Source of the DNA: Rhexocercosporidium sp. MPI-PUGE-AT-0058
Lineage: Eukaryota; Ascomycota; Leotiomycetes; Helotiales
DNA length: 64,000 bases
Assembly (NCBI GenBank): GCA_020746875.1
Contig: JAGTJL010000002.1
Coordinates: 2,170,001 to 2,234,000, forward strand
Reading direction: 5' to 3'
Translations under genes and position numbers: made by a program
Notes under the pieces: generated by a model
What the model was told of the DNA's origin: nothing
Seen by the model: only the letters and a program-made list of their open reading frames with translations
Databases searched by the model: none
In this document: positions 1-64,000 of the stretch, in pieces
Numbering within the stretch: position 1 is the stretch's first letter
How the letters are laid out: each line of letters begins with the position of its first letter

Positions 1-1056
1 GACTCGAGATGTTCTGGAACTTCACGAAGCGGAGGGAAAGGGTTGCAGTGCCTGTCTCGTCCCAATCCTTGGCCTCCAAAGTGATGCTTTGTGTTGCTGG
101 AATATCATCTGCCTCTTCGAAGCCCAGAATATGTGCGCGATTCGTGTAGATCTGGATCGTCTTGGGTCTCATTGGCATTTCGTCATCGTCATCGGCGGTG
201 GGAGGAAGGGACGTAATCTGTAGAATATTAGCACGACTTTTTGGCCGCAGAGACTCGGAGCTTACCTGGAGTGTGTGCACTTTCAAGGTGCACTGGAAGG
301 GCATGAACAGCATGAGTTGCTCATCCGTATCACTTTCGACCCAATCTTTGCCTGCTGTAGCCGATACTTTACCCTTCTGCAATCCCGTTGGCTTGCCACT
401 ATCGACCAATGTCCTGACTGTGCCAAATTCGCTGTCCGCATTCAGTAGCTCCAAGCCCTTGAGATCGACCTGATCCGTCACATCGCTATAGCCCCTTGGT
501 AGGTCTCCTACACGCCAGTTGCTGCCACTTCCAGTTGCTCCTCCAAATCCAGATGAGCTAGGCCCGCCCTCAGCTTCTGCAGCAAGCTTCTTGACAACAT
601 CCTGAAGTTTTCGAGGATCTGCGCCCTTGACTTTCTCGACGACCTGACCAGACTTGAAAATCATAAATGTTGGCATACTGTTGAAGCTATTAGCGTTTTC
701 CTCCACCGATCCAACTCTGCCATGAGGTTGCTTACGCAGTGACAGCATATTTCGAGGCGATTTCCTTCTGGGTATCAACATTGACCTTGACGAAGGTGAT
801 GTGATTCGGGCGTGAGAGTGAGGCGGAGAGTTGCTCGTATAGAGGCGCAATGGTCTTGCATGGTTCACACCAATCTGCGTAGACTTCTTGGGGTCAGTAC
901 AAGCTCAAGATAGAGTATTGATATCCTTTGCGTAAACAGTGTAGGGCATTTGCAAGGAGAGTGGCGGGGTAACTCACAATCCGTTACTACAATCTGCGAG
1001 GATTGTAGGAGATCGCTGAATTGCTTCGGCGAGGCAACCTGGACTGTTTTTGACAT
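1..1056 (-). CDS. Thioredoxin-like protein with C-terminal PITH domain (TXNL1 type), 3' end cut by window
   Basis: Four exons are visible: 978-1056, 736-883, 266-677 and 1-217. The introns are 884-977, 678-735 and 218-265, and the last two have CTAAT-type branch sites. The start MSKTVQVASPKQFSDLL is followed, after splicing, by DFYADWCEPCKTIAPLY. That segment is the thioredoxin active site, with both redox cysteines in the order W-C-E-P-C-K. Residues of the type MPTFMIFKSG then complete the thioredoxin fold. A Gly/Ser-rich linker leads into a PITH (DUF1000) domain that begins near DVTDQVDLKGLELLN. The frame is still open at base 1, in the conserved stretch TATLSLRFVKFQNISS, so only the last part of the PITH domain lies outside the window. 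Human TXNL1 is a redox protein associated with the proteasome; the same role here is inferred from family membership. Confidence 0.93.
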
Positions 1057-1340
1057 CTTGAATGCTTGTGGAAGGTAGATAGTTGAGTTAGTTCTTTGTG
1101 GTTGTGGTTGTTGATTGAGAATGGAGGGGTCCAGGCCAGGTACGGAGGAGAAGAGGACTTTGGCGTGGGGTCTGGGCGGCAACAGGCGACGCGATTTTGA
1201 GTGAAGTGACTGATCAGTAACCTTAATTTTCACTCTTCTCAAAAACAACGATTCACCAATAATGCCCAACGTTACAAATCAACGAAGGAGCATGAATTAC
1301 CGATACAAATGATTAGCAACTACAAAGAAAAAGTGAATAG

Positions 1341-2260
1341 ATGCCGGACACTGCACCATATGACATCCTGTTCATGGACCAGACTCAGAATGAGGCCAAT
1401 ACTGTACCAACACCTAGTGATCTAAGTGGCTCTAAAATAAATGTTGATCCACGAGTCCTTTGGCTCACGACTTGTGAGGATGCAGCAGAGATTCGTCATG
1501 AGATTCGGCGTTCAGGTCAACCCAATTGAGGCGCACAATATGATGTATGTCGCTAAGTCCTCGACGGTGCCTGTTCATAGAGTTTACGCTATTTACCAGA
1601 GTCCTTCAGAGAATAAGAGCGTCGTCATATACATTGTCATGGATATGACACTTCTGGAATTATGGGCCAAGTTGGATCAGGCTCATAAACTACTATCGCC
1701 GAGACTCTTCGAACCTACTTTGATGAGCTGAGGCATCTAGAGCACCTAGGCTATTTCGGCAATATTACTGGTGGACCACTCCTTGATGACATGTTCTCAG
1801 CGATAAGGGGAGCTCAGGAACTGAAAACATCGTTTGACACAAAAGATGAATTAATAGACTATATAATTCGGATATACTCCCTCGATACTGGCGACCGGAT
1901 AGCCCACATACAAGACTCGATACTACTAATATGTTCTGCCCACTATTCTTCAGGCAATGGTTCACCTGTCTTCACCCATAATGACTTTTAGAGGAAGAAC
2001 ATTATAGTTCGGCCTGATGGAATGCTAATTATAATCGACTGGGAGTTTGCGTCATAGTATCCAACCTACTGGGAATACTCGACGGCGACTTTTGCCAGCG
2101 GGGGCTGAAACGATGATTAGCACGACTATGTACGAATGGTGTTGGACGAATACCCAAATCAGTCTCTTTAGCTATTAAGCATGAAGCTCGAAATGTGGTG
2201 TTGAGAATGGGGGTCGATGGCATCTGGCGTGACTTGCTGAACGACGGAGGGCTCATCTGA
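1341..2260 (+). pseudogene. Decayed aminoglycoside-phosphotransferase (APH)-like kinase gene
   Basis: Pieces of one APH/choline-kinase-like protein lie in order but in more than one frame. The first part (from 1341) holds DPRVLWLTTCEDAAEIRHEI. The second holds VVIYIVMDMTLLELWAKL. A one-base shift near 1685 leads to LRHLEHLGYFGNITGGPLL. The catalytic region reads THNDF-stop-RKNIIV, then IIIDWEFAS-stop-YPTYWEY. This matches the HxDxxxxN catalytic loop followed by the metal-binding D of APH kinases. In-frame stops fall at 1989-1991 and 2055-2057, and more follow near 2107 and 2119. At least two frameshifts are needed to connect the pieces, the last placing GVDGIWRDLLNDGG at the end. The first two stops are single C:G to T:A changes from the expected Q and W codons. 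A functional product is very unlikely. Members of this family are common, often multicopy genes in Pezizomycotina. Confidence 0.8.
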
Positions 2261-3285
2261 ACTCGACATGTGCACCCCCAGAAGTACCACTGATCACTGT
2301 TTGAAATCATCATGTCTATGACCGAGGGGAAGAAAATGGCAGGGAAGGCCGGTTGGTATGCGTAGCCGGCAAGGGTTTTAGCATCAGCTACTAGATATTA
2401 TATTAACGATGAACAATGATGGAGGCAGTAGAAAATGGATTTGCATTCAGACGCATATTTAATTATATATTTGGAAGACTTCTTCCATTCCAACAGAGAG
2501 ATATATTGATAACAGACCCGCTCGTCGTAGTAATCACTGACACACTCTCTGTTATTCTAGCCACAACCTCCCCGATTCAGCCCAATCCTTGACATCACAC
2601 GGAGTTACACCACTACTTCCTATCAAGAACCCTATACCGTCCTTTAATCGACGATCGCTAACTATCTAGATCTGCTGGCATGCTCGGCAAGACATTCAAT
2701 CCTGTAATCAAGCCACCACGGTTGAATGAGGACAACAAACAAGCAACAAGTGCCTTTTCATATTCCCTCGATTGGAGGTTTTGCCTCCCACCGTCCTTGA
2801 CCTAGAGCTGCAAGTTTATCTCTAGGTATCAACATATATTCAAGCTTCCACAATAGGATGTCGATCATGAAATGGTCCACGGAACCTGCGTCCGGACCCC
2901 GCGCCATACATAGGCTTACAGCACAACAATAACCAGCTTTCCTTTTTGCTATCTCCCTACCTCCGCGGTGACATCCCATGCAAATTGCTAGCACACGCTT
3001 GCATTACAAAATGGCTTCGGGATGACTTGATGTGATCATTGATATTGAATGAATCAAAATAAAGGAGGAGCCGACCCGACAACTGGACAACAAATGGAAA
3101 AGCATGTCACAGCAACTACATAGCCTGGATTCGTTGAAAATCTTCGCATTCTTATCCTATGGCTGACCCACGAGAAATCTATTTGGGGTATCTATTCTGG
3201 TCTCCTCGTTTTGCCCTACCACAGGGACTGACTCGAGACAGAGGTTGGCAGTATCTTTTGGAGCGTGTGATGAGTACGTGTTTGT
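2261..3285. other. Intergenic, no gene seen
   Basis: The segment between the pseudogene and the 3' end of the ATIC gene has no reading frame with recognisable protein features. It holds the 3' flank of ATIC. Confidence 0.6.
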
Positions 3286-5230
3286 CTAATGGTGGAACAA
3301 GCGAATGCTTTGCTCAATGAAAGTGATACCAAGTTTTTCCGCAGTCTCGAAGACAGCCGAATCATTTTGGCTACCACTTGGAGCAGCCATGTACTTGGCT
3401 CCTGATCGACCTGCTCTGTAAACGTTGTCGATGAAGGGGAACTAATAATGTTAACATATCATCATAAAAGTGGACGGAAAACTTACGAATGCATCACTGG
3501 AAACAGCAACCTCACCGAGCTTTCCAAGCCACTCCAAGCGCTCCTGCTCTGTGAAAGGAGCTGGGACCTCATCGAAGAAGGCTTCATAACCCTCTCTCTC
3601 GGGACCGTCCTTTGGAAGTTGCCCACTGACAAGCAAATCAATTGCGTTGCTCTTATCTGGTCGCTTGGTACCCTTCTTCCACTTAATACCGAGAACACGT
3701 GGGTTGAATCTCAACCACCAGTTATCAGCCTTGTCGCCAGCCAAGCGAGTGCAGTGGATACGTGACTGCTGTCCAGCTCCGAGACCGATGATCTGGCCGT
3801 TGAGAGCGTAGCAGACAGAGTTGCTTTGGGTGTACTTGAGAGCAATGGTAGCAACTGTCAAGTCACGGAGAGCAGAATCTGGTAGAGGTGCCGATTCCTT
3901 CGGTGTGATGATAGAAGTGAACGATTTTGGAGACACCTGTATGTCGTTTCGGTGTTGAGTTAAGGTCACACCATAGACATTTCTCGACTCTTGAGGGGCT
4001 GGGTCGTACTCTGCGTCCATCTGGAGTACCAAGTACTTTCCACCCTTCTTCTTCTTTAGGATCTCAAGAGCAGCATCTTCGAAACCAGGAGCGATGACTC
4101 CATCAGAGACCTCTCTGGAGATAATCTTGGCAGTGGGAATATCAACGATATCGCTTAGAGCGATCATGTCACCGAAACTGCTCATGCGATCGGCACCACG
4201 GGCACGAGCATAAGCCTGGGCAAGTGGTGAGTTCTCAAGGCCTTCAATATCATCAACCATGTAGACCTTTCTCTCATCAGCTGTGAGCGAGACGCCGATA
4301 GCAGCTCCTGCTGGTGAAACGTGCTTGAAGCTTGCTGCAGCAGGGTGTCCAAGGGCAGTCTTCAACTCCTTCACCAACGGCCAAGCATTGAGGGCATCTA
4401 GAAGATTGATGTATCCAGGCGATCCACATAGAACCTTGAATGGAAGCGGTCCTAACTTCATGAATGCTGCAGCTGGCTTCTGGTGGGGGTTGGCCCCATA
4501 TCGAAGAGCGATTTGCTGGACTCCCTCTCCTGCGTAATGCTTGCGGAAGAAATCAGAGATGGAAGTATCATAATCTGCAGTATGCTCGAAAGCTTTGAGT
4601 GCATAGAGGTTTCTGCTGCGCTCGGAAACCTCTCCCTTCTCGATTTCTTGTAGAAACTCGGCGTAGTCGAGTGGGTCTGTCAGAATTGTGACTCTGCCAT
4701 GGTTCTTTGCAGCTGCTCGAATCAAGGTGACTCCTCCAACATCTATATCCTCCACAGCTTCTGGGATTGTGACATTGATCTTCGCAATTGTGTCCTTGAA
4801 GGGATAGAGATTGCAGATGACGTAGTCAACCTTATTGATGTTCTGCTCGGCCAAATCTTTCTCGTCGGAGGCAAGATCGCGTGCGAGGATGCCAGCGTGA
4901 ACGGCAGGGTGAAGGGTCTTGACTCGGCCTGCGAGCATCTCTGGAGCGTGGGTGATGGCCGATACATCTCTGGAGAAGGTGTTGGTGAAACGTAAAGTCA
5001 CTATGAGGTGAGTTTACTTACTCCACAGCAAACCCAGATTCTCTGATCATCTTCGAAGTTCCTCCAGATGCTAGAAGTCGAACATTGTGCTTGATCAGGC
5101 CTTTGGCAAGATCGAGCAGGCCTGTCTTGTCATAGACAGAGATAATGGCTGTGGAACCATGTTAGCCATAGACTTGAGACTTTTTCTATGAATGGGCGCA
5201 GGGTATACCGGTTTTTCGACTGGCAGACAT
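3286..5230 (-). CDS. ADE17: Bifunctional AICAR transformylase / IMP cyclohydrolase (ATIC, PurH type)
   Basis: Catalyses the last two steps of de novo purine synthesis, from AICAR via FAICAR to IMP, in the cytosol. Exons are 5209-5230, 5022-5148, 3487-4969 and 3286-3441, giving 595 aa, close to the usual 590-600. The N-terminus [19 protein letters not shown] and [15 protein letters not shown] form the MGS-like cyclohydrolase domain. [20 protein letters not shown] is its signature. The transformylase part begins near [13 protein letters not shown] and includes [20 protein letters not shown]. The C-terminal tail ends [10 protein letters not shown]. The acceptor of intron 2 (4970-5021) was chosen because it joins FAVE to [11 protein letters not shown], the conserved junction. 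An upstream GTG-initiated frame through that intron is an artefact. The other introns are 5149-5208 and 3442-3486. Saccharomyces has two copies (ADE16 and ADE17). Confidence 0.96.
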
Positions 5231-8200
5231 GTTGTATTTGAGTTCCAAGGGTCTGCAAAATCAGCGAGATGTTCGTTAATTATAGCGCTGATTCAGTTGA
5301 TTCACAGGTTGTTGGTTTTCACGGAGTTGGTGACCACGAAAACAAAATAAATTGTCTGTCGGGGAGCAATCTCATGGAGGGGTCCGGTTTTCGCTTCGCG
5401 GGGTCGAATTCCGCGCTTTCCCTTCTATGGAAGTGACTCAAAAGGTCCACTGCCTCTCATGACTAAGCAGACGCGCTAGTGGAAAAATCATATCTTCTTC
5501 GCGATCTCGTCTCGCCTCGACTCTCTTTCTTCTTCAACAATTCCTTTCGAGGAATCAACGCAAACATAACAACTGCTTCAAAAAGCACTGGCTGTGAGAG
5601 ACCCGTCGCCCATGTGGTGATGTGAGGTTTCCATGACCTAAGTTGGCCGTCAGCAGATTGGAGAGAAGTTTTGGAGAATCTTGGGTGCGATTGGTCTCAG
5701 TCTATGAGATCGGTTGCAATGATTAGCCGTACATTGTCTTTGCTTTGATATCACATGTGCAAAACCCCTGAGGATGACCCCCCGAGTGCAAGCCAATAAG
5801 ATGTCCACTGCGTCTTCAAAATGATTGCTGTCTGTTTGCTGAGTGGAACTTTTCTGTACTGGGTCTGAAGGCTCGGGCTACCAAGACTTTTTCAGCGCAT
5901 GTTTGCAATCTTGAACAGAAACTCTTGATCGGCATCAAACAAAATCGTGTCCCCTCACAGTTAGTGTTATCCTGCAGTGCGCGAACTTGGTCGAGCAGGG
6001 CAATCAATCTCCGTGATTTCAATTTCTGTTGCGGGTAGGACTTGTATTTCTTCACTTAATTCCCACTTTCCAGACACCTTCGAGTTATCTCCTTGATGTA
6101 CTGTTAAATGATCCTCACTTCAAATTTTGCGCCAGCAAGCGTATGAATTTATTTCCCCTATGCCCAGTTTTGACGTCATGTTCTCTGATAAGACTGAAGC
6201 GACAGATACCGAGCGTGCCTTCTCTCCCTTGCGCCCCCTATCCTGCATAAATTGCTCTAGTAATACATAGCCACTCCCAATTTTTCAACGCAGTGCTGCG
6301 GTTTCTGCAATGAAAGTGTATCTCGGCAGCGCAATCTTCAAGTTCGCCCATCTTGCCATAGGCAGGCGCCATAGCATCAGCCTACTGGCCATGGTCATAA
6401 TTCAGATGTTTTCGATATCAACGACGGACAGATGGGTGCAATATGAAGAATGATTGCAGATCCAGGCTTCAACTACTCAGATATCAGATTAATTTAGTAC
6501 CGATTCTCGCTCTGACTTGGTAAGGCCTAGTTACCCAGTACGTAAAGGAAGATCGAACCTCATTCGAAGTCGATGTAGACAAGAGCTCGGGGTCGCGGAT
6601 AGCAGCGAAGATAGAATGCTAGAACAGGAGAAAGTACTGGTGAATTTGCACTCTGTATATTTCATATCCAACAGGACAACAATGGCTGCTGTGTCATTCA
6701 GGCCCAAGTATAGAGTGCACTAATCGACGCTCAGAGACCATTCTGAGAGTGTTCTGTCATCGCCAGAGAAGCAAAGGCACTTCAATAGAAGATACACTTG
6801 ATCTGCTAGAAACTGCACTGCATGCAAGGCTGTAACAACACCATCACCAATTTGCGTCAGCAAGACTGATTATACTCCTCAATCAATTAGCCTAGAGACC
6901 GGGAAGACCATCACAAAAATGACTTTTTGACATAGGTAGCCATACCTAACCACGAGGGCCAAATTTGGTGCTATACACATCTCAAAGGCACCAGAACGGC
7001 AACCACTCCAAACCCCAAAGCAAGAGCAAACCCTCTGCAAGTCCAATTATCTCGAGCATCATGGACTCCAAAAGCTTCCTCGCCACATCTGCTCGCTCAG
7101 CTCCGTTTGATAAGCCATTCACGATCAACGACAATAGCTTGAGAAGTGGGGAACCCTAGGAAATCTAAGGGGCAAAAAAGCAAAACAAGATATCCGGTCT
7201 TTATGCGAGAAGACTTGGTCTGAAAAGAAGATATCAACTGGCAGCGCGGATTTCACCAGCATTTTCATCGCATATTTTACGCAGCCGGAGCTGTGCTATG
7301 TGTACTGCGAGAGCTAGATGAGCTCAGGGATCATGAAAGAGTGGATTGCAAAACATCTCCCGACCAGACATCTTCGACACGCCCAGTTCGAAAGCTAGAG
7401 ATGAGCTTCTAAGGATAGAGAAAGCTCGTAAGCCCCGGAGAAAAGGCACAGCGGAATTATGGAGTGCGATTGTCAACCCCGCTGGATAGCCACGACGAGC
7501 CTGACCTGACCTTCGGATGAGAGCCATGACATGCTCTTTGCTAGGCATCACAGATCCGTTTTGGTTGCAGACAAGTAGTACATATCTACCGCCCGAGAAG
7601 ATCCATGAGCACCCTGTCTCCATATCTCCTTGATGCAAGCTGTAGTCATTTTCCAATACAGTTTACCGCCTCAATCATCCATCTAATAGTATTCATTCTT
7701 CCTTTGGCAGAGAGCTCGCCAAACAAGCCATATTCGCTTCACTCTTCTCATGCTACAGCTAGCAGAAGGAAGTGCTGTTCCTGAATTGTTCCTGAGTCCT
7801 AGCTACTGCAAGGCGAAGCGCTTCGTCTAATTGGGGAGCAATCCATCTATTGTCCCCGAAAGAGGGGATGCATGACAGTTACCAGGAGTGAAATCTTTGT
7901 TTCATCAACCTTTCAGCATCCAGTTGCACCGCTGTCCAACACACCCTCCTCACCGTTGAAAGGGGTTGGTTTTTGTCAAGCGACTGTATCGAAGCGCCCA
8001 GCTTGCATTTACATCTTAGCACCAATATTCTGGGAATCTCCCAGCTAACTTTCTGGACTGACCATTGACTGAGAGCAGCAAATCACCGAATCATCAGGAG
8101 TAGATAGCCGGCGGTATCAAAGCCTGATTCGATATCTCTCGCTTTCCATGCTCAATTCGACGTTGATGAAGGACGGTACCTTTGTTGGATGGACTTTCTA

Positions 8201-10675
8201 TATTCAGCGCATAGCTTGACAACCTATTCTTGACAAGCCAGTCAGCCATATCTTAAAAGCACACACTACTTTCAAGGACATCGTCCAAAATAGCCAACAT
8301 GCGAGAGAGATCCCTTCTTCTCGGACCCCATATCTATTTCTTTGTCCTCGCTTAGCAGGTAGCAGTCGTTCCAGAAGCGATATCGAAATTCAACAAAGCG
8401 GCTTCATGCCTGTCATCCAAACCCGGAAAGATAAGCTTTGATTCTATTCTGACTCTCGTCACATCATCACGGCAGGGAAATGTGTTCTGTTTAAAGAAAC
8501 CTTTCAGATTATTGGATCTGATGCGGCGGTAACTGGGCAACAGCCTATCCGTCATCACTTCCTATGCCGCTTGGATGTTTCTACCCCGGATGTATAATCT
8601 GACAGACCTCTAATCTGAGATCTGGGGCAAGGAAATGATTCGGCCAAAGGGATCATTGCCGAGCCGCTGGGTTTCGCGTGATTAATACCTCAAGATCTGC
8701 TTCCTGCAAGAGAAGAAAGGAATCACCGATGTACAAAGAGTGGAATCAGCTGATTGCGAACTTTGTCAAAGCTCAGTCATCGATTCGAGCCTGGAAGTTT
8801 CTTTGCCGGGATATCACGGCCTCCCGTTGGCTGGGATCTGGTATGGATCCTCAACGTGTGGTACCAACGGGTATCTTTGCCATGGTAGAGTAGACATCGG
8901 TCCAAGCACCAAGCCGGAAATAGTCCACCAACTGGGGAGGACTTGCTTCCAAATCGTTCCTTTTATTCTTCCAATGGAAACATTGTTTTCTTTAAATAGA
9001 GTGGTGTGGCCGTCCAACCTCTCTGACAGGGCTCGCTTCGACGGGCTTTCTGGCTTTGACAGCTCAGCATCACTTACCCGCCACCCCGGGAGAAAAATTC
9101 GAGCATCAGCGCTAAGGCATGATGCAGCCAGCGAACTTATTCAAGGCAAGTCTGGCTGCAGCGTCTGAGTAAGAACTGGTACCCAGTTCGGGGTACAATC
9201 ATCCAGATTATCTCTTGCCACGGCAGAGTGAGATGAAATGAAATGAAATGAATCGCAAACGAGGTCAAACCGAAGGCCCAATATGCAGCCCGGATCACTA
9301 CTCTGAAATGGTTGCCGTCAGGGCTGCCGCGACTATGCCGGTGGAGACATCTCTTCACAGTCGTTTTTTGCTCCAGCTGTCTGTTGGTGGGTTTTCTTGC
9401 CTCGTGCACGAGCGAGGAAGTCGAGAATGGCCTCGTCTGTTTCTTTACCGCTCAGGCCAGGGCAAGATCCGGGGTGGCTGGAGTGTTGATGCACATCATT
9501 CGCCAGATGTCACCGAAACGCATAAGCGAGGGTGAACAATTCGCCAGCTCTGCCCTATCACAGCGGGGCGACAAGGGGGCAGCAGCCTGCCCGCAGCTAG
9601 AGTAAGCTAAAGACAAGGTCCCGCGCAGATGATTCCACTTTTTCTCCCAGTCCAGGCCTGTTTCTTGGTTTCTTGGTCGTTCGGCTCTCGTCCGCCTCCT
9701 CGTGCCGCCCAACCACGACGCCAGCTTCCCCTCAACACCCTCAATATCCATACAAGGGTTCGCTATCAGCCGGCCAATGGGGATACAAGCTGCCCTTGCT
9801 GCCCTCTATGCGCAGTACAAGTGCAGACTGCAGGCGCGAAGCTGACCGGCTCTATTGGAATGGCCATCCTCCTCCCCCGCCGACGACCATCCAGAAAGAC
9901 TCGAGGGCGCCAAAGGCACAATGGGCTTGTTCTCCTCCCATTGTCCGCCCCTCGAGTCCAGTCCAGTCCAGTCTGACTTCCGCAGGAAAACTCGGGAATT
10001 TGTGATCTCTTGAGTCTCTTGCTGTGTCCTTGTTGCTTCTCTGCGCAGTCCATCGAGCTCATATATATCTTCCTCTGTTGTAGCTGCTGTGCTCGACTTG
10101 TAGGATTCGCCCACTCAGCCTCGTTGATACGCCGCAGTTACCAATCGCCCTCTTCTTCCTCCCAAGGACAAAGACCACCGCGACCCCAAACAAAACCCGA
10201 TCAGCGCCGTACATGCAAGCTCTCGAACTAAGCGTCTATTTTCGACCCAAATTCCCCTTGTATTGCAATAACGGGCCCGGTACCCTACAGGGCCACGAGC
10301 CACGGCGCTCGACATCTGATCCTGCCAATACTGCTTTCCCTCCCTGGTCTGTATCCCGCTGGCTGCCATATCTCCTCCCCATTCCCCTCCCGCCCACTTA
10401 CTGACGGTGGGTAGTAGCCTCAAAGTCTGTCTCAAATTAGAACTCGCTGGCGCGCGCGCCTCGAACAAAACCCTTTACCTGCCCACGAGTTGAAGACCCG
10501 TCTTGTCTTCCCTCGATAGCTGGTCTCTATCTGTAATCTTTGGCTTTCAAAGTATCAACTGCATCTCGTTACTTCTTATCACAGCATCTCGCCTCTCTGG
10601 TACTCGACAATCCATTTCTTGTACGGACTTGCAACAGTTCTTTCCTTTCTTCCTTAGATTTCATCCTCTCCAAAC
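5231..10675. other. Gene-poor 5.4 kb region between divergent genes
   Basis: No recognisable gene was found on either strand. Open frames of 60-140 codons occur (for example 8740-9168 + and 7324-7656 -), but they overlap others on the opposite strand, lack family motifs and have no splice-linked extension. Short simple repeats are present: GAAAT units at about 9232-9253 and CCAGT units at about 9956-9974. The last kilobase (about 9.6-10.67 kb) is rich in pyrimidine tracts and probably holds the promoter and 5' leader of the membrane-protein gene at 10676. An unannotated non-coding RNA is possible but not shown. Confidence 0.5.
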
Positions 10676-12375
10676 ATGTCCAGTCAGTCTTCCCTACCTC
10701 ATAGTTGGCCATACAAGCAGCTTACACCCGGCTCAGTATCAAACGAAAAGAAACGACCTGAACCATTAACACGAGAACGAACATCATCGAGCTCCTCAGA
10801 TACATCCCTCAAAGTCCCACGCACACCACGCTTCGCCGAAGCAACGACTGTATATTCTCCAATAGAGGCCAGTGAAGACAGCCGGTCACCATTCGCAGAT
10901 CCCCCAACAACCAAGACGCAAAGCTACATGGCGCAATCACAACCTTCAGATATTGGCTTCGGCTATATCTCAAACAATGATCCATCGCGGCAATCTCAAG
11001 GAATTCCCGTTGAGATCCCTCTCACTCCGGGTTCGCCCTTAAAATCCGCCATGAGGGTACCAGGCACTCCAGGACGGAGGATCGATAACCCTCTAAGCCC
11101 AACTTTCAGGGAAGAGCAGATGTTGGAGAAGCACGAGGAGGTCACAGAAAAGGAGCAAGCGAAGGATCTGGTATGTATCGACATGGTTTGTGATCTGTGC
11201 TTTGTTAACGACTTTACAGAAAATCAAAGTCAGGGTCAGGATGGCCAAGTTTGTACTTCGGGGCGTCAACTTCAGCTGCAGTCTAATCGTCCTTGCTATG
11301 ATCGCAACAACTTTCCACATCTTCAACGCCACTAGACAGCTCGCACCACGGAACAACCTCCCACCTTGGGCGAAGAACACACAGACATGGCCGCAGTTGG
11401 TTATTCTCGTGGTAGCATGCATATCTCTAGCACTCTGTTTGGTCGTTTTCTGGAACTATTTCCGAGGAGGTCACAAGCGAGCAGAAAAGGTCGCAGTCTA
11501 CTACACTCTCTTCGCCGTGGCATTCTTCATTTTCAGCGTTGTCATGTGGGGTATCGCTGCCGGTATTCTCCAGGGCTCGAAATCCAACAGCAAAAACAAG
11601 GATATTTGGGGTTGGTCATGTCTCGATAACAAGAGAAAGCAGCTCTTCCAGGAAGAAGTTGATTACGAGCTTATCTGCAGATTGAACGTAAGTTTTAGCT
11701 CGCAAATCCCCGAAAAGACTCCACTGACAGTAACTTCAGAACTGGGCTCTTGTCTGCTGTATTATTGAGATCGTTCTCGAGAGCATCACCATCATCCTCT
11801 ACGCAGTTGTCTTCTACAGATACTACTCCAAGCAACGCCTACGCAAGTCCATGGATGTCCGTGACCGCGCCCGCTCCGATCTCTACCTCGCTCAACTCCG
11901 CTCCCAATCCGCACCCAACACCCCAGGTTTCGGACCAATGTCCCCATCCTTCTCCCAGCACATGAAGTCACCCCGCTTCCCACCATCCTCTTACAACAAC
12001 TCTACTGTCGCTGAAGAAGGCTTCGCTGGACCCGGAACCCGGTTCGTTGAAGCCAAACCCGAGCACACCATCGCCGCAAAGCCATTCGCTCTCCAACCCC
12101 CACCTATCAAAGTTCACAACGCCACCCCAAAGACACCCCAGAACGGCTTCGAGGCACCAGCCGCCCAGCCAAAGGAGAGAGTGATCGAGCACGTAGCTGC
12201 AGCGCCAGGCGAACAACAATACGCCGCTGTACCAATCCCAGGCGCGTACGCGAGCCCCTTGGCGAGTCCCGGCCTAGCACAACCACAACACCGCAGATTC
12301 GGAAGTGTAGGAGAGGCGATCACGAGCGACAAGAGGATCGAGAGTCCGCCTGGAAGCCCAAGAGGGTGGAAATAA
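10676..12375 (+). CDS. Four-TM plasma-membrane-type protein, HAM-8-like
   Basis: Exons 10676-11170, 11220-11687 and 11740-12375 give 532 aa. Residues 1-175 are a Ser/Thr/Pro-rich, probably cytosolic head with several TP motifs. Four hydrophobic segments follow at about 180-200, 224-245, 256-282 and 323-347. The loop between TM3 and TM4 is charged and Cys-containing (DIWGWSCLDNKRKQL). The last ~180 residues are a Pro/Ala/Gln-rich tail. There is no signal peptide. The topology (long disordered ends around a MARVEL-like four-helix core) and segments such as VYYTLFAVAFFIFSVVMWG resemble filamentous-fungal proteins annotated as hyphal anastomosis protein 8. In Neurospora, ham-8 mutants fail in cell fusion, in the MAK-1 wall-integrity pathway. 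The family link is from memory of the pattern, so the name is tentative, while the membrane topology is directly visible. Confidence 0.8.
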
Positions 12376-13922
12376 ACGCAATAACTTTTTTTGCTGTTTG
12401 ATTTGAGTTAAATGTATTCGTTTCTTGAGCCTGGATGGACGCAGACTTTTTTGTTGGAGACCAAACAAACCCTTTTATGTGTGTGGAGTTTTGGGGAAAT
12501 TTATATCAATGTTGTTTTTTGGGTGGGACGCTGGGGTCAAATGAAAGAAATGTATGTCACTCGCTGGACTGGACGTCTACTGCCTTAGCTGTTAATATGG
12601 TTCAAATATATGGATTGATATCTATCAATTATCACGTCCTCTCTACTTTCCTCAAAACTTGGAAGTGACACATTCACATCACCCTTTTTTTTTACTATTC
12701 AACGCTCACTCCAACTTGAATTTAACACAAACATCGAAACAGCCTCACACCCAACATCCAACCAACTTAATCCTTTAGGCCCCAACCTAGACCCGTACAT
12801 CGCTCATGTCAGACGCATGAAACGCCACCCCAAAGTGACCACATGGCGGCCGACACGACCATGACGATCTATGATCCTCCTCGCCTTCCCATAAACTCAT
12901 ATATCCGAGCCTCCCGAGAGAAGAAAGCACAAGTTGCCGTGCCAAGGAATCAATTACCAACCCGAATCTTTCGGTCGTAAGATTGAGAATTGTAAGGCAT
13001 GCATGTGTTCCTGTCTCTGTTTGTGACATAGGAGATGGCAAAGTGCCTGAAGAAGAAAAGATGTGTCACTTTTGATGTCGGAGGTCATTGGTTGGGTCGA
13101 GATATAGAGGCCTGGTCTGGGACTCTTCTGTGTTTGGGTGATGTGACGTGATTGGAGATGTTTGTCCATCAGCGAGCAGTCGAAGCATGTGTTGTCCGAT
13201 TCTCAAACCAGTAGCAGCCGCTTGGGAATTTGTGGAAGAAGGGACTTGGCCTCTCAATAGCTTCTGTGAAATATAATGTCCTGGTCTGAATAGTAAACGG
13301 CCTTTGACCTATTGACTTCGCTTGAGCCTACCGAGAGCATCAAGTGGTAGATGTTTTCTTGAGTTCTTGTTCTTGTTCTCCCCCATAGTATCTACTGGCT
13401 AGCATATCTCCCGTAAGAAGAATACAAATGGACTTGTCACTTTGCTTGAGACGTCAAGAGCAGACTGTACTCCTCAAAATCCCCACTTGATAGTCTCCAT
13501 TGCAGAAGAGGCAAGTAATTGCCTGTTAACCCACAACATATTTGACGGCGGCTCTTTAGCGACCCAAAAATTCCTGTCTGCAAATGGAGCACATCTTCGA
13601 AACGAATGTGCTCAGCACTGTCTCCAAACAAAACGGAGCTTTCAGAGTTCTCACTCTCCAATACCGTTTCAACGCAGCGTCAACGCCCATCACTATTGAA
13701 AATAAGAAGGGGGGATGCGAAGAACTCATTGTATTGCCGCATCAGACAGAGCCATATCCGCAGCACTTTCATACTGTACACTGCAAGCATATCAAGCTCG
13801 TGCTTCATCCACTCCCCAAGCTCAAGTCCACGCCGAAGTCACAAGCAGCAAAATACTCCTCTAACCCTGCCCTCTCACATCTCCTTCGACCCCAACTCAA
13901 AGCTCCCCCCATAAACCCATCT
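12376..13922. other. Convergent intergenic region
   Basis: Lies between the 3' ends of the membrane-protein gene (+) and MPC1 (-). It holds AT-rich 3' flanks with T runs near 12388 and 12686. No gene was recognised. Confidence 0.6.
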
Positions 13923-14617
13923 CTACTTTCCAACAACATCCTTCGCCTTCTCCGCCAACTTCCCCGCCTGGTCCTCGACCTTCCCAACAACAGCCTTGAC
14001 CCCGCTCGCCGCCTGCTGCTTTGCTGCCTCCTCCTTGCCTCCCCACTTGTGGTACTGCATCCACCTGTATCCCTGCGTGATCTGGGCACCCTCGTTGACA
14101 AAGTGGCAGAGGAAGAGGAGGTAGTTCTTGGGCTGCACGGCGAGAGCGTAGCGCATGAAGGTTGCGGAGTAGATGGTTAGGGCGCCGGTCATTTGGCCGG
14201 AGATCCTGTTACGAGGAGGATTAGCCGATGTTCAACTATTAGGCAATACTTTCTCGTAGAGAGAGCATTGGGTGCGTAGATTGGGAAGCTTGGGAGAAGC
14301 TTACAGTTCGGGACTCTTTTGTGTATCCATAACAGCAGCAATTGGAATACCAAAATTCGAAGCCGGACCCCAGAAATCTAGATCGTAATCGCAATTAGCA
14401 AAGTCCAACTCCTATCCATGATCGTCATATTCATTGTCCAAAAAGTGAAGCTGTTCGGGTTGGGACTGCTCAACGCCGAACCGCAAGCTCGAAATGCTTG
14501 TCCGCGGGCCAACTTTTATTTGAGGAATTGAGGAGGGCACGTACGTGTGGAACAGAGGTAGTTGGTAGTGGGGTTGGAGCGAATCTTCGCGTTCACTGCT
14601 TTGATAAAGGCTGCCAT
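13923..14617 (-). CDS. MPC1: Mitochondrial pyruvate carrier subunit 1
   Basis: Inner-membrane protein that pairs with another MPC subunit to import pyruvate into mitochondria. Exons 14545-14617, 14305-14377 and 13923-14205 give 142 aa. The start MAAFIKAVNAKIRSNPTT joins to HFWGPASNFGIPIAAVMD and then to ISGQMTGALTIYSATFMRYA. These are the hallmark segments of MPC1, including the THFWGP motif, which is rebuilt across the first splice. The second hydrophobic segment follows (NYLLFLCHFVNEGAQITQGY). The C-terminal ~40 residues are a charged Ala/Lys-rich amphipathic helix ending KAKDVVGK, a little longer than in yeast. Introns are 14378-14544 (167 bp, long for this window) and 14206-14304. Confidence 0.95.
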
Positions 14618-14996
14618 TATGAGAGGAGTTGTGGTGGAGTGGAGAGTGACGGGAGTGGAAATGTGAGGTTCGTTGATATGTTGGGACTCACAAGTTTATC
14701 CGCCGAAGCTGTGTCCGAAGATTGTCGTCGGGTCACGTGCACGCAAGCAGCCCCTCTAACGCAGGTTTCAAGGCCTTTGAGGGGTCAATAATTGTCTTTT
14801 CAGTAGTTCGGCTTATGAGAGGAAGGTATTTACGACATCACAGTTCACTCGCTTCGTGGTGGCTGTCTATGCTACAAATCTGCAGTTTTGGTATGTAAAG
14901 CCAAACTCCCCCTCAACGCCGTTGTTGTGCAGGTTTTTTCTTCGCCTGTGCCCAATTGCCTCATAAACAGTCCCTCCATTCATAAATAAACCCTGA
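14618..14996. other. Intergenic: MPC1 upstream region and SmB 3' flank
   Basis: About 0.38 kb between the start of MPC1 and the stop of the SmB gene, both on the minus strand. It must hold the MPC1 promoter. No further gene was seen. Confidence 0.6.
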
Positions 14997-15908
14997 CTAT
15001 CTTCTTGGAGGAGGAGCAAAGCCTCCGGGAGGGAATCCTGGAGGTGGTCCCTGTCCAAATCCACCTGGTCCACCTGGTGGTGGGAAACCACCTGTAAACC
15101 CTGGGGGTGGTGCTACAACACAAGTCAGCTTGTGTAAAAGTAGCTAGATAGTGAGTGTTTCTTACCTCCTCTACCAAACGGCGGCGCGCCTGGGAAACCA
15201 CCTGGGAAGCCTGCTGGGGGTCCACCAACACCAGCAGCAGGGCCCTATGAAGTATTAGCATGTATCCCAATATATCATAACAAGGTATAAACGTACGGCC
15301 AATCCAACGGGTGCTCCTCTTCCAGCAGGTCTCGCGATTCCGGCACCAGCAGCAAGTGTAGTTGAAATTCCACCTGGTGCGCTAGCTCCCAATCTCGCGG
15401 ATGGGTCTGCTGGGGGAGGAGATTCGACTGAGAGGGAGATGATATGTGCGCCGCGGACGATTGTAAGACCCAGTGTACGCTTCTCTTCATTCTCGACCAT
15501 TGCTGCTGAGCTGCCACTGGCGCCTGGAGCAGCAGACTTGTTCGCCTTGCGTTTGACACGTCTAAATTCTTCGGTATCCGCGAGAACCAAGTTCATGTGC
15601 TATGCCATAAATGAGCAATTTTCCACATAATTTTGAGAATATAGGGATCGGACCTTGTCAAAGGCCAACATCTGTCCAACCATCTGTCGCCCATCATTCA
15701 TGGTCACCCTCATCCGGTAATTGATCTATAACCAAATCAGCACGCGCTCCGCCAATGTTCAAATCGCAAAGGCTGCAGCAGCTTGCGCAAAGGGTGTAAC
15801 GTACGAGACCGGCCTAGAGGGAGGGTAAAAGTCAGCCTATAATGTCAACATAGAGCTTGAGGAGCTGGAGGAGGTCAAACTCACCATCTTTCCTTGCTTG
15901 TTCGCCAT
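14997..15908 (-). CDS. smb1: Small nuclear ribonucleoprotein SmB, with a 9-nt microexon
   Basis: Core Sm-ring protein of spliceosomal snRNPs. Exons are 15885-15908, 15805-15813 (9 nt), 15654-15725, 15297-15599, 15166-15244 and 14997-15112, giving 200 aa. The spliced N-terminus MANKQGKM-AGL-INYRMRVTM contains the Sm1 motif with NDGRQMVGQMLAFDKHMNL. Sm2 is RGAHIISLSVE. The second half is a Gly/Pro-rich tail with PPPGF and GGFP repeats ending FAPPPRR, typical of SmB. The 9-nt exon supplies A-G-L and is flanked by CTAG and GTACGT. Skipping it would keep the frame. Intron 3 (15600-15653) uses the uncommon donor GTCCGA. The gene is divergent from RPL11. Confidence 0.93.
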
Positions 15909-16220
15909 GACGACTTTTGAGATGCGCGACAAGCGGCTTCTCTAGGGGTTTCAAAGAATGGGTTTTTGAAGTTATGCAACTTCAGTCTTTCTCTTGAGCT
16001 TTTGCAAGCTTATGGGATTGAGACCTGGCATTCCTGAACGGCATCCTGGGGAATCTCGAGGAGGCTCCAAAATTTGAGCGCTAGCGTTACTAAGGTTAGC
16101 GCGAACCAAGCTTAAGCGACCACACAGGTTGATTTTGGGAAAAAGCCATCTCGAACTTTTTCTACGTTCAACCTCACGACGACAAACCACCTTCACGACA
16201 AACCCTCGGCATCAATCAAA
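15909..16220. promoter_or_regulatory. Shared divergent promoter, SmB / RPL11
   Basis: Only 312 bp separate the SmB start (minus strand) from the RPL11 start (plus strand), so both genes must be driven from this segment. It contains pyrimidine-rich stretches near the RPL11 start, as is common for fungal ribosomal-protein genes. No specific factor site was assigned. Confidence 0.6.
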
Positions 16221-16949
16221 ATGGCTGAATCCGGAGAGAAGAGCGGCAACCCCATGAAGGAGCTCCGCATCCAGAAGCTCGTTCTTAACATCTCCGTTGG
16301 AGAGTCTGGTGATGTACGTCCTCCATGTCACTTTCAGAATTTATGACTTTACCCTTGGTCCTCAACCTCAATCGATACAAGAAGTATATGCTAACATTAT
16401 CTCAAGAGGCTTACGAGAGCTGCGAAAGTGCTTGAACAACTGAGCGGTCAAACCCCAGTCTACAGTACGATCCTTCTTCGAACACACCTAGCAGACAAAA
16501 TCTAATTCATTCCCTACAGGCAAGGCCCGCTACACCGTCCGAACCTTCGGTATCCGCCGTAACGAGAAGATTGCCGTTCACGTCACCGTCCGCGGACCAA
16601 AGGCCGAGGAGATCTTGGAGCGTGGATTGAAGGTCAAGGAATACGAACTCCGCAAGCGCAACTTCTCCGAGACTGGCAACTTCGGCTTCGGTATCAGCGA
16701 GCACATCGATCTCGGTATTAAGTACGACCCTGCGATCGGTATCTACGGAATGGACTTCTTCTGCTGCATGTGAGTACTGGAGATATGGATACATACTGGG
16801 TGGACATTGACAGAAGATTTAGGACCCGTCCTGGTGAGCGTGTCGCCAAGCGTCGCCGCTGTAAGACCCACGTCGGATCTGCTCACAAGATCAAGCGTGA
16901 TGAGACCGTCAAGTGGTTCAAGAACCGATTCGAGGGAATTGTCAGATAA
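16221..16949 (+). CDS. rpl11: 60S ribosomal protein L11 (uL5)
   Basis: Large-subunit protein that binds 5S rRNA in the central protuberance. Exons 16221-16313, 16407-16464, 16520-16769 and 16823-16949 give 175 aa, the usual size. Conserved segments include [74 protein letters not shown] and the basic C-terminus [10 protein letters not shown]. The third acceptor was set at TTTAG|GACC because it makes CCMTRPGER, the conserved junction. Introns are short (93, 55 and 53 bp). Confidence 0.97.
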
Positions 16950-17469
16950 ATGGACTGAACAAAAAAGTGGTAGATCTTACATGACTGGGCTGGGATGGCT
17001 GGGGCGTGCTGGTTTGGTTTGATTTCGGACATTTGCATGTACTTTGAATGACAGCCACGAAACAAGCAGCTCATCAACACTCAGCACTCCAATGGAGCAG
17101 CTACGGCAAAAAGCCCGACCGGCTACCATACCGGCTTGTAGCAGTCTACATCATTGCGCTTTCCGTGAAGTTTGTGATTGGAGTTGAGATTTCGGCGTTG
17201 TTTTCTTGCTGGTCTCTGATCTGGGCCGCAGGTCATGCTGTTGGAGGGAACATAGGATCATGCAGTATCGTGATAATTGGTACCTAGCCTTCTATTAAAT
17301 GATAACGGAATACATGAAAAAGTTCTTCTATGCTTATCTTTCAACTCTAGGAGAAGAGATCTTTCCATGATGTCTATTACACAATGTCTATCCCTGACAT
17401 CCCAAACGCCTTCATCTATAACCGTACGATCTATTGGCACAACCCACCTCAGCCTGTCCGGCCTCTTCT
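16950..17469. other. Convergent 3' flanks, no gene seen
   Basis: About 0.5 kb between the stop of RPL11 (+) and the stop of the first con-8-like gene (-). No recognisable feature. Confidence 0.6.
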
Positions 17470-17836
17470 CTACTTCGTTCTATCCGTCCCATTCATGATA
17501 TTATTGAACATCTTCCCAATGATACTCGGCTATTCCCAAAAGCAAAGGTCAGCATCGGTTCCCTCAAAAGTTCTATTGGAAGAGACTACATACCTCCTGT
17601 CTCTGCTCACTGATCCCTTCCCTAAACTTCTCACTTCCAACTCCCTGGTGCGATTGAGCACCAGGCGTCTGATCCTGGCTTCCCAATCGAGTCGCAGCAC
17701 CAGGTGTATGGTGATTCGACGCTCCCGCTCGACTGTACGCGGCCTCGATGTTCTTGACGCCAGGTGTCTTGCCCGAGACAAGGTCAGAGAGGAATGATTT
17801 CTCTCCCGTTTGGTCTGCAGAGTTTCCTGAGGACAT
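17470..17836 (-). CDS. Small con-8-like protein, copy 1
   Basis: Exons 17594-17836 and 17470-17529 (intron 17530-17593, donor GTATGT, branch GCTGACC) give 100 aa. It starts MSSGNSADQTGEKSFLSDLV and is hydrophilic and low in complexity (Gly, Ser, Gln, Thr), with no signal peptide or TM segment. After splicing it ends RQEPSIIGKMFNNIMNG and a short tail. The IIGKM-aromatic-NN block is shared with the next gene. An in-frame upstream Met at 17966-17968 would add 44 hydrophobic residues. The later Met was preferred because the N-terminus then matches the neighbour's MSSSGKT start. The pattern resembles Neurospora conidiation-specific protein 8; that assignment is tentative and the function is unknown. 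Confidence 0.72.
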
Positions 17837-18655
17837 CGTCGAAGGTAGTGTATTGTTTTGGCCTTGATAGAGGGTTTTCGGAAGGGCTAGTTGAAGATGC
17901 GGAAATAAGAAACAATACAGATTTCTCAAGACTTTGATATATCTCTTGTGCAATATATCAAGTACCATCTAAGTATAAGTATGACCTGCAGAAACCCGCC
18001 GCCATCGCACCATTAATCTCTTCCCCCTACTTTACATAATCACTCCTCCATCCATGCCAACTGGTTCTGCCCAGTAGTAGTAAAAGAGCCATTTAACAAA
18101 CAGCCGGTGCTGGTGCGGACATCGAGGCGTCATTTCAGACGAGGGGCTTTCAGGGTCTGGCAAACAAAGACAAAATAGACTAGACTAGTACTCGCCCATG
18201 ATGCACTATGATGTCTAGTGCAATCCGGCTCCAGATCTCAAGCCTTCCTGACATCTTCGATCGACAGGGCCTTGTTGCATGTGTCAAGGGACTATCTAGT
18301 GTCACAATGATGATGCATCGGGAAATTGCCAGAAAGTTAGGGTTTGCGGGATATTGCCTGCTTGAAGCCATACTCAAAATTCCTCAAGGCTCATTATTTG
18401 ACACGAAAAGATACAAGCCGACATTTTGAAAGACGATTTTGAAGCTTGATTGGAACTTTCATAACAACTATGCAATCCTCATAGATTCCCAATATATGAA
18501 TACAAACAGACTGATCAGATCAGATCAGCTCACATACTCCACACAGCGCCATCCATCCAGCACGCTCGTTTGCTAGACTTATATTGAAACATAATAGAAC
18601 CACACAACTCCTTCTTCATCTCCCCTCCTCTCCTCTTCATCAGTCCGTCAAAACT
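17837..18655. other. Intergenic between the two con-8-like genes
   Basis: About 0.8 kb holding the promoter of copy 1 and the 3' flank of copy 2. It is pyrimidine-rich near 18600-18640 on the plus strand. No other gene was seen. Confidence 0.55.
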
Positions 18656-19077
18656 TTACTTTGGCGGTGATCCAGAAGTGAAGCTGAAGTCCATCTCGTC
18701 AGTTACCTGCTTCCGAAAAGCTTTCTTCGGAGGAAACGTACTTATTCCACATCTTCCCGATTATCCCTGTAGCTGGCTTCATATCATTGAAGCTCTCTCG
18801 TCGTGCTTGGGCTGTTGCGTCCCCGCTGTTTCGCTTCTGGTTTATGAGGCCTGAGAAGAGCGTGCCGCTGGTGCTGGAGCCCTGGTAGAACGAAACATAC
18901 ATGTCAGCTTAGATCTTATTTCGGATCTCTAGAATTTCTTGGAGACGTGTGATGGGTATGATGGAGGACTGTAGAAGGACTTACCCTTCGGGCAGACCCA
19001 GCACCAACATTGTTGGCAGGCGTGGACTCGATTCCAGTTGCTCCAGTGTCGGCAGTAGTTTTTCCTGACGAAGACAT
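18656..19077 (-). CDS. Small con-8-like protein, copy 2
   Basis: Exons 18985-19077, 18742-18881 and 18656-18683 give 86 aa. The N-terminus MSSSGKTTADTGATGIE is Ser/Thr/Gly-rich. The middle reads TLFSGLINQKRNSGDATA and then ARRESFNDMKPATGIIGKMW. Using the acceptor at 18684-18685 for intron 2 (18684-18741) joins MWN to NFTSGSPPK and stop. Without that splice the frame ends a few residues later with no similarity to the paralogue. The SGL-QKRNS-ARRxSFxD-GIIGKMWNN layout matches what I recall of con-8 type proteins, induced during asexual sporulation in Neurospora. The function of the family is not established. Confidence 0.75.
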
Positions 19078-20757
19078 AGTGACAGTTGTGATTGAGTTGA
19101 GACGAGAAAGTACTTTGAGTAGAATGTATTGATGTACATACAATAACAGTACTTCAGCAGTGAGAAGTCTACCAGACAAAGAGGATAGTTAAGAGGGGAG
19201 GTCACTCATATATCACCTACCTTTCCCCGCCCTGCACCATGCCATGCCTGCCTCACAACAAGCATATCTCCCTTCGAACCAATCCCAATCCATTAAAAAT
19301 TATTAATAATGACGTTCATCAACCTCCGCACCCCATCATCTCACACCAATCCCCACACTCAGCCTCGTACATAAAGGTAGCACGACCACTTACCCCTCAC
19401 AAATGGCATGATCCCTCATCAAAACCAACCAAGCCCCTCCATCCAAACCATTCAAACAATCCAAACGACGCAAAACCCTACCCCTCCACACCTCCACGCT
19501 CCCCAGACCCCCTACAAGACTCCCGATCCAGATCGTCCATAGTAATCGAGCTTACTGACCCAATCACAGCCGGGGTGTTTAGAGGGCACCGTGCTCACTT
19601 TGCGTGGCGCCCTTGAAACTTCAAAGAAGCTCTCAGCTCTTGTCTGGTGGGAGTCATGACGAGTGGTGGGAGGAGCTTCCCGTGTTAGTGCGATCGCGGG
19701 GAGGCTTCCTTTGATGCATCGATCTCGTTGACTTTGGGGAGTCGTACACGTGAGGTTTGAATATTCGATTGCGCCGAAGAAACATTGAACATAGGGGCCA
19801 CAGGTTGGTAACTACTGTAGTAAGTCAGATTCTTGGAATATCACAATGGTGGGAGTGAAGCTTGGAAATGTCCAACTCATCCTGAGGACATAAATAAGTA
19901 CCAAAGCAGACGACCAACCCACATCCTCAGGCCACCCAATCATAATCCGTAAACTCCATGCCCTCCAAAGGACAGCCAAGATCTCCCAGAGGCCTCCCTC
20001 TCGCTTACCTTCCTTACGGTGTGCCCTCACTCATTCCTTCCTCGCAATCCCCAAATCCCTTCTCGAACCTCCAAAACACTCTCAAACTTCTATTCCTTCG
20101 ATCAAACCCTCGATCACCCCCTCCTCCCTCCCGAGCCAAAAACACACCTCCATACCTCCCCATCTTCACGTCCAAATCTTTCTTTTCGAGCTTTTCAAAG
20201 CGGGGGGTAGCGCGAGGAAAAGCAAGCCGGGAGGCCTCTGTAAAGTGCGATGTGCAACAGAAAGGACGCCCGCCGCCCTCATGCACGCTGGCGGCTCGCG
20301 ATTGGTGGGATGTAGGAAGAGCACGGTTGCGTGCCCGAAAAGGGCGACAAAGAGGGCGGCGTGCGATGTGCAACAAAAGCTTGATGATCCGTTCGAAGAT
20401 GTCGTGATTAGAGCTGTGAGATCCAATAGATTTCCTGCAGGCCCAAAAGAAGGATTCTTTCTACGTTAGTCTTATGCCTTTGTTGATGAGACCTTATCCG
20501 GGAGATTTTACTTGCCTACACAGCTGGGAGTTTGGAACATGGAGGTGTCATATGAAGGTATTGAAAGCACTTTCCTAGCTACAGAGTGCGAGGGTAATCA
20601 TAATCAGGTCAAGTGACAACTGTTATAACCTTCCAATCCCAAGCCTTATCACCAGCATTTCCACGAGACTGCCTCGCTCTTATCATCTATTCATCATCAT
20701 CCGCTTCATTCCTCTTGACATTTTGCCACGCCCCAAATACCCTGTGAAAAAAGACTC
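19078..20757. other. Intergenic, con-8-like upstream region and PYC 3' flank
   Basis: 1.7 kb with no recognisable gene. Open frames such as 20014-20376 (-) and 19239-19616 (+) lie antisense to others and have low-complexity composition. The segment contains the promoter of the second con-8-like gene and a spaced 15-bp direct repeat. Confidence 0.5.
20245..20375. repeat. 15-bp direct repeat, two copies 116 bp apart
   Basis: The sequence gtgcgatgtgcaaca occurs at 20245-20259 and again at 20361-20375 in the same orientation. The function is unknown. A paired regulatory site or the footprint of a small duplication are both possible. Confidence 0.6.
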
Positions 20758-23700
20758 CTACTTGTCCCCTGGCTTGACAATCTTACAGATAAGATCAGAG
20801 CCTCCAACCGAATCACCCTCCTTGATCTGGATAGAGCCGACCTTACCAGCGTGAGGTGCGGAGATAACCATTTCCTATTTACCAGATTAGCACTTGTCTT
20901 TTCTCAGACATAGAGCCTACTTACCATCTTCATGGCACTGAGAACAGCAATTGGGTCACCCTTCTTGACTTCACCACCATCCTTGACACGGATCTCAACA
21001 ACAACACCAGACATTGGTGCTCCGACTTGGCTGCTGTCTCCAGGATCGGCCTTTGGTCTGCTGGTGTTCTCCACGGCAGCATTGTTATCGTCGACTGTGA
21101 CTTGGCGGACCTCACCTGCAAATTGTGAGCAATTTTCTAGCTTAGGGACCGGGACTCCTACCATTCATCTCGTAGAACACTTCTCTCTGGCCAGTGGTAT
21201 CTGACAAGGGGCCAACGGCAAGAAGCTTCAAGATCAAAACTTTACCCTTCTCAAGCTCGACGTGAAATTCTTCTCCAATCTCAGGCTTCGACAAGAAGTA
21301 TCTGGTTGGGAGAACACTCAGATCACCATACTTTTGGATGAAAGTGCGGTAATCATCGAAGACCTTAGGGTACATGGCGTAACTGGCGACATCACATTCG
21401 GTAACGCTTCCGTACTTGTTGTAGATATCCTTCTTGATCTTAGCTAGATCAAGAGGCTCCAGGGTCAAACCAGGTCGCTTGTCGAGCTTGCGTCTACCAC
21501 GGAGGGCATTGGATCTGAGAGGCTCAGGGAAACCGCCGTATGGTTGGCCCATGAGACCCTCGAAGAACTCGAGGACAGAGCCTGGGAAATCAAGCTCGCC
21601 AGCCTTCTTCTGAACATCGTCGAAGTTGAGCTTGTTGGAGACCATGAATTGAGCCAAATCACCAACAACCTTGGATGTTGGAGTGACCTTGACGATATCA
21701 CCAAGTAAGTCATTTGCCTGTTCATAGGCCTTCTTGGTCTCGGCCCATTGCGCACCAAGACCAAGTTGGGAGGCTTGGAACATCATGTTTGTCAATTGAC
21801 CACCAGGAATCTCGTGTTCATAGACCTCAGGATCGGGTCCATCTAAAGGAATGTCAGCCGACTAGCACTATGTGTCAGGGGTTCTACATACTGAGACCAG
21901 CTTCAAATGGCGAGTAAAGCAAACGCAACTGAGCCCAATAGGTGTCAATGGCTCGGACATGGTGGACGTTGAGACCTGGGTAGAGATCGGATCCTTCCAG
22001 AGAAGCCAAGACCGCACCGACAGATGGCTGACTAGTCATGCCGCTCAGAGAGTCAGTTGCAGTGTCGACGGCGTCGGCACCGGCCTCTGCACATGCGACC
22101 ATGGACGCAACACCAGTACCGGCCGAGTCGTGGGTGTGGACATGAATCGGGAGATCCGGGTACTTCTTGCGAATGGCACCAACGAGGAGGGTGGCAGCTT
22201 TTGGCTTAAGGACTCCCGCCATATCTTTTATACCTAAGATATGAATGTTGAGTGCAACAAGTTCATCGACTAACTTTAAATAATACTCAAGGTTATACTT
22301 CTTCTTGGGGTTCTGGATAAATTGTTAGTACATGATGATGAGTATCGTGCATTGACATAATGAAAAGAGTATCGGAAAGTCCACGAGTGCAATTTCTCCG
22401 CGTATCTGATGATAAGCGATCATTTATTGACGAAATGAAATGAGTGAAGGCAGGTCCAGGAGTTCATATGCCCCGGGCAGATGAGGAGTCGGACAGCGTC
22501 CAAACCCCCGAAGGTCCAAAAATTCCAGTTTTCAGGTCCTGTATCTAGCGTAGAGCCAGACTCAGCCAAAGTAACCGCGTTGGCATGGTTTGGCGTTGCA
22601 AGATGACCGTTGAGCTTCTGCTGTGTCTTTCCTGCATAGTCACATATGTCGCAATAGTATCTTCGAGCAGCAAGGTTGTTGTTGTAGCGGTCCTGAGCTG
22701 CTGGGTTCTTGCCGATTTTGACCATACCAGCAGCCTTGTTTTTGTGACCTTGGGTGGCTTTGTGGATTTTCAACTGGCTTCCAGTGCCAAATTTGACGTT
22801 GCGAAGATTGGATTTGAATCTTTCTTCTGCCAATGCCTTTTCTCGGTTGTTCTTGGTGTCAAGGGCAATTCGCACTGGACCACGTACAGCTGCATCTCTA
22901 CGGCTGTTATGAAGTTTTCGCTCTGCATCGATAGCATCAATTTCTTCCACAGTGAAGACTTGATCAGACCCGTGGGTTTGTTCAAGCGTAGATAGATGCC
23001 CACAGCAGCCATCGTATTCCAGAGTATCCGCAGGCCAAGGACAGAGTCTAGGGTAACATCCATAAGTCTTGTTTTGATTTCTTATGACCCAGAAGAACAG
23101 AGTAAAGGTAGCTTCGATGACGAGGAATAGGGCAAGGAGCGGGATTCTCAAGGAAGCAGGCGGGAGCGACACCCAGCAAAGGAGACCTTTATGGATGGTG
23201 ACATAATGCCACCAACCGCACGCTTCACTTTGCTTGGGACATTTTCTCCACGCTTGTATTGGCCGATACGGATGCGGACACCGCTGCGCTTCTCAGTTCC
23301 ACAGCCAATATAGACAACAGGCCGATGACCCAGTTTTCCGAGCACAAGTACATATACGGCCCAGATTTTGATCAAGCTGGACTGCAGACTCTTGAAAAGG
23401 CAATGGTGGGCGCTGATTTTGACCGAAGGACTTGGAGTAGACCGGGGCCGAAGGTGATCGGACGGCGTCTGAAGATCTCATCAAGGACTGCTTCACTTGG
23501 CAGGATAGAAACGAATGTCGGGTTCTTTCGACTCGTAGGGGAGGGGGAGAGGCAGTTCCAGCAGAGATAGACTAGGAGACTAGGAGCAGCATGATGTCTG
23601 TGGTATTGGGCGCCATATCTATCTCATATACCCGGGGCAGGCGAGGATACTGAGTGGAAGCGGTGACGGTAGGTAGACCTGGTTGATTGGCTTGTTTCCG

Positions 23701-26700
23701 GAAGCCGTCCAACGAGCTCACTTGCCCGCGGCAATTGTTGAGCTGAAGGCTGTAGGGAGATCAAGGAGCCCTGACGTGGTTGTGGAAACCCGCCATATAA
23801 GAAAAGAGTGCTTCCAGGTTAAGCGAGTCTGGCTCAGGTCCAGAAATGTCCCGGAAAACTTTCCTGATAATGAACGTCGACCATATTGGAAGGGTACACT
23901 AGTACTTTGGATATTGGGGATATGATATGAATAGAAACCTATAAAACTCACTAGCATGTCTCCAGAAAAGCACACTGTCCCTTCAACGACTCCACCCGCC
24001 TTGTGGACAGCCTTGATGCCAACCTCAAGTTGGGCGATGTCATTGAGAGCATCGAAGACCCTAAAGATATCAATTCCATGTTTCTTGGCTTGCTCGCAGA
24101 AGTGATAGATTGCGTTGTCTGGCAACGAGGAGTACGCAACGCCGTTTGCACCACGCAACAACATCTGGAAGGGGATGTTGGGGATCAGTTTTCGCATCTT
24201 TCGGAGTCTGTCCCATGGATCTTCGTATAGGAAACGCATAGCGACATCGAAAGTGGCACCACCCCAACACTCGAGACTGTAAAGGTTGCTGTAAGCATGG
24301 CTGGTCTCCTTGGCAATGTTCAACAGATCGACTGTTCGGACGCGGGTAGCCAAGAGTGACTGATGAGCATCACGCCAAGTTGTGTCCATAAGAAGACATC
24401 CTTTATTCTTCCGGACGGCCTTTGCGAAGGCCTCTGGGCCTTCCTCGACGATGATGTTTCTCCATCCCTTCTGGCATGGCACACTAGTATCGATTTTCTT
24501 TCCAGCATCATCGAAGAGTTCAGGCATGATGATATCCCCCTTGAACTTGGGCTCTCCAATCTGCCCCTTGATAGAGCTACCATTGACAGCCACATCTCCA
24601 AGGTAAGCCAATAATTTCTGGGCACGGTTCTGGCTGCCAACAAGGTCGAACAACTCAGGCGTATCGTCGATGAAGGTGGTCCAGCAGGTACCCTCAATGA
24701 ATGTAGGATGTGTAAGGAGGGAAGCCAAAAATGGGATATTGGTCTTGACTCCACGGATACGGAACTCGACCAAAGCACGAAGCATCTTGCGACGAGCAAT
24801 CTCGTAGGTGGAGCCGTGGCAGGTACATTTTACCAACATACTATCGTAACTAACCAAAGAGTTAGCATATATGATTTACAATACTTTGGGATCAGAACAA
24901 AGGATCTGATCCCAAATTTCAGACTATGGAGTAATCTAGGGTGATAAAAGACATACTGGGCTGTTCGGCAAGTTAGCAAATGTACAATGTATGATTGGAT
25001 CCGAATGAGAAAAGAGGCAAACAACGTCCCAAGAAAATCCCAAACTTTAGATGTCGAATTTCTAGCTCAATTGCACGGCATCCGGAAAGAAAATTTGGTC
25101 AACTTACGAGTGATGATTGCGCCTGCAAATCCATTTCCACCATCCAATCTGACACCATTACCACCAGCCGATCTGTAGACCTCAATTTTTCCAGTATCGG
25201 GCGAGAATCCCTTCGCAGGATCTTCTGTCGTGATGCGGCACTGGATAGCGAAGCCACGAGTAGAGATTCGGTCCTGGGTAAGTCCAAGCTGAGCCAAAGT
25301 AGCACCTGCGGCAATTTGGATTTGAGCAGCAATGAGATCAATGCCAGTGATCTCCTCGGTGATTGTGTGCTCGACTTGGATACGGGGGTTGATTTCGATG
25401 AAGTAGTATCGGTTCTTCTGATCAACCAAGAACTCCGCAGTTCCAGCATTGCGGTAGTTGACTGACTTGGCTAGCTTCACAGCATCCTTTAGAAGGTTGT
25501 CTCTGACATCGGCGGGGAGATCTTTGGCTGGGGCCAACTCAACCACTTTTTGATGTCTTCGTTGAACGGAACAATCACGCTCATACAAATGAACGATGTT
25601 TCCGTGGTTGTCTCCCAAGAGTTGAACCTCGATGTGCTTGGGCTTGTCGAGGAATCTCTCCACGAAAACAGTGCCGTTGCCGAAGGCAGACTTGGCCTCA
25701 GAAGTGGCTCTTTGGAAAGAATCTTCCAAGTCCTTCTGCTCTCGCACAACTCTCATACCACGTCCACCTCCTCCATATGCGGCCTTGATGATAATAGGAA
25801 ATCCATATTCATCGGTGAATTTCTTCACATCTTCGAATTTGTCAACAGCCCCCTCTGTTCCAGGAACAACAGGCACACCGGCCTTGATAGCGATGGTTCT
25901 TGCAGAGACCTTGTCGCCAAGGGAATCGATGACTTCAGGGGAGGGTCCGACGAACTGTAAGCATCTGTTAGCAAAAAGTCAAAGCAATCACATGTCAAAG
26001 CAACATACTATGAGGCCAGCCTTCTCAACATTTCGAGCAAACTCTGCGTTTTCGGAGAGGAATCCGTAACCTGCAAGAGGAATTAGGAAGTCTCGCAAGA
26101 AAGCTGCCCAGATCTCTTACCAGGATGAATCATCTGGACTCCATGTTGCAGGGCAATCTTGATGATCTCGTCCCCCGCCAAGTAAGCACCAACTGGAGTA
26201 TATTGTCCGCGCTTTCCAATAACATAGGCTTCATCGGCTTCTGTTGAGACGATTACGATTAGCAATTGCTCGCAGATGAATTGTATGAGGGATAACTGAC
26301 TCTGTCTGTGCATGCTAAGGCGGTCCTCATAACTGCCAATCCGTTAGCCCCTGCCAATGATTATCCAACTTTCCAATTGGTACCTGAAAACTGCGACCGT
26401 CTGGAGGGATAGTTCGTGGGCCTGAATGCGAGTCAGCAGCTGCATGAGAGCTCCCAATGCTCGCAAGAAGGGCGGTCAGAGGTGGGACTTACAGTACGGA
26501 AGATCTAGATTATCAAACACACAGGTTAGCAAGCTGGTTTGGGATACCCCGCCAAGCAGAGCACATACGCGAATGGCTACACAGAGTCAGTCTTTTATCC
26601 TCGCACAGCAGCTATGGGAGAAGACAGCACTTACGAATTTCTCCTCGATTTGCGACTGTAACATTCCAAGACTCCACGTTAGCACATTGAATCTCACAAG

Positions 26701-26876
26701 AAGGAGCTCTACCACAAGCCAAGAGCTTGCGTGGAGCTGTACTCACCGAGAATCTTCTTCAGTTGCATGATACTGGAATTGGCGCGGATGCGGTGAATTG
26801 TCTGCGACTGCTGCGAGTCCTTGCCCTCCTCGAAGACCTCGCTGTAGGCGCCATTGGGATCGTGGTTGTCGGTCAT
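20758..26876 (-). CDS. pyc1: Pyruvate carboxylase, 15 exons including microexons; hosts a nested nuclease gene
   Basis: Biotin enzyme converting pyruvate plus bicarbonate to oxaloacetate; cytosolic in fungi, and no targeting peptide is seen. Exons: 26747-26876, 26635-26655, 26569-26576, 26493-26504, 26384-26421, 26301-26332, 26121-26240, 26009-26070, 25108-25954, 24957-24960, 23952-24849, 21892-22312, 21162-21842, 20925-21115, 20758-20874. The total is 1193 aa, the family norm. The rebuilt start of the biotin-carboxylase domain is ILVANRGEIPIRIFRTAHEL, then [16 protein letters not shown]-grasp motifs [14 protein letters not shown] and [12 protein letters not shown] follow. The carboxyltransferase domain has [18 protein letters not shown] and [13 protein letters not shown]. 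The C-terminal biotinyl site is SAMKM, with Lys near residue 1154. The 4-nt exon is needed to make TPHYDSML. A 1639-bp intron (22313-23951) splits GDML from [11 protein letters not shown]. Confidence 0.96.
22313..23951 (-). other. 1639-bp spliceosomal intron of PYC carrying an inserted gene
   Basis: Read on the minus strand, the intron begins GTGAGT after GACATGCTA and ends with branch site TACTAAC, then TTTATCCAG, before AACCCCAAG. These are normal nuclear splice signals, so this is neither a group I intron nor an intein. It is roughly 25 times longer than most introns in the window. The first 77 codons after the donor stay open in the PYC frame. Most of the rest is the nested nuclease-like gene. 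Confidence 0.9.
22420..23616 (-). pseudogene. Nested GIY-YIG nuclease / C2H2-finger gene, frameshifted
   Basis: Coding-like sequence in three collinear pieces, same strand as PYC. A possible start is [12 protein letters not shown] at 23616. The first long piece (about 23550-23376) reads [21 protein letters not shown] one-base shift near 23376 leads to [15 protein letters not shown] and [10 protein letters not shown], then [15 protein letters not shown] second one-base shift near 23200 leads to [36 protein letters not shown] and [13 protein letters not shown]. The AVY...YIG pair, the following Arg and the Glu in IEATF fit the GIY-YIG nuclease core, whose catalytic residues are Tyr, Arg and Glu. 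Near the C-terminus [20 protein letters not shown] plus [10 protein letters not shown] is a C-x2-C-x12-H-x5-H finger. A basic [12 protein letters not shown] segment could be an NUMOD-like DNA-contact motif. The shifts mean either decay or assembly indels. The nuclease call rests on motif recognition, not on a search. Confidence 0.72.
24885..24916. repeat. 11-bp perfect hairpin inside PYC intron, next to the 4-nt exon
   Basis: Arms 24885-24895 (tttgggatcag) and 24906-24916 (ctgatcccaaa) are perfect inverse complements around a 10-nt loop. The hairpin lies in intron 24850-24956, about 40 nt downstream (in the transcript) of the donor of the 4-nt exon. It could hold splice sites together or simply be intron structure. 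Confidence 0.75.
24957..24960 (-). other. pyc1: 4-nt microexon (CCCA) of pyruvate carboxylase
   Basis: On the minus strand it is bounded by acceptor GAACAG and donor GTATGT. The upstream exon ends ATC ACT C and the downstream exon begins T TAC GAT AGT. Inserting CCCA gives P and H and restores the conserved PHYDSML. Joining the two large exons directly shifts the frame and hits a stop within a few codons. With it, the whole gene is 3582 nt, an exact codon multiple. Confidence 0.85.
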
Positions 26877-27366
26877 TTTTGCGGTGGTGAGTGAAAGAGG
26901 AGGAGAGGAGAGGAGAGGAGGGAGCAGAGAGGGGAGCTCGGTGTTGACAAGACAAGGAACCTTGGGAGCTATGGCTGGCGCCGCCGGGGTGCGCTTCTAA
27001 TAGGTAGCGAGAAGCCGAGCTCAGCCGGATGAGGGGAGTGGGAGAGGAGAGGGGTTAATTGGGCAGTTGGAGCTTCTCCAGCTAGTTAGTTGGGCTCAAC
27101 TAAAAGCGTAGAGTCAACAACAACTCAACTCAGATGAGCGGTTTTGAAGAGGGGTGGGTACGTGAACGCGTAGCGTAGGTGGTTAGACAGGTACCGTTGG
27201 TGGATTGGACGGAAGGAGGGCAGGTAGACGAAGGAAGGCAATGATGAATGAATGGGAATGGGAATGAGAGACAAGACGGTCGAGCTGGAGGGGGAGCTGG
27301 TGGTTTTATCTTTTATCTGTGTCGGTCCCTTCTGGCGGCTTGCTTGCTGGCTGGTTGATGTGAGTT

Positions 27367-27383
27367 GGGGGGGGGGGGGGGGG
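27367..27383. repeat. G17 homopolymer
   Basis: Seventeen consecutive G on the plus strand, about 490 bp upstream of the PYC start. It is a potential G-quadruplex or length-variable site, and the exact length may be affected by sequencing error. Confidence 0.9.
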
Positions 27384-27463
27384 TTAGCTAGTTTCGTGGT
27401 AAATAGTAGGTACAGATGGGGTACAGTAGTAGTAGTACGTAGTAAGTAGTGTTTTGGGTTGGG

Positions 27464-27536
27464 CTCCTCTCTTTCTCTCTGTCCCTCTCGCTGTCCCTCT
27501 CTCTCTTTCTCCTCTCCTCTCCTCTTCTCTCCTCTT
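27464..27536. repeat. CT-rich polypyrimidine tract
   Basis: An almost uninterrupted run of C and T (ctctttctct and ctcctctcct units) on the plus strand, read as GA-rich on the PYC coding strand. Such tracts are frequent in promoters of highly expressed fungal genes. Confidence 0.8.
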
Positions 27537-27657
27537 CGTGCCTTGCCTGGCCCGCCCTGACTGACTTGGTGGGGTTGATTGTATCGTCCCTACCCTGTCC
27601 TGGCTCCTGGTTCCCTGGATCAAAGCTTTGTTACCCACCTGAGCATCGAACACCCAC

Positions 27658-27735
27658 CTGGCACCTACCTACTGTACGTATACACCCACCTACTGTATAC
27701 ACCCACTTGCTGTAAGTATACACCCACCCACGTAA
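27658..27735. repeat. Short minisatellite, tatacacccac units
   Basis: Three copies of tatacacccac occur within 80 bp, joined by ctactgta or cttgctgtaag spacers, giving an imperfect tandem repeat of about 20-26 bp. Confidence 0.7.
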
Positions 27736-29327
27736 CCTCACCTAACCGAGCTAACCTCACCTCACCTCCCCTACGCCCACGCCCGCCCAGCTTGCTAACG
27801 ACCAAGTGCCTTAGCTACTCGCAGTATGTATGACAAGCCGGCTCCCTTGCAGCCAATAGCAACCGGCCGATATCGAGATATGCAAGATCTGGCGAGTCGC
27901 ACGCAGATCTGAAGTTTCCGTTTGTGCTGCAGCGTCTGCAATCTACCCCTGCCTTGCCGTGTAATTGAGTTTCAACACCGGGGTTCGTTGTTCTGGCAGT
28001 GTCTGACTGGCCTGACTGGTCTGGCATTGGCATTGGCATTGGCACTCGTTTCCCCCCACGATAAGCTTCCAGAAGCTATGACATGTGAGTTGGATCGTGG
28101 GCTGGGCGGGTTCACAGTCAAACAAAACAGAGATATAGATAGCCACAACTGACACACCGCTGTGGAGACCAGGCCCCGAGAGATCTTTTACGGCCTTGGA
28201 GATCTACTACTACAGTACCATGCCAGGGAGGGAGGGGCTGTTTGATACCTTTCTGACCTCTCTCAGCTGCTCTTCTCATGCGCATGCACATGCACTTGCT
28301 GCGATCCATCTAGATTTAGATTTCGATATCCACGTCAACAAGAGACCGTGCACCTTCACACAAACGAAAGATACTGCGTCTTACTGCATTGTGCAATATT
28401 GCATTGTCAAAATCTTTTTGTACGTGTGAGAATTAAAAAAAAAATGAAGGTGAGAACGACATCGGAGGGTCGAGGGTCGCCGACGAGGCATGGGCAAGCA
28501 GGATCTCCCAACGGGGGCCTACCAACCGTCTGATAGTCAGTCAGCTTCCGCTTCACTTCACTTCGCTTCCTGGCAGATGTTTCTTCTTCGGTGTAATTGA
28601 CGGCTCGGAGTCACACGCCAAGGGTCACAGCCAAGGGCTAAGCTGTTGGAAGCAAGCTTCGAGATATTTTTTCCTGTTACCTCATGTGAACCACAACAGC
28701 TTTGTCTGGGTGCAAATTTCTCCACCAGCCACTGCCGAGCTCGGCTGCTTCTTGCAAGGATACGACCAACGAGGCTGAGATGTTGTGAGCATATTAGATG
28801 GAGCACATGCAATTGGGCCGCTGATGCATTCATTAGCTACCGAGTATAGCCGCTCGAAAGAAATACCTCAACTGTGTCAGGGTGTAGAGCGGAGCATGAA
28901 AGCTCATGTGTGAACGATGTGCTTCCTCTTGGTCCACGAACCTTGAGTGACTTCTTGGTGGATTGGCCCGAGCAACTCCTTCGTAATGCTATTGAGTCAC
29001 ATAAACATTCCAAAGGGCAATTTCACAAAAGTCACCGGATTCACAGTCAATCATGGTAATAATGTGATAATGTGTGAGAAGGCTTTTTTTCAGAATACAT
29101 CAAAGAATCTAGAACCCGCAAAGCACGAACGCTCCTATCAGTTACAGGTGTGCCCTATTAGTGGCCCTTATTCGGAAAACCACCAAATGCACGTAGGGCG
29201 TACAACTACAGTCATGATGGGAAATATGAGACAGGAACCCCAAGAATAACCCCCGCTGTTAAAACCAGAAAAGGTACACCCCCAGATGCTCCGTCATTAT
29301 GTAAATCGGTACCCGTCAACCTTAACT

Positions 29328-32300
29328 TCAGAATCCACCGTAGCCAGTCGGTTGTGGTGCGAATCCGTTGGTTTGAGCGAAGGGAGCAGGCGACTGGCGT
29401 CCACCTGCCGAGCCAGCAGTGATCATGAGTCGGTTGCCTCCAAGGATCGGAGCATTGCTCTCCTCCTTCTCCTGTGACTTCTCACGCAGCTTGCGCTCCT
29501 CGTTGTCCTTCTTCAAGACCTCGATAGTCGAGCTCTGTTGAGCAAGATAATTGATCATGAAGGGCATTGTGTAGTCCGTAAGACCGTGGCGCCACGAGAT
29601 CTCCATGACAACGTGGATTGGAATGAGGTCGTAGCAAGCGTAAAGCATGCCAACGTAGCACTCACGGCTGCCAATGTCGACGAACTGCATTCCGCATTAG
29701 TAAGCTGCTCACATTTCGGAACCTTCGGCGAACTTACATATCTCAATAACTCCTCAACGACATCCGACTTGCCGGACATAGCAGCGGTCTCGATGGCATC
29801 CTTGAACAGCTTATCTTGCTTAGAAAGAGCAATTGATTTCTCCCACCGTTTGTTCTTTCGGTAGATGTTGGCTGCAATCTGGCGGAAGAAAACCAAGTCA
29901 TGGCGCTCAAGACGTTGAGCCAACTCGACAGGGTCGTAGTTGTCATAATTCTCGACAGAGTCCCGCAGAGTCTTGTAGTCTTCCTCCTCGATCAACAGAT
30001 CATTGATAGCACTGTTGACGATCTTCTTGTTCTGAGATTGAACATTCAGAAGGAAAGGCTTAATGAGGGGAATGTTGTCAGACTTCTCAAACATCTTCAC
30101 AACACGATTGACGTCCACGCGAGGAGTAAGAGCTTGAAGGAGATCGGTCAAGAGGGATGGCTGCTCTTGAAGGTAGAAGTTGAGGGCACGGTAGTAGATC
30201 TCCAGGTTGGCAACCTTGACGACGATGTCCTTGAAGGAGTGGTGCTCCCAGGCATCAGCGGCACGTTCCATCATTGCAAGAGCTGCATTGTCCCACTCGT
30301 CGTAATGGCAGTAAAGGAAGACCAACTCTGGCCAGAGATGAGCATCCTCGGTGGCCCGGATCATTTTTGGGATGTTAATACGACTCCAGAAAAGCTTCAG
30401 ATGCTCCATCACACGATCCGGGTGGTATCTTGACAAGGCAATGCCTAGTTCTGTGAACATCCCCATGTGGGCTGAATTACGAGTTAGTATTAATAATTTC
30501 CAATGTCTTCCACATTCGGAGGTACTTTAGGGGAGGAAAAGACATACCACGCTCGAGACCCAGGCCTTGCTCAAGGAGAGAGATGAGCTCGTCGAAATAG
30601 CCATTTCGCTCATATTGCTTGACTAGATCCTGCAGTTCCTCTGCATCGATAATCAAGTTCAAGCCGCAGATTTGAGCCAGTCGGAATTCCCTCTTTTCAA
30701 CACATGCAGCATTGACCTGCTTCCAGACCTTGATATTGTTTGCCTTGCGAGCACACTCAACAGCGGCTTGGTATTCTTCGAGATGAACAAGGGTGGTAGC
30801 AAGCTTGGCCCAGTTGGAGATGCTTGTGAAGAAAATCTTGGCGGCTTGGTGGTAACCTTCAGCGTAAGCCTTGTCGCCAGATTCCTCAATATCAGCAACA
30901 TTTGTGCCTCTGAGGAAGTCTTCCAATTCACTCAACTGGTCGGTGCGAGCATAGGCGAAAGCTAAGGCAGTGTCGATAGGTGGCTCCCGAAGAGTCTTAC
31001 GGGCCATTCTGAGGTATTTGATCAAGTCCTCATCCTTTCCGGCATGTGTGGCAATCTCAATGACTTCGTTGTAGTTGCTTGGATCCTCAGCCCGGATGTA
31101 GGAAGCAATACCATCAGTGACGCGGAGACCGTCCAATTGGGCCTTGGCAACTCTGCTCCAAACCTCTGGAAGCTCAACACGCTCGGCATACTCCTGGGCC
31201 CGATCAATGCTGACAATATGCTCAACAAGGACGTTTGCTGCACTCTTGTGGTCATTGATCTTCTTGTAAACCTCAAAGGCTTCCTCAAATAACCCAACCT
31301 CGACACAGATATTTGCGATATCAGGAGCATTATAAGCGTCAAGTCGGTGGATGTAATCCATGACACGGCCTTTATCGGCTTTTGTTGCAGTCAAGATAAG
31401 CAGGTTCTGGAGGTTCTCGTTGTCGGAGAAAGGACTTGGCTCAAGGACAATCTTCTCGAGGAGCTCGATCAGCTCAACAGGCAAGTCGGCAGCCAGAAAT
31501 GAGGCAACTGCCACGGAGACCTTGTCCGGCTCAGTGGACTCAGGAACAGCAGTTGAAATGACCTGGTCGACGACAGAACGGCGGTGGATGTTGTTCGCAC
31601 TGAGGACGAAGGACCACAATTCATTGTCGGCTCGTTCGAGGAGATAACGTGCTTGAGCCTTGAACATGGAATTTTCATTGGTGATCGAAACCAGCTCAAC
31701 ATCGTTGTGGCCCTTGGTGTAACAAATGACAGCTTAAGAATGACATGTTAGCAAATACTCGAAAAGTGAAAGTCCTTGGATAGTGATGTTCTAGAATGTC
31801 GATAATGCATAGAGGTCCAGGCCCAGTTGTGGTGATGTTGAAAAGCGCCTTTGGAGTCAGTAGAGATGTGAGCTCATCGTGAGCCGCGATAGCTTCCAAA
31901 ATCAGACAGCGTCCGAAAGTACTTTTGGACGACACACCCAGTGTATCTTTGACCACGTTCTGACACTTACTAATGATTAGCACTCGGTTGAATAGAGGCG
32001 AGACTGACGAAATACATACCTCGCACCGCTTGGAGCACTCTGTTGACTGGTTATACAAGATTCAGGAGTGTGATTGTTGGTGTTGAGGGAGAATGCAGGT
32101 CTGAGATGAGAAGATCTCATATACCTGTATATCTCGAGGAAGGTACACCAGTTGCAGTTCATGAGTAAGTTGCAGCGATGTGATTGCATATTGCAACTAC
32201 ACAAGGAGCCCTGGAGGGAGATACGTTGTCACAAGTGCAAAGAGCCTACGCGAAGCAAGGGTACTTCAAGTCGAGGCACACTTACCAATTTCCAGAAAGC

Positions 32301-35300
32301 ACGGTCCGGGGTCCAGGAGTCCAGGGAGAGAGAGGAATAGAAAAGTGTAACTTACCAAGGTTGGGATCGCGCTTGCCACAGTAGTTGCCTAAAAGAAGGT
32401 CAGATATAGTACAAGGGGCCTCAAGGGCATTACTCACCAACGATGAGAGTATCGTATTGATCATTGTCCTTTAAAAACCGTTCAGGGTTATTGTTACTTA
32501 TATCAAGTCAGCATGTGTGTTCCCAGCGTGTTCCCATTGAAGCTGATGACATTCCACAAATGGGAAGTCTGGAGGCACAAGCAAGTGTTGAATGACAACG
32601 TACCTATCAATGTAGATCTTGGCCAATGCATTGTAGACTGCCTGCTGCTGATTACCAGCGGCCAAAGTAGCCTCCAAGAATGGAAGAAGGATCTTCAGGC
32701 GGTTGCGGGATTCAACTTCGGAGACTAGCTCATCAATTGGGATGGAGGCTGGGTTGACTGTCTGAAGGAGTCCCTTGATGATTGACTCATCGCAATCAAC
32801 ATCCAACAAGCCACCAACGACAGCGGGGGTTCTGGCTGGGTTGACACGCTGAACGTAGACCTCGATAGATTTGAATTGCTGGTTTTGATAGAGGTAGAGA
32901 ACCAGATCATGGATGAAATTGAACCGATCGCAGATGATAATCAACGGGAGCTGTTCAGTCAACTTGGCCTCCTTGAGGAAATTCTTAACCTTCTCCGGAT
33001 TTAGATGGTTACTGTCACGGCAAATTCGCTCAACCTCAGCAAATTGACCCGTCTTAGTAGCAGCCTCGATGTACTTGAAGTTGACATCTTGGTCTTCACT
33101 AAGATTGACGATACTACCAAGATAGTAGAACAGTCCCTCGGATGTCTTGTACTTCTCAAACAAATCAATCAACCTGGTCGGGCCCAGGAGATCTGAGTAC
33201 TTAGTAGCAATCTGTACAACAGCCCCAAGGTTTTGGCGAATGTTGCTCTTCAACATGGCATCCAAGCAGTCCAAGGACTGCTCAAGAGACAAGCGACCGA
33301 AGAATTCATTGAGCCAGTCTTGGTTGAAGTTGGGAGTAGCAACAATGTTGACGATCACACGCTTGACAGCCTCTGGATCATCATAATGCTCCAACGCACG
33401 TTGGGAGAGGCCAGCTTGTTCACACAAAGCGGCGATACGGGCTCTATCGTAGTGAGAGAACATATCGTTACCCAAAATCGCATCGGCAACCTGGGGGGCG
33501 TTGACCAGGTTCATTTCGAGCAAGCGGGTTTGAAGGTGGCCTTGCTCTGGCTTGTTGTCCTTGAGGGCATCAAGTAGGAAAGCGGTTGCTGGTTGAACCA
33601 TACCCTGGGACTGAAAAACATCGACCACGCGCTCGATGTCGACGAGGGAGCCACCTTCGGTATTGGCAAGTTGGGTGGCAAATTCGGTAGCCTTTTCGGG
33701 GTTCAGACGGACCTACGAAAGTCAGAAATGAAGTGCTTTAAGTCAGGTGGGGTCAACTTACAATGTTCTGAAGCAGTACAACATAGTCGGGTTGATATCC
33801 AACTTGTGTGGCATATGGCAGAATCTTTTCAAATTGCCCAGTTTCCGCAAACGCAGCTACAACCTTAGCGGGAACATTTGCACGCAGGTAGATGCTGAGA
33901 GCGAGGTTCAAGTCATGTGGTCTGACAACATCACCCAACTCCTCAGAACAATCAAGCTTGTTCTCCTTCATCCATTTCTCGAGAAGATGCTTTCGGTTCT
34001 GAGCAAGAACCGGTCTAACGAGCTCGAGAGTTTCATGCTTGTTGAGAGTTCCCTTATCGAGAAGCATGCCAAAGTATTGGAGAATTATCGACAATTGTCC
34101 TGGAACAGCTGGCAAGCTCTTGAAGCGTTCAATAGTCTGGGGGGTACGAAGAAAGCCTCGAGGGGAGTTGGCCGCAATCTTAGCTGCTTCATTGTAGTTT
34201 CCAGCGCTGACCAATTGGTCAAATTGTTGTGCATACAGATTATCTGCACCAGGTAAGCCAGCTCTCGAGGCTAGCTTGACTGCAAGGCCCGAGTTGCCAG
34301 GATTCTGGAGAAGGTATGGGATGATAGTGGTTTCGTCGACAGCGACAGACAGGACCTGCCCCTTTCGATTGATTCCGACTTTGACCAAGATTAGCATAAA
34401 CTCGTAAAGAGATACAGTAAATGAAAGGTCTGGAGGGAGGGAGTGTTCTGAGAGAAGAAATAAGTGAACATACCAATGCCAGCCGACTCCGAATCCGAAG
34501 CTGTGATGAAGATGGTCTCGCTCGAAATTCGATTCATGAAGATGCATGTGCCGCTCTCCAAGTCATACAAATGAATGAATCCATACTTCGTTACCAGGTA
34601 AATGATGCTGTATTTCTGCGAGACTTGCATGGCAACCGGAAAGTCGTTCACAGCCTCTGTGGGGAAGTACACATCAACAGCTTTCTTTGGGAACACAGGG
34701 TTCGAAGCTTGGTGATCCACTTCCACAATGTGCAGCTTGGCACCTGTGGCTGTGCGGACAGAGAATGTGAAGACCTTGGTATCTGCTGGCGCACCCTCGA
34801 GTCTCAATGTGCCGAATGCCGCCGCGTGTCCCTCGATAGCTTGACTGATGGCACGGTCTCGAGAATATAGTTGCATGGCGCCAACAACTCGACCTTGTTG
34901 TTGTGTAATTCCAACTACGACCATCCACTTTCCATCATCGCTGACTCGGTAATTAATGATTTGACAGCCCTAGAAATCCTTAGCAATGGCCACCGATATC
35001 TGCAGAGAGCGTGCTTACGGTCAAGTTTTGATTTCTCTTGAAGACCTCCACTGGAGAAGCCTGATTCGGATCAAAGACGTCCCAGTGGTAGACTGCTGTG
35101 TCTGTCACCAAACCCAATGTTGTCTCGCTGAACCACTTCCAGAAAACAACATCCTCGTTCATTGTAGCCGACTTCAGCTTTTGCTTCTGACCGAGGTCAA
35201 AGATCTGGAGCGTCCTGGATTGAGCCTTCAACGCAATAATATTCTTAGACCAGTGCATTATCGCACTATCGGCCTTGATAGGTCTGCGAATAACATTGCT

Positions 35301-35695
35301 GCCATTCTTGAGTTCGATAATTACGACTTCCGGGGATGCGGCTCCAGCCTTTTGTTCGCGGACGCAAATGAAGGAATCAGATTCGAGGGTCTGTAGTATG
35401 AGATTAGCTCAGCACTGAAGGAATGGACGCGCAAGTTTGGAATGCTTACACAAGAGTTGAATCCAATGGATGCTTGCTATAGTTGCGGATGTCAGTTTAA
35501 GATTGCCATGAGGAGCTGCCTGGCAGCCCAAAATCGTGTAGCGTCCAGAGTCGGATCAACTTACGTCTACGCCAACTGTAGAGCTGGTTAACTGAAGGAG
35601 GGCGTCAGCAGTGTTTGAGTAGAAATGCAGTTGATTCAGAGCTTGTTGATTACCTGTAGCAGCTCCGTAAATCTGATGGGCAAAGCAGGCGCCAT
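29328..35695 (-). CDS. CHC1: Clathrin heavy chain
   Basis: Forms the triskelion legs of clathrin coats at the plasma membrane and trans-Golgi/endosomes. Twelve exons: 35654-35695, 35565-35591, 35450-35476, 35019-35390, 34474-34969, 33762-34378, 32604-33712, 32438-32496, 32356-32388, 30548-31732, 29738-30471, 29328-29684. The total is 1685 aa, the family norm. It begins [18 protein letters not shown], the conserved start of the terminal beta-propeller. It runs through propeller blades ([20 protein letters not shown]), the linker and the CHCR alpha-zigzag repeats. Landmarks are [10 protein letters not shown] and [19 protein letters not shown]. The C-terminal trimerisation region has [19 protein letters not shown] and a Gly/Pro/Gln tail ending TGYGGF. 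Two exons are only 27 nt. Intron 31733-32355 is 623 bp, far longer than the rest (49-107 bp). Confidence 0.96.
31733..32355 (-). other. 623-bp CHC1 intron with an internal coding-like frame
   Basis: The outer splice joins RDPNL to AVICYTKG, which is the conserved clathrin sequence, so nothing inside is required for the protein. The 3' half holds an open frame (minus strand, about 31741-32058) with coding-like composition, for example [20 protein letters not shown] and [20 protein letters not shown]. The intron also holds extra consensus-like sites: donors at about 32284 and 32015, and a GTGCTAATCATTAG branch/acceptor pair near 31970-31983. I do not recognise the protein. It could be an inserted gene fragment or a regulated cryptic exon. 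Confidence 0.6.
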
Positions 35696-37597
35696 CTTTA
35701 TTGTTTGCGCTGCGCGAGGGGCGCCGAGGACCCGAGACTGTGCTCAAAGCTCAGCAAATCGAAGTAGATGTGAGGATGCGTAAGTGTGCGTCGTTATCAA
35801 AGCTTCCCTCAATTCCTGGGATGCTGAGCGTGGTGGGAAGGGTGAAGTTGAGAATTGAAAGTTGATTGCGTTGATGGTTCCAGGTGTCTTCGCGAACAAC
35901 ACCTGGACAGGCAGTGAATCTGGAAGGTCCCGGCCTCGCACTAACCCTCAACCAGCCTAGCGCTTGAATGGCGGACTGGCTTAAGTTAAGCTCAGGGGTA
36001 ACACAACGTCAACCAACAACAAGACAACCAGATATTCTCACTGTCAAAGGAATGGTGCAACCAAGCTGATTGCTAGTAATGAATACGATCTGCGGGAAAT
36101 ATGAGTGCTTTAATAACGTGTTTACATCATGTCATGAGGACAAGCTCACAATCCTAACCTTCGCAAGGTCTGCGCGAACCTATTTTTAGACAATACCGAC
36201 TTCACATTTATGAGTATCCTGGACATGCAAAATAGTCAATGGATTCTACTCCCACCAGTATCTAGAGTTAAATTTGCAGAACATGTGAGAGAAATTTGAG
36301 CCAAGCATTCATTCTTATTTGCAACTTGAATCAAATTCTTTCAATCTGCAGAGCTCCAACTGAAGCAAACCAAACCCAATCAAGACAACAAACCATAACA
36401 GCAACATGACAAAATGAAATGATCCAATTGAACCTACTTCCTCGCACTCATTTGTCATGTACCAATTTTGGTATCCAGTGTAATTTGACAAAGTGAGTCT
36501 CTTCTCGTGTTTCCTCAATGACTTTGTAGAGCGGCGCTTGGGTTGTTTATAGTCAGTCCTCTTCTTCCAGTGTTTAATATTGTTTCAAACAAATTTGCCA
36601 TCAGAAACATGATCTTGCTTTCATTCAAAATACGACAGAGCAGACCTGACCTACTTCCAGAGTAGGTAATCGTCCTCCATCACAGAGGTTGGCAGCTAGC
36701 GAACCTCATAGGGATTCAACTCGTGCTCCGGCGACTTTCAACACCAATGGAGCGAAGTCTCTACATCTTACGGAGCTAAAAAGCACCCCTCCGGCCTCTG
36801 TCTTTTCCTTATTAGAATTTGATTGCCTCCAGGGAGCTTCTCTTGCAATTCTTCCAAGGATTTTACACTACATCAAGAACAGAAACTGATGTAGATTTCT
36901 GCAATATACCCGCTTTAAAAGAAGAGAAGCGACGAATTTTCGTACAGGTACGGTGTGTTCTTGAAGGGTAGACCGGTCTGCGACTCATTCGATTCCTAGT
37001 GCTGCTTGCTACCTTACTGAGATTTGGCTAAAACTAAAAATAGTTAACTGGCTGTTTCTATGACCTAAGCTCAGAATAATCAAATCTCCATCGATCTATG
37101 GCTTGATAAATGGCAATGGTCCTTGCAGGAGTAAGACCCTATTTCCCTTTTCTCGTGTGTCTACGGGTGAGTACGCATTCATGTAACGGGCTCCAGCTCG
37201 TGAAAAGACTATCACAGGGAATGTTAAATTGCCTCTTTGACGGCGACAGATGCTTTATGAGTGCAGCGAAGAGCCCAATAACGCAACGGAAGTAATGCAT
37301 GGTTCCTGGCGGATGTAACAAAGCTCTTTGGTTTTCGTAACATCATTTCTGCAAGGTCTAATATAGTTGACCACGTAGAACCATGACTCGAATACATTTC
37401 TACGACACAGATAGTGGATGAGTCAACCATCAGTTGTCTCTAGTTGACAGACCTACACTAATCTCCTACCCAGCCCAACCAGTGGTGAATGTGTATGCTA
37501 CAATCAGGGCTGCGCTCGCTTGCCAAATCCATAGAGATTCGGTCGATCGAGGTCGCGAACATGAACGTGAACGCGTCTCAAAATCAGACACAACAAA
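35696..37597. other. Divergent intergenic region, no gene seen
   Basis: 1.9 kb between the clathrin start (-) and the unknown gene (+). It must contain both promoters. No open frame shows protein features. Confidence 0.6.
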
Positions 37598-39276
37598 ATG
37601 AACGAGACACAACCTGCACAATCTGGTACAGGCGCTGCGGATAAAGGTAAGCCAGAAGTATCATCCATAACTCTCCACACTTTGGAGTCTTTGACTAACC
37701 AGAGATTGTGACAGGAGGTTCTGCTTCCCCATTCCCCAGTCAAATAGCCAAGATGAGCGACGACGACAACAGTGGTGAACACGTCAATCTGCAATCTCAC
37801 GACATGGCTCTGAAGAAATCCACCGAAAAATATCCAGCAAATATCTTACAGAGCAAGGACGTCGAAATGAATCTGGAGTCACCTTCAAGCTCCGAGAACC
37901 AAACCAAAGTTTCGATCTCCAATGTCACCACCAATTACCCTGAAACTAAGTCAACACCCGACGCTCATACAAACCACGAAACCACAGATCAAGTTGGCAA
38001 GGACATTGAAATGACTTCGGAGTCTTATGATATCACTGAGGCCTTGATGGAGTCACTGAAGTCGCGTGACGCTGTGGACAAGCTGGTTCCCTTAACCAAG
38101 CCGCAATCAACCTCTGGAGATAGCTCGTCCGATATTGGAGGTACGAGACTCGAAAGACCCTCACAGAAGCGCAAGAGTGATGAGTTTACCCCAGCATCTG
38201 ACAGTCTATCAGACTTCCCAATTATGAAAAAATCCCGACTAGAAGAGGAGCCTGAGGTCAAGCCAGCGACACAGCCAGCTCCAAAGGTCTACAGAGGCAT
38301 TGGCTCGCGCAATGGTACCGTTCCTCGGGATACATCATCTTATGGCTTGCCAGTTGTCACTCCCGAGAAGCAAGCTTTGCTAGAGCCAGACTTTGTAGGA
38401 TCAGCCAGCTATCAGGACTTGCGCTACGAGCATGTAAGTTGAGCAGTCGTACTTCTCAACATGAAAAACTGACAAGTGGCACAGGTGCAGGAGTCGATGT
38501 CCGGTACTTATGTGATTGTCTACAGCCGACCCTTAGACAACAACCGAAGACCCTGTGGAAGCCCCGAAACCTATCCCGTCGACTTCAAAAGAAACAGAAT
38601 CGTGGTCTCTTCCACTGAAGCTGCCACACCAGTTGCAAAGGCAAAAGGAAAGACGATGAAGCACACTAAAATCTGGGCCGAAGGAGAATTCGACTTCCTC
38701 AATTGGCTCTGCAAGTTTGAGGTGTACCACAGATTTTCTGATGATGGAATTCAGGCTTTGTGCATTACGGAGCTTGAGATTGCGGGAGATGACACCAGAA
38801 CAAGCACGCATATAGACCAGGCTATAGCGCTGGGTCAAAGACATCCGGGTTCTTTGCCCCCGACAGTCAGATTTGGCTTGAAATATATGAGAGAGGCTAC
38901 AGATGAGTCGGGAACGAGACCAATTTACCTTGGGTTCAAGTTCATTTCCATGGATTTGGCTACCTGGAATCTCAACACCGGTGCGGAGAGTCTGTTGCGT
39001 GTTGTTGGTGTCAAGATTCCGGCTAGGAATGATGTTGCATCTGCATTTCTACTCAACCAACGAGTTGTATGGCCTGTCGACCAATCATGCCTGACTTTCG
39101 TGCCCAGTCTTCGACCAGCGCCTGTCAACCCCTCGAAAGATCTGCAGAGAAAGAAAGAGAAAGCAGCATCGCCAGAGACAAAGCAGAAGTCCTGGGTAGA
39201 GAAGACCGAAGGTTATGGAGATATTTTCGTCAAGAAGGGAGAGTCAAGCAATGGCGGCGATACACAAATGGGTTGA
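37598..39276 (+). CDS. Unrecognised 519-aa protein with acidic/disordered N-half and a folded C-half
   Basis: I do not recognise a family. Exons 37598-37646, 37715-38433 and 38485-39276 (introns 68 and 51 bp, good consensus) give 519 aa. Residues 1-220 are Ser/Thr/Asp/Glu-rich and probably disordered. A bipartite basic cluster follows a proline-poor stretch (RPSQKRKSDEF ... IMKKSRLEEE) and could be a nuclear localisation signal. From about residue 255 the sequence looks globular: SMSGTYVIVYSRPLDNNRRP, AEGEFDFLNWLCKFEVYHRF, IQALCITELEIAGDD, LPPTVRFGLKYMREAT. A basic tail follows (KDLQRKKEKAA). The start at 37598 was chosen because the short first exon splices in frame. The function is unknown; a nuclear role is only suggested by the basic clusters. 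Confidence 0.82.
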
Positions 39277-40361
39277 GATGAAGAAGGAATAAAGGAAACT
39301 TCATTTGAATCTAAGGATGGAAACTGGCCTTTGGACAAGTCAGCTGTGTGTGGTATGGGATGAAAAGTTCGGGGTTGTTTACGTTTCCTTTCCGAATTAT
39401 TGCCAGGAATTCAATGAATGGTGGTTTTGGAGTGCAGCGGAAAGGGGGTCTGGCGCTGAATCTGTCACGCAAGTGAAACAAGAACAAAGCATAGCAGGCA
39501 TAAAAGGATAAAGAGTTGATTGCAATCAACTAATGTAGGATTTTGCTTGCGTACATAGATAGACTTGAAAACAGAAAAATTCTAGTGCCTGAGATTCGCC
39601 GGTCCTTGGACCAAGTTTACAATCTCTCGAGTATTACATTCAAGACACATGCTCTCCTTCTTTTTAGTTGGGGCTTTGGGGGGGGGGGGTTATATAATGG
39701 AGATATAGTGTGGCACTCAGTCGGGGTGTTCTCTGTTTTTTTTTCAATGTGCTTTTGTTTGCTAAGGTGTACGTGATGGAAGCTCGTCATTCCCTTTCAG
39801 CTGTATTCAAAGGCCGATATGGAATATCAGGAATGTGTCTCGGTGACGTGCCAGGACTCCCAGGCTTGCTGGCTATGTTCTGGTCTAGATTTCTCGGGAA
39901 GAAATCAAGCGCACCTCCACATTGTTGTAGGGACAGCTCCCTGCTATATCTCCGACTACTGGGAATATTCCTTCTTTGGAGCTTGAAGGTTCGTTCGTCT
40001 CCACAAGTGTCTTCGGAGATAGAACCAAGGTTCCGGATCCCTACGGGCATGCTTATCACACATGAATCAGGAAATCACAATCTGAATCAGGAATCCAGTG
40101 TCACCAAAGAAAGTAGGGCACTAATGACCATCTACCACAAAGAATCTATTGTCATTCATTATGCATCAGCATATTAACCACCAAGAAGAAGCTGCCAATA
40201 TCGAGGCTGATTAGGCCAAGCAAGAACTAAAACCTCAGCCGAAGCTCCTGAAACCAAAAACCCTAACCCATTTCGTTATGCCCAGTAACTCCTCACCGTA
40301 TGCAAATGCTCTAAAGCAAGGAAAAGTCATCTAACATTGCAGTTCTGACTAGCAATACGTT
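39277..40361. other. Convergent intergenic region
   Basis: 1.1 kb between the stops of the unknown gene (+) and the RecQ gene (-). It includes a G12 run at 39678-39689 and a T9 run near 39737. No gene was seen. Confidence 0.6.
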
Positions 40362-43300
40362 TCATGTCGGCATCATCCCAATACCCATCCCTCCGCCACG
40401 ACCTCCTCGTCCGCTCCGTTGAGCGAACTTGGACCCGCTAGGTTTCCTAGGCCGAGATTTCTTTAGACCCGACCAGCTTCTTTTGCACACACCTGAAGTG
40501 CTCTGACCAGAGGCAGAGCCATTGCTTGTTCTAGGCTTGTATTTCTTCCCTGCTCTGCCCCTGCTTTTCCCTCGATAGGCACCACCAGAGCGGCCCGGGA
40601 CAGTCGACCTGGACCCTGTTGGACCATTCCTCGAAAACGAGGGGTTGCTTGTCTCTGGAAAAAATGGCGATCTTTCGGCTAGCTGCATAGCAGCTTCAGT
40701 CTCGGGATCAACTCCGAAGTCCTCATCCACCTCTTCATCATCATCTTCGTCTACGTTTTCGTCGTCTGTGACAAGATCTATTACATTTTGATGATTTGTG
40801 TCCATGTCTTCATCTTGATCCTGGTTTTGGTTCTGGTTCCTCCCCATTAGTTCTTCGTAACCGTGATAGTAGCGCTGTATCAAAGGAATGAACCTTTTGC
40901 CATAGGCGTCAACCCTGTCGGCCTTGATGTCGGGTATCCGGTGCATAGCATCCAAAGTAGTCGTGAATCCGATTGCCATGTCGCGAAAGTTGGCCTCGGT
41001 AAAGAACGCCCTCCTTGCGCCTGCCTTGTTCCGCAAATTTTCTTCTAGTTCTTTAGCTTCTTGGACGAACTGAAAAACCACATCACGATGTATCTCAGAC
41101 AAACCCGCCATCCGGCCATCTGTTGTTATTGGGCCGCCAAAGCTGTCGACCGGATTCTGATGCCCGCGATTTCTAGGATCTTGCATTGACTCAAATGCGT
41201 TTTCCTCGTCGTCTTCATCATCTGAGATGACGAAATCATCTTGTTCGTAATCCACATGCTTGCTGATCCGGCTGTTAGGCATTTGTCTTCGTGACGCGGC
41301 AGGGATGGGAGACGTCAACATGGTGGACGTAGGATACTTTGCAGTACTTTGTGATTTTTGCTGTGTTGGAGTTGACCCCGGAACCTGGACAATGAGCTGG
41401 ACTTTCTCTTTGCCCGTCATAAAATCGCGACACTTAGGTCCAAGCTATATTGTGTTAGCACGTTGAAACGGAGTAGTCGGGTGGCGTTCAGTGTGCCTAC
41501 CTTTACATAATCCGTTGCAAAGCTACTCCTGTTCATGACGCTGACCTCAACGATGGCCTTCTCCATTAGAAGGCGGAAGAAAAGACGCTCAATCTCGCCC
41601 CGAGCCACCTGACTTGCGTATCCGACTTCTGCTAAGTTGCCACCTCCTTCCATCTTGTTCAGCTTTGCTTTTGCTCCAGCTGTACCACGAAGAACTTCTA
41701 CGCAATTAAGCATAGTAAAGGAGTAGGGCTGAACATGTTTGACGACTCTCATAGCCGCTTTTGCGTAGTCCGTGAAATCTATCGCCTCGAAGACCGCATC
41801 AGAGCAGCAGTTGTCGCAGGTACGACGACAGTCTTTCTTAGCAAAAGTCTCACCGAAGTAAGCCAACACTTGTGATCTGCGACAATCAGATCGGTTCTCG
41901 CAATATTGGATCATTTGCTGAAGCATAGATCTCTGACGCTGCTTCTGCTCTTCGCTGCCCTCGCTTTTCTCGACGAAGCCCTTCAGCATGGATATGTCTT
42001 GATAGCCAAAGTACAGATAGCATCCGGATTTCTTTCCATCTCTCCCTGCTCGCCCCGTCTCCTGATAGTATCCTTCCAGACTTTTCGGCACAGAGGAGTG
42101 AATGACAAATCGGACATCTGGCTTATCAATACCCATCCCGAATGCAATTGTAGCAACAACCACTTGAATCTTGCCAATTTGCCAGTCATTCAAGACGGTG
42201 GCCTTTTCCTCGCGCGTCATGCCTGCATGGAAATGGTGTGCTTTTATTTTGTGAGCTGACACCAGCTTTTCAGAAAGTTCTTCGCAGCCTCTCTGCGAGA
42301 GCGCATAAATGATCCCCGTTTGGTTCCTGTACGTATCCTTAACGAGATCGGCGATTTCTGTGACCATCTTATTCAAGATGCCTTTGCCCTTCTTCAACCG
42401 CACTTCATAATGTAGATTTGGTCTGTTGAAACTCTGTACAAAGACAGGACACTTGCGCATTTTGAGGTTTTCCATGATATCTAACTTGACGTTTCTGGTA
42501 GCGGTAGCAGTCAGTGCCATCAATGGCACATTGGGGAACTGTAGTCGTACTTTTCCAAGAGCCACGTAATCGGGTCTGAAGTCGTGACCCCATTGACTGA
42601 CACAATGAGCTTCGTCGATGACAATTCGGGCAAGCTTCTTCTTGCTGTATAATCGACTCAAAGCGTTCATCATGGCTGTACTTTTATTGACCATCTCCGG
42701 GGTTATGTAAAGAAGCTGGATGTAGTGCTCTGGGTGCTCTTCTCTCAAGAAATTGTAAATCTGTCTTTTCTCCTCATCTGGAGTATCGCTGTTCAGGCTC
42801 GCGGCCTGAACATTGACTGCTCGAAGATGCTGTACTTGATCGTTCATAAGACTTAGGAGGGGTGATATCACAATTGTGACTCCACGTGTCTTTCCGGTAG
42901 TGACGACAGCAGGTAGTTGGTAGCACAGTGATTTCCCTCCGCCCGTGGGCATCAGGACAAAGGCATCTTGCCCGCTAAGTGTGGCGTTGATAGCATCGAG
43001 TTGATGGCGACGAAAGCCTTTGAGTTTAAAACGTTCCCTCAGTACTTTCTTGACCTCGAAAGACCATTGATGATCGAACATGCTAGATTGATCCAGGTCC
43101 ACATGCGAGTACATTGTCTTGTCATTGGTAGTATGACTTGCTCTTGAAGACTCTGGCAGTGTCGTAACAGTGTCAGATGGCACAACGCGATTCGACTGAG
43201 TTGAAATGGTGTTAGGGAAAGACTGGCGTTTCTCGACTTGCTGCGCCATCTCCACGAAATCATTATCGTCCCCACTATCTCCGTAGTCATCTTCGATATC

Positions 43301-45767
43301 GTCCAACATCTCTTCTTGAGCTCTGGCATGATGTTGGTGCCCCTGCTCGTCCTCGATCAATTCGTTGAAATCGTCATCGTCAAGATCATCATAGTCGAGT
43401 GGAGGTGGTTCTTGGTAAAAGTTCGGTTGCTTGAATTTCTCAGGCAATGGCCAGGTTCTCGGAACGTTCGAAGGCTGCGATTCCGCGAACGATGGAGCTG
43501 GGACGGACCGTCGGACTGGGGACGGAGATGACGGTGGCAAGAGACCATTGGATGAAGCTGCAACCTGAAATTTGGAAGTGCTTTGTGACGGGAAATCTTT
43601 CCCAATATACGAATTAGACGCAGCTGTCGAACTCTGCTTAATTGGCGGAAACTGGGTTTGCATGATGACTTGAGCGCTCCCAACGGTGCTGGAAATGGAG
43701 GGAAGTGGAGCGGTGTTCTCAATTCCTTTGATCTGGTCAGGTTGGGCATTTTCCTCTTGTTTTGATCCGGTCCCAAAGCCATCCTGTATGGCCCCCGATG
43801 CGTGCAGATATTTGGCAACTTGTTGCTCGATCGACTTGATCTCTTGGTTGATTGATGCTTGTCTCTCTTCTTGCGGGCTTGTGTCAGCATCACAATCAAG
43901 AAGCTCGTAAACTTGTTTTGCCAGCTTCTTCTTCTCGTCCATCAAAATCTTCCATCTCGCTTCAAGTTCTGATAGTGAAGAGTAGGCCTTCCCCCTGTCT
44001 AGCAAAGCTCGCCTTTCAGACTTCAACTGCGCAGGGGCAACCTCTCCACTATCCATGTAAGACATTGAGACGACCGCATTTTGAGCTATCAAATTCTGAA
44101 TCCGCTGGTGGTAAAGATCTATATCTGATGGATGGGTCAGGTACAGCATAGCAAGCTTCCTGTCATCCACACCTATAGATGATCCTGGGGTTTGTTGACT
44201 GGAAGGTGGATGTACGAGCTTTGCGAACCCCGTTTTTGTTGGTGAGTCTCGCTGCAAGGGCGACGGTAGCTTGTCTGGTCTGACCGAGACATTTTGTGAG
44301 ATAGGTCGTAAGGGACTACCAGTCCTTGGCTTTGAATCCTTGTAGTCTCTCGTCCTTCGATCAGTAGGCTCGAAGATCGGCGCGCTATTCATCCTGGGAC
44401 TTGGATGTGATCCAGTGACTCGAGGGCTCTTTTTGGTAGCAATTCTAGCAGAACAGCTGGCTCTTTGCTCGGCATCGGAATAGTAGTCATCATCCTCAGA
44501 GTCGTGAATGATTGTCCGAGTTCGACGTTTGGTCTTATGTGGAGTCTGAGGCGAAGAGGCAGCAGGAGACTTAGCTCTTCTCAAAGGTGATGCAGCAACC
44601 TGGATCTTTGGTCGCGGGCCCATGGCTGGCGAAGCCCGTCCGGAAGGAGAAACGGTATTGAAATTTCCTGGCGATGATCGAGTTGGGAAATCCTCAGCAG
44701 CAGACGAGACCCGGCTGGTGCTCTTTCTTGTCCGAGTTTCGACTCTACTGATAGTCTCGGTTACATGAACTTCTTCAATATCACTCCTATCCATGGACAA
44801 TTCGATACTAGGCTTCACAGTCTTATTTCGGGATTGTCGAAATGGTGTTCGTTTCGGCTGCGACGGAACCACATCATCGATGTCCACAAATCCATCAACA
44901 CTCGTGTGTTGATCCTTTGTAGTCCTCACATGTTGCCTCTCATAGCTATCGGTCCTCTTCGATCTACCAGGGGACATTTCGATGCTCTTGCGCTTCTTAG
45001 ATGACCGGGGTAAAGGCTCAGCTCTTGACGCGGAGTCTTCTCGCCATACCCGTACTGAGTCTCCGAAGAACTCAACCGAACTGCTCGACCCAGGTGCGAG
45101 GGTTCCAACATTGCCATCGTGTGTCAGATCAACGGATTCGATCGTATCGAGCTTCAGTCCGGGTATTGGGCGAGGAGTTTGTCTGGGAGTCTGTGGAGTT
45201 TGGGTTTGTAGAGATTTCTGGATCTTCGGAGGCAATGTTCGACTTGCAGATGGTCTCGCTGAAGGGGAGTCTACAGATGTAAGTCTCTGCATAAGGTATG
45301 AAGTTCTGTAACCAACCTTGTCCTTCTTTCAGAAAAGTCACATAGTTTGAGCTGAGTGAAGTGTATGAAGCTGCCGTGGACGAGGTCGTGGAAGCCGGAG
45401 TTACCAATTGATGCTGGCTCATAAGACCAGGTCTTGTTGACCTTGTTGCTGAGGAAAGTTTACCCATTGCCTCGTCCGTCAGAACCTGTCTGGGCTCTTG
45501 GAGTTGTGATTTTGTGGTCACTGATGCGGGGAGGGTCGGTCGAGCAAATGTTCCCACGACATTGACAACTTGTGCGGCTCGTCGATGCTGGAATGGACTC
45601 GGCGGTGCTTTTCGTGTCTCCTGGTCTGCCTCCTCCCCCACAGGATCCGCGTTCACAGGATCTCCTCTGGTCGAATTGGCTGTGGCTCTGGCGTGCACGC
45701 CTGATGGCGGAGTGACTTTGCGCGACAATAACCAAGAAATATGACTGTCAAGATTATGCCGAGTCAT
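40362..45767 (-). CDS. sgs1: RecQ-family DNA helicase (Sgs1/BLM/QDE-3 type)
   Basis: ATP-dependent 3'-5' helicase for recombination control and replication-fork repair; Neurospora QDE-3 also acts in quelling. Exons 45317-45767, 41501-45270 and 40362-41444 give 1767 aa. About 900 N-terminal residues are low-complexity and charged with many SP/TP motifs, as in Sgs1. The helicase core has Walker A MPTGGGKSLCYQLPA (near residue 927) and the DEAH box VIDEAHCVSQWGHDFRPDY (near 1035). Motif VI is HSSVPKSLEGYYQETGRAGR. The RQC zinc site DCRRTCDNCCSD lies near residue 1305. An HRDC-like helical domain follows in the last exon (FRDMAIGFTTTLDAMHRIPD ... YGKRFIPLIQRYY). The tail is acidic, then Arg/Gly/Ser-rich. 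Intron 1 (45271-45316) has the unusual donor GTTGGT; intron 2 is 41445-41500. Confidence 0.95.
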
Positions 45768-46562
45768 GAGGACTATGGGCAGCGTTCATGTCCAGGCGAG
45801 TCCATCTGTATAGTTACAGGCCGTTGCAGCTACTCCAGTGAGGCGCTCGTAGTGTTGTTATGGACTTTTCGGTGCTGTTCAAGTATCCTTCGCGTCAACG
45901 CGTGAACTTGAGATCCAGTCACTAGATCACGTGAGAGGGCGCCCCAGCCTAGTTGATGCCCAGTATTGAGCGATTCGAACCTTGAATCACCACGAAAGAT
46001 TGGAGTAAGGATAAAAGATGGGCCTATTACGACGCAAAAGACTTCCCTCCTCTTTCGAAGAGTATCTAGTCTCCATTTCTAAAGTTGTGGGGTTGTGGAC
46101 TTATATGCTGGTGCTGCCAGCTCCACGCCCTCCTCATGCAAGCAGCCGTCAACTAGACGAATGGCATCTCATGGTCTGCACAAGGATAATTCCTTTTTTC
46201 CCGAGGACTCTAGGTCAAAAAATGTAGTGCCCTAAAGAAGACACCTCAGTTCTTCGGTGAGAGGTCAAAGTACAATACTTGAGAGTCCAAGGTCATCAAC
46301 TTTGACCTCTTGAAGTCCAGCTTTATATGTTTACCTTCGGCTTGCAGAATTGTTTCAACTCTCAATTGACTATTCCATTTGTTTGTAAGGCATGTTACCA
46401 TGTTCAAGATCATCAGAAACAGCCCTGACAGTGATCATAAGGAATGAAGCTTTCGGTATTCGCTAAGACGGTATTTAAACAATCTTCATAACCAAATCAT
46501 ATCTTGATCATGTTTCCTCATACGTGGTATCAATAACTCCTGAATGTGAAAAGAAACAGCTC
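45768..46562. other. RecQ upstream / nitrate transporter 3' flank
   Basis: 0.8 kb between two minus-strand genes. No gene or RNA was recognised. Confidence 0.6.
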
Positions 46563-48441
46563 TCAACGTCCTCCAATCTGCCCCTTGGGAATTGGCTTAA
46601 TCCAACACAGCAAAATATGGAAACCAATAGTCATAACCCCAATGACCCAGAACGTCTTCCCAAAATCCTTCCCTTGGTATCTGAAGATGATAGCGAAGAC
46701 AATACCACCAAGGTTCCCGCACGCTCCGGTGACTCCAGAAATTATGCCGTTTGCATGAGGATGTACGTGAGGTACAAGCGCAAAATTTGCTCCGTTGCCT
46801 GCTTCCAAGAAGAAAGCCATTCCTGCAATGAGACCCATCATGGTTGATTTCGACTTGGAATCTAGAAGACCGATGGCGATTAAGAATGCGCCGGTTATGA
46901 CACCAAGGGAATGAAGCCAGATCTTCTTGCTCCAAACACTGCGGTTTGTTCGCAGGAAAAGAGCATCGGCTACCATTCCGCCCAGTGGTCTGAAGACAAC
47001 ATTCAGCAGTCCGAACATAGCTGCCCATCGACCAGTACCCGTTTGTCCAAGTTTAGGAAAGTTCTTAAGATAGCTAGGCAATTCCAGTCAGCTTGGTACA
47101 ATCGTAAATGATGTGTAGGAAAGGATTATGCTTACTATGTCCCAAGAATTGAGTTGATAGCCAATTCTGCACCAAATGAACAGAAGTAGCAGAATGCCAC
47201 AACTGCAGTCTGAGGGCTGAAAACCACAGCCATAGCTTCTCCAAAAGATGGCTTAACGACAGTCTCGCCTCGTGCTATGTCGATCATTGCTTGTTCATCC
47301 ATGGTAGCTTCTGGACTTGCCAAAGAATGTTTGGCTTGGGCGATTGCCGCCTCCTCGTCCAGTTGTTTCTCGTCAGGAGACATCATTAGAGAACCGTTTC
47401 CACTTGTCTTCTTGTCGGTGATGGTACCAGGGATGGGGACAATCTCTCCACTGGCGTGAGCTCCATGTGCCTGAAGGTTGTGCTGGACAGCCATGTGTCG
47501 TTCGGACCACTTTCCAGTCGGTGTATCCTGGCAGAGCACGAAAAGGCCAATGGCCACAGATGTGATGAGAATAAATGGGACAATGAATGAAACCCTCCAG
47601 GCCACGTGTGGAGTGAGGTGTCTATCGTTGACAAGTGAGTCGTAAATAGCAGGCATCACGAAGTATGTTATGCCTATTCAACAAGACAAGACGTCAGTTA
47701 CCATTGCGCAAGACCCGAAACTCGATATGAGTATCGGAAGAAAAAGTAAGGTGTGACTTACCACCTCCGGCGTTACCCCAGCCAGCTGTGAGGGCATTCG
47801 AGGTTCCAACAACATTCTTGTCGAAGAATCCAGTCGACCAAACTTGGCAGGGAACAAAAGAACCTCCTAAGATGCCAATGAAAAATCGAAGGACATATAG
47901 GCCAGCAGGACCTGAGATTGTGCCCGCCAGAGCAGTCGGTAAAGCGCCAAGTAAGAGACAACCAGCGAACGTAACTCTTGGCCCGAAGTGATCGCAAGCC
48001 GGCCCAGCTATGAGACGTACGATGAGACTGATTGAGACCTTGTTAGACGGAATAAACCTTGAGAAGTCGGCAGTGTTACTCACGTTGCAGTCAGGGCAAT
48101 GATATTGGAGTTGGCAATCTCATTTTGGCTGAGGTGTAGATCTTTTTTGATTGTATGCGGCAACAATGGTGGAAATGCGTACCACGACAGGAATGCAATC
48201 ACTATTTCCCGATTAGTAACTGTTCGATGTGACATTTTGAGGTCATAATAAGGACAAAATATGGAGTGGGGTGAGATACTGAACTGGACTGGAAAATGGA
48301 AAACTCACTGAAGCCAAACCAAGCGAAAAAGAATACCCTCCCGTACTTGTTGAAGGGATTAAGGATAGGGACTGATCGAGCTTTTCCATTCACCGGGTTA
48401 ATCTCTGGCGTCTGCCAGAGTGTCGCAATCTTAAAGCCCAT
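46563..48441 (-). CDS. crnA: Nitrate/nitrite transporter, NNP family of MFS (CrnA/NrtA type)
   Basis: Plasma-membrane proton-coupled nitrate importer with 12 predicted TM segments. Exons 48309-48441, 48084-48201, 47762-48027, 47136-47673 and 46563-47073 give 521 aa, close to Aspergillus CrnA. The N-terminus [20 protein letters not shown] and the line [20 protein letters not shown] are typical. Substrate Arg and nitrate-signature regions are visible: [30 protein letters not shown] (first signature) and [19 protein letters not shown] (second signature). The large central cytosolic loop of fungal members is present (about residues 240-330). [10 protein letters not shown] is the repeated MFS motif. 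No nitrate or nitrite reductase gene is next to it, so it is not part of a visible nitrate cluster here. Confidence 0.96.
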
Positions 48442-48650
48442 CTTGAAGTAAAGTTGATCAAGTGTTTGGGTAGTCCCGTCTAAAGGTCTTTGTTGACAAG
48501 GTGTGATTATTGTCAGAAGTAACACCTGGATTGTACCTCAAGAAGTTGCATACGATGCTCCAGATGATTCGAGAGACGCTTGGCCTTGATGGTGGAGTGA
48601 TTGCGAAGTGTCGAGCAAGTCAGAGCACTTATACAAACCAAGAGATACAA

Positions 48651-48875
48651 AGATAACCGATGTCAACCCGCAGTCAAAACATCTCCGGACGGCTAGCTGG
48701 AGCCAATGTACTTGTAAGCCAAGGAACAAATCCGCGGGAAGCACCCTGCGGAGATCTTTAAATGCAAGCTCTGTCTAATCGAGCTGGCTAATCTGTTGGA
48801 ATGATAGAGCTATGATTGTGGGGACCGCAAGCCCAGTGCATACAGGAAAGCCAATGTCAAGCCACCCTTTGATAA
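48651..48875. promoter_or_regulatory. Candidate NirA and AreA sites upstream of the nitrate transporter
   Basis: HGATAR (AreA/NIT2) sites are agataa at 48651-48656, tgatag at 48802-48807 and tgataa at 48870-48875. Two one-mismatch versions of the NirA box CTCCGHGG flank the same area: atccgcgg at 48730-48737 and ctgcggag (inverse CTCCGCAG) at 48746-48753. The combination fits nitrate induction plus nitrogen repression as known for CrnA genes. The sites were found by eye only. Confidence 0.45.
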
Positions 48876-49151
48876 GACCTGACGGTGGAGACTACCCTAG
48901 ACATTCAGCGATGGGGCCTAGGAGATGTTGAAACTGTTACTGAATCTCCGTTCGAAGCTGTCACTCAAGAGTTGTGTTCGAGAACAACAGCTATTGATAT
49001 CTTGTTCCCGCTTCTAGAAACGTTTTCCGTTAATGATGCAGTAGTACACCGAACATCCGAGACAATACTTGCATATGCTGGGCACGTATTGAGGCGTCAA
49101 ATGCTTGCTGTCTTGGAAAAGCTTAAGCAGCGGAATGGCTTGAATGCTTGA
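48876..49151 (+). other. Open frame without ATG start, possible gene remnant
   Basis: An open frame from just after a stop at 48873-48875 to a stop ending at 49151 encodes about 90 residues with protein-like composition, such as EAVTQELCSRTTAIDILFPL and RTSETILAYAGHVLRR. It has no Met start and no acceptor-linked upstream exon was found. The helical pattern vaguely recalls C-termini of fungal Zn-cluster regulators, but this is not a firm match. It overlaps the transporter's upstream region. Confidence 0.2.
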
Positions 49152-52100
49152 TCGAATGATCTAAAAAGCAAGCGGCGTATATCAAAAGACGCAATAGAGT
49201 CGTATTGTTTAAGGATGCAGTTTGAAAGATACTGCTGCAATAATACAGAACGAAAACAAACATCAAATTCAACAAGATTTGTCTAGACCGAGAAGCTACC
49301 TACTACACAACATCTTACCAGGCCTGGGACAGGTGGATTTGGCAGCACGGAAGCAAGGCTTATCAGCATCCCGCGAGAAGAAACGCTACGCCTGCCAATC
49401 GATATGCCACCTCCTATCTGATGGCTGTCTGTGTTCTGGTAACGCACATGTGAGGTTGTTTGGACAAGGCTGGCAGCTTATCTTTGACGAATCCCAAACG
49501 GGAGGTCTAACTTTTTCGGGTCTCCACTTCAAAGATAAGCAGGGGAGAATCGCATGAACCCCCAAATCCTCATAAACTTCTCCATCTCCGCGGCTTGGGA
49601 TTTTGTCATGATCGACGTCGGGCTTTCATTTCGAAGGCGTTGAGATAGAGTCCAGATTTTGGTCGGCTTGGCTCAGCTGCAGCCGCTCAAAATCCTCTCG
49701 AGATGGCCAGGAAGGTGATGAAGAGAACACTTCCAAGGTATGAACGATCTGGAGCAGGGAGAACAAATAGCTCTCGACTACGGTCTTTACCTTTTCCTAT
49801 TTCATGCAATCGTATTCGATTTTACTCGTTCCTATCTACGTTCTCTTCGCCCTATGCCCCTTATCTCCGGACTTTCAGCCAATCATTGCAATCCTCTCCT
49901 TCCAGGCATGTTTTGAAGTGCCAACCTCATATCACGCAGTGGGCTATTCTGGCTTGAAAGTAATTGATCAGCTGCTGGGAGGAAGTTTATAGCGCTCGTT
50001 AGGAAAGCTATACCAAATTTTACCCGCATACTTCTATGAAACCAAATTAGTACAGATTCCTAGCCAGACCCCAAGTTGGAAGACTGTATATAGAATGGAG
50101 GCACATGTTATGCATAACAAGACCATTAGCTTCCCAATTCAGCAGCACTGTTCCTTCTCAACAACTTTCGGAATAGTCTTCATATATTCTGATAGAAGGA
50201 CACTTCTGTCACCATAATTTAGAAGCGCAAACTACTGTCAGGAAGCAATTTCACCATTTATCAATCAGTCATACAGAAAATCTGCACCAGCACCGTTGGC
50301 TAACAACGGTGGTTTGGTTGCACATTGGAACTTGCTCAGCCCAAAAGTGCTCGTAAGGTTTCCAAGGAGAGTCTTCCGGCCAGTCGAAGCATGTTTTGGC
50401 ACACGCATTCGCCCCAATTAGCACGACACTTTTCCCCTGACAAGAGAGTACTAGCATCGACCCACAAGGAAAGATATGAGTTACACTCAAAGTTCCATAC
50501 TCATGCCGCTCAAAGTCAGAATTATAAATGCGCACTTATTTACCGATCTTCACATCAGCAAGCTGGCATAGGCACAAAGTTGAGGCAGATGGCGATAACA
50601 CACTACTCTCCAGCACAACCAAGCACGCAATATCCAACCAAATGGAACTCGGAGCACTCCATCCATACTAATTACACAGCCCGAGGCCCATTCCGGGAGC
50701 TCCATCATTTATAGTCTTGATACTCTAGCAGGCATTGTTTATCGAGGGAATCTGCCTACTTCCGAATGTGCTGCCAATCCAAAGGTGTGATTCATAGTAT
50801 CGTATCTTCCTATAGATGTTAGAAAAGGACCATGACTACCCCAAAATTCTAGATCATATTCTTTCATCTAATCCATCAAAAATCTTTATGTTAAGCAAAT
50901 CGGATTGGCTATTGTCGTCCCGACGCCAAATAATCTCTCCCAGCCATTCCTTCTTTGGGTATTTCCACATCAGACATTGCAGCCAGTCAGCCCTCTTACT
51001 TATGCTAGAGACTTCAGTGCTTGCGATGGAGTATGCTTTCGACATGATCTATGTCACACCAAAATGTAAAGATCAATGACTCAAAATCTACGTTTTGATC
51101 TCGTTGTGGTCGCGATTATTGTTTTGGGGTCGATAAGATATACGGGCTAAGCGAGCGTGGTCAACAATACGGGAAAACTCCATCATCCCATGGCCCCCTT
51201 GACATTAACCAATACCAAGTTATTTGACGGCACGGTACAGGGCTGTTAGGATGGTTTCGTCTTATTGGCCCGCCTTGTTTGGAATCTGCGAATAATGATG
51301 CAGGTTCTTCGAGGGAAATTTCTTGATGCAGTTGGGAATGAGGAGGACTCGGAGCTCATCTTTACAGGTGATGGTGGAGGTTTTACCCCGCGTTAGACAT
51401 TCGTAAACCGGCCTTGAAATACCACATGTTACAGCTGAGGTGTGAGCAGTCTGTTCTCCTCTATGTCATGTTTTGGTAAATTCCTTTGGGGATTAATCTG
51501 AGTTATTACCGACCTTTAACTTCTCATCCACACAACATTCACAACAAAAATCTCATACATCGCCATCTTTTAGGCTCCATCTCACCGCCAACGAAAAGAA
51601 ATAGCACCAGCTAAAAGTACAGAACGACTTGCTCCTGCTCGAACCCTCACAGACTACGATTCAATGCAAGGGCTAAGAATTGACATGAGTCCACCCCAAC
51701 ACCCGTCAAGACTACAAAACATCAACTCACATTCTGTAACACTCCATTTTGACCCTTGAAAGTCTACAGTGTTGACAATGACTCGGCATACGGATTTCGT
51801 GGACCATTCCCCCCATCCCACTCGTACCTCTCAAACTTCCATCTTGATTCCGTTTCTCTTGTAGCCTTAAACTCTTTAGCCCTCTTTTCTTCGCCCACGC
51901 CACTTCATGGGGAAGGTGCTTGTTTCTCTTTTGAGGTGTTGACGCTTTAGCGAATCTCGACTCCTCGTTGCCATTGGCTATGAGGTTTCGTGCCGTAGGA
52001 GCTCTCATGCCACTAGCTAGCACTAGCTACATGATGTCAAAAAAGAAGCGTGATTGTCACATCACTCATATTCTAGTATCTACGAGTAAAAAGCTTGAGA

Positions 52101-54122
52101 GAATCAAGTGTTATCGCGAGAGACTAGGTATATAGCAACAACACTAGCTTTCCTAGTGTATTTGTAAGATTTGTTTGGTGGCCAGATCCCGATATGTTTG
52201 GGACATCGAACGATGTGACCGAGCCATTCCTTCATTCCACACTAACGGAAGTTCGAGATGGGTAGATTTACGTTGACGATGCCACCCGCTTCAGCCGTTT
52301 GCTTTTCTCTGTTGACTTAAGGGGAGCATGACATGCGTCGTTCGACGACCGAGAAGTAGTGCTGCCACGATTTTTCTTCGTTTGAAAAAAATGATGTAAC
52401 AATCATAGTCTCAACGAGCAGGAAATAAATGCAATACGAACAGGTTCCCAAAAGGGGGCATGTTCTGATGAGAGATAGGAATTTTCCCACTTTGCATCTC
52501 TCGTTCAACCTAACCCACTTCCGATCATTCGAGACACGTGCCGCTCGGCTCGTTAGCGCGAAGATCTCCGTAGTCAGGAACAATTCCCGCTTGCTTCCAG
52601 CAGCCCAAAAGAGCAAAGAGTGACAGTGCGGCCTTAAATGCCAGGTTTGCAATCAAGGATCGTTCCTTGCTGCGAAGCGAACTCGCTCTCACTTTCGTGT
52701 TTCCACTCCAAAGGCTGTAAGATTGCGGTTACAAAGTTAGATACTCGTCATTACTGTGCTCTACGCGGACAAAGTCGGTCGAACTTTGAGCACTTTGGTA
52801 ATTGGCCTTGGCTGTCGATGACCTGGTCATGTTGCACAGCTTCAGCCTTCTTCTGCTCAGCTCCGACGCCTTGCACGCCTTGCCTTACCATCGTCGTGCC
52901 CGCCGGAGAATACCACACTCACTGCCTGTCCTGTGGCTGCCTGCACATTGCACCCGTCACATCAAGCAGGACTCTCGTTGGGTGCGCCTCTCACTGGTTT
53001 CAGCGCATAACGGTGCTGCCGGCTCACCCACAGGCTGCCATCAAGTCCCCCAGCCAAGCCTCGTTTAGCTGTAAATTGGCATCCACACTTTTTCACGCGC
53101 CAGGAACCAGACTCTCTGGTACTGACTGGCCTGGCAGTGATCGACCACCCCCCTGAGCGGAAGTTTAAAATGGTCACCTTAGTCAACTTTTGCATGAAAC
53201 TCCACAGAAAAAGCACCAAGAGACCAATGCCATCACGCTCATCTCGATGCTCGAAGTCCTTTGGTATGAGCAGTGGGGTGCAATTCCCCTCCCTCCCTCT
53301 ATCCATCCACTCATGAATGACATGACGTTGAAGCCGAAGCTAGAAAGACATCAAGAGACCATTTTCTTGCGTACTTGACCGCGGGTGCTCCTGCTGGACA
53401 GGTAAGTTGCGAGCCAGTCGCTTACATCCCGTTTAGGACAATTACGGTGGGTTGACGCAGTTTTGCAGCGGAGATATTGCAGTTCTACTATTTGATCTCG
53501 ATTCATCCAGGTGGCGCGGTGCATAAATCCAAGCTCGAGAAAGTCAGCACTACACAACAGCCAGTAAGTAATGTATGTGTATGGTGTATTTTGCACAAAT
53601 CGTGTCTGTTCTCTCTCCCTCTCTTCAACCGACTCAGCCCTCTCTCCTCTCCTGAGTGCTGGCGCTCAGCTCTCCCCAACTCCCCCCAACTCCCAACTCC
53701 CAACGCCCCCTGTCGTTCCGGCCAAAAGCTCATTTCCTCCCTTCCACCCCCCGCAGGCTCATCCACCTCGAATTGGCTCCACCAAGCCCCCCTCGAGCAA
53801 ATCACACCCCCCAGCAGCTGCCCCTAGTCTGTGCCGCACTGCTCAGAATATCCACGATGCCTGCCATTTTGTCGGCATTAGGCTTGGGCTTGCCAGGGGC
53901 AGAGCGCGGTAGGAGGGGATGGTAGTGCATGGTAGGGCGCGCCCATTTTGTTTGGAAGCGTGATGTCCCTATATAACTTTGCTTCCCACTCTATCGGACA
54001 CTTCCACCTTGCTTCATCTTACTTCAGTCCTAATATTTGAACAATCCATCTCCAAAAATTTGTATCCTTCGATACGTGACACTCTTTAGATCTTTTCTCT
54101 TCGCAAAATCCATAATATCAAG
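49152..54122. other. Gene-poor 5 kb region
   Basis: No recognisable gene. Frames such as 52638-53156 (+) are Cys/Ser/Pro-rich with no family features and no spliced extension. The right end (53.6-54.1 kb) is pyrimidine-rich and forms the promoter and leader of the GPI-protein gene. Confidence 0.5.
53970..53976 (+). promoter_or_regulatory. TATA-like box of the GPI-protein gene
   Basis: tatataa, 147 bp upstream of the ATG at 54123, downstream of CT-rich tracts (53610-53720). The spacing fits a short leader of about 100-120 nt. Confidence 0.5.
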
Positions 54123-54963
54123 ATGCAATACTCATTCGTTGCCGCTGCCGTTTTGGCATTCACCTCCTCAGTCTTCGCCCAGACTGCTGGTTTCGCTGTC
54201 ATGACAGTCCCAACCCAAGACCAGAACGTCGCCGCTGGTTCGACCCTCGACATCACATGGCAGCCATCCACCACCAACACTGGACCCATCACCATCCAGC
54301 TCCTGCAGGGTGCCTCGCCACCAACTCTTGAGATCGGAGACACCATCGCTGGTTCGTTTACCCGCATCCCCTATTCTGTTTTCTTTTTTTGTTTTGTAAA
54401 CAAATCTAACAACCATCTTAGCAAGCATCGATCAGGCCACTGGCAAGTTCGCCTGGACTGTCCCCAAGGATCTCAAGAGCTTCGCGACCTACGGATTCAA
54501 GATCACTCTCGACTCCACCAAGACCAACCCCAACCCAATCTTCCAATTCAGCTTCCCATTCCACATCACTGGATTGAGCGGCTCTTCCTCTGCCAGCGCA
54601 TCCGCAACTGGAGGAACCACCACTGTCCACCTCTCCACCGGAACTGGATACACTGCTAAGCCAACAAGCAGCCCCATTGCCTCGTACATCGCGAGCTCGG
54701 CTTCAGTCAACAGCACCTCCACATACGTCCCAGTGACCACCTACTCTACATCCGCCACAGGAACTGGAGCAGTCTACCCAACTGCCAACGTTACTCTCTC
54801 CACCACCCTCAAGCCAACTGCCTCCGCTTCAGGCACAGCCACAGGCTCTGGCAGCGCCACTGGCACCAGCCCAGCAGCAACCGTCACCGGCAACTCAGCA
54901 TCCTCCATCGCTCGCGGTGGACTTGCTGTTGCCGCTGGAATGGTCCTCGCATTCGCTCTGTAA
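54123..54963 (+). CDS. GPI-anchored Ser/Thr-rich cell-wall protein (Kre9/KNH-like domain)
   Basis: Exons 54123-54351 and 54422-54963 give 256 aa. A signal peptide MQYSFVAAAVLAFTSSVFAQ is followed by a small beta-sandwich of the Kre9/KNH type: FAVMTVPTQDQNVAAGSTL, DITWQPSTT, ITIQLLQGASPPTLEIGD, IDQATGKFAWTVPKDL, YGFKIT. Residues ~135-230 are a Ser/Thr/Ala-rich stalk, likely O-glycosylated. The C-terminus is a hydrophobic GPI-attachment signal (GGLAVAAGMVLAFAL) with small residues just upstream as possible omega sites. The protein is probably at the plasma membrane or linked into the wall. It matches the widespread Ser-Thr-rich GPI-anchored family of filamentous fungi, whose biochemical function is unknown. 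A TATA-like box lies upstream. Confidence 0.92.
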
Positions 54964-55527
54964 ACGGTCAGCATCATCAATTTTGCGCATCTGGAATCCG
55001 GTATGGTAAAATGGGAGAAACATGAGAACGGTTGCATAATAGAGGGTGGATAGCAATGGCGGCTACGCATACTCGCTATCCGGGCATGCATGCAGCAATC
55101 AAATCATGAGCCGAGGCGTTCTGCAATGTAAACTGGTACAACATTGTTTAGTAAATTTGATATCATCTGCTTTTCGAGCTCTGCGTTCCGTTATTGTTCA
55201 TGTGAATATTGTGGAACAGCATGCATTCTGTGCTACCTTAAACGTTAACTCTCGTGCAGCATCTATTGATGATCCGAGCGAGTCAAGTACTTCGTTTCGT
55301 CTCGCTTCCCTCGCATCCCCTTCCTCGTGCATTCCCCATAGGCGTCTTATTCACCCTCTTCTAACATCATTCCTATCACCACTGAGCACATCCCATCTGA
55401 GCTCTCTCGCATCATCTTCCATCCCACTCAATCACTCGGCCAGAGCACGGGGTCGGTTGGGGAACTTGGGGTCGGGTTTGGGTGTTTCGGCCCCGGTAAG
55501 TTTCACCCGTTTCAGCCACTGAGGAGA
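54964..55527. other. Convergent 3' flanks, no gene seen
   Basis: 0.56 kb between the stops of the GPI protein (+) and the Pro/Gln-rich protein (-). No feature recognised. Confidence 0.6.
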
Positions 55528-56032
55528 TCAGACGTTCGGGTACAGCTCGAACAGGCTCTCGACCCATTTCTCCGTGCGTTCCTTGGCTAGCTTCTTAGCG
55601 AGCTGGTGGAGGCGCTCTTGCTCGGCTTCTGAGATGAGGTTTTCTTCTGAGGGTTTGTCGTGCTTGGCTTGGATAGGTGGTGGTGGCAGCGGTTGTGGTT
55701 GTGGTTGTGGTTGGAAGTGGAAGGATTGTCTTGGGGGCTGCGATTGGGGTAGGTGGAAGGGGAGAGGTGCGTATTGTGGTTGTGGTTGTTGAGGCCAGGA
55801 TTGCAAGGTGTGGAACTGGGTGGTTTTGTTTAGTAACGGTAAGTTTTGGGAGAGGTTTGTTTGTCATTCTTACATTGGGGTTGAATGGACCAATGTTGAA
55901 ATCTGAGGGACGTCGTGGTCTTGGTGGTGGACTCATGTTCGTGTATTTTGTGCTGGGTGGGCTGTTGCTATCGCTATTTCTGCTCGTCGCATTCCCCTCA
56001 GGCGAGGCAGTCTGCATTTTGTGGTTTTCCAT
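55528..56032 (-). CDS. Small Pro/Gln-rich protein with a helical C-terminus
   Basis: Exons 55874-56032 and 55528-55815 give 148 aa. The intron 55816-55873 has donor GTAAGA, branch TACTAAAC and acceptor CACCCAG. The N-terminus MENHKMQTASPEGNATSRN is followed by Ser/Pro-rich sequence with RPRRPSDFNIGPFNPN. The middle is QPQPQ/PLPF low-complexity. The last ~45 residues are a charged helix ending QLAKKLAKERTEKWVESLFE-LYPNV. That C-terminal block is the only part that looks conserved or folded. I do not recognise the family; no localisation signal was seen. Confidence 0.7.
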
Positions 56033-57649
56033 CGTATTTCCCTCGTTTTTCTTTGTGTTGTTGATTGTTGACTTTCAGTTTTGGGAACATGGGAGTCGCA
56101 AGAGGTCATATTCTCTAAGGGCCCAAAGTGGGCCATGACGAAGAACGCGTTCTCATTTCGAGGTTGACTTCTGACTCCTTTCCACATATCACTGGAGCAT
56201 GTCTGCGTTCTAGTCCTGTTATCTTGTTATTGGGCTACCACTTTCTGAAGTTTGGGGATGAAGTGGACCTTCAAGCGATGTAGTGCCTTCCCCGTCACGT
56301 CATTGGATCTGGCATGTTTCTTCTCATTGGGAGCTCAACACCGTCTCAATTCTCTCAAGAGACCATCAGTACATTCGCTGAGAATTCTTTGCTTCCGAAA
56401 CACTCACTTGTGAGCAATATTCTCAGCTTCGTACAAGCCTGCAATAAGATGTCGCCTTACAAGAAAGGGAGTACCTAGGTAGGTAGCCCGCTGTTGAGGA
56501 GCAAAGTTTGGTATGCGTGACTTTAAGCCTTACCCACAAAACCGGGCCTTGCATCACCCTCTCAGACACTTTAGGTGTGGCGCATTTGTAGTGCAACGTC
56601 TAAGAGTAGAGCCTCATCCAGCCTTCTTGGTACGTGGAGCTCACTGAGCCAGTACAGATGTGTCAGTAGGGCAGAGCTCCTCAATCCAAGAAGAGCAATT
56701 CTTTCCACGAGGTACGCAAGCATACAATTCAAGGATAAGCTAAGACTTCTGGATTCATCTCACTGCCTGCCATAAGGCGAGCAGTGGAGGCGTATTTTCC
56801 AATACAAAAGCCATAAATAGCGTAGCAGGCAAGCTGCCGTTGAAGGTTCCCCCATCGAACTACTATCTGCGGGGAAAGCCCATCGCCAACTTCTGTCGCA
56901 ATGATTCAAAGTCTTTGCAGCAGCTGACAATCAAATCTCTGTACAAAATGCCAAGTCCAGCTGCATGACCGCGCCGGAAGTTTATTCGACACGAAAAGGT
57001 TTTGTTGCAGATCTACGGAATCATGTTTCCTTGCACCACGACATCGCTGACAGGTTTCAAGCATCACATACAACCTTACAATCTTGCACTGCTTATCGCT
57101 TTACAAGAGGAAAGTGAAGTAAATTTTATACGTCCTTCTCCATTATGCAAGAGTCATGCGATGAGCTTGTCGATGTCCTCCACTCTTTGCATCCCGACTA
57201 CAACACAAGGCATGTGTGAGTTGCAATAGAAGACTCTTCGTGGGATGGCTGGTTTTTTATATGTATCTGGCTATTTAGAACGCAATAAACTGCTTGGGGG
57301 GTTCTGTAGTCTGAAAATTATATGGTCTTGTGGGAAATGTTATCAATGTAACCTGAATTCTAGTCCCAAGCGCCAAGTTCCACAAAATCAGGCAAGCATT
57401 TGAAAGGATATCACAAACTCCGATCTCTGTCATACGAGGGGCTGTCGATGTCTCATGTTGGAGGATTCAAGCTTCCTGTCAGACCAGGCAGTCTCGGCTC
57501 GACATCCTCCCCCACCTTCCAGAAATACCCCGCAATGATCTGCAAGCATGCTTCATCACAACATGAGGAAATTGCTACCAGTAGTACCGTACAATACCTA
57601 CCTACCCTTCTTTACGACCAAATTTACTATATAGTTCTGTCGTACAGCT
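56033..57649. other. Divergent intergenic region, no gene seen
   Basis: 1.6 kb between the starts of the Pro/Gln-rich gene (-) and the aldolase-like gene (+). Both promoters must be here. No coding signal was recognised. Confidence 0.6.
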
Positions 57650-58801
57650 ATGGCACCAGCAGCCACGACCCTTAACAACGAGTCTTCTGGCAATGCCAAT
57701 GTCGGTGCTCTAGGAAAGACCGTCTCAGGCAAGAAACTCAGGATTAGATCGTATCCTAAATTCGAGAGCTTGGAAGAGGAGAGATTGTATCGGAAGCAAC
57801 ATCTAGCTGCTGCCTTTCGAGTGTTTGTACTTCCGGCCACGGGATAACCAACATTTCCGGTAAAATTTTCTGATGATCGTACAGGTTTGCAGAGCGAGGA
57901 TTTGATGAAGGTGTTGCGGGCCATATGCGAGTCGTTACTTCCACTTAGAGGCACCTAGTTTCTGATTTCATTTACAGCTCAGTGCGAGATCCCATCCTCA
58001 CAGACCATTTCTGGCTCAACCCTCTCTCGCAACATTTCTCACAGATCTGTGTCTCTGACCTGATCCTCGTTAATGAAGATGGCGACGTTGTGATCGGAGA
58101 TGAACCTATCAATGCTGCGGCTTTTGCAATCCATTCTGAAAGCAAGAACTTCCCGACCACCTTGCTCATATCTTGCCACTAATTTTTCTCCAGTCCATAA
58201 AGCTCGTCCCGATGTACATGCGGCATGCCATGCTCATTCTGTATACGGCAAAGCTTTTTCGTACGTGTTGGCAAACCCCGTTTTGATTCTTCTTCCTTTC
58301 TTCGCGTCTCAAGATCTTCTAGAAATTTATCTTCATCTCTTCTCAAAACCTCAAAACCTTCTGGCGTTTACTGATTCCCCTTTTCTCAGAGTCTTTGGAC
58401 GACCGCTGGACATGATAACTCAAGACTCACTACGCTTCTACAACTCACACGCCGTGTACGACAACTTCGGCGGCATCGTCCTCGACCGCGAAGAAGGAAT
58501 CCGAATCTCCACCTGTCTCGGCAACGGCAAAGCCGCCATCCTCCAGAACCACGGCCTCCTCACCGTTGGACAGAGCGTAGACGAAGCTGCCTTCTGGTTC
58601 ATAAGTCTCGACAAGACATGTCATGCACAGCTACTGGTTGACGCAGCGAGTGCGGGGAGCGGACACAAGAAGATCTTGATCGGGGACGAGGAGGCCAAGT
58701 TTACGTATGGGCAGGTGGGGACAGCAGAGAAGGGGTGGCTCGCGTTTCAGGGTTATTATGATGAAATTTTGGCGAAGACTAATGGAAGTTTCTTGAAGTA
58801 G
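57650..58801 (+). CDS. Class II aldolase/adducin-domain protein with two GC-AG introns
   Basis: Exons 57650-57822, 57885-57926, 57978-58141, 58194-58260 and 58390-58801 give 285 aa. The spliced product reads [43 protein letters not shown]. Then come AAFAIHSE-IHKARPDVHAA and CHAHSVYGKAFS-VFGRPLDMIT. HAHS (near residue 140) and the later His in LQNHGLLT (near 201) are the metal-binding histidines of the class II aldolase fold. Fungal homologues are soluble, and their substrates are mostly unknown. Two donors are GC rather than GT: GCGAGT at 57927 and GCAAGA at 58142, each needed to keep conserved sequence in frame. Intron 1 (57823-57884) uses GTTTGT. The exons total 858 nt, an exact codon multiple. 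An intact enzyme is likely but its reaction is not known. Confidence 0.9.
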
Positions 58802-58924
58802 GGAAGTGGGAAAGGTGATATATGAAGGCATGCTGCTATCCTGCAGCTTAGAAGTCGAGTGCGCAGAGATTAGCAAGCCGCATTATTGTACGGATTTGTA
58901 TATTATATCTCATCCAGACATATC

Positions 58925-60727
58925 TCAAATAGGCACGAACTCGCCAACTTCCTTCCAGAAAGCACACCGTTTCGCCAAGGCATCCACCCTCAAATTCTCA
59001 AATCCATCACTATTCACTACAAACTCCTTCCCGGTTCTCCAGCTCTCAGGTACCCCCGGTTGACTGGCATTTGTAAGCTTGTTCTCGTTCGGATCGCCCG
59101 TCTGGAAGAAAGATGCAAAGGCACCCGTGAAACCATTATAAATCAGACTTTGAGATTTCTGCACGGCGTTGACTTGATTCCACTATTTAATCATCTCATC
59201 AGTCATCGAACATCAAGGTTACCAATATTGTTGTGAACTTACGAATTGCGTATCACTCGCATGCTTAGCAGGCGAAATTGTATACTCTCCCACGTAGCTC
59301 TTCTTCCGAGCTCCTCTCGCCATCCAATATGCTGGACAAGCGAGAACAACATCTCGGAAAATCAAACCGGCTCGAACGTACGTGGTGTTGTAGCTTGAAA
59401 TCGTCTCCGTCGAGCCGACTGCTGGATACTGTTCCTTCAGACGCCGGAGCTGTCGGTCTGAGAACCTAGGCAGAAAACCTTTCACCCATGCGTCGAAAGA
59501 CGCGGTGCTAGAATTGAAAGGTGGAGTTCCTGAGCTGGTTTCGTTTGCTAGTCCGGGGGGTATAAAGTTCTCCCCTTTGCACTAGTCAACATAGCAAGTT
59601 CCATAGGCAGGAGAGTTGGGACAGGAGCCGGGAACTTACCTTCATGGGTATTGTAGAACCCCCATCCGAGATCAACATCCAAATCCCCCTTCCCCGTAAG
59701 CTTACTCAACGGCCTCCTCAAAAACGTCCCATCAATGACAGGTCCCCACGTAAAACTACTCGTTGTAAACTCATTGCTACCCGCAATCTGCAGCGCCGCG
59801 GTCCTCAAAACCTGTAAATCCGCACGCTTCAAACACTTCAATGACTCGGGTCCCGCACAACCACTCAAGTTCGCGAACGTGTCGTAGACGGTCTGGGACT
59901 CGACTGAATCGTACTTATACGTTTTGGACCAGAAAGGAGAGGAAGCTACTGCTTTGGAAAATAGACGGGGAGAGGAGTTTCCGTTGGCGAGGACTTGCGC
60001 AATTACACTTCCAGCTCCAGCAGACTGGCCCCAGATACTGACATCTTTCGGATCGCCTCCAAACAGCTTCACATACTTCCTCGTCCACTCCAGCACGGCT
60101 CGCTGATCTAGCAGTCCTGGATTCAGGTCCGAGGTTGGGGATGCGGCTATCTCTGCCCCGGGGAGGAAGCCGAATGCGTTGACGCGGTAGTTGGGGTAGA
60201 TGAAGAGGAGATCGGTGGAGTTGGTGATGTTAAGGACGGGGTAGCCTCCCGGCGGGATGGCGAAGGGACCGCCGCCTCGGATGAAGCCGCCACCGTGGAA
60301 AAAGATCACGACTGGTCGGAGAGGCTTGGATGGTGTCCAGGGTCGGGAGTAGAGACCGAGGTAGAGACAATCTTCTGAGCCGTTGACCTGCGAGATTGAA
60401 GTGTCAGCGTCCGTTTGGCTTTTCATTGATTGTGTAGAGGGAGGAAGCTGTTCTAACAGTTCTCTGGGGGCATATATCGAATTGCTGGTCGGAGTCGTAT
60501 GTCCCATTCGTGAAGGGAATGGGTGGTTGTGGTGCCCTGAATCGGTTCTCTCCAACTGGCGGAGCGGCGTAGGGGATTTTTCGCCAGTAATTTATGTTGT
60601 ATTTGGAAGAGTATGTGCCTTTGAAAGTACCATAGTCTAGAGGCACGGATAGCTGCTGTGCTTGGCCAGAACAAGTCAAGAAGAAGAGAATGTAGGAAAC
60701 TAACACCCGGAAAGAAGTTTTCGCCAT
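58925..60727 (-). CDS. Secreted type-B carboxylesterase/lipase
   Basis: Alpha/beta-hydrolase acting on carboxylic esters, probably secreted. Exons 60458-60727, 59640-60387, 59243-59574 and 58925-59182 give 535 aa, the usual length. The signal peptide is MAKTSFRVLVSYILFFLTCS. The family start is WRKIPYAAPPVGENRFRAPQ. NGSEDCLYLGLY is the second signature, and the oxyanion loop is FFHGGGFIRGG. The nucleophile elbow is IWGQSAGAGSV. The likely catalytic His is in SPAKHASDTQF, just before the last intron. Several N-x-S/T sites suggest glycosylation. Intron 1 (60388-60457) uses donor GTTAGA; the others are standard. The gene is convergent with the aldolase-like gene, with only 123 bp between their stops. 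Confidence 0.93.
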
Positions 60728-61407
60728 GGCTTTTAAGATTAGAAGCAGAATCTGTTAACTATAGAGACGCTCTACAAATGACAATTTCCCATCTCGAGAG
60801 AGTAGTTCATGGCTTTTATCTGGAAATAGAGGAGTTATATACAACGACGAGTTAAAAGTCTTACTGATTGACAGAGGCAAAACCGGGGTAGTTGGCGGGG
60901 ATGCCCAGACAGAACTATGGGGTAGCTGGAATGGGGTAATTGGAGGTGGCCAATGGGACCGACTTTCTGCTAGATAGCTCAAGGGGAATAAAGACAGGCT
61001 GATGGTGGAATTCCCAGCATGGACGACTAGCTCGCTAACTGATCACCCGAAGCTGGGCAATTTGTCCGGAAACTCAAAGCAGATGATGGTAATCTCCTCG
61101 ACCCATACCATGAGACGTGAAATTCTTGCATTACCGAATTACTGAACTTAAATGGTATTGAGGAATCGTGACTTCAACAATAGCGATACGTATATTTTAA
61201 TGTAGAAGTACAATTTCCATCAAATTTCGCGTGCTTGCAGAACTCCACGCTACCCAAGTTTTGCAAAACCAGAAGGCTAAAAATGTACCAAAACGTCGCT
61301 AAAGAAAGAGTATACGCTCAAATAGCACGTTAGAAACACAAGTAACAAGATCGATAACCAGAAGCATTATTCACAGGTGTACTACCACTCGTTGCCCTTT
61401 CGTTCTG
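60728..61407. other. Esterase promoter and BTB-gene 3' flank
   Basis: 0.68 kb between two minus-strand genes. No gene recognised. Confidence 0.6.
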
Positions 61408-63213
61408 TTAGCGATAGTATCTCGCATCACGCCGGCGTCTCGGACCTTGAATAAAGACATCCTCTTGTCCGAAAGTCGGTGGCGGTATCGGGCGGTCCAT
61501 TGACGGGAGACTGTCTTGCTTGTCTTCTTCTCTCCTTTGAACCATCTCCTTCATGACTAGTCAAGACCTTAGTATGTATTATTTGCAATTTCTCAAGATC
61601 AGGATCAGGACCAACAAAGAAAAAAACAATCCTAATCCTGATCCCAGGTCACTGAGGGTTCAAGGGAGTGCAGTTACGTACTCAGGATTGCGAGGTCTGG
61701 ATTCTCCGTGAAGAAGATTTGTGTCTCCTCAGGATAGTGCTTCCAAAGTCTCGCTTGCAAGAAACCAACTCGTGCGAAAACTTTCCTCAGGAGGGGATCC
61801 ATGGAACTAACTCCAGCTTGAAGAATTTGGCAAGACTGGAGGACGGCGGGTATGGCTGCCTCAACGCCGGCTACCTCAAAGCTAGTGAAGTGTCAGAACC
61901 AAGAAATCTAAATATTGAGATGTGACAAACCTGTTAATAACGAAGGCTGCTATGGCCGTCTTGAAATCTTGCATCAAATACCGCTCCGCGCACACGTAGA
62001 CATCGATGCTTAGAGAATACGCAAGTGCCCATGTCCTGATGTCTTCCGGGGACATGCGTTCTTCTGCAGGAGGGTCTTCGGTAGGTGTGACAGGTTCACC
62101 GGGTGGTCGAGCACCTCTTCTACGGTCTCTGTCTCGCGGCCTATGTTGTTGAGGACGCGGGTAACCATTTCGACCCATAACAACTGGGCCTGGCGGACCC
62201 ATGTAGTGTCGTGGTCTTGGAGGAGGTGGATGTCTTGTTGCCCCACACGACCAACACGGAGGCCCAATAGTCTCTGCTGTACATGCAGGGCAACCACACC
62301 CGACACGATGTCTACCTGGTTCTTTGCGTAGAGCCTGCTCGAAAGCTCGCTGGTGGTAAGTCAACACTGCCTTTCTTGAAGTGGGAGAGTGATGCGGGTA
62401 GTGAGAAGGAAACATACCCGTCTTCGGCTTTCCAGTCTTCTTCGACTCCTGGCACTAAAGTGCACGTTAGCAATTGGATTCTTCCGTAGACATATCCGCA
62501 ATTGTCTCTTCCTAGCTAAGCGTCTGATACATGCATGAGACGGTGGTGTACCTTTCATCGCTGGCACTTCCCCCACTGTCAGTCGCATCATCACTCTCCG
62601 AATCGATGTCTTCTTCTCTGCCTTTTCCTTTGTCGATGTCCGCAACTTGGTATATAGATCAGCAGAATTCGGTCACCATGATAACATTGACCCACCTAGA
62701 ACCGTGGACATCGTCTTGATCGGCAGAAATTTCTCCTCATACAGATATGCCACTACAAAACTGAAAATGTCTGGGTTCTCTTCAGGCAGATCAATAGCTT
62801 GATCCCCTGCTTCTTTGAACTCTCCATCCAGTGCCCTCCTGAAGTACTCTGATTTGCACAGTATGTCTCTGTGTATTGGGAAGGTCTCGGCATGTGGCCC
62901 TACTCGTACAGGTATTATGGCAGAGGAATAGCGACTAATTGGCGAGTTAGCAGTTGCTGCTCCGGTACGTTCGATGGTGTTTGCGAAAAAAGTAGCAAGT
63001 ATGCATTATCTTCATATTTTGGACAGCTTACCCGTCAACGGTAGACAACCAGAGATCCTTCTTTGGGTCAATGAGGTCTTTCGGTTTGATCTCTTCTCTA
63101 ACGAAATCAAGTACCACCACATCTGGAGTCGTTGTGCTGGGAGCTCTCATGACAGCATCTAGCGATGATTCTCCTCCAGCGGCGCGCATTCTCGGGGACT
63201 CGCGACTCGCCAT
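61408..63213 (-). CDS. BTB/POZ-domain protein with a Cys-rich linker
   Basis: Seven exons, 63032-63213, 62696-62934, 62552-62645, 62418-62454, 61931-62349, 61682-61881 and 61408-61556, give 439 aa. The BTB fold spans roughly residues 35-140: TTPDVVVLDFVREEI, LWLSTVDGRYSSAII, VGPHAETFPIHRDILCKSEY, FRRALDGEFKEA and the closing helices FSFVVAYLYEEKFLPI. An acidic Ser stretch follows (DSESDDATDSGG), then an Arg-rich joint. A Cys cluster of the form CGCPAC...CWSC could bind zinc. Next is a Pro/Arg/Gly-rich segment, then the helical block TWALAYSLSIDVYVCAERYL typical of the BACK-like tail of fungal BTB proteins. Such proteins are often substrate adaptors for Cul3 ubiquitin ligases; the partner here is unknown. 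The exons sum exactly to whole codons. Confidence 0.88.
61597..61643. repeat. 14-nt inverted repeat inside a BTB-gene intron
   Basis: Arms gatcaggatcagga (61597-61610) and tcctaatcctgatc (61630-61643) pair with one mismatch around a 19-nt A-rich loop. They lie in the 125-bp intron 61557-61681. The arm sequence resembles the hairpin in the PYC intron at 24885-24916. Confidence 0.7.
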
Positions 63214-64000
63214 CTCTGAACTTTCACGTCGAAGATTGATACTGAGTAAAATGAAGAAGAAGTTCGCAATTCTCTGCAGCAAAGGAAATGCGACCAATGT
63301 ATGCGCCCGAATGCGCGACTGGAGCCAGGCTGCCTTGTGTGTCACCCACACTATTCGCTGCCTTCCCTCACCGAGTTGAGTCCCGAGTCCTGAAAGTGCG
63401 GCCACGACCGCGCGACTTATAACACGGCCAGCCAATCGTGGAAAAAGCAAAGAACGAAGAAGGGTCGTCCACCGCGGGGATGTCGCATCAACTGCAAATG
63501 TTGAGGTTGCTGGAACCAGAGCTTATGCATGACGCAAAGCACCCGCGTGATCCTCCTGCTGGATAAGGAACGGTGCGGTCTAGTCAGAGCGCTTCCCGTT
63601 GAGGAGGCTCTTAATACTGTCTTATATGTTCCTGATCACTTTCAGCTTCAAGCACAGCGGAAACGATGTGATGCGAGTGCATTGCAGCTGAGGTGAATGT
63701 CGATGTACGCAAGGCTGCAGAATGATAGGATGAGACGCCTCGGTCGGCTAATAAGCAACATCCTGGAGGTGATGGAGGAACTCCACTGTATCCGCATCTA
63801 ACAGAGGTACCTACCTGTTTACTTATATTTTACTGCGTGAAAAGCACTTCTGCGTTGCAACATGGCAGTCACCGAGAACCTACGATGAATCTCTCTTGCC
63901 GACTTTGACCAGTTGAGATGCATACAAGTTTTTGTTTTGAGCAAATTGTATTCGGCAAGGCGCCATTCGTAAATAAAGTATATATAAGTTATAAGTAAAA
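63214..64000. other. BTB-gene upstream region to window end
   Basis: 0.79 kb. It contains the promoter of the BTB gene and AT-rich sequence at the right edge. No gene seen. Confidence 0.55.

Follow-up and report, generated by a model that had tools for sequence, protein, structure and literature searches.

The 64,000-nt stretch of DNA analysed here (the window) carries on its minus strand a pyruvate carboxylase gene (PYC) that is interrupted by a spliceosomal intron of 1639 nt (22313..23951). Read from 23951 to 22313, the intron opens with GTGAGT, contains TACTAAC at 22330-22324, closes with CAG, and separates GDML from [11 protein letters not shown] in phase 0. The coding exon 5' of the intron (23952..24875, minus strand) ends in CFSGDML, its open frame reaching 24875, and the coding exon 3' of the intron (21892..22312, minus strand, 3' end placed by eye) starts with [11 protein letters not shown] and belongs to the HMGL-like domain. 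Human PYC aligns with the spliced PYC across the junction, the closest gap being a 1-residue indel four codons downstream; the interruption of the gene at this very point, proposed in an earlier sequence-only reading, therefore holds, and the coordinates, strand, splicing signals and length of the intron were found correct when the sequence was read again. Searched against the whole genome at E 0.001, in a search that skips very common words, the intron DNA matches only itself; no set of near-identical intron copies was found.

Within the intron, in sense with PYC, lies the remnant of a nested nuclease gene (22552..23616, minus strand), extending from a likely start at MAPNTTDI to the end of the part that resembles its relatives. 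The residues of the nuclease motif named in the sequence-only reading are present and all retained on the minus strand: the Tyr, Tyr, and Gly of the AVY...YIG motif (23304..23360), the putative catalytic Arg (23268..23270), 14 residues past the Tyr of YIG, and the putative catalytic Glu in VIEATF (23113..23115), which is invariant in the 56 aligned relatives. Of two C2H2 fingers on the same strand, the first (22744..22818) is degenerate, with both Cys ligands replaced (S, R), and the second (22585..22662), C-x2-C-x12-H-x5-H, has its ligands intact; the single finger first recognized is thus real, but relatives carry at least two, of which the first has lost its Cys ligands here. The coding frame is decaying as proposed, but by at least three frame changes rather than two one-base shifts: when compared by eye, the N-terminal piece [11 protein letters not shown] sits in yet another frame. 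The joined coding pieces (with X at two breaks) match 29 proteins, the best at E 4.3e-111, with 55% identity along the full length of the query. The collinear same-strand pieces are therefore real, chance open frames are ruled out by relatives at E 4e-111, and the search against proteins uncovered a fungal family, of which 148 proteins were retrieved. Judged by its sequence, the PYC intron probably holds the remains of a gene for a DNA-cutting enzyme.

The family shows the GIY-YIG motif order Tyr ... Tyr-x-Gly ... Arg ... Glu, all 56 aligned rows sharing Tyr86, Tyr100, Gly102, and Glu166, and 55 of them Arg114. The sequence-only reading had named a lack of GIY-YIG similarity in profile searches as refuting, and the Pfam GIY-YIG profile (PF01541) was not matched by the window pieces, by 30 relatives or by eight further queries; this adverse result is offset by profile-profile comparison with GIY-YIG, for which T4 GIY-YIG domains were extracted and in which scores of 19.3 and 21.7 were obtained, neither of them equalled by any of 100 column shuffles. 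The best of seven GIY-YIG reference subsets in this comparison was I-TevI alone (P 0.0022). NCBIfam and PHROGs gave no acceptable homing-type match for the family, although five of 30 members gave weak HNH-labelled PHROG matches (E 0.0026 at best). A genome scan with PF01541 found one other locus, SLX1-like by reading. As Pfam gives no match, the GIY-YIG-like label rests on motif order together with profile-profile comparison, which suggest a remote kinship with the GIY-YIG superfamily.

Three copies of the family were detected in this genome (62.7 Mb), all in sense and all in introns of conserved nuclear genes; none was detected outside introns. The PYC copy has a broken frame, the CPA2 copy is intact, keeping every motif residue in an open frame that contains a 49-nt intron of its own, and the SF3B1 copy lacks the nuclease half. 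As read from the sequence, all three element introns have the form GT..CTAAC..AG, and the spliced PYC, CPA2, and SF3B1 proteins align across all three junctions with solved homologues. The long-conserved frame with its invariant residues would suit a normal cellular gene, for instance one of DNA repair, that happens to nest in host introns, but the host genes differ between fungi, two of the three copies here are broken, and the absence of any detected copy outside introns in this genome also argues against such a gene, so that this explanation is very improbable.

In other fungi, 14 of the 148 retrieved proteins are merged gene models that also take in pieces of housekeeping genes, the hosts among them being PYC, CPA2, aconitase, ATP2, VMA1, HSP70, and DED1. 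Together with the CPA2 and SF3B1 copies, these merged models fit the suggestion that the family may lie inside introns of other conserved nuclear genes. Among the 134 unmerged proteins, four bear only the name of a host gene (cpa2 in three, PCK1 in one) and 130 are without known context. The nuclease is flanked on both sides by SSB sequence in P0146 and by DED1 sequence in P0143; the Pochonia copy (P0032) rejoins PYC at PGKKYNLDYY, within one codon of the PYC intron site described here, and the paralogous genes ATP2 and VMA1 carry related nucleases at homologous codons. These foreign sites were deduced from protein gene models only, and they form a biased sample because merged models reveal only same-strand copies within genes. 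A Pfam search of ten of the longest unmerged relatives found no host domains, and the 26 of 134 unmerged relatives with an end or loop of at least 40 residues outside the family profile showed, by eye, no conserved host gene. One IMG/VR scan of viral contigs gave 17 pattern matches and prokaryote contigs gave two, none of them confirmed as relatives.

In a tree of the family, copies partly group by insertion site. The two PYC-site copies form one clade (99/98), three aconitase copies group together (99/83), as do two HSP70 copies (100/100), and the ATP2, VMA1, and PCK1 copies fall within one clade of 13 (100/100). The fit is incomplete: four changes are needed for the five CPA2-labelled rows, three of whose labels are names without coordinates, and two for the two ATP2 rows. 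With these CPA2 and ATP2 labels as exceptions, the recurrence at the same sites and the site clades reveal specificity for target genes and sites. Such recurrence, across species and at paralogous sites, speaks against ordinary transposons whose insertions persist only where they fall in introns, an explanation that is unlikely, even if the patchy, decaying copies would fit it. A 17-nt inverted repeat, 88% complementary, also lies on either side of the frame within the PYC intron, as transposon ends might, but only weak inverted pairs (74-75%) surround the CPA2 copy, and a rough hand estimate puts the chance expectation of a repeat as good as the PYC pair at about 0.1; both sets of repeats are taken as chance.

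The PYC intron is probably a nuclear homing intron of the “shintron” type, dependent on the spliceosome and present here as a decaying copy, which encodes a GIY-YIG-like nuclease with C-terminal C2H2 fingers and sits at a conserved coding site of an essential gene. The proposal of a nuclear homing-type element that needs the spliceosome and is now decaying thus gains support from the residence of all three copies in sense introns, the Pochonia site, the merges with essential genes, and the partial grouping by site. In such an element, the C2H2 fingers would direct the nuclease to conserved exon sequence in element-free alleles, the nuclease would cleave the allele there, and repair templated by the element-bearing chromosome would copy in the intron together with its nuclease. 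The host spliceosome would excise the intron from the mRNA, so that the essential gene survives; copies would later lose the nuclease frame and persist as introns, and an occasional cut at a similar site, in a paralogue or another gene, may found a new lineage. The missing Pfam sequence-profile match to GIY-YIG, the biased foreign sites, and the imperfect site grouping count against this reading.

Ordinary introns bear on how the elements came to their sites. At eight of nine checked foreign nuclease sites, this genome has an ordinary intron, 52-224 nt long, in the same place or only a few nt away (boundaries read by eye), which implies that the nucleases either move into old introns or give rise to them. 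This observation also fits a narrower version of the homing reading, in which nuclease genes repeatedly settled in old introns, homing, if any, converts intron-bearing alleles, and the nuclease never moved the intron; this version is a genuine possibility, though short of likely. Against it, the CPA2 element intron is distinct from an ordinary 50-nt intron and lies 1 nt beyond it, some foreign positions look shifted by 1-5 nt (PYC, DED1, and HSP70; by eye from gene models), and the second PYC element site is without an intron in the window. ATP2 and VMA1 are paralogues older than eukaryotes; their introns in this genome lie 1 nt apart and VMA2 has no intron at that position, which also weighs against nucleases that merely settled in old introns. 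DED1 has one other intron, upstream. The converse may be put forward only tentatively: in fungal housekeeping genes (ATP2, VMA1, aconitase, SSA/SSB, DED1, PYC, and CPA2), many of the short introns at coding sites of high conservation could be relics of homed nuclease-bearing introns, with homing nucleases driving spliceosomal intron gain and a shared cleavage site accounting for parallel gain at near-identical positions.

Spliceosomal homing introns received their name only late in 2025, from viral examples, and eukaryotic genomes are reported to be apparently devoid of them. If the homing reading is true, a multi-gene fungal family would mean that selfish introns dependent on the host spliceosome reside in cellular nuclear genes, and homing would be linked to the open question of the origin of spliceosomal introns and of their parallel gain at the same places. 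It would also explain odd fungal gene models in public proteomes, in which a nuclease is fused to PYC, aconitase, HSP70, or ATP synthase. The idea is testable because the family includes one intact copy as well as broken ones, its sites are defined, and its hosts are tractable in the laboratory. The open-licence literature yielded no description of a fungal nuclear gene with a nuclease gene in one of its spliceosomal introns.

Fungal mitochondrial introns often encode GIY-YIG enzymes. Like I-TevI and these mitochondrial enzymes, the fungal family is intron-encoded, occupies conserved coding sites and has the order Tyr..Tyr-x-Gly..Arg..Glu; unlike group I-borne GIY-YIG enzymes, it resides in nuclear protein genes, in introns with spliceosomal signals and no ribozyme match. 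The mitochondrial prevalence would favour a degenerate group I intron with a mitochondria-derived homing endonuclease that became spliceosome-spliced after gaining splice sites, as does the nucleus of Ustilago maydis, which is described as having received a mitochondrial GIY-YIG gene (PMC7593156). This origin is nevertheless quite unlikely, given a GC content of 47-50% and the absence of any match to group I/II models up to E 1 in the PYC, CPA2, and SF3B1 introns; the intron-model search gave two unrelated matches below the gathering threshold (SOX2OT_exon3, 21.1 versus 70 bits; SNORD109A, 22.2 versus 35). Nuclear rDNA group I introns are described as carrying His-Cys nuclease genes that are themselves split by a small spliceosomal intron (PMC9548176). 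The fungal family resembles them in combining a probable homing gene with a small spliceosomal intron, but their carrier, located in rDNA, is a self-splicing ribozyme.

Inteins that carry homing endonucleases reside in VMA1 and PRP8 of fungi. As in the reading favoured here, these are homing elements that occupy conserved, essential genes of the nucleus, with VMA1 a host in both cases, but inteins leave the protein, not the RNA, and their nucleases differ (for VMA intein sites, see PMC2814812). Introners occur in many similar copies per genome, a feature that the PYC intron lacks at E 0.001. Introner-like elements are described as mobile spliceosomal introns of fungi, three studied ones having inserted in a 15 bp window that is occupied by regular introns in other fungi (PMC4457414). 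The fungal family encodes a putative nuclease, of which the abstract of that paper makes no mention, and is present here in three divergent copies. The shintrons of mirusviruses, named in 2025, are GT-AG introns without group I/II signatures that contain nuclease genes (132 GIY-YIG among 334) and strongly prefer key genes as targets, and their authors apparently saw no equivalent in eukaryotic genomes (PMC12768974). Shintrons have viral hosts and lie mostly in virion genes, whereas the fungal family, with its C2H2 fingers, resides in cellular nuclear housekeeping genes; the two share the GT-AG intron free of group I/II signatures and the preference for key genes, and the gene within the fungal introns is likewise a putative nuclease gene.

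The pyruvate carboxylase gene (PYC) is interrupted on the minus strand by a 1639-nt phase 0 intron (23951 to 22313) that carries GTGAGT, TACTAAC, and CAG signals and is placed between GDML and an 11-residue stretch; re-reading of the sequence reproduced the coordinates, strand, splice signals, and place in PYC given by the sequence-only reading. Spliced PYC aligns with human pyruvate carboxylase through the junction, the closest gap being an indel of one residue located four codons downstream of it. The sense strand inside the intron contains fragments of a single protein, frame after frame, and these pieces, joined with X at two breaks, have 29 matches in a set of 5.8 billion proteins (best E 4.3e-111, 55% identity, entire query covered), so that the collinear coding pieces noticed earlier represent a real protein. 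The nuclease-motif Tyr, Tyr, Gly, Arg, and Glu are retained. The earlier suggestion of decay, made from two one-base shifts, was right that this copy is damaged but understated the damage: the family N-terminus (MAPxxTDI...) sits in a third frame, and both cysteines of the first zinc finger are gone. A 17-nt inverted repeat (22469-22485 / 23623-23639; 88% complementary, CCCGGG core) brackets the nuclease frame, with a chance expectation of about 0.1 by a rough hand estimate.

A profile built from 25 of the 29 first matches gave 159 matches, and a third search, for which residues 370-749 of protein P0102 were picked so as to reach long merged models, gave 24; with the 120 profile matches listed, the family sample comprises at least 148 distinct proteins. 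The GIY-YIG label proposed for the nuclease holds only at the level of remote similarity. No GIY-YIG call for the family is made by Pfam, NCBIfam, or PHROGs, the suggested Pfam check thus giving no match, and the sole find of a PF01541 scan of the genome assembly is an SLX1-like gene, with the family copies unmatched. Tyr86, Tyr100, Gly102, and Glu166 are nevertheless invariant in 56 of 56 relatives, and Arg114 is present in 55. In hhalign comparisons, the family domain scores 19.3 against ten GIY-YIG domains (UvrC, SLX1, and eight from phage T4, five of these above the PF01541 cut-off) and 21.7 against UvrC, I-TevI, and one T4 protein. Both values exceed those of all 100 family alignments with shuffled columns (maxima 15.3 and 19.0). 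The associated probabilities, 3% and 8%, are small as absolute values, but comparisons between GIY-YIG groups themselves often yield scores that are no higher (UvrC versus Seg, 11.8; SLX1 versus I-TevI, 16.1), while some pairs score far higher (UvrC versus I-TevI, 33.9). The profile alignment couples AVY with GIY, YIG with YIG, and both Glu regions, and the family is counted here, from sequence comparison, as a putative remote GIY-YIG relative.

In the 62.7-Mb, 60-contig assembly, searches with single proteins (the window protein, P0028, P0129, and P0017) detect at least three family loci, a lower bound, all on contig C12; P0129 additionally matches contig C1, through its zinc-finger part only (E 4.4e-4). 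All three copies lie in sense orientation within their host genes. The copy in the carbamoyl-phosphate synthase gene CPA2 (C12:2695267-2697316) has an open frame with every motif residue and both fingers, the SF3B1 copy, in a 793-nt intron (C12:2763994-2764786), retains only the C-terminal half, and the PYC copy is frame-broken; three stages, intact, broken, and truncated, are therefore found within one genome. Within the nested CPA2 gene, a 49-nt GT-AG intron separates WIPIP from HASLQP (5406-5454 of locus L008), and this gene is therefore built like a nuclear one. Across the junction, spliced SF3B1 aligns with a solved homologue with no gap, and so does spliced CPA2 apart from a single-residue gap a few codons off. 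In CPA2 (L008 4217-4268, equal to C12:2695216-2695267), a separate ordinary 50-nt intron is followed by a 1-nt exon and then by the 2050-nt nuclease intron. The reading frame requires excision of both, which probably occurs sequentially, in stwintron fashion; as the element intron is distinct from the 50-nt intron, the element is not simply cargo in an old intron.

In the family tree (86 rows, 384 columns), the CPA2 and SF3B1 copies are sisters (100/97), with the SF3B1 copy covering only 43% of columns, and the PYC copy lies in a different clade. Among labelled host genes, the nearest is VMA1 of Cadophora (96% over model residues 45-306), a hint that the genome is that of a leotiomycete, the class of Cadophora. 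The three detected copies fall within 0.6 Mb of C12 (2.19-2.76 Mb), and the spacing of about 67 kb between the sister copies suggests a local jump.

In other fungi, where sites were read from protein models and may be a few bases off, the nuclease is merged with a host gene in 14 of the 148 proteins, the host sequence breaking off and resuming at conserved positions inside the gene. The hosts are PYC (P0032, Pochonia; at a second site, P0072, Cryoendolithus), aconitase (P0077, P0130, and P0133 at or near one site; P0102, Zymoseptoria, at another), ATP synthase beta (ATP2; P0111, P0127), V-ATPase A (VMA1; P0103), carbamoyl-phosphate synthase (P0131, Neonectria), HSP70 (P0142, P0146, P0148), and a DED1-type helicase (P0143). 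Four further proteins carry the name of a host gene with no merge (cpa2 for P0021, P0026, and P0121; PCK1 for P0115). Host identity was checked by comparison with solved structures for P0103, P0127, P0143, and P0146, and for the others is taken from Pfam labels, record names, and reading by eye. Host sequence flanks the nuclease on both sides in P0146 and P0143; in P0146, the match of residues 1-124 to one SSB1 chain stops at its position 255, and that of residues 510-869 to another SSB1 chain begins at 255, so that, allowing for a possible offset between the two chains, the join is good to about one residue. Pochonia PYC resumes at PGKKYNLDYY, at most one codon from the window junction. Most likely, the 14 fusions are wrong gene models spanning a nuclease-bearing intron. 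Among the 134 unmerged relatives, 26 have at least 40 residues beyond the family profile, and no conserved host gene was seen in these by eye, in agreement with Pfam on ten of the longest. As merging requires a same-strand copy within a gene, this sample of sites is biased, with context known for only 18 of 148 proteins and absent for 130.

Insertion sites follow the tree in part. The two PYC-site rows fall in a 17-row clade (99/98) whose remaining 15 rows have no host label, three aconitase rows cluster (99/83), as do two HSP70 rows, SSB-like and SSA-like (100/100), and the ATP2, VMA1, and PCK1 copies share a 13-row clade (100/100). ATP2 and VMA1 are ancient paralogues, and their nucleases occupy the homologous codon, ..TG|[IL]T..EYFRD. 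Such a pattern is the trace that site-specific recognition with rare jumps to look-alike sites would leave. The correspondence is unclean (four changes over five rows for CPA2, two over two rows for ATP2), and several host labels are represented by a single row; for all 12 labels jointly, the tree requires 11 changes, the minimum possible, whereas shuffled labels average 15.3, with 0 of 200 shuffles as low.

Nine foreign element sites with a readable place were examined in the host genes of this genome, and at eight an ordinary intron lies at or within a few nucleotides of the place (loci L073-L078): VMA1 (110 nt), ATP2 (120 nt), aconitase (52 and 76 nt), DED1 (113 nt), SSB (117 and 224 nt), and SSA (61 nt). 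Boundaries were chosen by eye from frame and GT-AG, and the second aconitase boundary as chosen gives F where H is usual. At the ninth, the second PYC site, the window PYC is uninterrupted. No further intron precedes the site over 259 codons in VMA1, 125 codons in SSB, or about 430 codons in DED1, which has one intron farther upstream; aconitase is intron-rich, and the coincidence there is therefore less telling. The ATP2 and VMA1 introns lie 1 nt apart in homologous codons, with 24 of 36 exon nucleotides around the sites identical; in VMA2, the third paralogue, that place has neither EYFRD nor an intron. Either the nucleases prefer places already holding introns, or the short introns are remnants of eroded nuclease introns. 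For introner-like elements, PMC4457414 describes parallel gains falling in a 15 bp window where other fungi have regular introns.

The nuclease genes reside in introns, recur at sites, decay, and, in CPA2, hold an intron of their own. In the cycle that we propose, the fingers would bind conserved exon sequence, the nuclease would cut element-free alleles, and repair would copy the entire intron in; excision by the spliceosome would make an essential gene a safe and hard-to-lose home. By the same logic, conserved sites are favoured by inteins and group I introns, but not by spliceosomal introns generally, according to PMC2814812. Searches of open-licence literature gave no earlier report of such fungal elements. 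The fungal family, with its putative nuclease, matches the description of shintrons, the spliceosomal homing introns named for mirusviruses, for which PMC12768974 noted no counterpart in eukaryotic genomes, but resides in cellular genes.
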